From assembly GCA_026874595.1 (NCBI GenBank), contig CM049320.1, positions 5,955,464-6,019,463 of the forward strand: a stretch of DNA of 64,000 nt. The letters run 5' to 3'. The notes beneath the pieces were generated by a model. It saw only the letters and a list, made by a program, of their open reading frames with translations. It was not told the origin of the DNA and searched no databases. Numbering within the stretch: the first letter of the stretch is position 1; each line of letters begins with the position of its first letter. The translations under genes and the position numbers were made by a program. This DNA comes from Sipunculus nudus. Taxonomy: Eukaryota; Annelida; Sipuncula; Golfingiida; Sipunculidae. This document shows, piece by piece, positions 1 through 64,000 of this stretch.

Positions 1-626
1 CCTGTAAAGTCCTTGCTCATATTGTATTAGAAGGGGTGGCAGGGGTAAATATGGAAAAATAGAAAAATATATGCTTGAATAATAAAGAAAAGCGGCGTCG
101 GAATTCGTGTCTTTCTTTACTTCTGCATGCGAAAGTTTATATTTAATCTACTTTAATTCATTTGTGTCAGGTTTTTTAGGCCCCCCCCCCCCTTTATCTA
201 ATATTCTGTATCCTCCCCTAATATTTTGTCCAGTCCTGCAAGGTTTGCTTATATATCAGGTGAATGTGAACTCACAACGTTGACCTTTCGGTCACTGACG
301 TTTTCCAGACTAGATTTAACGGTATCATATTATTCTAATTAACATATTCATAAGACATGTCAGGAAATGTTTATTTGCATCTTCATGGGAATCCTCTTTG
401 GATTTCTTATCCCCCAGTGGGCTGGGATGTTTTTCATACTGAATAGTTAACATTCCGTCAGGATTTTCTTCCTCACTAAGAAATCTATCAGGATGGACAT
501 ATTTTGTCTGATTCCAGAAATTTATATCCTTGGAAAAATAAGCAGGAAACAACGAAAAAGAAATATTGATTACAATTTAAATAACAAGCACTGGCACTTA
601 TATACTTGCCTAAAATGGATTCATTT
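1..626. other. intergenic, no gene seen
   Basis: AT-rich sequence with a 12-base C run at 181-192. I see no exon, RNA gene or recognisable repeat. Short open frames on both strands have no family resemblance. Confidence 0.5.
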
Positions 627-935
627 ATTACCTCCGCCATTAGGGTATGTGTATGTGTATGTGTTTGTGTGTGTGGGGGGGGGGGGGGTTGTTTGTTTGT
701 TCATAACATAACTCATGCAATCATGAACGGAATTTAATTAAATGTTAACTGCATTTCGGGAATAGGCCGATGAATCGATTAGATTATTGTGTGGAGCTGG
801 CACATGATCCAGATTTAGGTACTTCATAAAAGAAAGGTACAAATTAATTAAACTTGGAATATAGGCCGAATAAGTGAATGTAAAGAAGATTTTGGGAGCA
901 TCCACAATACCCCCCCCCCCCCCCCCCCCGACATA
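627..935 (+). repeat. Family B dispersed repeat (CCTCCGCC head), copy 1
   Basis: The copy begins ATTACCTCCGCC and runs through a GT-rich stretch with a 14-base G run (675-688). It continues into GTGTGGAGCTGGCACATGAT, then ATAGGCCGAATAAGTGAATG, and ends at a 20-base C run (910-929). The same ordered blocks occur at 28985-29205 (+), in part at 31146-31260 (+), and inverted at 48505-48110. The family resembles, from memory, a repeat widespread in molluscs that starts with a CCTCCGCC motif and ends with TTGGCGGAGG. It is non-coding and I cannot assign a transposon class. Confidence 0.7.
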
Positions 936-1469
936 TACACATGAGTGGATGAATCTTGCATCAGAAACATGTGTCTAGTTGTATTTGTAGTCCCTTCCAA
1001 CTATATATTAACTGTAGAACAAATTTCAACTCAAATTCACGAATTGACAAGGTCGGACCTTTCGCGAGCATATAATTATCGCGAAATGATTATTGTAATA
1101 TGTTTCACACACGCACAAACTATATAAATTGGGACAGAAAATATACGTTAACCAAAGAGACAAGCTTGGTTATTGAAAATTGCATTTAATTGTGCTTACA
1201 CAAGCAGGCGGACGCTGTGTACGGTGTACCCATATAATTAGTGTTCAAACAATGCCTGACAACCAAAGACGTTGTTATCACCAGACTAATATACATAGTT
1301 TTAAATTTAAAAGGTCCAAATAAATCGAACCCCGTATTCTTGCACTGAGCACGCTTACTGCCCGAGCATTACTGAGTAAATGGCATGAAATTTTTGACAA
1401 GCATTTAATTTAAGGGAATCAAGGTTACCTCGCGAAAAAAAAATCACGAAAAATACATGCTTGCGAAAG
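936..1469. other. intergenic, no gene seen
   Basis: Unremarkable AT-rich sequence between a family B repeat and the minisatellite. A 60-codon open frame near 945-1127 has no recognisable content. Confidence 0.4.
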
Positions 1470-1511
1470 TACGGAGCCCGGGAGACGACATGGTGAAAAA
1501 TATTTATTAAC
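1470..1511 (+). repeat. 42-bp segment identical to 46822-46863
   Basis: Base-by-base comparison shows 42 identical bases at 1470-1511 and 46822-46863, containing GGAGCCCGGGAGACGACATG followed by a TATTTATTAAC end. The flanks on both sides differ. Here it sits directly against the left edge of the palindromic minisatellite. It is probably a conserved piece of a dispersed element. Confidence 0.85.
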
Positions 1512-1512
1512 T

Positions 1513-1835
1513 CATGCGCACGAATTGCTAATCCGTGCCCACGAATTACTAATCCGTGCCCACGAATTACTCATCCGTGCGCACGAATTACTAATTCGTG
1601 GCCACGAATTACTAATCCGTGCCCACGAATTACTAGGTGTGAAAAATATATTTCCAAGGTGGAAAAAATATATAATAATTCGTGCGCACGAATTACTAAT
1701 CCGTGCGCACGAATTACTAATTCGTGGCCACGAATTAGTGGCCAGTGAGAACAGCTCTCTAATGTTGCTGGCTCAATGCTCATTGGCTACTAATTCGTGC
1801 GCACGAGTTATTATCGTGCGCACAAATTACTAGCC
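1513..1835. repeat. Palindromic 21-bp minisatellite
   Basis: About ten units of a 21-bp repeat are built from a CGTGCGCACG (or CGTGCCCACG) core and an AATTACTAATC spacer. They lie in three blocks (about 1513-1640, 1676-1738, 1789-1830) separated by unique sequence. The core is self-complementary: 1676-1695, TAATTCGTGCGCACGAATTA, is a perfect 20-bp palindrome. Because the period is a multiple of three, the array reads open on both strands as a heptad (RAHELLI). This is an arithmetic effect of the repeat, not evidence for a gene. The last block lies between inverted copies of TCATTGGCTA (1780-1789) and TAGCCAATGA (1831-1840). Confidence 0.9.
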
Positions 1836-2054
1836 AATGAGAAGCAAGCACACATCGACTCAGTCTAGGCACAGGCTGGCAGTTTCAGCGGGCACACACG
1901 GTTGTCAAAATGAAGCCTAGCGCCTTCCGACAGTTCCGTGACTTTCTACCTTGGAAAATTCGGAACTCTGTATATTGAAAATAGTAAGGGCTTTAAGCGA
2001 TACTTTAAGAATATAAATATAAAACTTACAGATCCAGTTGCCGTGCATGCATAG

Positions 2055-2570
2055 TGGAAAATTTCTAAGGCTCTTTCTGGTAAAAAAACAACCTACCTTA
2101 ATGGGAACATTATTATAGACAAAGCCGATCAGGCTGAAATTTTTAACAATTATTTTGCTTCACAAAGTAACTCCAGTTACAGATCTCAATCGCAATTTGG
2201 CGGTGATGCTAAATTGCAAATTACGCATAAACTAGGTGAAATGAACTTCACAGAACTTCTCATGTCATATTTGGGATTAGCTTTCCTGACAGGAACACAT
2301 AAACATGATATGTTTGAAAGCTAATAAGCGTTTGGAAATTTAAAAAAAAATTATAAATTCCAATTCTCTATGAAAGTTTTAGATCGTATGTATAAATCAT
2401 TAATACGTTTAATACTGGAGTGTGGTGTTTTAATATTAAACAATTGTTCTGTCAGACAATCATACCAACTGAAGAGTATACAACGGAAAAGATGTTTAAC
2501 AAGTACTGGAGCGCTCTCGACTTCCAGCACTGGAGCTATTGTAAAAGCGCTATAATGGTCAAGTATAGTG
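2055..2570 (+). pseudogene. Decayed LINE ORF2 with reverse-transcriptase core missing
   Basis: From 2055 the frame reads WKISKALSGKK, then IIIDKADQAEIFNNYFASQS, which is the linker found between endonuclease and reverse transcriptase in Jockey/CR1-like non-LTR retrotransposons. Shortly after KLGEMNFTE (about 2250) it jumps to sequence resembling the region after the RT catalytic core: SYLGLAF, then in shifted frames KANKRLEI (about 2320) and DRMYKSLIRLILECGVLILN (from about 2382), ending near LKSIQRKRCLTSTGA. The roughly 200-residue catalytic part of the RT, including the YADD-type motif, is absent. Frame shifts and stops break what remains, so it cannot encode a working protein. Superfamily placement is from memory of conserved motifs; exact clade unknown. 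Confidence 0.72.
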
Positions 2571-2599
2571 CCCATCTGACTAACAGTGCTGAAATCATG

Positions 2600-3280
2600 T
2601 TATTTCACAAAGCTCGCAGAATAAAGGTCACAGAGACATTATGTCAGATTTCCAAGACATTTATACAGGAAGCTCCCTGAATCTTAATCAAATTAAAAGT
2701 TTCTAGGTCCAACTCTAACCACTCATGCAAATCTGTCCGTTGGGGGCTCAAATTTTGTTCTTTTACATTCGGGTCTTTTACTAAATTCAAATTGCCATGG
2801 AGATTTGCTGACGACCTCGCTTGATATACAGTTAGAAGTATCTGGGTCTAACGGTTCCGGTTTGTGCCCTATTAACGACCTGGCTGCTTTGAAGTTCTCA
2901 AAAACAGAGAAAAAATATGTAAAATCCGAACAATTATAGGAGATGCCACCTGTCTCAAGGAAATGATGGAACACTCCATTATCAATATGCAAACAAAGAA
3001 TCAAGGGGATCAATGCATTAGTCATTCAGATACAAGAGCTTTTGTATCAATTCTGGGGGATACTTTAGACCTCATAGCTCGCAGAATATAGGTCGCAGTG
3101 ACCTAATTTAAAAAATCTTTCATTGACCGCCATGGGTGTTTAGTAAGAAGTTTCTATGTCTAGCGGTAACGATTTGTGACCTGCAAACGGAAGAACTGAC
3201 GGACTGACGGACAGACGGACATACGACGGACAAAGGTTGATTGGTATAGCTCAGATGACTCCCAGTCATCTGAGATAACA
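2600..3280 (+). repeat. Family F repeat (GACGG tail, terminal hairpin)
   Basis: It holds AGCTCGCAGAATATAGGTCG followed by CAGTGACCTAAT (3073-3106), with a related block near 2610-2640. A GACGG/GACGGAC run follows at about 3195-3232. The end is a perfect 11-bp hairpin, CTCAGATGACT (3250-3260), loop CCC, AGTCATCTGAG (3264-3274). The block order matches, from memory, abundant mollusc repeats ending in a CTCAG hairpin. The left edge is uncertain. Related sequence occurs at 63500-63660, and GACGG-tailed sequence at 14680-14960. Confidence 0.55.
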
Positions 3281-4184
3281 ATTAAATAAATGAACACGAT
3301 ATTAATCGGTTTATTGTCTTTTGAACAACAATAAAATCACAAACCAGAAAAAATATACTTTTTGGTAATAAAACTTAACCGTTACATCGATTTTCTAGTG
3401 TTTACATAGCTTCCCGCTGCATAACGTCTATTAAAACAGATGGATAAAGACCATAGAATTAATTGAAAGAATAGAAAGAATGCTCAGATTGCCTCTTTAG
3501 AATAATTTGTTTCCTACAAAAGGAACCTGTGTATATAGCTGCAGATACATGAAACATGATAAATTAGTCTTGATTGAATTCAATTGAACATTTATTTAAT
3601 ATCATGCATTCCTATGGTATAGCATGTCGGCGGTTAACGCGGCTTTCCCATTTAGTAAACGTCAGATGCGACGCAAGAATGCATTCCTAGGGGAGTCGGA
3701 TGTATACAGCAGGTATTTCAATAACTGGTTTAAAAGATTTCTCTCGTGTTTCAATACAAGCAGCGTTAAATAAATCTAGTTAGAAGAAACGTATAAAATC
3801 CATACAGTGAAGGTTACGGAACTTCTATTCCCAAAATGTGGGCAGTATCGTTAAGAATATTGATATTTTTCATTTGACGGCACCGCGTGATATTGGAATA
3901 CAATTGTTGTATAATTTTGTGGGAACTTATTCGTTAGAATCATTAAGCCTAGAGAAGGTCATGAGGTTATGTCTATGTATATTTGATGCAAAACTACGAC
4001 TTTTATTTTTCCATTATAAATGACATGGGGATACCTCCCTGCGGTCGCAAGGCGATTCCAGACTTCAGCTATTTCTACATTCCCCTTCCCTATATCACCA
4101 AAGTGAATACTGTGTATCAAATATCCTCATCTAAACTTAATATAAACTTATTTTTTTCATTAGTACAAATAGTTATTATTCCTA
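3281..4184. other. intergenic, no gene seen
   Basis: AT-rich sequence. Short frames (for example 3838-4023) have no recognisable protein features. Confidence 0.4.
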
Positions 4185-4370
4185 ATCAAGGCACTCTCCA
4201 TGGCTCAGATGATGGCGTTCGGTAATATATATGGATCGAGAAACCGGAGAATCAAGATAAAACCACCAGTCCTGAATGGCCAAATGCAACCCACTCTCAT
4301 AGCCTCGCCGGGGATTGAACCAGTGAGCAAACTGTAAGAGGCTGATTGGTTCGGTTTTGTACAGTGTTGA
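4185..4370 (-). mobile_element. SINE family A, copy 1 (tRNA-derived)
   Basis: Read on the minus strand it has a degenerate B-box region (GGTTCAATCCCCGGCGAGG), then CTATGAGAGTGGGTTGCATT, a GGTGGTTTTATC block, and the 3' end CCATGGAGAGTGCCTTGATT. The same ordered blocks occur at 33581-33769 and 57616-57795 (both minus) and, more diverged, at 11425-11600 (plus). The tRNA-like head followed by a conserved body is typical of a SINE. Confidence 0.75.
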
Positions 4371-4827
4371 AGGAATCGAAAGAAATAAAAAAATGGATAT
4401 CGACCCAAAGCTTGGTTTAAACATATTTATTTCTTTTGGATTGTACAAGTAGCGCTTTTAAGCGCTAATATAAGTACTCTCCAAACTTACAAACAGGAGA
4501 TACAATATACAAATGTCTAACAATTAAAGAGAATTGTGCATATAACAAATCCGTTATAACAATATATCAATGAATGTCTAAATAATATGCAAATATATAT
4601 GATATGTATTCAATAACAATATGTTGAGATATCAAAACCGAGGAAATCTGTTATCGATCATGCATAATATGATGTATCCATCATACTTATAGAAGATAAG
4701 ATATGAACAATCAGCAAAGTCTGATAAATACATTTGAAATACAAGAACAAAGTTCAGTGATTAAAGGTATTGACCCTGGTAGATGTTTAAAAATATATAG
4801 ATAATATATCACAGTTACAATTACATT
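4371..4827. other. AT-rich spacer, no gene seen
   Basis: Very AT-rich. It contains a short palindrome AGCGCTTTTAAGCGCT at 4451-4466. Nothing else supported. Confidence 0.4.
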
Positions 4828-5331
4828 TCATGACATTTCCAGCATAAAAAAACGTCTTGATGATTTAAGATATGTGTAGACGTGATCCAGTATACACTGA
4901 TTGACTATTATACTGAAATCTGATGACCCATGTAACAAGATAGACATTAATTTATCGGTTTGTTGTCTGCCTGGATTTGAAATGAAAGAAGTTATTATAT
5001 CAGGGATTATATTTTGTAATTGCTCTAGTAGCAGTTGTCGTGCGATTCCGTAGTACGGACACATTAAGAAGAAGTGAACAGATGATTCAACCATTCCACA
5101 GTGTGGAGATTGATTAATTTCGGACAGGCCATGTCTATATAGGTGATCTTGGAGGCAGCTATGGCCAAGCCTAAGTCTTGAACTTAAAATATTCTGCTTT
5201 CTTTTTCCATAAATATAATATAATGGGGGGTCTGACGCTAAGCCAAGGTATCTGTTTAGAGAAGATTTAAAACAATTTAATGACGCTGCATTAAAGCTTA
5301 AACAGACATCATGTGAATTCAAATTGTCCAC
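4828..5331 (-). pseudogene. LINE ORF2 C-terminal fragment
   Basis: An uninterrupted 167-codon frame. Residues ~49-110 read RLRLGHSCLQDHLYRHGL, a CG pair, then SSVHFFLMCPYY. This is the arrangement of the C-terminal domain of many animal non-LTR retrotransposons (R-x-R-x-G-H-S/C-x-L-N-x-H-L, a CG pair, then HFF-L-x-CP-x-Y). Upstream endonuclease and RT domains are missing on both sides, so it is a truncated copy. The intact frame suggests it is younger than the LINE remnant at 2055-2570. Host gene content is unlikely. Confidence 0.7.
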
Positions 5332-6794
5332 CTATTTGGTTGGCCCAAGTAAAAGTTTAATTAAAAGTCTAATTACAAGTTTAGCTAAAGTCAGACAGAA
5401 TGTTATATTTTAAGAAACTTAAAAACTACACAAACTTCTAATCAAGCTTCTAACCGTCACCGTAAAATGTGCCCTTTTATAGGGACCAACTTTTTACAAC
5501 GATGTAGAAGGAACGGGATCATAAGAGACCGAACCTTTTTAATTTTAAGGATGAACCATTACCTGATTATCTCAAGTCTGTATATGTAGCTTTTTGTATA
5601 TAAAATAAAAAAGTATGAATGAATTGTGATTTAGAATATGACATTGGGGAATAAGCTGTATGTGGTATACGAAATCATTCAAGTATTTACTCTTTGTCAT
5701 AGAGGCATTCTCTTTTGCAGTCTGTGATGGGGACAGTGATATATACATACTATACATTTTAGAACTGCACAAATCCAGAATTACAACAGCACATTTTTAC
5801 TAATAACTGCACGAATAGGGGACGAATGCACGTTAAAATATACCCTGTGTAATATGCTTAATCCGCCGACCGTAGGTGTGCTGTTAGCACCTTTACTGTA
5901 TAAACTATAAATAGGTATATCAAAGGAGTAATACATTAAACTTTGGACATGAATAATCTATTACTTTATAATTTGGACATGTATATTATATTACAATAAT
6001 ATGTTTTTCTTAAAAGAACACTTTTTATCACCATTACGAGACACTCAATTCCTTTTACGGGCAATCACTTCCACTTTTGGAAACTTTGAAGGAAAAGTTC
6101 AGAACCGGTGAAAGTTCCAACCGCGTGTTATCTGCATGCACAGTGAGACCTGTTATTGGAACCACCTATATTCTGGCTGACAGAGCTGATCTAAGATCCA
6201 ACCATTGCGTTGGGGAAATCATGAAAGACAATTCTCTCGTTCACGCGCTTACCTACCTCACAAACACACACCAGTTTGATCAGGCTTTTTATTCTAGGTC
6301 TGTCTTTTTTTCTAGCGTCTTGCAATTGTTTATATCACGTGTTCCTTTGTAGTGCCTTATGACGCAAAACATAGTGGACAGCCAATGGCCCGTTCATGAG
6401 TTTGCCCCTCTGTGTTTGTCTTGTATTAGTTATAGGCTAGTCGTCCTATTATAAGGGCCCAGGGTGGCGTTTTTGTTTACTGGTTCAAATTAAATGGCTC
6501 TGACGTGATCAATAAATCCTGCATGAATTGCCGTTTTATGGACCTCCCGGGTGTCTGGGTTAAATTGTATTCATCTGAAAATGGTAATTCTGCTGCAATC
6601 CTAGTGCCGCAGTTAATAAGACGCACGTATGTTTATTTGCGTGATGTTGTTGTGGCGGCTGTATTGAGAATTCTTCAATAATTAATGCATCTGTTGGCTC
6701 ATGAAAAATAATATAATGATGGTTTGCAATGATGCCAACATTGTTGCTTTTGTTTTCTATTTATAACAAAAACTTAGGGTACTTTATATGTATC

Positions 6795-6798
<4 letters not shown>
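5332..6798. other. intergenic; unrecognised 91-codon frame inside
   Basis: No repeat or gene recognised. A plus-strand frame at 6077-6352 (91 codons, starting METLKEKFRTGESS) has mixed composition but I cannot match it to a family or to clear splice sites. It may be chance or an unknown element. Confidence 0.35.

Positions 6799-6833
<35 letters not shown>
6799..6833. repeat. (CT)n microsatellite
   Basis: Uninterrupted CT dinucleotide tract of about 17 units. Confidence 0.95.
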
Positions 6834-6837
<4 letters not shown>

Positions 6838-7754
6838 CTTTTTTATAATAGTACATTATATAATTATTTTTATTTCAAGCAAACCATAGAAAACATTTTA
6901 ATAATTTATATATCATTATAATGATTTTATCTGAAAAAGCCTAATGGATGATTCATCGGTTTCAATGCACTGTATTCATATTAATATTTCAAAGGATTTT
7001 TCCCCACCTTTTACCATGAATACTGAGACGTTTATTTCAGTCTTCAATATATCATGCACGATCCAATTATCAACATGACAGCAATTATCAGTATTTGTTC
7101 AGCAATTAAACGGTCATTGCCTCTCTATCAATCCCACCCACACCAGCAGTTGTCAGGTTGTCAGATATGAACGATGCCCTTTACGGTTTGATTTTCATCA
7201 TCCCACCGTTACTGAGTTTAACCATCACGCTAAGTGCAACCATTGTTTTATTTCATTAGCTGTGTTCTTGTCATTCATGCCCGTTGAAAGACAATGGCAA
7301 ACGAAACTCCCCAGCATTCTAACAGTTCCAGAATTCAGCCTACCAGTTTTACTATGAAGAAGGATGGAAATTTAGTTTAGAGTTTGGGGTATACTTTGCT
7401 GATAACATTAACAGAAACGATATCTATATTCCTTAGGTCATGTCCTGAAGTTTAAATTAAAAGTATGAAGGAACATAATGTAAAACAGTAATGACTAAGT
7501 GCAGTCCCTCTCTCTAAACAAAACTTTATACCGTATCCCGTGAAAATTGAGACTACCCTAAAAATAGGCTTTTAATGTTGATAGCATGTTTAAATGAGCG
7601 TACAAATTGGCCTTTACAGAATGGGACAACTCTTAAGATCGCCAGACACATTTACACATATTACCCGTAGTGAAGAAGTAATGAAAAGGAAAAATAAAAA
7701 CACAAATAAACAGATCATGTGCCTAGGTTAAGAATGGAGTAACATTTTACTGAC

Positions 7755-8045
7755 TTCTTTGGTCTAAGGGTAGAGAGCAGAACTAAAGCCGGGAGGTCAT
7801 GAGTTCAAGTCTTAGCTGCGAAGCGGTGAGATTTATCGCGGTCCGCACCTAACCAAGGTGAGCGCTCTGCAGGCTTAGTGGAAAGGCTGTGGCCCACAGC
7901 CGTGTATCACTCACAAACGGTTGCGTCTTTGAGAGGTTCCTCGGTTGTCTTGACAAAGCAATGAGATTAATCACACCCCAGGTGATCAGGTGCGGTAGAC
8001 TGCGGGTCTGGTTGACACCAGGATAAAAAATAATATGACAGGAAG
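7755..8045 (+). mobile_element. SINE family B, copy 1 (tRNA-derived)
   Basis: An A-box-like TGGTCTAAGGGTAGAG (from ~7760) and a B-box-like GAGTTCAAGTC (~7801) lie about 40 bases apart. They are followed by a body containing ACTCACAAACGGTTGCG, AGGTTCCTCGGTTG, AAAGCAATGAGATTAATCAC and GTTGACACCAGG. The same body occurs at 30610-30880 and in part at 36484-36620. The layout fits a tRNA-headed SINE inserted in plus orientation. Confidence 0.75.
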
Positions 8046-8854
8046 CGGGTTCTACCGCCCTGATACATAGTCTCAAACTTAAATGGAACTCTGTATAAAA
8101 ATGCAGGCGGTTATATCCACCAAAATTCTGGTTGGATACAGCAAGGGAAATAAATATTGCATTGTCAAATTGAGGTTAAGATCTGGTGCAGGTTTGTACT
8201 CTAATCGCCCTGCAAGGATTAGTAGCGCTGCGATATCTGCTATGAATTCAAGATTATTTGTGGTCCAGTTCATAAGATATAATGAAATATATAAATTGAA
8301 CTTAAGATATTAAAGAGTGTAACACATTTTTAAGCATTTATTTTGTTATAAAAATGAATTGCTGGAAGATTTTGGATCACACAGTAGACAAGATACAATA
8401 TCAGTATTAGGTGGAAAACGCTAATAGCCTGAATCACTAATTCACCAGGACACCGAAGATATTACGAACAACTCTATATTACGAACACTTGAGTTATGAG
8501 TTCCTGGGCCTCTCTTTAACAGACGCCTCTACGTTATAGATACAATCCCATGCCCCCTTTCTTCGTCATTGGGAGGTCAAATTTACATGTTATGACTCCA
8601 GTCATGTGGTATTATATTTGTTGTGCCTAAATAACCATAACAAAACAAAATTTCTTTTAAATGACTGAAAAGCCCAGATCCCACAGGTGCTCATTATCTT
8701 ACAAACAGTGAATTGTATTAAACAGGTCACCGCATCCCCGCTAGGGGTCTCTCGGGAAATCTATTCCCTCGGTCACGCACCGAGTGACCTTATTCTATTC
8801 CGACAGAAAATCCACACTGACTCACTGTCCTTCTAGTGGAGGTTATATGGTTTC
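8046..8854. other. intergenic, no gene seen
   Basis: Two short opposing frames near 8080-8310 overlap each other and match nothing recognisable. Confidence 0.35.
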
Positions 8855-9180
8855 AGCCACCGTTGGTTGGTTTGCATGTTTAGAAAGTTAATAAGGGATT
8901 TTCATCAAAAGGAAAGGGTTGAGGGGTTTCACCTTAGGAACAATCAATTTAATTCTGACGTTAATCTGGATCACCATATATTTTTGTTTCAAGAGTTTCT
9001 TTACCATTTCGACACAATCTGGTTTACCAAAAAGTTGGGACTGGCGTCATTTACTAATATTCGGGGAAACCTTTACGAGAATTTCCGACCATACACTAAA
9101 GTGTTGCCAGGATCCCAGTAATATTCCTGATCTGGATATTGGCGGAGGCATGTGGTCTTTGAGTGCTGTTCTAGTAATCT
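8855..9180 (+). repeat. Family B-like repeat, diverged
   Basis: It opens with a GTTGGTTTGCATGTTTAGAA-type head, then GGGATTTTCATCAAAAGG, and closes with GATATTGGCGGAGGCATGTG, TTTGAGTGCTGTTCTAGT. This is the head-to-tail order I remember for the mollusc repeat to which the 627, 28985 and 48110 copies belong. Two overlapping frames here are by-products of the repeat. Confidence 0.5.
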
Positions 9181-11424
9181 CCTCAAATCATACATTTTAA
9201 TTCTGCACAAAGTAATATTATCAAGACTGCCTGTTGATAGTGATCATGATAAAATCCTAGATTTTTAACACTTTAACACGGATAAACGTGTCCAGAAACA
9301 AACAAAACTTAAATGTTTTTTATATGCTATATCTTTGTAAACAAAGGGTGTAACTCTTATTGTCCTGTGTGCAATGTCTTCCTAAATAACAAATGACGCA
9401 TCATACAGGAGCGGCGTACAGCGTGCGATAATACCCCTGGTGGTCTGACGGCCGATCCACGTTAACCTGTAGAATAACAATATACTGTTGACGGAAGCGC
9501 TGTGTCACATCAAGTATTCTATTGAAACATTTAAAAGACGGATTACCAAAGTAATTTGTCAATGTTGTTGCACCATTCCCTGTTCATTTCTTAACGGCAC
9601 ACGGTTTATTAGAATCATCAAGATATATTTTTTCGGGAACTCTTAACTCTCAACTTTGTTGATAAAAACATGTATAATACGCAGTATGATTTTTGTCCTA
9701 TATTAGTTAAATTTCCTAGACTAGAGAAATATAATCATTTTCATACTAAATCGCATTAAATTCTCTCTCAGACACACATGCACACACACACCCATATGTA
9801 TGAAAATGGCCAATGAATTCTTTATTCTTTAATCTTTAGTCATTCGCAACCTCTGTATAGTTACGTGAATTTTCTATAGCGCCCTTGAACCATCTGGATT
9901 AATACGTGTAATCTGCGATTTTCAGTTTTGAAAAGAATATGACAATATAATATATTATAATTAATTTATCGGTGAGAGATAAATTGTTTTCTAATCGAAA
10001 CCATAAAAATATTAATAATGACGTTGTACTTCAATGAATACTTGGGAATATTTGTCAGTTACCGTCAAAAGCTCTATGACTGGTGACAGTCAAGGAGACT
10101 TCCCTTCAAAGGTCTTCTCAATTTGGTATAATGTTATGTTCCAATAAATCACCTAAAGCAAGCATTTGGTGATACCAGCACGTTTAGTGTTTTACGGAGA
10201 TTAAATTGGTTTTAGCTCAACAGATGTTGCAGGACATTATACAGGGTCCGTTTTCATGTTTTCTGAGGATCACTGCGGGGTTCCGTTATGATGTACGTGT
10301 AGTAGAATATGTGTAATGGGCATCACGCATGAGATATCATCAGGGTATGGTCGTTTAAAAAAGTATAGCATTTATTATGCCAGGAGGTATAACAACTTTA
10401 GCGTCGTTAGTTGGTTGGTTGGTTGGTAAATTGGTAAGTGGTTTAGTTATTTGTTGCTATTTTACTTGTCTAGTTTTCCTGTTAGTACGTTAATTCCAAA
10501 TATTCCAAGTGACAATTAATTAAAGATTCGAAATAATATCGGTCACCATAATATGTTTTAAGGATTTATTTTCTAAGGATCGTGAGACAGGACAGAGCCA
10601 TTCATTAGTATATGAGCCGTCTTTGTTACTGGCGAGCATTTCCCATCTGTGGTCCAACCATTGAATAGCAAAATCATGACGCACATTTTTCCATGTACAT
10701 AAAACAATTTATAGAAACGAAACTTATGCTGCTCCACATAACATGTTTTTATGAAATAAAAAAAGGAATTTACAATTATCTTTGACTTAAATAAAATGAA
10801 CGACACCAAAAACCACGGAATAGCCTTAGTCCTTGGCCAGGAGAAAGATAAGAAAAGGTCATTGTAATAAAAATTATACTAGGTGATCACAATTACTTTC
10901 AAACCGTTTAATATACTATTCCATGGATGCGACCTGTACGAAAATTTATACAATAACAAACAGACCAACCACGGGAAAACCTGGCCGATCAGAGGAGGCA
11001 TAACAATACTTTGTATTTTTGTTTATCGCGCGGGAACATTGCAGCTGAGATGCTGAGAGTCCATCAGAACATGTACACCTGATACGTAGTCCTTTTTTTC
11101 CTCATCAAGCAATATACATGTATTAATAATCCTATATGCACTATTTTTTTCTGATATTGCCATCAGACTAGGAAAGGTTATTAAAAGTACAGATTCACTC
11201 GTTATAGAACCATTAGTATTTAATCAATAAGGCGACATTAATTTTGTAATTTATATCACCATTTCTTAAATAGTTAGTCCAAATTACATCGAAAATCACG
11301 TCCTGAAAATCGACTTTGCACTTCATCATATACTGCGGTCAGTAACAGACGTAAATTTTTTGTAACGTATTATTTGAATCCTAATGTCAGTCGAGTAGTA
11401 ACAATTTAGCTGGCCTTTCTCCGA
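9181..11424. other. intergenic, no gene seen
   Basis: AT-rich, without a recognisable exon, RNA gene or dispersed repeat. A (GGTT)n-like patch lies at about 10410-10427. Confidence 0.4.
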
Positions 11425-11600
11425 CTAGGGTTCGATTTCCGGCGTGGCTATGAGAGATGGTTGAAGTAGACCTTCCACGTCCTGTGGTTTTCTCGGTAAT
11501 TTCGGATTTCACACCCTCTACTAGACACTACCGTACGCCATCATTTCTGGCATGCGTGTGAATTGTGTATGTGCTTGGACCGGTGCGTTTGAAGGCCTAT
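11425..11600 (+). mobile_element. SINE family A, diverged copy (plus strand)
   Basis: GGGTTCGATTTCCGGCGTGG (a B-box-like motif) is followed by CTATGAGAGATGGTTGAAGT, GTCCTGTGGTTTTCTCGG and a CCATCATTTCTGGCATG region. These follow the block order of the minus-strand family A copies. The A box is not clear. A C16-A10 run follows at 11673-11698. Confidence 0.55.
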
Positions 11601-11699
11601 TTTAGCCTACTGGTCCATATGTGGTTACTACGCCTGGAAAGGAAACGGTAAAAACTAATCTATGGTGGGTGTCCCCCCCCCCCCCCCCAAAAAAAAAAG

Positions 11700-12879
11700 A
11701 GATTATTTACTGATGCGGCGTACCTGTGAGGTAAGCCATGTGAGAGCTAACCGAACCTCATAAAGAATTGACTTCTATTCAAGTTCATATACCAGTCCAG
11801 ATACACACATTGAAAAATGTTTAATTCATTGGTACTTCACAGGACTTGCGTGTCTGGGTGACAATTTTGAATTACATAATGAAGTAAACGAATTAAGTAC
11901 AGTTATTTTACTCTGGAAGTTAAATTAAGCGGTGCGTGGCGTTTTCTCGTGCCACACGGAAGTGAGTATTCTCTATCCTTCATCCTGGTTAATTCGTTTA
12001 TCAAAGTAATCACAGCAACCACAGTTCCGGCGGCCAGCAAATGCCGCGTCCTTGGAGTTTGATAGCCGTGACATTTACTGGAACGTGCCACCTGAAACGC
12101 CAACATCACACTTGTGCCCTGGCCAGCTCCTCACAATAAAGAAGACCGAAATGTTGTTAGGAACCACTGTTTGCTTCCCAAAGTGAGATTCAAATACCAG
12201 TCAGTTTGAGTAATATTATAAAGTTACGCGCTATTCAGCCTGGTGTTTTACGCATGGTATGTTGGGAAAGCCATTATAGTGTCATATTAGAGATCAATAT
12301 TGAAAATGTTTGAAATAGTTCCGTTTTTGAATCACGATTCGTACTTTGGTGACAGCAAAGCGTTCTATGCACGTTCATGATGGACATTGAACCAATAAAA
12401 ATGGCTGAATGGAAATGTATTGCCTGGTTATTTGTATGTGCACGCGCGCGCATCAGAAGAAAATCGGATTTTTTTAAAGAAAGCAGTTGACATTACATTT
12501 GCATAGTTTTGTGAGAAGTTTCCTTGGGCAGACAATCTTTTAAACCATTTGGAGTGGCCTGGACTTTCTTGTGACGTCACCCTAGGGTAGAATTATTGGC
12601 TATATGAGTCTCCGTACTGATTGAGATTAGTTTGCTGTTATTTTGCTGTTATTTGTTGCCATTAATAATTTATAATTCTAATTTATATGTCTAGCATGAC
12701 ATCTCAGCTGTGAACAGAATGGGCTTAAAACAAATTCAATTTCATTTAATTTAAATGAAATTTTTAACTTAAACATGGCCACTGCAGCACTTTTTCCGAC
12801 ATCTAGCGAAAGAATTTAATACAGTTAAGCAGAAACTTTCAATTAAGCATATTTTTTTTTAATTTTGCTACGAGGAGGA
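11700..12879. other. intergenic, no gene seen
   Basis: No supported feature. Unrelated short frames only. Confidence 0.4.
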
Positions 12880-13125
12880 GCGTCAATACAGGGGGGGGGG
12901 GGCATTATATATCATCTCCCCCCTCATTTTATCAAGGGGAGATGGAAAGTGTAATTGCCCCCCCCCCCCCTGAAATTCAGAGAATTATATTTACATATTG
13001 GGAATGAAATAAATTAATAATTAGAGTTATTGACTTCGGTTCCATTTCTGAGTTTCTATGAAATATTACTTATCTAAACCTGATTTAGAATTAACTTATA
13101 ATGGAAACATGAAACCTAAATTATT

Positions 13126-13181
<56 letters not shown>

Positions 13182-13306
13182 GCGTGTGCATGTATGTTTA
13201 TAAGAAAGTTGCCCCAACTTTGATTCCCCTCCCATGCCTGCGAGCCATCCTCCTGCCCCCCCCCCCCCCCCCAACCTTGAAAATAAATTTATGCCACTGG
13301 CTACGA
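12880..13306 (+). repeat. Family D repeat with internal (TA)n, copy 1
   Basis: Blocks in order: GAGCGTCAATACAGGGGG, a C-rich stretch, TGGGAATGAAATAAATTAAT, GACTTCGGTTCCAT, a (TA)n tract (13126-13179), GTTGCCCCAACTTTGATTCC, CCTCCCATGCCTGCGAGCCA, a C17 run (13256-13272), then GAAAATAAATTTATGCCACT. The same order is seen at 51029-51420 (plus, with a (GT)n tract in the same place) and at 25085-24826 (minus, with (TA)n). Non-coding, about 400 bp, possibly a MITE. Confidence 0.8.
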
Positions 13307-14679
13307 GCAACTATAATGTATTTGTGAAATTATGGAAGACTAGTTATCTCAAGTGTTTGCGCATTTATTTCGCAGTTAATGTGCCACAGGATTTCATAAG
13401 TGTATGCTGTCAAAATTCTTTATTGCTTCCCTGGAGCAACCAAAATAAATGTATACAACTTAATGTCCAGTTTTACCCAAGCGTCCAAATTTGGTTATAT
13501 GTAAATGCGTTATATTTGAACATTCATCAATATTCATGTCTATATTTTCGCGTTACCTCTCGTGTTTTTATGTAAGCCTTCAAACCGTAATCTACTTAAT
13601 TACACCAATTGCAACCCCAACAAAAAAAAAAACACAAGATCTCGTGCAGATATAAGATGATTTGTGCTAATGCATGGCCTTTTTCATATGTTTATCCATC
13701 TTAATACAGTAATGATTACAAAGACCATTAAACCTTAGAACACATTAATTTCTCATTACACCCCCAAAATATTCGTAAGTCATTTTGTTATTTTTCGATG
13801 ATAATTGTTTCAAACAAATGACAATGAAGAACACCTAAATTAAAATTTAATAACAGAGCTTTCTATAAAGGACCATCACAGCAAACAACAAAGATACATG
13901 ACAAAACAGGAAAATTGTGGAGAAGACATAAAGATATGTTTAAACTGTGTCGTATTAATTAATTTTTAAAGCTGCTATAAGCCATGTATACTCATTTACA
14001 AAAAAAGACAAAAGTTTAAAAACAAGTTTGAAATGTTTCCCAATACACAATGTTAGTGGATTTTGGATAGCTGTTCTACGTAACTCTTCATCTGACAATC
14101 TTTTTTTTAAATCAGCTTTCTCCGTGCTAGTCTCATATTTTAGATTTAGCCGTCTGGATTAATCTAGTTGATATATTTTGTGGACCAAGAGCAAACGACC
14201 ACATGCCATGAAACTGGAAATGAATATTAAGCAGGTTCTTATTCAATTTCATGACACGAAATTTAGATTGATGAGAGAAAATATTATTGAATAAGAAGAA
14301 ATATCTTTTTACAGGGCAAATATTGATAAGTCCATAGGTCAAATGACATTATTGTTAAAATGTTATGTATTTCATTGTTCCGTGGAACAGCAGCTAGAAA
14401 TTATTTTTTTTTTCAAAGTGAGTACGCCAATTTGGCAAAATTGAATCATAACCATTGTAGACCGGTTGTTACGGACACTGGGCCATAATATTGTATAACT
14501 ACAGGTTTGGGACCATGAAGGTCTTCAATGTGGGCCCCGCGATTGCCCGTTACTGAAAATAGTAGACCTGTGGCCATATTTTATATCATATTGGTCTGAA
14601 ATATATCACCACAAGTAATCTAAAAGGGACCAATCTTCAAATAAAGCATGACAATATTTAAAAACATATTATGAAAGAC
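13307..14679. other. intergenic, no gene seen
   Basis: AT-rich. The 113-codon frame starting inside the C run at 13234 has no recognisable content beyond the repeat. No other support. Confidence 0.4.
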
Positions 14680-14960
14680 TTTTAAAATATTTGCCTGGCA
14701 GCCATGTTCAATTTAACAGGATAATTCATGCGAAAAAAAATCACTGATTGTACTCTTGTGGCCATTTTGGAATTCGGACTGGTTTGTTATTCGAAAGGCC
14801 TAAAGCCCTCATATCCATCAATCATTCTTTGAGAAAGATCAAATGTATTCTGTTTGAGATAATGCCCGCGAAAGAAAGTGTCACTGATGGACGGACGCCG
14901 TCACGGCACGACGGACAGACGGACAAAACGATCACTTTAGAGCACAGCTTTTCATGCGGA
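14680..14960 (+). repeat. Family F-like repeat (GACGG tail)
   Basis: TTTGCCTGGCAGCCATGTT, GTGGCCATTTTGGAATTCGG and a GAGAAAGATCAAATG region lead into GATGGACGGACGCCG and ACGACGGACAGACGGAC (14886-14925). The GACGGAC terminal block is shared with 3195-3232 and, inverted, with 41960-41990. Confidence 0.5.
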
Positions 14961-16674
14961 ACTCTAATAATTAAAACTGTACATGAAAAATAATTTATTA
15001 GCAGGACTGCTCCCTTTCTTTATCATGCCAATTCAGTTCCGTCATGTAAACGGTATTAACCTAAAGTGGAAGGTCATAATTTGTACCGAGATTAGGTATG
15101 GAATGGTATTTTCACTTGCAATGTTGATAAAGTTGAGTTGTATATTCTGCTAAATATTACAGAATACCGTGTAAAAAACAACTTCTAAAAGAAAGCCTGT
15201 TGCCATATCTGAATAAAATTGCATGTCAACTAAAATCAATATAAGTGACAGGACAACAAATATTTGGCCCTCTTCTCTCTATTTGGTCCAAAGTTTAGTG
15301 ATCCGACCCAGCCGGACCATCCCATCCCTGTTCACCTAGCTAATACGGTTGCCATGGAAATACAGAATGATTTGTTAGGACCCTTTATGTCGTTACAGTT
15401 GATATGAGAATAACCGACATCACCGTACCCATTTTGTTAATCATCTCACAGTTTAAATAAAATATTTCCCCTGAAACCCAAAGTATTAGACTACTGAAAG
15501 ATCTGACCTGGACAGAATTTAGCAATTTATTTTTAACAGCTTACGGTTTGATGCATTTAAAACGGTCGTATTAATGTGAATTAATGAATCATTTATACTT
15601 TCTATTTCACAAGTTCATTCAAGACATCAAAGCAGACTTCAGGAGGAAATTTAATGTTAAAAGGTCATGATTTAAAATCAATCGTTTACTTCAACAAACG
15701 ACAATTAAACGCAGGTTAATCTATAAACTTTCAGTCATTCTACCCAAAATTACTCAACCAAACGACAATTTAACGTTAATCCAACCAACATGGCTTCGTG
15801 TACTGACTAAATGCATGATTACGCATGCGTGGTTCAAAAGCAATGAGCACAATTTCTTCACCGTCGACGTCGCATGGAGTTATTAAGTTTAATATGACCG
15901 AATTTATTTTCAACTAATGCAAATTAGAAAAAAAAAATTTCAACTTTCAAGAATTTAGACCTGTTTTTTTTTTCTCAGAGGGATCGATAAAGCCATATAA
16001 ATATAAAACTGTCACAGGCGGTTTCCAAGAATCCTTGAGAATGCCACCAGCTCGTCGGTAATGAGGCTAATTATCCAAGCCTTCAGGCGAATTTCTACCA
16101 ACGTCGTAAGAGATATCCTTTACTTGAGAATGCCATGTGCCCACGGGTAGACATTTTCCTTGAGGTTTAGACGTATCCTCTTCTCATATTCTCGTTCTTA
16201 CCTCCACAAATGTGGACATAGGTTAAGTTTTCACACTCCATGTTAGTCTTTTGTCTGTCTGTCTCCCTTATTGTTTGACTGTCTCTGTGCCGGTCTGTCC
16301 ACCTACCAGTTTACAATATTTGGTCAATTTTGTTCAGGTTAGAAGCACTGGTTTTATCCAACATTTTAAAATTTAAATTTAATTGTCTATTGCGGAATTC
16401 TAGCAGATAGGCTGCACATGGAAGGAATTTACCAGAGGAGTTCATTTATGGGGTTCAAGATGCGGCACAAGAGAGACGCGAAATTATGGGGAGGCATTTT
16501 GGTGTAAAAACCCAAACGTTGTAATGGTAGAATCTGTGATAGTTTGAAACAATAATCTGTTACTCCCGGCCATTTTTGTGCGGAATTAAGCGTGTATCTT
16601 CATATTTCCAAACGTGTTTGTCAGGCCGATATGCACTAAATACAAAGTATATCAGAGTGAATAATCAGTGATGT
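14961..16674. other. intergenic, no gene seen
   Basis: Nothing recognised. Small imperfect repeats of CTTGAGAATGCCA occur near 16033 and 16123. Confidence 0.4.
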
Positions 16675-17120
16675 AGTCGAGTCCACACGATCCGAGTCCA
16701 GGCCACTCGAGTCGAGTTTCGGGTCCGGGTCCTTGAGGTTCTAGTCAAAGTCCACCTCCTTCGAATCCGAGTCATTTTGAACCTGAGTCCAAGTCAGAGT
16801 CAGAGTCCAATACAAATATTCTTATTAAGAGACATTTAAAAAGGATATTTGAGATAACCATGCACATTTTATGTCAGTTTAAATAAAAATGCCCAAACTT
16901 ATATGTTTAATTAAGTTAAGCCCCTGGTACACAGCTAAAATACTGTATGTATAGTCTCATTTGTTGTAATATTCTGTAAGTAGTACAGTTGTTTTATAGT
17001 TGTCTTTTCTACTCGACTCGAGATGGATTCGGTCTGATATCTCCAGTGCTTACCCCCGAGTCCGAGTGCAAGTCCAGTGCCCTCGAGTCCAAGTTCGAGT
17101 CCCGAGTCTTAGGAAAGTGT
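16675..17120. repeat. Degenerate GAGTCC hexamer arrays
   Basis: Two blocks (about 16675-16815 and 17010-17110) consist largely of GAGTCC/GAGTCG-type hexamers with point changes, separated by about 190 bp of AT-rich sequence. The frames crossing them (from 16989 and 17000) are repeat artefacts. Confidence 0.75.
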
Positions 17121-20100
17121 CCTACGTCACACAGAGAGGTCATATTGATATACGTAAAAACAAAGCAGGTGACACTTTTTCTGCATTTAAGACTTAGTTT
17201 GGTATCTGCTAATGATACAAAATGGAAACGTTTACTAAAAGCTCCATTTTAATCACGTTTTATAGGAGAAATTAGGTTGTGGAAGACTCATATGTGTTAA
17301 ACGTTATCCAACAAAAAAGTTCTTATATTAGGGAGAGCGATGACAACGAAGATTTATTTTCAACTATATATGTCATTTATTACTGGAACACTTCACGTTG
17401 ATGGAGAGAACGTTCAAAAGAAGACTGAATAAAACACCAACATAAATGATTCAATGATATTGAAAAGGCTGCCTAAGGAAATTTGTCCTCTGAAATCAAT
17501 GGTCTCTTCGGCCAGATGGTCAAGTGACAACAAGCTTTACTCAAGTATACAAAGTTGCAGATATTCGAGTCCTATTAAGGAGTGTTTTATTTCAACCAGA
17601 AGTGGCCTATCGCCCCGGGCCTGATCAATTGTAACCACCTAAGAAACCAATAAGGCTGACTAGCCCGAAACTAGAAGTCGAGATTTTCCCTGAAAAGTCT
17701 AATCTGTTTGAAGGCAATGGGGGGGGGGGGTGGGGGGGAGTCATGTGCGGGACTAGTTCAGAACTGGACGTTGACGGCCGAACCCGTCAGCGTCTAGCCG
17801 TAGTAAGCCTCAACTGGAGTCGTGACACGAGTCATGCGCGGGAAAGCACATCAACAATCATCCATCCTATTGCCACAATACAGTCGACCTTGGTAATCTC
17901 TACAGTCATCTACAAGTGATGGATTAACACAAAAGAATAGATGTGAGCTTTCAAAAAAAAGTGTAAATTCATCTCTATGGAAACTTGTTAATTGTTGTGT
18001 CGCCTACAAGTTGGGTATTGTCCAGTAATCCGTCCAAGACATGCTTGTGTACATGTCAGAAATTCAACAAACATGCAGGCTAGATCTTACGACTTGCATA
18101 GTTTACTTAAAGTGACACTTTACTTGAAGTCCATGAGACGCCTTCAGAACTGTTGAAAATATATGCATTCTCATTACGCCTAATGGTGGCCCTCCATACA
18201 AGATGTGTCGGCACTCTGACGCTAGACTCTGGAGACTCTTAACTGTCTGAGGACCGAAATAACGCTATTCAGTGTCCAGCATGAAAGTGACGCATAATGT
18301 TTTACCGGCCGTCAGATAAGGCCGGTGGTTGTAAAAAATATGTTCAGAAGTAGTAATCGGCAGGAGTTATAAACTGATAAGAAAAGGAGCTACTTTGCTT
18401 TAATTGACGAATAAAGTACCTCCTGTCAAAATCAGTCGCATATACTGGGGCTAGTTTTTCATTTTGTAGCTGGCAATTGTAGCAACAAGTTCTTAAAGTG
18501 AGAAATATCAGCGCATATCCATCACTCTAGACTTAACATGGAATCGTTAAAATATGTTTTAAGACCCATGTAGCTAAACTGTTGCCTCGGTAAATGCTGC
18601 AACAATCCTCATCTGTAACCATTATGAGGTGCGATTATGCCTGAATTCGGCATCAACTTCGGCAATACTTCCTACTTCCCCTTGCAGCATTGCAAATCAT
18701 ACCACTTGCCGCATTCGAAAAACGAATATTGTGTGAAACACGAAAAGTGTCGTTAGCCAATTTATCTGAGTTATATTCTGCGTGGGCTTAACAGGTGAAA
18801 TGAAGATTCATTTTACGACAACCGAAAACTTGTTTAAAATGAAAACAATAAATGGAATTATGCGACATCGGCTTCACATTAATTTACTAGGAAAAAATGT
18901 GGAAGAACATAATTACTTTTTATTACTGGCCCGGCCAACAGCACGTTTTATTTGTTTTTGTTTTAATGACACAGGAATGGTTGGTGAAACTGGTTTCTCT
19001 AAATAAGGAATTTCTTCGTCTGAAACCATTACACAAGAAATAATACAGTAAAAAAATTTATTTGAAACCTAAATGTAGAACGAGTGTCGTACTTATCCTT
19101 TACAATTTCCTTTTACTTCAATAACACACTCTGATTTGTAGAAATATAATTTTAATTACCTAATTAATTTGTTGTTTCCTGCCATGATAAAAATAACTTT
19201 ATGAGAATATGTGATTATTAAATTTACAAGGCGTTTACGCAGTTGAATTTGTTTGGATTGATACACTTGTTTTATTGCTTCCTTCATATAATGACACTAA
19301 GGGTTAGTAATCAATACTGCTTTTTTGTTGCACTGAGTTTTTTAAGTATTATATAACACTTTAATTTAAAAAACACGTAAGCTTATAGGTGCAACGTTTG
19401 TGTTGTATTATTATAATAAACATATATTTGATTACGACCCGGCCTAAGCTGATGCCCAATAAATATTCATAGTTTTTTTTAATCAATTTCCTGGCCGTTC
19501 CTTTGTCCATCTGTACTCCACACATTAGTTCTCGCGCATTGTCTCAAGAACCTATGAGATAACGTGAGCTATATCCAGTGTGGCCGCCGGCTACTGTTCT
19601 TGGATTTATTTCAGGCGGGTTAGTTCAAGAACTGTTCAAGCATTTGCCGTGAAACCTTTACTGAAGATTCTCCGTAAAGAAAGGGTGTGCGGTATTGCAC
19701 TTCAGACCCATCAGAATTCCACCATTGCCGTCAGCCGGCGATCCCAGATTTCCTTGCGCATTTTATAACTAAGAAGCCGTGCACTTTGTAAATTTAAGAT
19801 CAGCCAGTCAGTCCTACTATATTATCCAGAGTGATATTCCATTTATAGTTTTTCTTTGTATTTGATTTATTTTAATTTGTCCTTTAAAGAAGCAAGACTA
19901 TATGAGATATTTTTATAAACGTCACTGAAATAGACCAACTGAATGTAAACAAGGTTTATATTACAAATGTTTCTCCGAGTACTGTCAGCAAACTGTAATT
20001 TAATAATTATTGTTGTCTGTTTATTGTGTTAAATAAAATGACACTGTAAATAATTACAAGTTGTCTTATATTTTCCATGATACAAAATTTATAACAAATA

Positions 20101-21860
20101 ATCTATAGATATAATCGATTTCAGAAACAGGGTATATCAGATCAGATTTAGGTGATCAGGTATGACAGAAACTCGTTATAAATAGTTGGTGCATGTAAGC
20201 GGATGTATTTAGGCTCTATCTACTGCACTCTAGCTGAGAGTAATACAGACAAGTCTTTGAATGAGATATCAGATTTCTGTATGTTAATGTTTAAAAAGGT
20301 GCACTTGTTGCTGAGTATCTGTTCACGCAAAAAGTCACTACAAACTGAAGGTTAAGATACAGCAAGACTGCGATCAATAAAATAAAGCACACGTACCCAG
20401 CACGCAGCCAGACAGAGTGGTGATAAATAGAATACAGCTGGTACTCCAGTATGAAGATACAGACCAATAATCCATAAAACAGTCTATACGGCAAGAAGTC
20501 ATTGAAATGGCAGATGGTCATGTGACCTTAATTTGATCATGTGACTTTAAGCCGGCCCTGCTCCAACGGCTCTGTCGCTGAATGCTTTACTACTAAACTG
20601 CAGATTTGATATTACGTCTTTATATTGCATTCGTTTTGTTTTGTGACTGTTCAGATACCGCACATAATCGGAAAAGGGATACAGTTACAGAGATATGGAC
20701 GTTTTGGATGTGGATCAAAAGTGTTTTATAGACAGCAATTTCAAGCGATGACCTGTCACGTGAATGCTGTCGGTTTCTCGTTATTGCCGTTTATATGTAG
20801 CCAAGTAACATCCAGCTGCCACATTTCAAAGTAATGCATAAACTTCTTGCGCCTTTGGAAATTCTTTAGATAGGTATGACTTTTCATACTTTGAAACATG
20901 TTTTTTCCAGCAATATGCCTGGGGTGCCTGTCTATTTTTCGAATATAGCATTCAAAGATTATTAGACAATTAGATACTGAATTAAATGATTATCTTATAT
21001 GTAATTTCAAATTTAAAACTTATTTTTTTACTTTATTTCTTATGTCAACTATTTCAACAATGATTTAATTTTTTATAATAAATGGTCCTCTGCTTTGAAA
21101 ATAAGAAGTTATCCAACCCAAACAGTCAATGAAAGGCCATTTAAACTTATACATTGTAATATAATTATATAATATAAAATGTGCGCAAAACATAATGTTT
21201 TTACCGCTTAAGTTAAGCTTATGTATTGTTCCGTATACGTTCCGTGACTTCTTTGTGTGTCAATATTGATGCTTGTACACGATTGATGTTGCAAAAATAA
21301 CACGCGTGTTTTGAAAGTCAAGTACGCTGACTTCTAACAATGTTTTATAAACTTAAATCATCGTGAATTGCATAATAGCTGTGGAACGTTCAGTGTTCCG
21401 GCGTATAATAACTTGGTGGATGGACTTTGTGGTAGTATTAACAAGAGAGTACGGTTAATTGCAAGCGGTTCTGCAGGAAACTCTTTTAAACAAGTAGGCA
21501 GTAGGGAGTGGCCGTCATCCTGCCCGCCGAGAGGAGGCGTATGTTCAACCTTCATTTCACCCCACCATCTGTGCCATATGTACAATAAATGTAAAATAAA
21601 TATAATTTAAAAAATGAGAAACCATTGTCAGGTTGTTTCTGTGTTTGTTCATTAAACATCCAATGAATTATAGGAAGGTTGAAAAATGAATACATTAATT
21701 CCGATTAAGGATATGACATTTTTTGTGCTTGTCCGCTTGGTCACTGTAAATGTTTTTTTATATTTTCAATCAGACTTGAAGAAAATGGTGATGATCGTTT
21801 TTCTTAATTATGCTTATTCATGTTTCCTGCGTATGGATGATAGTTGATATCTTTATTTTT
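17121..21860. other. intergenic, no gene seen
   Basis: Long gene-free stretch. It contains a G12-T-G7 run at 17719-17738 and a short GC hairpin (CCGGCC ... GGCCGG) near 18305-18326. Short frames such as 19580-19768 and 20291-20521 (minus, hydrophobic) have no family match or splice support. Confidence 0.4.
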
Positions 21861-22200
21861 ATACTACTATATATTCAAACAATTATTGCATATAAAAATA
21901 CATCACAATATATTCAAATAATTATTTTATGAAATTATATAAAATACAAAATATTTGAATATTACTATTATATAAAACTATGTATCATCATGTATTGAAT
22001 AATCATATATAATTTTATATCTTAAGGTTCTACATAAGGTCCTATATATATATATATACATATAATATGATGTTTATCAATTATAATTATATCAAATGAT
22101 TATATATTATTTTAATAAATAACATTTTATACTTAAATAATAATTAGATATAATTATGTTTTAGTATAATTGTTATATATGAATATACATGTAAACTGCT
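21861..22200. repeat. Extremely AT-rich fold-back region
   Basis: About 340 bp almost free of G and C, with inverted repeats such as ATATTCAAATA paired with TATTTGAATAT near 21910-21960. Strong local strand-separation and hairpin potential. No gene. Confidence 0.6.
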
Positions 22201-24139
22201 GAGCATTTGTTCTCTATACACAAAATGGACAGAAAAAAATCCGTATTCAGTGATATGTCGGTAAAAATAAACTGAGCTACATTGTTCAGAAAAAGCAATC
22301 AGGCAAGGTTAGAGCATGGAGTTTTCAGACCGTAAACTCCTTGGTTAGAGTGATAAATAAAATATATCACTTTCAAATAAATACATATAATACATAATGG
22401 AGATGTGGCAGAACGGCTATGTGGCCATGGAACCATAAGATGATCACGTGATGTAAAGGTCTTCGACAAAGCGACTCCCTGGAGGCCGCTGAATTATTGG
22501 AAAGTTTCATATTTGATATTAGATCTTGATACTTTTTTTTCATATATTCCGTTGGCGTGATGTTCATGTATAGAACAAAACGAATGAAAATATAAAGTTC
22601 CATAACAGATACGTCTTGGATGTAGATCATAAATGCAATATAGATAGTAATAACCATTGACAGTTGGACTGCAATTATTTTTCATCCAAGCCGTGTCCAT
22701 TCATCCTTATATCCTACAAGGGCCTCATCTTTTGCCGAGAACGTATCCGCTACTTTTTATTCGCTCCATTTCTGTCCTTACTTTAATGCCCGTTGGAATA
22801 TCAGTATTTTCTGCCTGGAATAACAGCATGCTTCTCTGCCTGTCAGACCAGTCAAACTCATGTTGTGTTATCATCAATGATATGAATCTGTCTAATTTTG
22901 GAATTTGAATATTCAGGTATGCATTAATTTAATTTTAGCATGACAAAGTCTTTGAGCTAACAGATAAAATATGTGGAATTGTCACCATTATATTACAAAT
23001 ATTGCCGCAAGTCACTTTCTCCAGGAGAAACTGCTAAGCTGCAGAAATAAACATTTCAATTTCATAAAGTCACCTAATTTTTTTCGCAATTCTCACATGT
23101 ATTGCTGAAACATTCTGAATTACCATAAACAAAAACATTAATAGTCACACATTTGCTAAAAAGATGCGTATATGGGCGAAAAACTGCTTCAGATCCCGTG
23201 TTTGTACTTTAAAACCTGTTTATGGCTCTGTGTTTGTATTTTGAAAATATCTTACATTTCTCCACAAAAGCTGACAAGAAATTACTTATAGAGCAGGTAA
23301 AATGTGTTTTTATTCATCACAAGGTTATTTTTATTTTCAATATTGCCACAGAATGATAAAATGTTGCTTTCAAACTTGGAATATCCCAGGAGGATTACAT
23401 CTTTAAAGAAAAAGGATGTTCAGAATTTTTTTTGAAAATTTGTAAAAGGGCGAGTGCAAATGAAACTGCATGTGGCTGTTTATGGAAGCATATCCGGAAA
23501 GGCTTTATATCACTACAAATATCTATCGTCATACATCCCAAGCCTGAATAGATGTCTCAACTTCGTGCTATAGATAGTGATTCTCAGGTCCAGGATAGAG
23601 GAGTTATCGATAGAATGCATGGTATAAATGGATGTTCTTTTTTTCTTTGCGAATATATTACTGAATGCGCATATTATATATTTATTAAAGAACATAATTT
23701 AAAACTAAATGGTTAGGTGTATATATGATGACATTTTCTTTATAAAAAACTTGAATTACATGAATTACATTTAACGACGGGACAGAGATTCACGCACATT
23801 TTAGTCATTTATATTAAGCAAATGTAAGACAAATTCTATTGTTGTTAATATCAATTGTCTTAATTAAATTGAAGATACAGCACAAGGAACACGGTAATAT
23901 TCCTGATGATGCCCAAGTTGGCATCTTCTTGATATATGATCTATCGACCACCCTTTATCATACTATGTAACATTATGCAAAAAAATGTAATTTTACCTAA
24001 TGTCACACCCATGGATTGTATCTCCCTTACTACTGGCATATTTGCCAACAAAACAATTGTATGAGTCTATTCACATGAGACTACTTTGAACTTATGGAGT
24101 ATGTTACGAGTTTGCTACGCGCCATTCCGCGTTGCCCAG
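22201..24139. other. intergenic, no gene seen
   Basis: No supported feature. Frames at 22373-22908 on both strands overlap and are not recognisable. Confidence 0.4.
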
Positions 24140-24166
24140 AAATCCCGAGTATTTTACTCGGGATTT
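24140..24166. other. Perfect 11-bp hairpin
   Basis: AAATCCCGAGT (24140-24150), loop ATTTT, ACTCGGGATTT (24156-24166). The surrounding 200 bp also contains several further ACGAGT/ACTCG words (24106-24275) and is more GC-rich than its flanks, suggesting an inserted element. Confidence 0.8.
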
Positions 24167-24825
24167 GGCACGAGTTAACACGAGTCAGCCGAGCTTTCCC
24201 CGATTTGTTTAACGAGTTTCACATGCAAGAGTTATGCCGACTGATCTCGTGGCTGCGCTCGGTATCTAACTCGCCATCGTATGGAAGAGACTTTACACCA
24301 CGACGTAAATAATGGACAAGAAAAAGCAAATAATGTTCTCGACGCCAACTGCAAGTTCGCTGCATGCGGGGATACATTTCATGATTGACTGGTGGGAGGC
24401 ATAATACATACAGCCATAAATGCATCATTTATAGCTCGAATAAAGGCAAACATTTTCTGTACGCGAAATGCCATATCCATCCAGGAGACTTATATCAGAA
24501 ATATTAATATACTCCGGGGACCTGATATTTCTATGCTTAGCACATAAACAATTTTTTTTACCTCAGGCGGGAAGGTCCTCCACGTTTGCTTGTTTATTTG
24601 TACCTCCATTTTAGTTTATTTCAAATGTATTGAGCGTGCCTTTACCAAAGCATGTTGAATGTCGACAATTCAATTTAGGATCGCCCTTTACTCAAGGTAA
24701 CTTACTAAATATTGAGTTAAAACTTTTATACAGTGGAACCTCTCCTAGTGGCTGTAACTTATGAGGACATTCATGACTTGTTCTGTAGGTCGTAAATGTT
24801 TCATATCGCGAGGGCATCGTTTTCT

Positions 24826-24862
24826 TCAAGGGTGGGGGGTTGTTCAGGGATGTAGATTGGGG

Positions 24863-24895
<33 letters not shown>

Positions 24896-25085
24896 CAATA
24901 TATGATGTATGGCCGAGGTCAATTAAAAATTATTAATAACCCATCTGTCAATGATGCTCTATTGATATCCAATATATAAATATGAATATTCCATGAAGAT
25001 TGGTGTTCAAATTGATAACCCCCTCCCCCTCCCACCTTCTTTCTAAAAAGTGGGGGGATATATACCCCGTCTCCCTATATTGTTG
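24826..25085 (-). repeat. Family D repeat with internal (TA)n, copy 2
   Basis: Minus-strand order: a GGGGTATATATCCCCCC region, CACTTTTTAGAAAG, a TTGGATATCAATAG region, (TA)n (24867-24894), TTTGCCCCAATCTACATCCC, TGAACAACCCCCCACCC, GAAGAAAACGATGCCC. This matches the block order of 12880-13306 and 51029-51420, although individual blocks are diverged. Confidence 0.6.
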
Positions 25086-26629
25086 CCCATTATGTACTAC
25101 CTGAATGTATTGTATATTAATATTTTAAAACAGTGCAATGATCCTAGGTGTCAGATAATCCGAATTATAATATGAAAGTATAGAAATTAAATATTCATAT
25201 ATCAGGTGACAAACATGAATCATCAATTTCATTATTTCTTCCTTTTTTTAATATACCAATAGTAAACTATTATTTTACGTGCGTGGATCACCAAGCAACC
25301 TTCGAAAAGATATCCATTGTTTCTTTGTCTTGAACAACTAGGCAGAGACAATCGTCTTTTTCCACTAAAGTGCCAAATTAATACCTCAACCACAACCATA
25401 TAGTTTCCTTAGTGTATTTTGGTATTATGACCTCATTACAAAGTATACACGAAAAACAACAGGAAATGTTTTACCTATATACCATAGTTTTATTAACATT
25501 GTTTCTTATACTTCAGTTTCATATTATAAATCATTGAACTAACAACCGTACAGACTAGTAAATATTTAGCTTCAAAATATATCAATCTGCGTTAGACCTG
25601 TTTATGACGAGAGGGAGTCAGTTAGCCAGCAATAGATTTGGGAGATCACGTGATCTATGCCGATGTTTCGCTCTAAGCTCACAAATTATCGATCATTTAC
25701 TCGTAAACAACTGCTATTTTGTTCCTCCCTCTATTTCAGATAAAGCTTTGTGCCTGCACAAAGTCAAACTTGAAGTTGCTCTCACTGCCGCTGTAAGTCA
25801 GTACACCTGAGATGGCAGTTAGGCCATAAAAATGTATGGTTCTCAGGCACTTTTTTTTCAGAAACCAGTGCGGGCGGGCGATATTTTACATTTTTACCTT
25901 TTCTTGTATGTTTCGAAGAAAATGTCATATGATCAGGGAAAAGCATGAAAATAACAGGATATTTTGCTGAACAGGTATTAGCACTAAATAACATAAGAAA
26001 TCAAATCAAAATTGTATTTTTTTTTCTTTTGAAAGATGAAAATCAAAATAACATTTTTATATGCGTGGGGTTAAAATTGACGCGGGCGGTCCCTGAGAAT
26101 GCCTTTTATTTTTATTTATTTATTTACTTTTTTTGCCCTGACGAGTCTTTTTGCAGATACCTCGCGCAAACAAATGAGCTGTATATATTAGGCCATACCA
26201 AAATAAAAATATTTATCTTCAGATTCTGAAACCAAACATATTGAGCGATTTTTAATATCTTTTGTTTTAAATTTGCCGGTTGTGTCAAAATACTTTGACC
26301 TTTGCAAACTCACAGGAGGGATGCATAAATATGCCTCATTTTTTAAATGATGGAAAATACTAGAAATAAAAACATGATTTTAAATTCATTTTTTTAAGAA
26401 TATTATTTGCATTATTGGTGCAAATAACTAGAGATCAACAATTAGCATAGTTGACGCTTTGCTCTTTAAAAAATATATTATCAAATAATAATATTAAAAA
26501 AGCCAGGAGTGATGATTCCGTGGAAGTTTTTTCGTGTGTGTGGCCTCGTGTCCTGAAAATGTTTCAGCGGTAATATATGAGTTCTTGCTATAGTGTACTT
26601 AAAATCTGCGTCTCTTCTTCCAAGTGTTA
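25086..26629. other. intergenic, no gene seen
   Basis: No recognisable exon, RNA or repeat. Confidence 0.4.
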
Positions 26630-26880
26630 TTATGATAAGATAACCTACAAACGTACTGACCGAGTTAGCTTTTGACACTACCTGAGTATTTACAGTTTTC
26701 TCCTAATTATAAGCCATTCCTTCTTATACTTAACAATGAACAGGAAAAACCAAAGTCATTATAAGATATCCCACAAACTTTCACAAACCAAGTTAGTTAC
26801 TGACACTACCTGGATATTAACAGTCTTCTTGTAATTTACGATCATTGCTTATAAAATTTTACCATTAAAAAGAAACCGCG
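26630..26880 (+). repeat. Diverged ~128-bp tandem duplication
   Basis: Two head-to-tail copies (about 26630-26752 and 26758-26878). Both contain GACACTACCTG, an ACAGT(T/C)TTCT block, a TAATT block, an ATAA-rich part and an A-rich AAACC end. They are perhaps three-quarters identical. No coding content. Confidence 0.65.
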
Positions 26881-27159
26881 ACGTTACATTTACAATAAAA
26901 CGCATAATACAATCTGCTTTAATTAGTAATAAATAAATAGGCATCATTCTCTATTTATAATATTAATATAGTATTAATTGCATGTTATTAGAAAATTGAA
27001 CTAATATTAACCTCCTTGTTTCTGTATTAAGAGAGAACACAGCAGAAATAACCAATCACATATTTACACGTTGCTGGCGAATGATCATTAACCTTTGACA
27101 TGTATTGCGAGTTAATTAAAGATCTGAATGATGGAACAGTAACAGTTGTTATTGTAGGA

Positions 27160-27857
27160 TCTGAGTAGTAGAAGTACTTATACTAGGTCTAGAATAAGTA
27201 GATTATGTAGTGGAGGTGATAGTGGTGGCTGTTGTGGTTGTGGTGATAGTAGTGGTATGTGGTAATAGTAGTAGAAAGAGTATTAGGAGGGGGGTGTAGT
27301 AGGAGAATGGGTCGAGGTAGTAGGAGCAGTAGTAGATGTAAAAGTAAGAGGAGAAGTAGTGGGGGTAATACGAGGAGGGGTAGTTGTGGGAATAGGGATA
27401 TAACTAGTAGGAGTAGAATAAGAGCAGGTGTAGTCGGAGGAGTAGAAAAAGTAGGTGTAAAAGTAGGAGGAGATGCAGTAGTAGGAGCAGAGGTTAGTAG
27501 GCGGAGATGGTATAATAGTAGGAGTAGGAAAAGAAGTAGTAATAGAGGGAGAAGTAGGAGGAGTGAGAGAGGGTAAAGTAAGAGTAGTAATAGGTGTAGA
27601 AGGAGGAGTAGAGGTGTAGTAGTAGGAAAAGAGGTTGTAGCATTAGTAGTAGTTGTAAGAGGAGGAGGTGTAGCAGTCGGATTTGAAGTAGAAGAATTAG
27701 TAGTAGGAGGAGGAGGAAGTAGCAGGTGTAGTAGTAGGTACAGTAGTTAGAACAGGAGCAGATGGAGTAAGAGTGGTAGGAGCAGGAGGTGTATAAGTAG
27801 AAGTAACAGTAGAAGGCGTAGGGGTTGTTGTAGGAGTCGCAATAGTAGTAGAATGTA
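27160..27857 (+). repeat. 700-bp GTA/GGA trinucleotide-biased array
   Basis: About 700 bp is built from GTA, GGA, GTG and AGA triplets and is very poor in C on the plus strand, so there is extreme strand asymmetry. The 105-codon Arg/Gly/Ser-rich frame at 27259-27576 is a by-product. It is a degenerate trinucleotide satellite. A small similar patch lies at 39285-39350. Confidence 0.85.
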
Positions 27858-28283
27858 GATAAAAAGCTCGCGAAGAAAGAAAGGAGGACAGCTGATGCTT
27901 TGTTTAGGTGCGCTCCATTTGCCTTTTTGTCATGTACAGTATTTCAACTACGCTGGCAGAGCTATCGCCGTCCGTCACTGTGGTTACATGGGGTTACCTT
28001 CGTCATAATGTGACGCCCTTCGTCTAGATTGACTGGATGATGAATGACTGATTAAAGTCAAACGAATGTGTATAAAAATGGCACACAAACTATAGAGGCG
28101 CGCTGGAGACAACAAACCCTCCATTTCATCTCGTTACCAATATCGAAAATAGGAAATGCATTATTCATTAATGTTCCGATGACTCAACAAGGTCAACAAT
28201 GACTGGTTTTCAATTCGGAACAAAATGGGACAACAACATGATAAAATGTACATTGAAAACCTGTATGTCTGGCTATGCTTGTT

Positions 28284-28287
<4 letters not shown>
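27858..28287. other. intergenic, no gene seen
   Basis: Unique-looking sequence between the trinucleotide array and the (TA)n cluster. No feature supported. Confidence 0.35.
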
Positions 28288-28380
<93 letters not shown>

Positions 28381-28470
28381 AGAGTGTGTGTTTATAGTAT
28401 ACGAACTGCAATTAAAAATGTTCATTACTATTAATAATTTATATGAGTGTGTAAATATATATATATATAT

Positions 28471-28520
<50 letters not shown>

Positions 28521-28563
28521 TTCCACTGTGATGTATTGAACTTATGTATTACATTGATTACAT

Positions 28564-28619
<56 letters not shown>
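28288..28619. repeat. Compound (TA)n/(GA)n microsatellite cluster
   Basis: (TA)n at 28288-28342 joins (GA)n at 28343-28376. Further (TA)n tracts lie at 28455-28519 and 28566-28619. Open frames through this block read as YI or RE repeats and are not genes. Confidence 0.95.
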
Positions 28620-28623
<4 letters not shown>

Positions 28624-28984
28624 TATATTACAATTTTCGTCATCCCATGGTTATGTTGGTATTCGTTCATTGTAAGAGACGAATCTGCATGCCAGACTTC
28701 TATGGCGGCGAGGAGGTCTGTTATATTGCCGTATAATTCAGACAGGATCCTGTTGCTCATTTTTCTATTTTATGCTGAGCCGATGAGAGGCTTTTAGAAA
28801 GCGGATGAAGCACCCCTGGATATTCATCCGAGTACAATTAAATTCTCACACGTACCATGCGACCATCGTGATACTGATTCAGTACGCGGGAATATTGCTA
28901 TTCGTGCTGTTGCCCCTTATCCTTCAACGAAATCCGTATGCGCAACATTTCTATTGGATTAAACTTCGTGTTTTTGCCTCTGCC

Positions 28985-29205
28985 GGGAATCGACTTGATT
29001 TTGGTGTGGATCCGGCACATGATCCAGATTCAGGAACGTCAACAGGGATTCTTAAAAAAAACAGGCACTTATGCACGAATGAACCTCGCTTTATGGGCCG
29101 AATAAGTGAATGCAAACACGGTTTTGGGACCATCCCACAATATGGACAACCCACTTGGCGGAGGCTAACATGCCTTAGAATGCAGATTTCTAGTTTATAA
29201 GTACA
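28985..29205 (+). repeat. Family B dispersed repeat, copy 2
   Basis: GGTGTGGATCCGGCACATGA, CCAGATTCAGGAACGTCAAC, TGGGCCGAATAAGTGAATGC, ACACGGTTTTGGGACCATCC, ACTTGGCGGAGGC and a TTCTAGTTT end. It aligns block by block with the minus-strand copy at 48505-48110. The 131-codon frame at 28805-29200 runs through this non-coding repeat and is not a gene. Confidence 0.75.
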
Positions 29206-30609
29206 ATTTTACAATTTTAAGCAAATTTTGTATCGTTACTTCTACTTTGCAGGTATCACATATTTTCTCACAATCAGTTAATTAAAAGTATCCCTCTCAC
29301 TCCGTCAAGTTTTGTCCTACGATCCATTGAGTAATTCATTTTTTGTGTTCTCTGAAAGAGTGTCACTTAAAATTACACTGCGAAGTTAATTACCCTTCTT
29401 TTCCTGTTTATTAATGGCTAATTAACTTAAGCTATATGCATAGAGACAGCATTATTAATTACACGTGGTTTCACTCAACTGCTAATACTGCTCAGTAAAT
29501 TACCAATTTGGTAACCATCTCCGAGAAAATAACATCGCACGTCTGTTGCCGATGATAACAATGACTTGATTTATTAATTTAATTAATGATTGATCAAATT
29601 CATTTAGTCTGACGCCTTTATTTTTTCTATTTCGTCATTAAAACAGAAACACGACTATGAATATGAAATGTCAATCAAGCAACCAGTGGCGATTGGATTT
29701 TAATTGGAATATTATATTTGCAAATTCAGACTGTTTAGTTTTGTAAGTAATTTCGTTTTCAATGGATCACAATCAACTACACTTTGGAAGAATTCAGGAA
29801 TTCGTCCTAATCCATGAGAGTAAAATCAGTAATTTTACACAATACGAAAAGCAATCTTATCTTCCTAATGTTTCTTGCCTGTCAGAATATAGGGAAAAAC
29901 AAAACTTATTTCTTCAGTCAAAGGCCACGGCCACTATTTTCACTTTTAATGGAATAAAAGATTCCCTGGGTTAAGCCATAGTCCCTACTGGTGTTTAAAT
30001 GGAACGCCATTGCTGGGGAGGTCAGCAGCCGCGGTTTTCCGGTCTCGCTGGGCGCATTTTAAGTCCAGACTGCGCCTCAGACCGTTCGGGTTAACAGAGA
30101 ATTAATGTTTTGGGAACCAGTCAGGTCTCGTGATACCTAAATGCTTCTGGGCTCAGAGATAAGAAAAACAGAAAACCAGCCAAGACGCTCCCAAAAAGCC
30201 ATTAACAGTTACCACCAAGGCATTTGAAGTAGAGAAAAACAAAAAATATCAATATGTGCTGTCTATTAAGGATATGTTAAAGATGTTTCATTCTAAAGCC
30301 AGCTTTACTCATTTTTCCATATGAGTGTCAGATATGTTACGAATATTCACTCATCGGACTTGCTCCAAACATTCTGTTCCACGGAATCGCGGCTCATTTT
30401 ATTACATGCTTTCTTTTGTAAATGAGCATGAAGTTCCCTATATTATTTTTGCTAGTTCCTGCTCTTCATGTCTAAACACTCTTCAAATATATCACTGCGT
30501 GTTTAAAAAAAATCGAAATAGTCATTATTATTGGTAAAATATCAAACTGAGTAAACCTTCGATTATTTATATATACCATTCCTAAAACTGTCGCACAAAC
30601 CTGCTTCTG
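29206..30609. other. intergenic, no gene seen
   Basis: No supported exon or repeat. Confidence 0.4.
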
Positions 30610-30880
30610 TTGTTTTGGGATGGAGCCGGGAGTGTTAAGTGCCGAGGGGTCGTGAGTTCGAATCTCAGAAGGGGGCGGTGGTCTTTCATGGTAAGCCCCC
30701 ACTGGGGGTAAGGCTTACTGGGGGAACGGTGCCCAACAGTTGTGTTTCACTCACAAACGAGTGCGCCTTTCGGGGTCCTTTAGTGTTATGACCCAGCAAT
30801 TGGGATGACACACACCCAGGACCCTCAGGAGTGGTACACTGAGCCTTGCTGACGCCAAAACTATCGCGTGTAATCCGAAA
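30610..30880 (+). mobile_element. SINE family B, copy 2
   Basis: tRNA-like head with a clear B box, GAGTTCGAATCTC (~30655-30667). The body contains GTTTCACTCACAAACGAGTG, CGCCTTTCGGGGTCCTTT, CCAGCAATTGGGATGACACA and CACCCAGGACC. It aligns with the copy at 7755-8045. Confidence 0.75.
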
Positions 30881-31145
30881 CATGAATTGAATTCTGTAGA
30901 TGTGCATAGTGCTTCTATTTTAGCAAGCAATTAATATGGAGGCTGTTAATAACCTCCACACACATAAAAATATTAATAAAATGTCGCACATTTGTTCACC
31001 CTTTCTGCAAGCTGGCAAGAGTTACACATTTAATTCTAGACCAGTATTTTTTTTTAAATAAAAGACCGCGCTCCAACACCCGCTTCATAGTTCGTAGAAT
31101 ATTTTTGCGTGACCTCATCACTGTCTTCTCAAATAATTTCATTAA

Positions 31146-31260
31146 GTATCAAATGTTTCCGCCAGACGGAACCTGGGTCATTGGGCCGAATAATTGAATG
31201 CAGACACGGTGTTTTGGACCATCCAACAATAGCCCCCCCCCCCCCCCCCCCCATGACAGA
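31146..31260 (+). repeat. Family B dispersed repeat, fragment
   Basis: TTGGGCCGAATAATTGAATG, CAGACACGGTGTTTTGGACC and ATCCAACAATAG lead into a C20 run (31233-31252). The C run at this point is also seen in the 627-935 copy. Confidence 0.7.
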
Positions 31261-33085
31261 GAATTGCGTTCTATATATAGAATGGAGAATTTCTAATTCA
31301 TAAATGCTTTATGCTTCGCTCACATTGTACTACATATTTTTCCTACCTCTTTTCAATACGTCGTGAGGTTACTTTCGACACTTTCTGGTATTCTTTACGC
31401 CAGCTCACAGGCGGCAACGTTATTAATTGTCACCCAATGTTAGTCCCAGTGCACCAATTAGGCCTACCTGTATTACTCCTTTATATGAGCTGACACATAA
31501 CCTTATCGTGTATTTTGTTCTCTCTTGTCCATCATGTCTTGTTTGACCTAACCTTACTTGATCTGGGCCTTACTTATCTGTTCTGAAAGGTGTTATTGCT
31601 AAAGACATTTTTGGCAATATGGCATCTTTGCTAATTCGGTCATGTCTTTTTTTACCGAACATAACACCTGCTCTAGGTGTATGGCCCTCTGAACACCTAC
31701 ACTCCTCATGCAGCTCTTATATACTGCAGTCATTCCAGATCTCCGTCGCTTAAACTGCTGCTTCTTTCAGCCCGTTTTTTTTCGGTGAATGCACAATGCA
31801 GGGAATCAGACCAACGAGAGCGGAATGTCATCGCGGATGTTAATATTTGGAGTAGGATGCACAATGCGATACACGCTCTCACTGGTCTGAATACAATTCC
31901 TCACCCTGTGCCGAGTCGCGGTGGCCAAACCTGGAGAATCTTGCTTTAAAAAAGCAGCGGTTAAAGCGAAGGAGATTTAGAACGACCGCAGTGTGTAACC
32001 ATTACTAGAGGAGTGCACTGACCACCTGCAAATCATGTCTCCTTATCAACCAATTGGCACCTAGAGCCGATCAGCGAGAGCTTTAGCTGGGCAGTGGATA
32101 TGTAAGTAAGAAGATTTGCTAGATTTAATCATTATACACTTCACCCCAACACTCATTTTAAATCAAAGCCAATAGGGATACTAGTTAAGGGAGAAACGCT
32201 TCTCTTTGTACGGGTCCGAAGAAACGCCACCAACCGTCTGTGGAAAAAAAAGAGTGTCGCAGGCACTCCTACAGTACTTCTTGGTAAAAGCGTCGTTATT
32301 CGCGCCATATTTTAAAACACTTTAACATTTGGTCTGTCAAATAAACATGCAGGTTCGAAAGGATAATTGCATCATTTTTTCTAGCCAGAACATATAACAT
32401 TAAGCCATATGAACATAACACAAGACATTTTATAATTTTTAAACAAAGTTTTCAGCTCTCTTGATTTGGCAAATTGACTTCAGAAGCATTTTACGTAATA
32501 TCAATTTGCGATTACAGAACATTCATCATGTCATATCTATTAAAATCAATGGATGAGGAAATGGTTTATTATTTTTTTTAAATGTACATAAGAGAAAATG
32601 TCTCTACTTTGGCGGGTTATATTTGTTATCTGATTGCGAAAGACATATAAAAAATAGTTTATCTGCGTTCAAGAAGTGCTTAGTAAGACGACTTACCGTA
32701 AGGCGGTCCCATAACGTTCAAGTGTTAACCTCAAGCCGATACCCACATATCCTTCGACACAACGTGTTCTGACACGGGGCTAGGCGTATATTATGAACAA
32801 GCGATGTCGTTTCACGCACAGATGTAGCTACGCATTATCATCAATGTTAAACCAGAACCGATCGATCTACCAGCATCCCATGCATGGGCTCGTAATGGTG
32901 GAAACAATAAAACGCTCAAGTGATCTTTCCCGGCAAATGTTTGCAAAAATGTTACCCAGAATGGAATCACTTCGTCGAGGTGTCCTTTACAGTTTTATCG
33001 CAGAAATATTATCGCAGTTCTTATCATATGAATTGTTTACTTATCATTTCGAAGTATTTTAAAGTTTCTGTAATCTCAGTAGTTA
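31261..33085. other. intergenic, no gene seen
   Basis: Several short frames (for example 31677-31949 and 32793-33062) but no recognisable domain, no convincing splice pair and no dispersed repeat. Confidence 0.4.
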
Positions 33086-33291
33086 CCTGCCCGGCATGAC
33101 AGTCAAGTAGCCCATCACGTAGATTACGTGTATTTATCTGCCTGAAGCAAATTTTTCTCATGTCCATCATTTTGCTGTATAACCTCTTCATTGACCGCTC
33201 CAAAATGTCAATATCCTCTCGTGTCTGGGATGTACCCAAAATATACCTATACGCTAGACCTCTGCAGTACGATACAGTCCGTGCCTGTGTT
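33086..33291 (-). other. Unrecognised open frame, possible exon
   Basis: An open minus-strand frame of about 69 codons reads RTVSYCRGLAYRYIL near its start and SQTREDIDILERSMKRLYSK in the middle. Its composition is more protein-like than other frames in this region. It is bounded by a possible acceptor (CCCAACACAG, poor pyrimidine tract) and a good donor sequence (GGGCAG|GTAACT). I do not recognise the protein. No neighbouring exon was found. It could be an exon of an unknown gene, part of an element, or chance. Confidence 0.22.
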
Positions 33292-33580
33292 GGGGTATTC
33301 ACCACCGCACTGACTGTTTATAGATGTGTTGACTATTAATTACATCATAGCAACTGTTACCAGGGACAGGCCTTGTTGACATTTTTAAAGGTCAGATGAC
33401 ACATATATGTTGCTTATTTGTAATTTTAAAGGTCACTTTGCATGCTCCGATCAAACTTTTGTTCTTCTTTTTTTTAAATGAATGTAATATATATTTGGTG
33501 AGACAGTATATATGTACAATGTATGTATGTATATAAACATATTTATTAACATGGATTTTACAAATAGTTATAATAACTAA

Positions 33581-33769
33581 TCAAGGCACTCTCCATAATT
33601 CAGGTGGTGGCCTTCCATAGTGACTAGAGGTGGAGGAAACCGGAGAACCCGGAGAAAACCACCGCCTTGGACGGGCAACTACAACCCACTCTCATAGCCA
33701 CGCCGGGGATCGAACCCGGGTCGCCAGCAGAGAGTGTCGAGCCTTTTACTATTCGACTGTCTAGGCCCA
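33581..33769 (-). mobile_element. SINE family A, copy 2 (best preserved)
   Basis: On the minus strand: GGGCCTAGACAGTCGAATAG, then a perfect B box in GACCCGGGTTCGATCCCCGG, CGTGGCTATGAGAGTGGGTT, GGCGGTGGTTTTCTCCGGG, TTCTCCGGTTTCCTCC and the end TATGGAGAGTGCCTTGATTA. This is the cleanest of the four copies and serves as reference for the family. Confidence 0.82.
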
Positions 33770-33832
33770 ATACGTATGTATGTACGTAGGTATGAGTTTG
33801 TATATATGTACGTAGATAGAAAGTTATTTGAC

Positions 33833-33963
33833 TGGCAATGCGGGCCCATTTCATAGAGATATACAGCAAGAATACACAAAAAAAGTCGGATCATCCCGTA
33901 TGGAAATCGAACCTGTGACCCTCCGATTGCCAGTCGTCTCCTCTACCACTAAGCTAAAAGGGA
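33833..33963 (-). mobile_element. SINE family C (tRNA-headed), copy 1
   Basis: Minus strand: an A-box-like TTAGCTTAGTGGTAGAG, a GGCAATCGGAGGGTCA region, and B-box-like GGTTCGATTTCC, then a body with GATCCGACTTTTT and ATGAAATGGGCCCGC. It shares head and body with 34257-34130 in the same orientation but is more mutated. Confidence 0.75.
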
Positions 33964-34129
33964 TCCTCGACCTCCTCTGTGTATCAGCACAATTTCATAG
34001 GAACCAGCGAAGTGATGTAACTACCGTGACTGGTATTATACGTACATACTACATATGTCGACACAGCGGTGATAAACTGAAGGCCTTTCATGGTGTGCAT
34101 CAAGTATTATATGGAGATGTTTAAATTGG

Positions 34130-34257
34130 CCAGGCTGATCCATTTCAAAGAGATTTAGAACAAAAATAAACGGAAAATCTCGGATCAAACTGTATGGGAA
34201 TCGAACCCATGACCCTCCGATTGCCGGTCGTCTGCTCTACCACTGAGCTAACAGTGG
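34130..34257 (-). mobile_element. SINE family C (tRNA-headed), copy 2
   Basis: Minus strand: TTAGCTCAGTGGTAGAGC (near-consensus A box and D arm) and GGGTTCGATTCCC (perfect B box), with a GGC in anticodon position suggesting an Ala-like origin. The acceptor stem pairs only in part (ACTGT with ACAGT). The sequence after the tRNA part continues into the same body as the copy at 33833-33963. It is therefore a SINE head rather than a working tRNA gene. Confidence 0.8.
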
Positions 34258-35460
34258 AAAACGAAGAAAACCAAAGCACGAGTCTACGTTTCTTTTTGCT
34301 TAAAGTAAAAAGCATAAATCACTAGTTTCATGAATTTAATACCAGTAATATTTCATTGACAAGTAACATAAAACGTTGTTTAAACATTCACACTACACTA
34401 GAGTATCATTTTTTCATATAAAAGCAATATATTTAATAAATTAAAACAAACCTGATGTGTTATATATTTTTTTCCACATATGATATAAAACACTGAATCC
34501 TTTTATATGAATCAGACACCTTCCTTATTACAACGAAGGGAAGATTTCCATTCAATAGAAATTCATTTGAATTTTACACTATCTACATATAAACTTATTA
34601 AGTCACGTTTGTTGAGAGTTAAGTACAGGTGCTCTTTTTATTACATATAGAAGGTTCAATTTGCACTAATACAAACATACATATTAAACCATTCGTTAGA
34701 TAAATACGTAATGTGAAAAGTATAAAATAAAATTATTTAACTATATTTCCACCTGCGCATCAAATAAATTCAAGGTAGGAAAATGTTAACTTCTCATTAG
34801 AGCGCTTGCCTCCGCCAAAACCAACACCACAGCTTGTTCCTCCTCCCTCCTTACCTTCACTGGCTTCAAGGTATAATGCAAATTAATTAATTAAAAACGT
34901 GTAAATAGAGTACCTGATCACTAAGCCGGACCATTGGAATGAATGCGTTCGAATATGATAACACAGGCGCCTGAGTTTATCGGAGATTCAAAAGGACATT
35001 CGCATTAAAGCAAACGTCTTGTTTTAATTAGGCATGTATATATAGTTTTGTCTTAACATTTTGATATGTGCCAGCACAGGGAACTCACTTTGCACTGAAA
35101 TATATTACAATGTTTTTCTACATCAATTTTCTTATCTGTATACATTTCCTTCTCTATTTTTCTCATTGCATAATGCAAAGAAGTGTTTTTTTTTATATTT
35201 TATCATGTTTTATATATACATTGAAGACCACCGCCTTTTTAAGTTTATGAAGTCTGTCTATTCTGATCGAGGGAGATTTCAGTACTGGTCTCCTGGTGCA
35301 GCTTTAGCTGTCTGTATGATTTTCATGAATAAGTAATGAAACAACTTCTTTTAAATTATGTATTATGGCTGTTTTTTTTTTTTTTGTTTTTTTTTGTGTC
35401 GGCTGTTGTGCTATGCAATATACATGAAAAATCATCATCCTTTGCATCCCGGAATTTTAT
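34258..35460. other. intergenic, no gene seen
   Basis: AT-rich. A short GCTTGCCTCCGCC near 34804 recalls a family B head but is too short to call. Confidence 0.4.
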
Positions 35461-35464
35461 AATG

Positions 35465-35527
<63 letters not shown>

Positions 35528-35565
35528 ATCACCTCCATGTACATGCTCTCTCTTATTCTCTCTCT

Positions 35566-35622
<57 letters not shown>

Positions 35623-35668
35623 GCAGTGTCTTACTGTATCTGTCTCTTTGTATGCCCGCTGTCTGTCC

Positions 35669-35742
<74 letters not shown>

Positions 35743-35780
35743 GTCTGTCTGTCTGCCCGTCTGTCTGTCTGTCTGTGTCG
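35461..35780. repeat. Large compound microsatellite (TA)n-(CT)n-(CTGT)n
   Basis: (TA)n at 35466-35528, interrupted (CT)n at about 35545-35623 and again at 35669-35739, then a CTGT/CCGT-type block to about 35778. Long frames on both strands here (up to 171 codons) are repeat artefacts. Confidence 0.95.
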
Positions 35781-36483
35781 ATCTCTCATACTCGCCCATA
35801 TATAAACGTGTTCAGACAGAAGCTCATATGCGGGCTGCAAATTCAAAATAGCAACAATTTGGACGTAATCTATATATTTCAAGAAATCACCTCGACCTTT
35901 TATTCTTTCAAATCCTCAAATTCTCAGGACAGATGATTAATCGTCCACGCTGGTAGTTGATAGCCGGCCTGCTGCCGCAAGCAACTGGTCCTCTGGTCTC
36001 AGGGAACAATTTTATAAGGCAAATAATGGGGTGTCTCAAGTGGATGAGTGAATTGCGTGAATCTTAACTGCTTAGAGAGGTTGTTACGTCCACTTTTATC
36101 ATCCCTGGCTAAGAGAGATGTCATCTGAATAGCCGTATATCGTGCAGGAAGTCACAAGAGACTCTCCGTAAAAGCAGGAGTATGATCTTTTGAAGTGACA
36201 GTGAATAATTCCCTACTTATTATTTTCTTTAAATTAAGTTTGAATACGACCAAAAGCAGATAACATGGTTCTTAAAAATCTACGGTCTCCAGGGTGGTCA
36301 CAATTAATTTATACATCTTTTGATGATTAATGCACCTGGGTTGTTGCGATTACCGACTGCTCTGGCAAGGAAACCTTTAACAGGTACATCTTCACAGACT
36401 GTATCAACGTACAATTTATATTGCAGAGGAACCATCGCTACAATACAAGGAATTTTATCAAGTAAGGCAAATTATATTTATTT

Positions 36484-36620
36484 ATGCGCCTTTAGGGGGT
36501 TCCTCGGTGGTTTCACCCAGCAATGGGTGATGATAACACCAAGCCTGCAGGTACAGTAGTCACTTTGCCTGTTTAACACCAGGAAACAAAATGAAAGGAA
36601 TCGTGTGCTCCTGCCCTGTC
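36484..36620 (+). mobile_element. SINE family B, 5'-truncated copy
   Basis: TGCGCCTTTAGGGGGTTCCT, CGGTGGTTTCACCCAGCAAT and GTTTAACACCAGGAAACAAA match the body and tail of the copies at 7755 and 30610. The tRNA head is missing. Confidence 0.6.
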
Positions 36621-37794
36621 ACGTGATCTGAGTAAAGCTAGCATTAGAAAAATGAGGAAGATTACCTCCAACAACAACAAACTTTTTCAGAAGTCTGGTT
36701 CAGGGATTTTTACGTACGGGAGTATGATTAATGGTGGAGACATAACCTGCAGTAAAGCCAGTCTCTGTGTCTCTGTCGGGATATCACTGCTTGAATTAGA
36801 GAGCATTCGCACCTGGCGCGTTTTATCCCAATGCCTTACGTCTTAATTCCTTGGCTTTGTCATACTCCAACCAGTCTTAAGACCTTGTCTTTAGCAAACA
36901 AACTAGAAATTCCTACATGACATTATGACACAACTTGATTTTACGATGAGTTCAGAGGACAAATGATATGTTCGAAAATTGGTCGTTTGGATTATCAAGA
37001 GGATGATAATAAAACTGATGACTAATTGGATCATCGGAACGCAGCAATAATTCATGTGGGTATTTATTATAGGCTGATTGGTACATCATTGTGGCACAGG
37101 ACCGGTGATGCCAAAGCCCGCTAGATCACGCTACATCTGTAAGATATAATCTGTATATTTTCAATGGCCGTTATACAGTTCGCGAATCAAAAACAGCTTT
37201 TTATTATGCTATTAGATTTTGGGCTAACCGCAATCGCATTAGGACCGTGGATAGTTACGCCACTAGAGGATTGGACATGACCATGATTGGTCACTCCGGG
37301 AAGAACCGGAGGTATACCAGCTATATGTACCTGTGTTTGCTAGCCCAGGGTGACACTTAGGACATACAGATCTTACAAAAAGCTGCCAGAGTTACGCCCT
37401 GAATGCTTAATCGGTTATAAAATTATGCACATATTGGTAAAGAACCAGATCCTGTGTCAGGTATATGTGCTCAGCGCTAAAATATCGCAGTGATACTCAG
37501 TCTTAAACAGAACGGTAGAGTTCTACGACAGACCCAGTCGTGAACCGTTTTGTAAACGTATGTAGTAACGATGTGCGTGTATGGGTTATCTGATAACGTT
37601 GTCATATGTAAACATTATGAATTTACTCCATTAAATTGACAGGCCGTTTGACAGAGCTTATATCATTGTCAGTGATGCTTCTCGAATTACGTCTTTTTTG
37701 CATTCAAATAACAAGAAATACAACTGGAATATGGGCAGCCGACAGGCTACAAGAGGAATCCGCCAAACACAGAAGCATGGAATGTCTCCCTACA
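36621..37794. other. intergenic, no gene seen
   Basis: No supported feature. Confidence 0.35.
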
Positions 37795-38140
37795 TATGAG
37801 GATGGATGCCACGCAAAAACGATTGCAGGTGGCGCCACCAGTTTTAAGTACGAGATAGAAGTATCCAAGAGCTATGACAATGCAAAATACATTTAGACAT
37901 GTGCTATTATCACTAAGACGCACATATGGCAAAAGGAAGTATGCCACGCGAAAACGGTTGCCGATGGCGCAAACATGCAGTCTTGAGTTAAAGGTGGAGG
38001 AATCCAAGGTCAGTCATGGACATGCACAGTTTCAGCCCAAAACATTAAACCACTCCTGAGATAAGAGCTATTTTCACAATGATGCAAAGGTGGACACTGC
38101 GCGCAAAAGGATTACAGGTGGCGCCACTAATATTTGGTAG
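37795..38140 (+). repeat. Three diverged copies of a ~140-bp unit
   Basis: A motif of the form CACGC(A/G)AAAACG(A/G)TTGC followed by (A/C)G(G/A)TGGCGC recurs at about 37808, 37945 and 38096, roughly 140-150 bp apart. The outer two copies carry GGTGGCGCCAC. Each is followed by TTTAAG/TTGAG-type sequence. This looks like an old tandem triplication. Confidence 0.6.
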
Positions 38141-39485
38141 CCACCAGTTTACATGTGACCCGATAAAAGTCGGGTTTCAGAAAGATCGGTCCTGGGTTTT
38201 CAAAGGAGTTCTCTGGAAACGAACACGACAGCGGTGGCGGCGGAGCTCGGCTGAAAACATAGCCTCCGTAAAACTCTGTTTTTCGAATACAATTACCTGT
38301 AGCCTCGCGTGGCCTACGTCAAATATATAAGATATGAAGTATTCAGTAGACGATCCCTGGTCCTGCCGGCTGATCTATATGGAACAACAACACGACCGCA
38401 CGGCGACTGAAGTCTGCCACTTCTCAAAATTTTCTTAAAGATTATTGACAAATATTACCGTTTGATCCGAGGCCTCTTTTCATCTGTCTACCAGGCCAAA
38501 CGGTCCCTTATTAATATACATTGCGGGCAAAAGGAGTATGTATTCTTTGGATCAAAGGTTACCCAAACCACATTTTGTTGCTAGTGGTATCATATCTCAT
38601 TTTTGGCCCTGTGCCAGCAACCACTATTTGTTTGTTCTTCTCGATATTTTTTTCTCGATTCTTTTTTTGTAGGCAAACTATTTTTAATTTTCGTTCCATC
38701 AAAGTTCACAGCTGTGGGGTAATTGTTTGAAATACAGACAGACATCGGACAAGCGGATTGGGGAAAATTGAGAAAAAGATAAATAACACATTTCAGAAAA
38801 CATCCAAGGTATAAGAGGTATCAGTTAATTAAGAGAGACAGAGAGATAGAGAGAGCAGACAGAAGGTAGAGAGTTTAAGAATAGAACTTAAGCTGTCCAT
38901 AACGAACGGCATGCAGTTACTCTACTAAACTACTCCATGTCTATATGTTCTCTATACCTAAATGCTGAAAGACGAGTTACCGAAGTTCACATTGACTTAA
39001 GGCTCTCGCTTCTTTCATTTAGATCATTCTGTCAATGTGCGTCTTGTCTGTCGGAACTTTTCAGTTCCCAAACAAAATTAACTTTAGAAGATTTGATTTT
39101 GAGTCACACACTGCAAGTATACAAAATTCGGGTTTTAGCATGCTTTCAGCGTTCATGGCGAGCAATCTCTCCCATAACGATAGTCCTTTGTTTGTAAAGA
39201 AGCCGACCCGTTTATTTCATGCCTATAATGGCTTAAATCGAACTAATTCTGACCACCGTGGCTTAATTAGTGCTGTTTTATTAGAAGCAGTAGTAACAGT
39301 AGAAGTAGCAGTTGAAGTAGTAGTAGTAGCAGTACTAGAAGTAGCAGCAGTAGTTTTGCCATTATTATTATATTGTTCCATCTATTATTTTGTTGTTCTT
39401 TCTCTTTATTTTCATATTATTGTAATCAGCAATAGCAGTAGATGTAGCAACAGTTTGAGTAATTTCCTGACAAAAGTGTAAGACG

Positions 39486-39650
39486 TAATCTGGTGGTCAA
39501 GGCGATAGACCTGGGAGCGGATGGTCCGTTGTTCGATTCCAGGCACATCCTCCCGACTTCAGCCTCAGATATTCTGTCTAATTCCTTGAATATGTCATGA
39601 ATCTGGGATTATCCCTTTGTTCAGAGGATATATGTTATGTGTGCATAACT
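39486..39650 (+). mobile_element. tRNA-derived SINE, single copy
   Basis: An A-box-like CTGGTGGTCAAGGCGATAG (39490-39508) and a B-box-like TTGTTCGATTCCAGG (39530-39544) lie at tRNA-like spacing. They are followed by a non-tRNA body (CCTTGAATATGTCATGAATC, TTCAGAGGATATATG). No second copy was found in the window, so the family call rests on the Pol III promoter layout alone. Confidence 0.5.
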
Positions 39651-40614
39651 ATTTTTATTAATAAGTTCCTAGGAATCTATGCATACGAAACAACGCACTG
39701 CGACGGCGCCTGCTCCTCGCCGTCTTGCAGAATGCATTATCCAGGTTGTAACCTCAATTCGGTCTGATCCTTTTTTTTGTTAAAACTGGTTGTCATTTTT
39801 TTTGGGTCTACGGCATAATCTATCAGATTATAAAACAAAACTACGAGAGGCTTGTTTGATCCTTACGGAATGGCAATCTTTCCTTTTCAATATACTCCTT
39901 GTGACCAACAGGTCATTGCATTGACCTCTCCGTTAAAGGCAGATCTGGCTTGATCACTCACGTGACCCTTTATGTCAGAGTTAAAACATGGCACACCACA
40001 ATAAATCAGCATCATGATACTATAGAATTTAATTAGTCACTTTAGACTTGCAGATTATATCGGATAAGCTAAGAACCTAAACATACCTACACACATAATG
40101 TACCGGGCCAATAGGCATAAATGGATGAATAGCTTTTTAAATTCCAGCTAACACCCACATAAAAATTAAAAGTGAACAAAAACAAAAAAGTAAAACAAAA
40201 GAATGCTTTAGCGTGACTAGGAAACCACAGTATGAATTTTGACTCGGTTACACTGTGAACTAGTGATCCTGAAAATGGTGGGTTTACATTACTATCTAAA
40301 CATCTCATGTTAACAGGTGCGCTGAATTTTTCGTGGAATAAAAAAACGTACAGCTTTTATGGCTGACTGCTTTTTCCCCTTATTTTTTTTTTTGGAGACC
40401 TCAGTTAATCATGCCCTTATCTTTCACCATCTTTGTCGATGCCTAAAGGAGCGGGTGTCACCCTCACACAGCTAATATGCTAGATCGCCATCTTTTCACT
40501 TTTTTGTTTTTCCTTTTCCTTTGATCAACCACTGAAAAACTTAAATTTGGTAGACAGAGTGATGACGTTATGTATTTCAAGAAAATATACTTACAATAAC
40601 TTGTTCAAGTACAG
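39651..40614. other. intergenic, no gene seen
   Basis: No supported feature. Confidence 0.35.
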
Positions 40615-41005
40615 TAATGCGAATTAAGTGTAATGTAAAAGTAATTGTAATCGATTATTTTTTCTTATCTTTTTTCTTATTTTTATTGTAGTCGACTGTT
40701 TTTGAAAAGTAATCGTTGGAACAATTACATTACTTTATTTAACACCTCATATGGTGTCTCTGATAGCTTTCCAGTTAAATACATTTAATCCATTCAATGA
40801 TTGCTTGTTCTGCCAAAATATTTGAAGACCCAGTTGTTGTTACTGTCATAATGTAAATAACCTATATGCACAAAAGTAATTGAAAAAAAAATTACTAATT
40901 ACTAAAAGAAGGAATTGTAATTGTTATTGAGGAGTTTTTTAAAGACAACAGTAATTGTAATTGTAATCAATTATTTCTTTAAAAGTAATTACATTTGCAT
41001 TTGAT
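40615..41005. repeat. TAATTG-rich fold-back repeat
   Basis: Runs of GTAATTGTAAT and AAAAGTAATTG (40630-40660, 40875-41000) face reverse-complement forms such as ACAATTACATTACTTT (40720-40735) and AAAGTAATTACATT (40980-40993), giving an imperfect inverted arrangement. It resembles AT-rich MITE termini seen in many invertebrates. Exact ends are not visible. Confidence 0.5.
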
Positions 41006-41939
41006 AACTTTAGACCAAACTCTAGTTACTGATTATTATATACTTATCATAACTCTGAGATAGAAAATTACTCAAGAGAGACGCATGCACACATCTGAAT
41101 ATATCATACGAAGTGATACAACACCACAGGAACGGAGCCAAAGAATAACAATACATTATACATGTACATCAAGTTTATATCTAACCACAGTATATATTGC
41201 TCCTGATAAAATTTCGATTTTCAAAATCGATAATTTAATAATCATTTCATAAAACTTGATATAGATGATTTCCGGTTCCCGTTCTTTACAAATTATTATC
41301 CACTGTGCAGTTTCATTTGAATTAACCATCGACAAGGGAGTTTCATTTAAGTTTCATTATTTAATAATTTAATATAATTTGTGTATAAAATTGTTACCGG
41401 GCAACAACAAATTAATATTAATTGGTTGTTTTGGAGAAGTAGTTCGAATGGTCCATAGTTTGGTCCCTGGCCTGCTCCGTTGGGGATTAATTTTACAAAC
41501 TTTTTACATTAACGGGGCGTCGTTATTTGACATGAAGTAATTTAACTGTCCGGGTGATATTTAGTTGAATTATCATTATTTGAATTTATAATGAACATTA
41601 ATGATGAAATATTAAGCAAGCTGAGGAAATAGTCCTACTCTTTTTGCTGAAATTTAATGGATTATGAGAAAGCCTCATGACTTTCATTCAAACGTAACAC
41701 TGTATAAAAGTATATTTATTTTTCATTACAATATGTTTTATTTATTTATTCCATTATTTTTCTGTTTATTTTATTTTCATTATAACTGAGCAGCTACATG
41801 AACTTCTTTTATGATAAATTTCAGATTCCAGTAAAGTAATCATAAAGGAAACTACATAATGTCAAAATAATTAATGATTGTATAATAAACTGTGGATAAT
41901 ATGCAGTTATTATCCCCTCTCAACAAAATTGCAGAAATG

Positions 41940-42185
41940 GCTATAGTAACGCCTCTGTTCGCGCGTCCATCCGTCTGTCCGTCCGTCCGTAATGGGCTTG
42001 TGAACCTATTTTACCCAAGCCGTTTGACCAAAACCTTTCATCTTTTACCCGCCCACAGATTTAGAACCCTTTCGAATTCACAGGTCAAAGGTCAAGGTCG
42101 AAAAGCTGCCCTTCTGATTTTCACACTGTTAGACACCAAGTATAATTATGGTTCCGTGGGAGGGGATGCTCCGCTTTGCGATGCC
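41940..42185 (+). repeat. GTCCGTCC-headed dispersed repeat
   Basis: CGTCCATCCGTCTGTCCGTC near 41965-41990 is followed by TTACCCAAGCCGTTTGACCA and an AGGTCA cluster (42082-42100). The GTCCGTCC head is the complement of the GACGGAC tails at 3195 and 14886, so this is probably a related family in the other orientation or a partner terminus. Confidence 0.45.
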
Positions 42186-42686
42186 CTTGTTATGTAAGTC
42201 GTTATTGCATAAATAATCCTAATCAGATAAGATGGAATTGCTGATACGCAATATTATGCAAAATTAGATTGAAATGAAATCCTGGAGTCTGTGCTAAATG
42301 ATTATTGATATTAATATTAATATTATTATTCTTGTTGTTGCTGCTGAAATGATGATAATTACGATAAATATAAGAAGTAGTAGTAGTAGTAGTAATACAC
42401 TAAGAACTAAAAATTTTATACAGAGATAATTTTTTTTCAGAGTCACTATCTTGTTCAAAATATTGACCGATTCTCAGAGAAAATGCTTTCAATTAAAAAT
42501 CTTTAAAAATCTCGTAATCAATAATGTATGTGTGTGTGTTAAATTTTAAATATGACAGCTCCATGTATCATTTTATCGTAAGTCACTTACATCATAATGC
42601 AATCGTATTTGTTTAGAGTTGTATAAAATGTATTACCCAACAGGACTCCATGGTAGGTCAGACAATCTTATCTGAATAGTTTGCCC

Positions 42687-42689
<3 letters not shown>

Positions 42690-42731
<42 letters not shown>
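42690..42731. repeat. (TA)n microsatellite
   Basis: Uninterrupted TA tract of about 21 units. Confidence 0.95.
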
Positions 42732-42734
<3 letters not shown>

Positions 42735-42857
42735 TAACAGTAGTTGTTAAGGACAATTACTGGGGAAGTGGGCCGCACATACAGATCACGTCTCTCAGTC
42801 TCAGTCACAAACACAATCCGAAGCACAACATAGAATGTGCTATACAGGTTTAATGTG

Positions 42858-43439
42858 CTGGAAAGAGAAAAACTCATGACATTGAACTCTCCAGTTCAAT
42901 AGTTGCCTGCCAAGTCATATATACAACAAAAACGGCGACAAATGTACAATAGGAAATATACACAGAATATACTCAGTTTTCAGAATTTACAGTCAACATT
43001 CGCTAACACAATGTGCGGCACTTACAATGTGTTTACACATTGAGAACATTATTACTGGATGACCACCTTTGGTCATTAATAAATCAAACTTTCTGACCAC
43101 ATTTAGCAAAACAAGCGTGTAATTATAACTATGATGATATTAGCATTATTATGAAAATATAATGACTGACATACTCTAATGAATAGTATACGATATTACA
43201 GACGACCACATTTGGCCATAGAATAGTTTTATAGTCACCTTTAGATTACCTTTTGGACCACATTTAGCAATATAGTATGTGTATGATAACATTACCGTTA
43301 TGACAATATATTGACTGACCTACTCTAGTGAATATGACATTGACACACTTATTCAGGAAATACACTGAACATTACGTACCTGGAAAGAGAAAAACACATG
43401 ACATTGAACTCCCGCGTTCAATAGTTGCCTGCCAAGTGA
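42858..43439 (+). repeat. 60-bp direct repeats flanking tandem GACCACATTT units
   Basis: About 58 bp at 42858 and 43380 match with roughly four differences (both contain CTGGAAAGAGAAAAAC, ATGACATTGAACT and TTCAATAGTTGCCTGCCAAG). Between them a unit containing GACCACATTTAGCA, a TATGATAA/AACTATGA part, ATTATGA/GTTATGA and GACTGAC(A/C)TACTCTA occurs twice (from 43093 and 43253), with related GACCAC..TTGG words at 43060 and 43203. This is a compound tandem or terminally repeated element of unknown class. Confidence 0.65.
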
Positions 43440-43802
43440 CGTTAATCGGGAAACTTGGCGGCAAAACCAGGTACACTATTTATATGCAAATGAACAATAT
43501 TACTAATAATTGATAAGTTCATCCAATGTATCACAAAAACGTATAAGCACTTGATAGTATTACCTACATTAAATATAACGCTTACTACTACATTATATAT
43601 AATTATACCTTGATATTGCAGACAAATCATAAACTGAAGGAAATTAATTAAATGGTCAAAGGTGACAACCCAGGTGCTTTGCTCCGAGGTGGATTACAGC
43701 TTTGGCGCGCTGCTGACAAATAATACAACACTGTGTACACTCTTGCACGTACACAGGCCACAACAAATAAATAACAACCGAAACTGACGGCAGTATACCC
43801 GG

Positions 43803-43803
<1 letters not shown>

Positions 43804-43874
<71 letters not shown>
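43804..43874. repeat. (CA)n(TA)n compound microsatellite
   Basis: CA tract 43804-43835 passes directly into a TA tract to 43874. A similar compound tract lies at 45634-45703, and a (TA)n(GT)n(TA)n tract at 44706-44757. Confidence 0.95.
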
Positions 43875-43876
<2 letters not shown>

Positions 43877-44706
43877 TGGGCTCATATCATACGGTTTCAT
43901 CTGAATCTCAGGAGTTTTGTGTGCCTAGTCAGATCATTTAGATTAGATATGTCATAGATTTCGACCATGCATTCAGCAGAGTCGCTGTTGTAACCAAGGT
44001 TTATGTACTTCTACCCCCGCCATCTATTAAGGTTTTACATTAAACCCTTGGTTACTTGCTGAATTTGTCTATTAACAACTTTACCCAAAATGTTAAACAC
44101 GGATTTGGTGGAGGGTTAGGGTCCTACCCAAGGAACTATAACATAAATTCCGGAGGTAATTTGGATGGCTATAATATATTTCAGTTCAAAAGATCCTATA
44201 TTACTTTTTTATTCTTTTGATATATAATTGGGATATAGGGCACTCTCCTTCCCAAGGCCGTGGGGAAGTTCCATTTAATGGTAGTAAGGGCCATATGTGT
44301 TGTATAGGCCTAACTTATATGTTAAACGTGTCAGTAAACATCGATATTGTGCCGAACACAGGAAAGTTTGATACTGTGTCTGACAGAGGTATCCATGTAA
44401 TCTTAGACTATAGTCTTAATTAATAGTTTGGCTATCATTTATGTAATACTAAACCTCCGAACTATCATTTAAGAAAAATTCTGGAACCAGAGACTACAAG
44501 AACTCAATCCTAAATATAAAAAAATAAAAACATAAAATCGTCGTTTATTTACAAACAATGAATTTATAAACAAGGTATATGTATGTATGTGTGTCGATCT
44601 TAATGTGTAGAAATATATATCAATCTGAGTCATAATATTAATTTTTTTTTATATATCTGATAAATTAATAACACTTTGTAGAAAATAATACTGGCATCAC
44701 CTTAAA

Positions 44707-44756
<50 letters not shown>

Positions 44757-45632
44757 CATAGTCTTTGGGTACTGGTATTGGCAGTGAAAAGTGTTCTCTG
44801 TAAATTCAAAGATAAAAAAATTGCTTCACAGCAACAAATGATACAGAAATGATTATGAATGACTCGGCAGGTTGATGTGTCACAGAGATCAATTCTCGGT
44901 CAAAGGAGTTAACCCCATTCCTTTATTTATAGAAACAATGTTTTCCATCATCTTTACGTTTCATAAGATTCGCTCTTGTTCACTTTAAATCAGGACCTGT
45001 CGACCGTTTTCGCCTGGGGGTCAGTGATGCTGGGCCGCAAGGGAACCATGGGAAAGGCCCCGCAAGCTTGACATTGGCCTCGTTCTGGGTAACCGAGGGG
45101 CAAGGCGTCATGTGATACACTGATAGAAACAAATGTAGCAATGCTTACTTTTTACATGAACGTTTATTTATCATGATTTGTTACCAGCAGCTGCTATTGG
45201 GTCTCTTTTGATACAATTTGGCTCCCAACCATGTAAAGCATAGCGGACAAATTGCTTCATGCGAATACCTGTCAAGCACCTGTCCAGATACAATAAAACT
45301 GTAATGCAATTATCTTACCGGCGGGCCCGCGTGTTATCTATAATGCATGATACATAACAGTGTATAAAAACCTCGATGGCCATATCAGAAATGGTGAAAC
45401 CTTTTAGATTCCTACTGTCTGCCGATATTGACCACACTAAGACCTCATATTGATAAAAGCTATCCATTTGTTAGGTTTTAATCTGAGTGGGCGTCCGAGA
45501 ACAGAAAACCATTAGGAAGAAATCAGACAGATTGAATACCTAGCTCACTCTTCCCAATAACGACGAAAGGTGCTCAGCAAAAATGACTGGAACAATGCCA
45601 GGCATGTAGGGTTTTTACTGAGGAACGCATTT

Positions 45633-45633
<1 letters not shown>
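43875..45633. other. intergenic, no gene seen
   Basis: Holds only the (TA)n(GT)n(TA)n tract at 44706-44757. No gene or dispersed repeat recognised. Confidence 0.4.

Positions 45634-45703
<70 letters not shown>
45634..45703. repeat. (CA)n(TA)n compound microsatellite
   Basis: CA tract 45634-45667 followed by TA tract to 45703. Confidence 0.95.
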
Positions 45704-45707
<4 letters not shown>

Positions 45708-46821
45708 CCAGCAGAGGTACACATGTTGGCTAAGTGCAAAAGCTCTATATTCTTCTTTTGCGATGGTTTAAGTGTAAGGTGAAATAGCCAGTATGTTGTC
45801 ACCAGAGGACGGTGACTTAGTTATGACTCAGGTTTGACCAGATGATTGCTTTGCTAATCATTGTATATGGGTATAGAGTATTATGTTAAGATATTAGCAT
45901 GGCATTGTTAGTGAGTGACAACACATGTTTAGTTTTATATCAGTTTCAAAGCAGTTTAGTAGTATGAAGGCACACCGGCCTCTTTTTGATGTTACTTTCA
46001 AGGCAACTTAACTCCATGTAGGACGACTTTGTTTAGCGGTCTCCATAGTAACTATACCATCTGGTATAGACATCAAAGCATCAACACGTGTTTAGGTTAA
46101 TTTTATCACGGTTTCATGTGTATTATAGACATTAAACGTAGATGGAAGTGGTAATTGGACAATCAGTTAGACGGAGTTGTGATGTCAGCAGGGCTAGTGG
46201 GTACCAAGAATTCTAGAAAAGTGTTTAAGCAGCGCGCCAGTTTGGGTGTAGTCTGCTAGACGTGGCGATACAGCTGAGAGATGACGTCTATCTGTGGTGA
46301 CAGTCAGTGTCTGGGGAAGATCGTTTTGTCTTCTCTGTAAAGGACTTCAGAGATAGCGTCGTTTTATGCCGAAGGACTGGCATTCTGTCGATGTGATACC
46401 CTTGTTGGGTGCTTCCTGGAACAGAACTAGAGCTGTATTGAGAAGCGAAACTACGTAGTGCTGGGTGATTCCAGTAAACTTCAGCTGTGGGAGCCTTTGA
46501 CTCTAGGCTCAACAAGAACATTCTTCGCGCTGTGCAAAAACATTGAATACGTACGTTAAAACGGATATACTGCTGCGAGAAACAGTTGTGAGAAGGAGCC
46601 ACTTACACCCTTGTGCGCGTGTACTGGTACCAGAACATCTCTGGACCACTTGAGGACATCAGTCATGTGACCAGGTTAATTGTCATCAAGGACTGTACCC
46701 TGTGTAGTAATGTAATGTAACGGACTCGGTGTTTTATTGTGCATTTCTTCACTGATTATTGGTGGAACGCCTCACAGAGATATACAAGTAACTTCTTTCC
46801 TTGTTATTACATTTTGTTTCC
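45704..46821. other. GC-richer non-coding stretch
   Basis: More GC-balanced than its surroundings, but no conserved frame. The 104-codon minus frame at 46288-46602 has no recognisable domain. It leads directly into the 42-bp shared segment at 46822 and could be the body of the element that carries it. Confidence 0.35.
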
Positions 46822-46863
46822 TACGGAGCCCGGGAGACGACATGGTGAAAAATATTTATTAAC
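46822..46863 (+). repeat. 42-bp segment identical to 1470-1511
   Basis: Exact second copy of the 42-bp sequence next to the minisatellite at 1470. Here it is followed by unique sequence (ACCCCCAGCGG...) instead of the palindromic array. Confidence 0.85.
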
Positions 46864-47505
46864 CCCCAGCGGTGTGACATATGTGAACGGAGACTAAAGG
46901 CAAATATATATCCTTTGTTCTTTTACATGCACGTTCGAACCGACAAGTCACTGACTCTGTCAAATTCGGTAAAAAATAATACTCTAAAGAAATGAGAAAA
47001 GGATGGGAGTTGATTTATGTTTATCCATGTCATCAGCTGTTAACGTATGCCACGTGGATGACCTATCAGTATAGCGGTAAAAAGATTATAGGTCTGGATT
47101 TTTATACATTTAAACAGTTTTTCGGGCGTTTTGATTTAAATATGCCAGCATTTGTTTCTGACCGTATGCATGAAAAGGCTTCACCAATCAAGTGTCTTGT
47201 TCACCCCTGAACACGCCTCACTACCTTAAACCGGCTCCTCTGTCCTAAAAAAAGCCTAGCTTCACGAAGGTCATACTAAAAACTGTTAGAATTCGTATTT
47301 GTTTATTTTTAATGTTTCTTTCTACTCAGGCCTGCCATGTTAACGAAAAAAAAATTAATAAAAATGTATAAAATTGTCATGAATACATATACTATTAAAA
47401 TGAACACTACATTTTGGAGTAAATATGGATTTAAAATGACTAATAAACTATGACAATTTGACACCTAGAAAAAATGAATAAATGAGTGTTTCAAAGGTCC
47501 GTTTG

Positions 47506-47741
47506 CAGGGGCGGATACGTCATTTGAGAATAAGGGGCGCAGAGGGAGGAGGGTAATGGAGGGTGTTAACCCACTCATTTTGTGTTTGAAAAGTTAGGCC
47601 GCAGTGGCAAAAATTGGGGCAAATTAAATGTATATGATTCCAATTCTTGTTCTGTGTTTCGATATAGAGCTCTTATTATTCTATTCTTCGGAATTTATTA
47701 TTTAAATTAGGGGGGGGCTTGTCCTCCTAAATCCGCCCCTA
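47506..47741. mobile_element. hAT-like MITE
   Basis: Terminal CAGGGGCGGAT (47506-47516) faces ATCCGCCCCTA (47731-47741), giving a 10-bp inverted repeat AGGGGCGGAT. Termini of the form CAGGGGCGGA are, from memory, typical of hAT-type MITEs in animals. The 8-bp flanks do not match clearly, so a target duplication is not demonstrated. No transposase is present. Confidence 0.55.
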
Positions 47742-48109
47742 ATTTGAATATATGTTCACATATCGCCATATTTTAAGAAATGAACAGTAGATCTGGTGGA
47801 TTGTTTGGATAAAAATCACTGCTTGAAGTAAAAGGATACTCTATGACTGTAGACATGCAGGTCACATAATGATGTATACAACTTCTCCTTTGGATGTGCA
47901 GCTAACCTACTAAATGTTCATTTTTGTATTTTATCCAGTTTCTTCAGTTTTAAATATTTTTTTTCTTTTCGGTCACAAAATAAACAAATATTTCGCGTAA
48001 ACGAGGTTTAGATATGCAGGGTAATGACGTGAAAATTAGCTGCAAGGGAAATCCCTCACCCTCACTCGTAGCACTGATGTACATTGTACCCGGCCTCCTT
48101 TTGTTTCTA

Positions 48110-48505
48110 TACCTGCGGATACACCTGGGAACGAGAAGTCTGCATTCTAAGAAATGCAGGCCTCGCCATGTCGCGGGTCACTCTTGTGGGATACTCTCGA
48201 TGATTGGTCCAGAGCAGCGGTGCCATAATAGAGCGGGGTACCAGTCTAAAATCGTGTTTGCTTTCACTTATTCGGCCTAGCTTCTTTTGTGCATGAGTGA
48301 CTGTACATTTGTGAATTATCCCTTGATGACGTTCCTGAATCCGGATAATGTACCGGATCCACACCAAAATCTTCATTGTCTCTTTCCCGAAATACTCTGA
48401 AAATGTCATGAGATTCCAGTCATGATTTTGTGAGTTATGTTTGTGAACAAACACACAAACATACACACAAACGGGAATAACCTCCTGGCGGAGGCAATGA
48501 ATATC
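48110..48505 (-). repeat. Family B dispersed repeat, longest copy
   Basis: On the minus strand it starts ATTGCCTCCGCCAGGAGGTT and continues with TGTTCACAAACATAACTCAC, a GGTGTGGATCCGGTACATTA block, GGATTCAGGAACGTCATCAA, AGGCCGAATAAGTGAAAGCA and an AGAATGCAGACTTCTCG end. It has the head seen at 627 and the body seen at 28985. The 180-codon minus frame crossing it is a repeat artefact. Confidence 0.75.
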
Positions 48506-49177
48506 AGTACTGTTGTCGTATATTATGAAAGCGTTTAGGACTGAAGCCACCGGCTTAGGTGTGCGTACTTTATGCTGGAAAACTTCACTCCTGTTATCAT
48601 AATTAAGTAAAACATGTGACAATATTGAACAGTAGTCGAGATATACCATTATTTAAAAAAAAATATCGTTTGGTGCCATCTGAAGATTTGATAAATGGAT
48701 ACATTTAGCGTGCCTCTATTGCATTTTTATTCTCAATAAGTCTATGGAAATAGATGCCAGTGACAAGTTAGTAATAAGCACGCTGATAGTATGTGCTTCT
48801 TAATTAACATCCAAAGATGTATTGCGTAATTGATGTCCGGGTTGGATTAAGTGTCACATATTTATTTCTCTTTAGTGTGTTTTCCCGTGGAATTTTAGTG
48901 CCATGCCACCGTCCATCTTCTCTGTAAAAATCTACGAGATGTATATATTTTGGAGAGAGCTCGTTCACTGTCCCTGAATAATGGAAAAAGGTGATGCTCT
49001 ACATGCAAGTGGGCCGCATTGCTCTTGGAGTTATTCAGCCTGCTCTTTCCAATATATGAGGAAGCTGAGTTACATATGGTTGTCTCTTTCATCTCCGAGT
49101 GCTTCTCTTGTGTTACAGTCTGTCCGCCCTTACGTCTGTCCACACGAGATTTTTTAATTAGTAGATTAATTTCAAAT

Positions 49178-49320
49178 AACAATAGAACCTGTCTTAAAGA
49201 CTACATGTCTGCTAAGACCACCTGAATATTATAACAACCCTCGAGTGAACCAATCGCATTCACATTGTTAAAACTGACCTGTGTGAAAAGACAACCTGTG
49301 AATTAAGTTTGAGTCGTGTA
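49178..49320 (+). repeat. Possible DNA-element fragment
   Basis: AATAGAACCTGTCTTAAAGA, CTGCTAAGACCACCTGAATA and AAAAGACAACCTGTGAATTA show repeated AAGAC-ACCTG words, resembling from memory a common mollusc repeat. Only one copy is in this window, so the call is weak. Confidence 0.3.
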
Positions 49321-50362
49321 TATAACTCACTGTGGTGTCCGCAGTCAAATAGGTAACAAAACAAAACATTTGATAATTATATCCAACGTCCGATGGGCTT
49401 CCCTCGGTTAAACCAGTTGTATAATATCTAAATAAAGCGTCCATGACTGATAAGTAAGGGCAATGCTTATAATGGTCATGTATAAAATTGTTTGAGAAAT
49501 ATTTTCTGCTGGAAACAAAGCCTCTGGCCCTGTAGGACTGTCTGCAACGAGGTTTTGCAAATGAAGGACTTAATTACATCATAAGCTATAATGTTAAACA
49601 AGTACCGTGATTAACAAAGAGAGGGTAAAGGTTAACCTCGTGTTTCATAACCAATCTGTTAAAATTGTCTTTGAACGAAGAGAAGACTTTGTCACAGGAT
49701 ATTTGTCAAGTAAGAAATAGAATCGCTTTGGGAAACCGCGATGGCGCGAACGACATTTATGATTGTATATTAAATTTGGTCTCCCCAGAAAACAGAACAA
49801 CAATATAATAAAGAGAGAAAATTTATTTGACAGACGCCGTTTATTTCATTAATCATGATGGCCTAAGCGAATATGATTCATTTTTATGTATTCAACACGA
49901 ATTTTGATTGTATCCGAAAAATTATTCAGTTTTTACTTGCCCTTGCGGTATATATTCATACACTTATTTCTCATAATAGAAAGTAAGTAAACATTGATTT
50001 AATTTCTGTTTCACTGGTCGTAATCGTTGGCGTTTTATGAAGTCAGACACGATTGTTGCACATCATTCATCCTACAAAGTGAGGCAAATTGGAAAAGCGG
50101 ACCCGCCATATTGACATAATTTGTTATGTAAAATCGGAATTTATTATCTTATTCATAGTGAAAATTGAAAAAGGATTGACTAAACGAAAGGCTCCCCTTT
50201 TATACTGGGGCACAAAAAATAGTTAACAGAAAAAATTGCGTGTAAATTAAATTGCAACCTTCAAAATCCAAATGAAGAGATAATATACCGCCTGTCAGCA
50301 AGGGTGCGTAGTTTATATAACTATGTATATATATAGACTTTAAGTTAGACTTTATCATATTT

Positions 50363-50371
50363 CTCTCTCTG

Positions 50372-50453
<82 letters not shown>
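50363..50453. repeat. (CT)n(AT)n microsatellite, left flank of the TRIM
   Basis: CT tract to about 50408, then an AT tract to 50453, where the TRIM-like element begins. The AT tract resumes on the other side of the element at 50888-50923. Confidence 0.95.
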
Positions 50454-50457
<4 letters not shown>

Positions 50458-50611
50458 ACGGGGTGACATAAAAGCCGACCGAACTGTCTCGCCTGTGAAG
50501 CTTGCTTTTCTAGCGAAGCGGTTGGAACGCCGGACACGTGCGCCACCTACATGGGTTCAACTCCCGGACCTGCCCGATGTTTTCCCCTGAAAAAAATTTG
50601 TCTTTGTAACA
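50454..50611 (+). repeat. TRIM left LTR
   Basis: 158 bp, roughly 85-90% identical to the right repeat by eye. Carries an A-box-like TAGCGAAGCGG (50511-50521) and a B-box-like GGTTCAACTCC (50554-50564), 43 bases apart, as in a tRNA-type Pol III promoter. Confidence 0.75.
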
Positions 50612-50731
50612 AAAATGGGGGCTCTTCCTACGTGACGGTAATCTTTATGGCCCTGGAAATAAGCTCACCAAAGTGTGACACCTGGGATAATTAGTCTTGT
50701 TCTGATAGCAGAACGCTCTTAAGAGGGGGTG

Positions 50732-50883
50732 TGTTACGGGGTGACATAAAAGCGGACCGAACTGTCTCGCTAGTGAAGCTTGCTTTTCTACCTAAGCGGT
50801 TGGAACGCCGGACATGTGCGCCACCGACAAGGGTTCGAATCCCGGATCGGCCCAGTATTTTCCCCCGAGCAATTTGTCTTTGT

Positions 50884-50887
<4 letters not shown>
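50732..50887 (+). repeat. TRIM right LTR
   Basis: 156 bp. The A-box region is TACCTAAGCGG (50789-50799) and the B box is a perfect GGTTCGAATCC (50832-50842), at the same 43-base spacing as in the left LTR. The AAGCGGTTGGAACGC word resembles the D arm of Ser/Leu-type tRNAs. Confidence 0.75.
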
Positions 50888-50928
<41 letters not shown>

Positions 50929-51028
50929 TGGAGCCTCTCGAGTCAAAAGTCTGTGAAGTTCACGATTTCCTGGAACAGTTCGTCTCACAGTTGTGTGATT
51001 CGCATGCACCTTGTGCATTCTGACAGCC

Positions 51029-51420
51029 GGGGCGTCAATTCAGGGGGGTTGGGGTTTATACTTTTTAGCAAGGAGGATAGTCAATGAAATCATCCCCCTG
51101 ATATTCAGATAGTAATATGTATGTATTGGAAATGAAATATATTAATAATTAGAATCATAGACTTTGGTTCCATATCTTAGTTTACTATGAAATTTTGTAT
51201 ATCTAATCTAGTTTAGAATCATCATATACTGAATATATAATTCCTTATTTTTTTAAATCTGATACTTAATTGTCACAAAGACAATAAAAGGTATGTGTGT
51301 GTGTGTGTGTGTGTGAGGGTGTGTGTGTGTGTAAAAAAAAAAATGTCCCTACTTTGATTATCCTCCCATTCCTGCGAGTCATCCCCCACCCATGAAGATA
51401 AATTGACGTCATTGCATAGT
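51029..51420 (+). repeat. Family D repeat with internal (GT)n, copy 3
   Basis: GGGGCGTCAATTCAGGGGGG, TGGAAATGAAATATATTAAT, TAGACTTTGGTTCCATATCT, a (GT)n tract (51295-51331), TGTCCCTACTTTGATTATCC, TCCCATTCCTGCGAGTCATC, AAGATAAATTGACGTCATT. It aligns with 12880-13306, where the internal microsatellite is (TA)n instead. Confidence 0.8.
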
Positions 51421-54400
51421 GGTATTACAATAAGGCGTAAAAGTTAATTAATAGTTATCCGAATAACGGTTGCATAAATATACTGATCTATAAGCAAGAG
51501 AGTTTATCGATAAGAATTTTTCGAGATGGCACATAAACGTCTCCGCCCTCTCTTGTCCAATATCCAATTTGAGGTAATTTTTTTTAAACAATCTGCTTTT
51601 GGTTTAAACCTGTGCTGCCTGGAAGCGTACGAGACAAATGATGATTGCATTCAAGGTCGTATATTTTTGCATATACACTCTTTGAATAAAAAAAAAAACA
51701 TTTAAGCACAATTTACCGGTATTCATAAAATTAAATAAACCATTAATATATAACCGGGACCGCTTGGACCGCTCAACCCTACAGGTAACGGACTGCCTAC
51801 TGCTCGAACGGACCAAGACGAAAAATGATTTGAAATATCTCTAGATTTATGGAAAAATAAGGGAAATCCCGTAGGATATACTTGGTATCAGTCCCTACAA
51901 TTCAAGACCAAATACGTGCATATCCAAGGCGCGGCGGGACAATAGTCCAGAAGGACCATGCACAATCAATTATAACATGGGTATGTAATATGGATAAAAT
52001 GCCAAAGTAGATATCCTTTGCTTATGAGATGCACCATACTTTAAATCTCAACTGCAGTATCCTCTTTTTTCAGAATATGAATAAAATTATCTGTATTGGA
52101 TCTGTCCTTAACACCCGACTGCAACGTCGTCGTATATAGACATTAAATTATAAGATACTTTACACGAAATGTATAGCGAAATGTAATGTTAAAATCAGTT
52201 TGTTCAAGGATATGATTATTAATTTTTATAGTCATAAATGACTCCGGTTAAACTGTTGAGAGTTGCTCGTATCGCTATATGTGGGGCTACTGTGTACGAA
52301 AACAATCTGTAACGCCGTTTCTACATCACACAGGATGTTAACACCTATAGGCCTATCTTAAAGATATAAGCGGTAACCAGATCCCACTGAGAATTCCATT
52401 TTACCGCATGTGTCATTCCGTATACCGCGGGCCCTGTAAACGATTTATGAAAAAATAACTAAACCGAAAAAAATACCAGTTACGCATACCCCGCTCCCGG
52501 TAAACGCAGTTTTATACTTTGATCTAACTTAACAAAACAAGTAAGCCGACAATTATTAGCATGTTAATTTTGTATCAGCCCCGCTACGATTACAATTAGT
52601 TTGTCTCTGTGAAATGGGCGCGGTGCTTGTCTAGGTGACCGTTTTGAAGCGCTCTTAACGACTCTGACACTGAGAACAGCACGCTTTGTCCTTCAGAACG
52701 AGAGACCGCTTCCAAAGAACTCTCAGGCACGGCTTCGCTAGGTCTTGAAATATGTGTGAATAAACCTCTAAAAGTGTACATCATTCGTCATTCCGGCGAT
52801 AGTATGTGTGTCAGTTAATCAATGAACTAAATAAATGAGCCGGAAACTCAGTTTATTACCATGGAAACGCATTTTAAATCCAGAAACCAGGAATAATATT
52901 GATATTAACATATATTTGGTTACAAAGCACTGGTTATCACCATCTTAAAATGTGATGGCCTTAATTAACGGTACAAAATGAATCTGGAAAGAGGTAATTC
53001 AATGCAGTGGTGGGGTCTTCCGGTATCAGGGAGTACGTGTACAGTGGTTATATACAGACTGACCACCCGCAGAGTATAACATGCCCTTATATATAGGCTC
53101 CTCAGAGCCAACCAGAACTCACACGTTTTTCCTGTTTTGAGGTCCCTTGCTCAGTAAGTATAAGGTTAATCTGACCAGTAATAATGTAACAGTAATAATA
53201 TGTACTGTATCAATGGACATGACCATCTTCTAATTATCAAAATTTTCAATGTGTTAGTAACTGCGTCAGTGTGTAGGTGCTTAATTACTACAGTCCGTTC
53301 CATGAGCCCTCCCTGTCTGTCTTAAGAAAATGTATGGCAGAATTGCCAACTGAACTGATACCAAGGAGGAAAATAGAATATTAGAAGAAGAATATGGTAG
53401 CACCACTGACACAAACACCATGAAATATCAACCCAAAAGTCATTCAAAAATAATGTTAGACAAATAAAGTACACATTATCAAAATTTGGTACAAAATTGT
53501 TTCATATGGTGTATGCTTTTTTTAAATTTTATATTCATTTTCATATGATATTTTAATATCATTAAGTACACAGCTCAGCTTACTCTTTTTCTGGGACTAT
53601 AAAAATATTTTTTTTGTTTGTCAGTCACTATGGTTTTATATATCATCAATAAGTTATTTACCAATGTCTTATACATCTCTGATTACCTTGTTGCTTAAAT
53701 AAGAGCGGTTATTAAATGAAACATGTTGAATACACTTTTTTTCATATGATAACCACTCTTCGGGTTCAAGTAAACATATTTTGTAGGCATATATTGACTT
53801 GATATAAAGTGAAAATATATGATTTATTTGTGTATGTACCGTAGGGATTCCCTCCCAACCGGGAATAGGCTTACTATTTAATACAATATACTGGCTTGAC
53901 AGGTTTTAACTCATTTCAGCATTTCCTCACTTGCATCACAACATCTCGTTTTCATGTTCACTGTTTGATATTTGATGTGTATTTCCAGGGTTGACATCAG
54001 TGGGAATGAGCATAGAATAGAAAAGTGGGATACTTGTAATTAATGTTTAAAAAATCTGTTTAAATGTTTTTTAACCTTGTGTTTTAGCCGGGCCTAAAAC
54101 TACACTATATATGTTTGGCCCTGTCCACAATTATGTGCCTCGGATATATTCAGTAATGTCAGACCTCTAACTGGTCTTCATTGTAGCATTCGTCGGGATA
54201 CAGGGGGCCATTCTAATTTGTAGAATTAATTTAGTCATGCCAGTGACCAATGCTCTGACCGGTGTCCAGGGGTTAATTCGTTTCGTGACCTCCGCCGCGT
54301 CACGACATATCTTCACACTCAGTGAACCAGTACAGGTTGAACCACCTCATGATTTTTCATGAGCGGAAGGAACACCAAAATAGATGTTGCCCAGGAATTT

Positions 54401-57400
54401 GTGGAGATGACATAAAATATACTGATACCATATGGAAAGTTCAGGTTCTAATTAAACTTCAGTTTGGTGACTAATCCCATTAAACATCCATGAGCGTGCG
54501 TCAGGTGCAATAATTTTGCATGCCCCACAATTCTTTTTTTTTTTTTTGGTCAAAATTATGTTGTGTATATTTTAACTATTACTATAGCAGAAGTGTAGTT
54601 TTTATTGTTAAATTCTAAGTTAATATAATGATAATTTTTGTTTGCTTTAGTACCTCCCTTCACCTGGCAGAAGGAGCGCCCAAGGCTGAGGTCGCAGGAT
54701 CCCGACCATCTAGAGCTGACGAGCGCCTTATTTCTCTTTTTCTTTTTTGAACATCTGTACCGGGATCGGGACAATCCATTGCCCCGGGCCGTAATGTGGG
54801 GAAAACATGTGCCATTTCTTGATAGTGAGGTTTTATATTCTTTTTCCTGGTGAATGGCGTATCAAGACTTGTTGCGTTCCACGGGGAGGAAGATTATATA
54901 TACGTAAATTGATTCTGGTGGAGTAATTTGTGGACTAGGGGTCTTCAAGTGTATTACATTTTACAACAGTTTTTTTTGTTTTTTTTCCTTTTTAACATAT
55001 GTCAAACTGACCACCACTGAGCCGACACCTGGCCTTATAACGCTTATCTCCACCAGCAAGGAAATCGAATTTTTTATCAGCAATACCAACCAAAATCTAA
55101 AAATATAGATTAATATACGTAGACAGAAGCGAAGGTTCTTTTAATGATTTTACAAAGAAAGTACTTAGAGTTCTTCTCTTGTTGAATCCTCTTTATTTTT
55201 ATCACCATTTTATTAGCATGTTTAGTGTCTGAGAAAATCTACAAAAGTTCATTGCAAACAAACTGAATCCAAAACATTCCGAACTGAAACATAATCAGAC
55301 TGAAGGTTCCAGCAACTTTATTAGAATGTTAAAAAATATCTTGGTCGGAAAGGGAAGGTCTTTCCCAGGCAATATTCAGTCTTATCCCAAATCAAGAACT
55401 TTAAAAGCTTTCAACATACACTATACTTATCAAGGATTTTTTTAACATGTGGGAAGAGAGATAATGGCACATTTAATCCTTGTTTTTTTAATAAATAATG
55501 ATAAAAGACCCATGAGAGTGCTTACCACGGTCGACACTGTATGTTTTATTCAAATCAGTTCCCACGTAATCAACACAATCCAAGCAACAAAAAAGCAGAA
55601 AGACGTACAGACATGAATGAACATATTTCTTCTGTCTCTCTCGCGGAGGTTAAGATGAGTTATTTAAAAATATGAATACAGATGGCGCCACGTGACGGAT
55701 TGCAGATTTTGGTTGAAATGAAACTATACAAGTGCATGTTTTCGTTTGAGAGTAAAGCAATATTTTTATTTTTCTCATCATTCGACAACTTGCACATCTA
55801 TAGATATTTTGGACTTTATTTAATTTACACTAGAATCCCTTTTTTATCCATGATTTACTCGAATTTTTACAGGAAAAAAGCCTTCATTTACAGTTTTAAA
55901 CTGTTCCTGGTGGTTCTCGTTATATATTATACTTAAAATTTTGATAACTACATAATAATATTATGTTAGTGTCCTAAAATTACTTGATGACTTTGTTAAA
56001 TTGACTGCTTTAAGGCAAGCAGCGAAAAGAGCCTAATATTTCAAACAGGTTTTCAGGTTATTTATAAGTTGTATAAATACACTGCCTGTATGGCTTCAGT
56101 GACCCTGTCTCCAGCCCCACCCGCCGCGGAACTATCGTGACACCATGTGACGAGGTAAGTCCAAACAGATCCAGTCACATACTGCGCAGAATCACAAGAA
56201 TATGACTCTGCTGGTTGAGGTTTGTGGGCGTCAAAATCTGCCACCCACAATGCACCGGTGCTTCTTAATACACCTGCGGCGTAGGTATATATGTAGGGAA
56301 GAGGATAATGTACTCCGATCGAATATACGTGAGATGAGAATTGTTTCAAGGCAAATTAAAAAAAAACCTGCGTGTTTTTGTGGTGAGGTCTTTAAGGAAT
56401 AAGTAATAATCATACGCATGTGAATGTTAACAGGTGTTTCATTGAATTGCAACATTTTTTTTTATTTTAATGTTTGACAATTGAGACAAGAAGTCCCGGC
56501 CGTCCCGCGCTGCCCGACAGGAGGAGGTTAGTTTTGTGTAGAAACGGGAGGTAATGCATGCAGTAAAAAATCTAAAGCGAGATAGCAACATTAGCAAATG
56601 ATTCGGGACTGTCCAACAAAGACGGCATCCAAAGGAGTATGAAGGATAAAAAGGTGTTTTATTACCATGGATCCTGTCATAATTGCGCATTAATGCTTTG
56701 CATTCAGCGATAGTCAACCCTTTGAATTTTTCGCATCATATTTTTTTTTGGTATACAAGGGTACATTTGATTTGAAGTGTCGTTCGAGAAGAACTAGTAC
56801 AATAATTCTTATTCAGTAACGTTAATATGACCAGGGTTTTATTTTTAATATTTTAAACTGAGGAGTTCATCTACGGTCTGACAGGTTTACAATGAAATTA
56901 ACCTTACTTCCATTGCACGCGTGTCTATAAAGAAATAAGAACACCTGCACTTGATTTTTGGTTATAAACATGTCACAGTTAGCTCCGTGAGTCATGAATA
57001 TGTAATAAAGTACATGTAAACGGCATTAACCATTAATTAAATATTCATACTGAGGAAATGTTTATTGCCTCTCGAACAATTCAGTATGTTAAAAATAACA
57101 ATAACACCGGCCTAACGGATAGTTTAGCTACAAAATAATAAAAAAAGGAGAATATATCTCATCCCAAGGGTCGTAAATTTATGGCAAAATCATTCTCCAT
57201 ATGCATCTGATGTTTTTAATATTGTTTTAGTTTATTTGTGGAAAAAAGTAATTTATGTTACACCTATAATTTGACATCACAAAAATATCAAACAAAATGT
57301 TATGGACAACGGCGTAATGATATGTCAATTAAAAACATACAAAGCAGGATAGCACATGCTTAACCTGCTAAAACTGTGCGATCATTCCATAGCTTTGGTA

Positions 57401-57615
57401 TTGGAAACGCTTGTTATTACCGACCCAACTGATCAGATATGAGATGCAAACCATCCCCTAATAAATAAGCAAATGATGTCTTAACAGGAGCGGCTTCCCA
57501 ATCCAACCACGGTGTGGCGTGGGAATAAGACATTACTCATAACTTATCTTTATAGCTTTATCTATAAACATTTTTATAAACTTTGATATTTTATGGATTG
57601 TACTATAATAAGTTA
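51421..57615. other. Long gene-free stretch
   Basis: More than 6 kb of AT-rich sequence without a recognisable exon, RNA gene or dispersed repeat. Frames at 52596-52784, 54638-54853 and 56062-56717 are short, overlap on opposite strands and have no family features. Confidence 0.4.
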
Positions 57616-57795
57616 CAAGAGCCACTCTCCATGGCTCAGATGTTGATATTTGCTATCCTGCAAGAATGGAGGAAACCGCAGAAATATACACCGACCTCTG
57701 ACAGGCCACTTCAGCCCACTTTCACAGCCACGCCGGGTATTAAACCCCAGTCGCCATGGGAGAGAGCCGAGCGTTTGGCTGTCCATGCCCAAGCT
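57616..57795 (-). mobile_element. SINE family A, copy 3
   Basis: Minus strand: CCATGGCGACTGGGGTTTAA, ACCCGGCGTGGCTGTGAAAG, TGGGCTGAAGTGGCCTGTCA, GCGGTTTCCTCC, and the end CATCTGAGCCATGGAGAGTG. It matches copies at 4185 and 33581. The B box is mutated (GGTTTAATACC). Confidence 0.72.
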
Positions 57796-59402
57796 GGAAC
57801 TTTAACGGTGATGAATATGTTCATGCATTGAATGTTTAGAAATGGTTTCTTTATAGCAATCTATAGCTTAAAGCAGAATCAGAGTGACTAGAATGGCTTT
57901 GAAATTTCCAAGGCATGCTGAGCATTCATTTGCAAGGTTTTGTACGGTCTGATCTATATACTCGTGGGAGAACACCTGACCTTATTTCACCAGAGGACAT
58001 CTTACCATGTCTGTCCTGTCAATTAAAACTAGGTTACCTATTTGTCACAGGGGATTTGGTGATGTAGGCGATGTTCAGACCATATTGTGGACTCCTCCCG
58101 CTTAATGCGTAGTTAGAGTAAATGTATTCATGGAGTCTTTGGGGGGGGGGGGCATGTATATGCATAAGCACCTTGGCTGAAATTATTCTGGAGTTCTGAT
58201 GCCAGTTCTGTGTGGGGCTTTTGTAAATATTATATCTTTACATGACATCTGTAACCTGTTGGTGGTATTCCTCTGTGCAGCGGGCAGACCGAACAAATAT
58301 CCATACTAACTGATACTGTAAAATGCAAACCCCTTTTTTTGTTTTTCCTTTCAAACTTAAAATTTAACTTTTTAATTCTGATTCAATAAAAAATGAAATG
58401 GCATTGTTAAACATGTAATAAACATAGTAGAGGAGAAACAAAACAACAGGTTTTGAGGTACTGTCATGTAGTGGTTTGCTGTTACCGATTTCTTTAAATT
58501 TTGTACCATTTAAAATTGTAAATTTAAAAAACTGTTGAAATTTCACATACAAATGAAGGAGAGTCAAAAATGCATATACCACCAGAGGGAAAACTTCACC
58601 AGGTTTATATATATACTTCATAGGTCTTATATTCATTTTAAATGAATATTTGGCAGATTTTTATTCAAGGTGATTTTTACCAGCAATGCTATCTTAATGT
58701 TCCTTCGGATGAGTTCTGAATGACTGTTTCAGTCTATTAGTATAATATCAAAACCTATCACTAGCCCGTAATTCCACTCATTATGTCACTCCCAACTTTC
58801 TCACAGAGAAAAACTAAACATATCTGTCAGTATAGTTTATTCCAGTATCATTTCACGGGGACTGAGCCTTATCACATCAACAAAGGTATATCAATCAATA
58901 ATATACTACAAATATATCAAAGTAATTTTTATACCTTAAGTAAGTGCAGCTTTTACTGTCATGTGCATTACTTTTTTTCTTAAGCACATTGGTACTTATA
59001 ATAAGTAGAAAAACATATATCTTTTCAAGCAGTCTAATGCTATAACATATACAAAACAGCCTATTTCAAATTATTCATGCCTTGTATAATCTTAGTATCT
59101 TTGACATTTAGTACCTTAGTTCTCAAACAGCAAGAATCTGTAAGAACTGCTCTGAAACACCATAAACTGTGTACAGAGACAAAGTTCCATTCAACCATAG
59201 TAACAACACCATTCTGGTACACAAGAAACTATCTCGACCATCAATAAATATCTTTTCTTGTTCATCCCACAACTTTAAATTAGTGTAGGCCTAAGCTGTT
59301 TCTGAGTGTAAGCTAACTACCAGTACTCATTTATTCCCACAACTGTGCATGCAGCGAAAGTGAGATACATGAAAAAGAGGTTTGAGATGTAACAGGTACA
59401 AG
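57796..59402 (-). other. TPI 3' flank and 3' UTR, end undefined
   Basis: Downstream of the TPI stop codon. Minus-strand AATAAA signals lie at 59335-59330, 58841-58836 and 58664-58659. Which one is used cannot be told from sequence alone. A G12 run lies at 58141-58152. No other gene seen. Confidence 0.4.
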
Positions 59403-63149
<3,747 letters not shown>

Positions 63150-64000
63150 CTATAAATTAATACAACAATACTGCTCAGTATTGGACATCTGATAGAAGAC
63201 ACTAAATCAGTGTTTATTTTTAGATTTTTTTAAATATTAGGAATATTCTAATAAAAAAATCTCCATACTCTGACTGGATTACTCATTACTATTACCGGTA
63301 CAAATATAATTCTTTGGATGATCTAGATGGTTAGCACTCAGAAACTATTAAGGATAAAAACATAAATTTTGCATGTTAATATTTTCATGAAGACAGGTTT
63401 GTATGGTGTAATGTTTTCTACATCTCCTGAAATTTTTTTTATTTTTTACTCTCTTAAGTCTGTTTCATGAGTGCTCAAAACACACAAACACATGTATAAT
63501 TTATTATAGGTCACAGCGACCTAATTTTTGGTACACAAGATTTACAAAGGATACACCTGGACCTTAGGTTAGCTGTGTCAAGGTCAAAAGGTGACCAGAG
63601 AGAACAACTGATTACAGACAAAGGATCATTGTTATATATCTGAGATGACCTGTAGTAAGCGTAGCTAAAAAGAGGGAAAAGGGCTACTAATATCATTTTT
63701 ACGTATATCAATGGTACCCCAAGCTCCTGTAGAAATAAGGGAATTTTAGAGGAGCATTTGAGACAAGAGTAATGGAAGTTAAAGGAATTTTGAGGTAAAA
63801 GTATTGGAAAAATATTGATTTGAAAATATATATTTTACTGCACAATCATGATTTACTTGGTTACTTGCTGTGACCCTAAGTTCCCCAAGGCTTCGAGCAA
63901 CAACTACAGGTCTGTTTGACTGGTTCAGATTGCAGTATTTTTATGACTGTAACACTTACATGCACAGGTCTACAAAAGAGTTGGATGTTGTAATTAATAA
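63150..64000 (-). other. TPI intron (incomplete), with family F-like repeat
   Basis: No further TPI exon could be found between 63150 and the window end. A repeat at about 63500-63660 contains TATAGGTCACAGCGACCTAA, GTGTCAAGGTCAAAAGGTGA and ATATATCTGAGATGACC, related to the repeat at 2600-3280. Confidence 0.6.

Follow-up and report, generated by a model that had tools for sequence, protein, structure and literature searches.

A probable Helenus-type TRIM, old and non-coding, with tRNA-type promoter boxes in both LTRs and a (TA)n microsatellite as insertion site

The 434-bp sequence extending from position 50454 to 50887 of the 64-kb stretch of DNA analysed here (the window) is very probably a single, old, non-coding copy of a Helenus-type miniature LTR retrotransposon (TRIM; TRIMp3 class) that lies inside a (TA)n microsatellite. 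Helenus is the name given to TRIMs with tRNA-derived sequence in the LTR (Kojima 2024, PMC10886601), and the assignment follows from the presence, in both LTRs of the element, of the A and B boxes of tRNA genes, which constitute the hallmark of Helenus. Novelty is thus improbable, and an aged representative of an already described type is the likeliest reading.

The element comprises a left LTR of 158 bp (50454-50611), an interior of 120 bp (50612-50731) and a right LTR of 156 bp (50732-50887), all on the plus strand. Alignment of the two LTRs reveals 138 identical positions in 156 ungapped columns, plus two gap columns, and the differences are equally divided between transitions and transversions (9 of each; K2P 0.126). 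Both LTRs start with TGTTAC and end with GTAACA, which form perfect inverted termini. The repeat pair is real, far beyond chance, and both the direct repeats, which the first-pass annotation had put at ~157 bp, and the ends described there were recovered. With two direct terminal repeats, a short interior and a total length below 1000 bp, the element has the dimensions of a TRIM. The initial reading as a miniature LTR retrotransposon is supported, since all structural hallmarks that a single copy can display are present, except an unambiguous target duplication.

The interior carries the two priming signals of an LTR element. A primer-binding site of the tRNA-Pro type, TGGGGGCTCTTCC, is located at 50616-50633 on the plus strand and is separated from the left LTR by AAAA, which agrees with the four-base distance reported previously. 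Compared with TGGGGGCTCGTCCGGGAT, the proline primer site, this site is identical at 12 of the first 13 positions and at 13 of the full 18. The delta-F primer in PMC1802090 contains TGGGGGCTCGTCCGGGAT, and a figure legend of that paper designates the first primer region as the proline tRNA binding site. When the interior was shuffled and offsets 0-6 were considered, a 12/13 match was reached in 0 of 20,000 shuffles, and a match of 10 in 19 of them. On both strands of the window, the site in the element is the sole place where the proline 13-mer is found with at most one mismatch, and a single further place, at 47712, matches with two mismatches. The 3' end of the interior consists of the polypurine tract AAGAGGGGG (50721-50729, plus strand) followed by TG; the tract is therefore present, as had been claimed, but does not strictly abut the right LTR, from which it is separated by these two bases. 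No stop-to-stop frame of the element exceeds 75 residues, and a Pfam search with the longest one (up to E 1) gave a single match, to a zinc finger (E 0.015, 15.4 bits versus a cut-off of 27). The element is thus effectively non-coding, in line with the earlier statement that its 434 bp encode nothing.

The most informative part of the element, overlooked in the first-pass annotation, is the pair of tRNA-type promoter boxes carried by each LTR. These were located with the patterns TRGCNNAGYGG and GGTTCRANTCC, the consensus of the A and B boxes of tRNA-gene promoters. In the left LTR, the A box (50511-50521) and the B box (50554-50564) have starts 43 nt apart and match these patterns without mismatches. 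In the right LTR, the A box (50789-50799) presents one mismatch and the B box (50832-50842) none. All four boxes are on the plus strand and, in LTR coordinates, the A box is located at 58 and the B box at 101. The best total obtained in 3,000 Markov simulations per LTR was 3 mismatches (left) and 2 mismatches (right) versus 0 and 1 observed, and the observed quality was attained in 0/3,000 simulations for each LTR, these values referring to patterns that were composed only after the LTRs had been inspected. A search of both strands of the whole window for A/B pairs with up to 3 mismatches returned six rows, three in the LTRs and three in two tRNA-Ala-like copies at ~34 kb, which share the 43-nt spacing between the boxes; the corresponding background was 5 pairs in total over 20 simulated 64-kb strands. 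The tRNA cloverleaf itself has been lost in the LTRs, where at most a T-arm hairpin remains. No match to the tRNA family RF00005 was identified by cmscan (up to E 10) in 50495-50585 and 50750-50865, which gave short T-arm-like and chance matches only. A functional tRNA in the LTR was rejected, the one tRNA that ARAGORN finds in the window being located elsewhere.

The boxes could, in principle, be a non-functional remnant left by a tRNA-type SINE after its insertion into the LTR of an ordinary TRIM transcribed by polymerase II (TRIMp2). The loss of the cloverleaf agrees with this explanation, as do the lack of such boxes in other TRIMs and the fact that their promoter function is only predicted. 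Nevertheless, near-consensus boxes at tRNA spacing are retained in both LTRs, even though these have diverged at 18 of their 156 aligned positions, which suggests that the boxes were intact in the parent element, and Kojima (PMC10886601) describes the boxes as conserved among Helenus LTRs. An inert relic is therefore considered quite unlikely, and a Helenus-type TRIM remains the preferred assignment.

Comparison with the published description of Helenus (PMC10886601) reveals extensive similarities. Like Helenus, the element contains an A/B-box unit in each LTR, a primer site of the tRNA 3'-end type and a polypurine tract, and is non-coding, while its length of 434 bp falls inside the Helenus range of 311-1263 bp. 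The primer sites of bivalve Helenus correspond to tRNA-Lys, His, Ile, Pro, Glu or Ser, such that the tRNA-Pro site is shared with some bivalve families. The first-pass annotation had regarded the element as belonging to a mollusc-like family that it did not recognise; families of this kind are in fact published, with 51 in bivalves distributed over five orders, which the element resembles in its described features. The mollusc label itself is plausible. Among the literature matches listed, Kojima 2024 (PMC10886601) is the one study that reports tRNA sequence in TRIM LTRs. Overall, the element fits Helenus on the features compared, except for the length of the target duplication.

The insertion site consists of a pure (TA)n run of 46 bp on the left (50408-50453) and a pure (AT)n run of 37 bp on the right (50888-50924). 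When duplication lengths of 1-8 bp were tested in this one copy within a microsatellite, the flanks agreed at 1, 3, 5 and 7 and disagreed at 2, 4, 6 and 8. Helenus reportedly makes target duplications of 4 bp in animals, and those in fungi and the plant measure 5 bp (PMC10886601). In contrast with animal Helenus, the flanks of the present element thus allow odd lengths only, for example 3 or 5. As slippage by two bases preserves the phase of the repeat, the duplication would be 5 (or 3) bp here, unless the phase was shifted by a single-base change. Duplication length is, however, not what defines the Helenus group. Since LTRs are expected to be identical at insertion, the K2P of the pair points to an old copy, unless the two LTRs were joined by recombination between elements. 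The 18 differences are spread alike inside and outside the box region, a descriptive observation from the alignment that fits, as expected, neutral decay after insertion. At 35333-35936 and 28172-28531, false open frames on both strands arise from extended microsatellites of the (TA)n and (TC)n types, which resemble the one that flanks the element.

Among other known systems, the plant TRIM Cassandra similarly carries, within its LTRs, a polymerase III promoter derived from a small RNA gene. This contrasts with the present element in that Cassandra is found in plants and its promoter is 5S rRNA sequence, while the boxes described here are of the tRNA type. The biv-TRIM of bivalves (PMC6934838) is likewise a TRIM without coding capacity, and the sections of that paper that describe it report repeats of 202-218 bp, an interior of 77-80 bp, a polypurine tract that is mostly GGGGAGA, no canonical primer site and an interior segment, TGATCCCAAAGGAC, in all species but one. 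In contrast, the present element displays repeats of 156-158 bp, an interior of 120 bp, the tract AAGAGGGGG and a tRNA-Pro site, and TGATCCCAAAGGAC is absent from its interior. Judged from this part of the published description, identity with biv-TRIM was rejected on the basis of repeat length, interior length and the missing TGATCCCAAAGGAC.

SINEs are built of a head and a tail, and their movement depends on LINEs. The tRNA-derived SINEs (SINE2) resemble the element in being short and non-coding with an internal A/B-box promoter, but differ from it in that the element is equipped with LTRs as well as a primer site and polypurine tract. The same features bear on the proposal that no LTR element exists at all and that two tRNA-derived SINEs inserted near each other in the same orientation. 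An A and a B box in each repeat are what this proposal predicts, and the window does hold another tandem pair of tRNA-like repeats, at ~34 kb. However, both repeats of the element are bounded by identical perfect inverted termini, the primer site immediately follows the first repeat and the purine run immediately precedes the second, an arrangement unexpected of two SINEs, and this very improbable explanation was rejected. The probability of a retrozyme, a small non-autonomous LTR element with a hammerhead ribozyme in its LTRs, is close to nil: the overall layout is similar, and retrozymes are likewise named as a group with LTRs that have no sequence in common with canonical LTR elements (PMC10886601), but the 14 Rfam matches obtained for 50300-51100 (up to E 1) include no hammerhead, and none is found at the gathering level in the window, where the sole Rfam match is a tRNA.

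The Helenus-type element is the only copy detected in the window. A BLAST search of the 64 kb with the whole element (E 0.01) returned only the element itself and the cross-matches between its LTRs, and nhmmer searches with each LTR gave, among the matches listed, nothing else better than E 0.88. Two LTR patterns had 0 matches each in viral contigs. The 15-base start of the LTR was found at 59 prokaryote loci in genome contigs; these appear to be chance matches, as the longest BLAST match among those listed extends over only 22 bases. Four short pieces of the LTR are printed in none of the paper main texts searched. A helper was sought by comparing 100 stop-to-stop frames with Pfam at E 0.01, namely 99 of 185 frames (at least 58 residues, complexity-filtered) plus the frame at 4831-5331; the remaining 86 comprise the 85 shortest and one in the element, which was scanned separately against Pfam. 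Among these 100 frames no Gypsy helper was detected, and the sole family recognised was triosephosphate isomerase.

Exons of triosephosphate isomerase, a protein named by PDB matches, extend over ~59403-63095 on the minus strand and indicate that the DNA derives from a cellular genome. The first exons of this gene are apparently located past the exon at 63.1 kb, unless they escaped recognition, and the element is located ~8.5 kb past its stop codon. The 167-residue frame at 4831-5331 (minus strand) looks, by eye, like the end of a LINE reverse-transcriptase protein and has no Pfam match at E 0.01. A tandem repeat is observed at 1414-1833 on the plus strand, where one frame reads repeated RAHELLI.

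The tRNA-Ala-like unit mentioned above occurs on the minus strand as two direct copies (33833-33960 and 34127-34254), which are 80% alike and 294 nt apart. Both copies have A and B boxes 43 nt apart, and the upper one is identified as tRNA-Ala(GGC) by ARAGORN, with an Rfam tRNA match of 42 bits. Past the tRNA portion, the copies remain similar over a further ~50 nt, as members of a SINE family would; neither terminal repeats nor a primer site were observed in them. In addition, the minus strand at ~33600-33740 presents a tRNA-like B box, GGGTTCGATCCCC, followed by TGGTTTTCTCCGGGTTCTCCGGTTTCCTCC, and has the appearance of a SINE with a tRNA head and a conserved body. A literature search with pieces of this body returned no SINE paper among the matches listed.

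RNA polymerase III starts roughly 12-20 nt upstream of the A box. A scheme for the transcription and mobility of the element can be drawn from established LTR-retrotransposon biology and the Cassandra precedent, in which host polymerase III would start at this distance before the A box of the left LTR (~50491-50499). Runs of four T are located at positions 53 and 127 of both LTRs, and none is found in the interior. The polymerase would have to read through the run that follows the left B box (50580-50583, plus strand), would then cross the T4-free interior and would stop in the right LTR. A stop at the run just before the right A box (50784-50787, plus strand; LTR 53-56) would give an R of ~11-19 nt, similar to that of Cassandra, for which 18 is reported, while a stop at the run after the right B box (50858-50861, plus strand; LTR 127-130) would alternatively give an R of ~85-93 nt. 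A Gypsy element would provide Gag and Pol in trans, tRNA-Pro would prime the minus strand and the polypurine tract the plus strand, and the Gypsy integrase would insert the element DNA.

The distribution of T4 runs does not add support to polymerase III transcription through any depletion, as 4 runs are observed in the element versus an average of 1.3 or 2.4, depending on which of two kinds of shuffle is used, and a T4-free interior is expected in 66% of shuffles. A clean polymerase III model is disfavoured by the left LTR, where the run at 127 requires read-through either way and the run at 53 would lie a few bases past the start. Read-through nevertheless has a precedent: PMC7215508, in the passages that deal with transcription, describes read-through of intervening LTRs in Cassandra transcripts of plants. 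According to the introduction of PMC10886601, Cassandra RNA starts in the left LTR, ends in the right one and carries an 18-bp duplication at its ends. For Helenus, polymerase III activity is called not validated by Kojima 2024 (PMC10886601). A scan for bacterial promoters and terminators found none and is irrelevant to an animal.

Taken to its furthest, the element could represent a Helenus lineage that makes 5-bp duplications against the published animal rule, possibly in a host outside the bivalve orders known to carry Helenus, with an RNA ended by the T4 run before the A box and an R of ~11-19 nt, which would make it the tRNA-promoter counterpart of the Cassandra transcript layout. This combination is considered unlikely. 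Captured polymerase III promoters of the tRNA type have been described in TRIMs only recently (PMC10886601). The present copy, with its recognisable boxes, primer site and T4 runs, leads to concrete predictions of where the transcript would start and end; it is otherwise an ordinary example that adds to the known catalogue.
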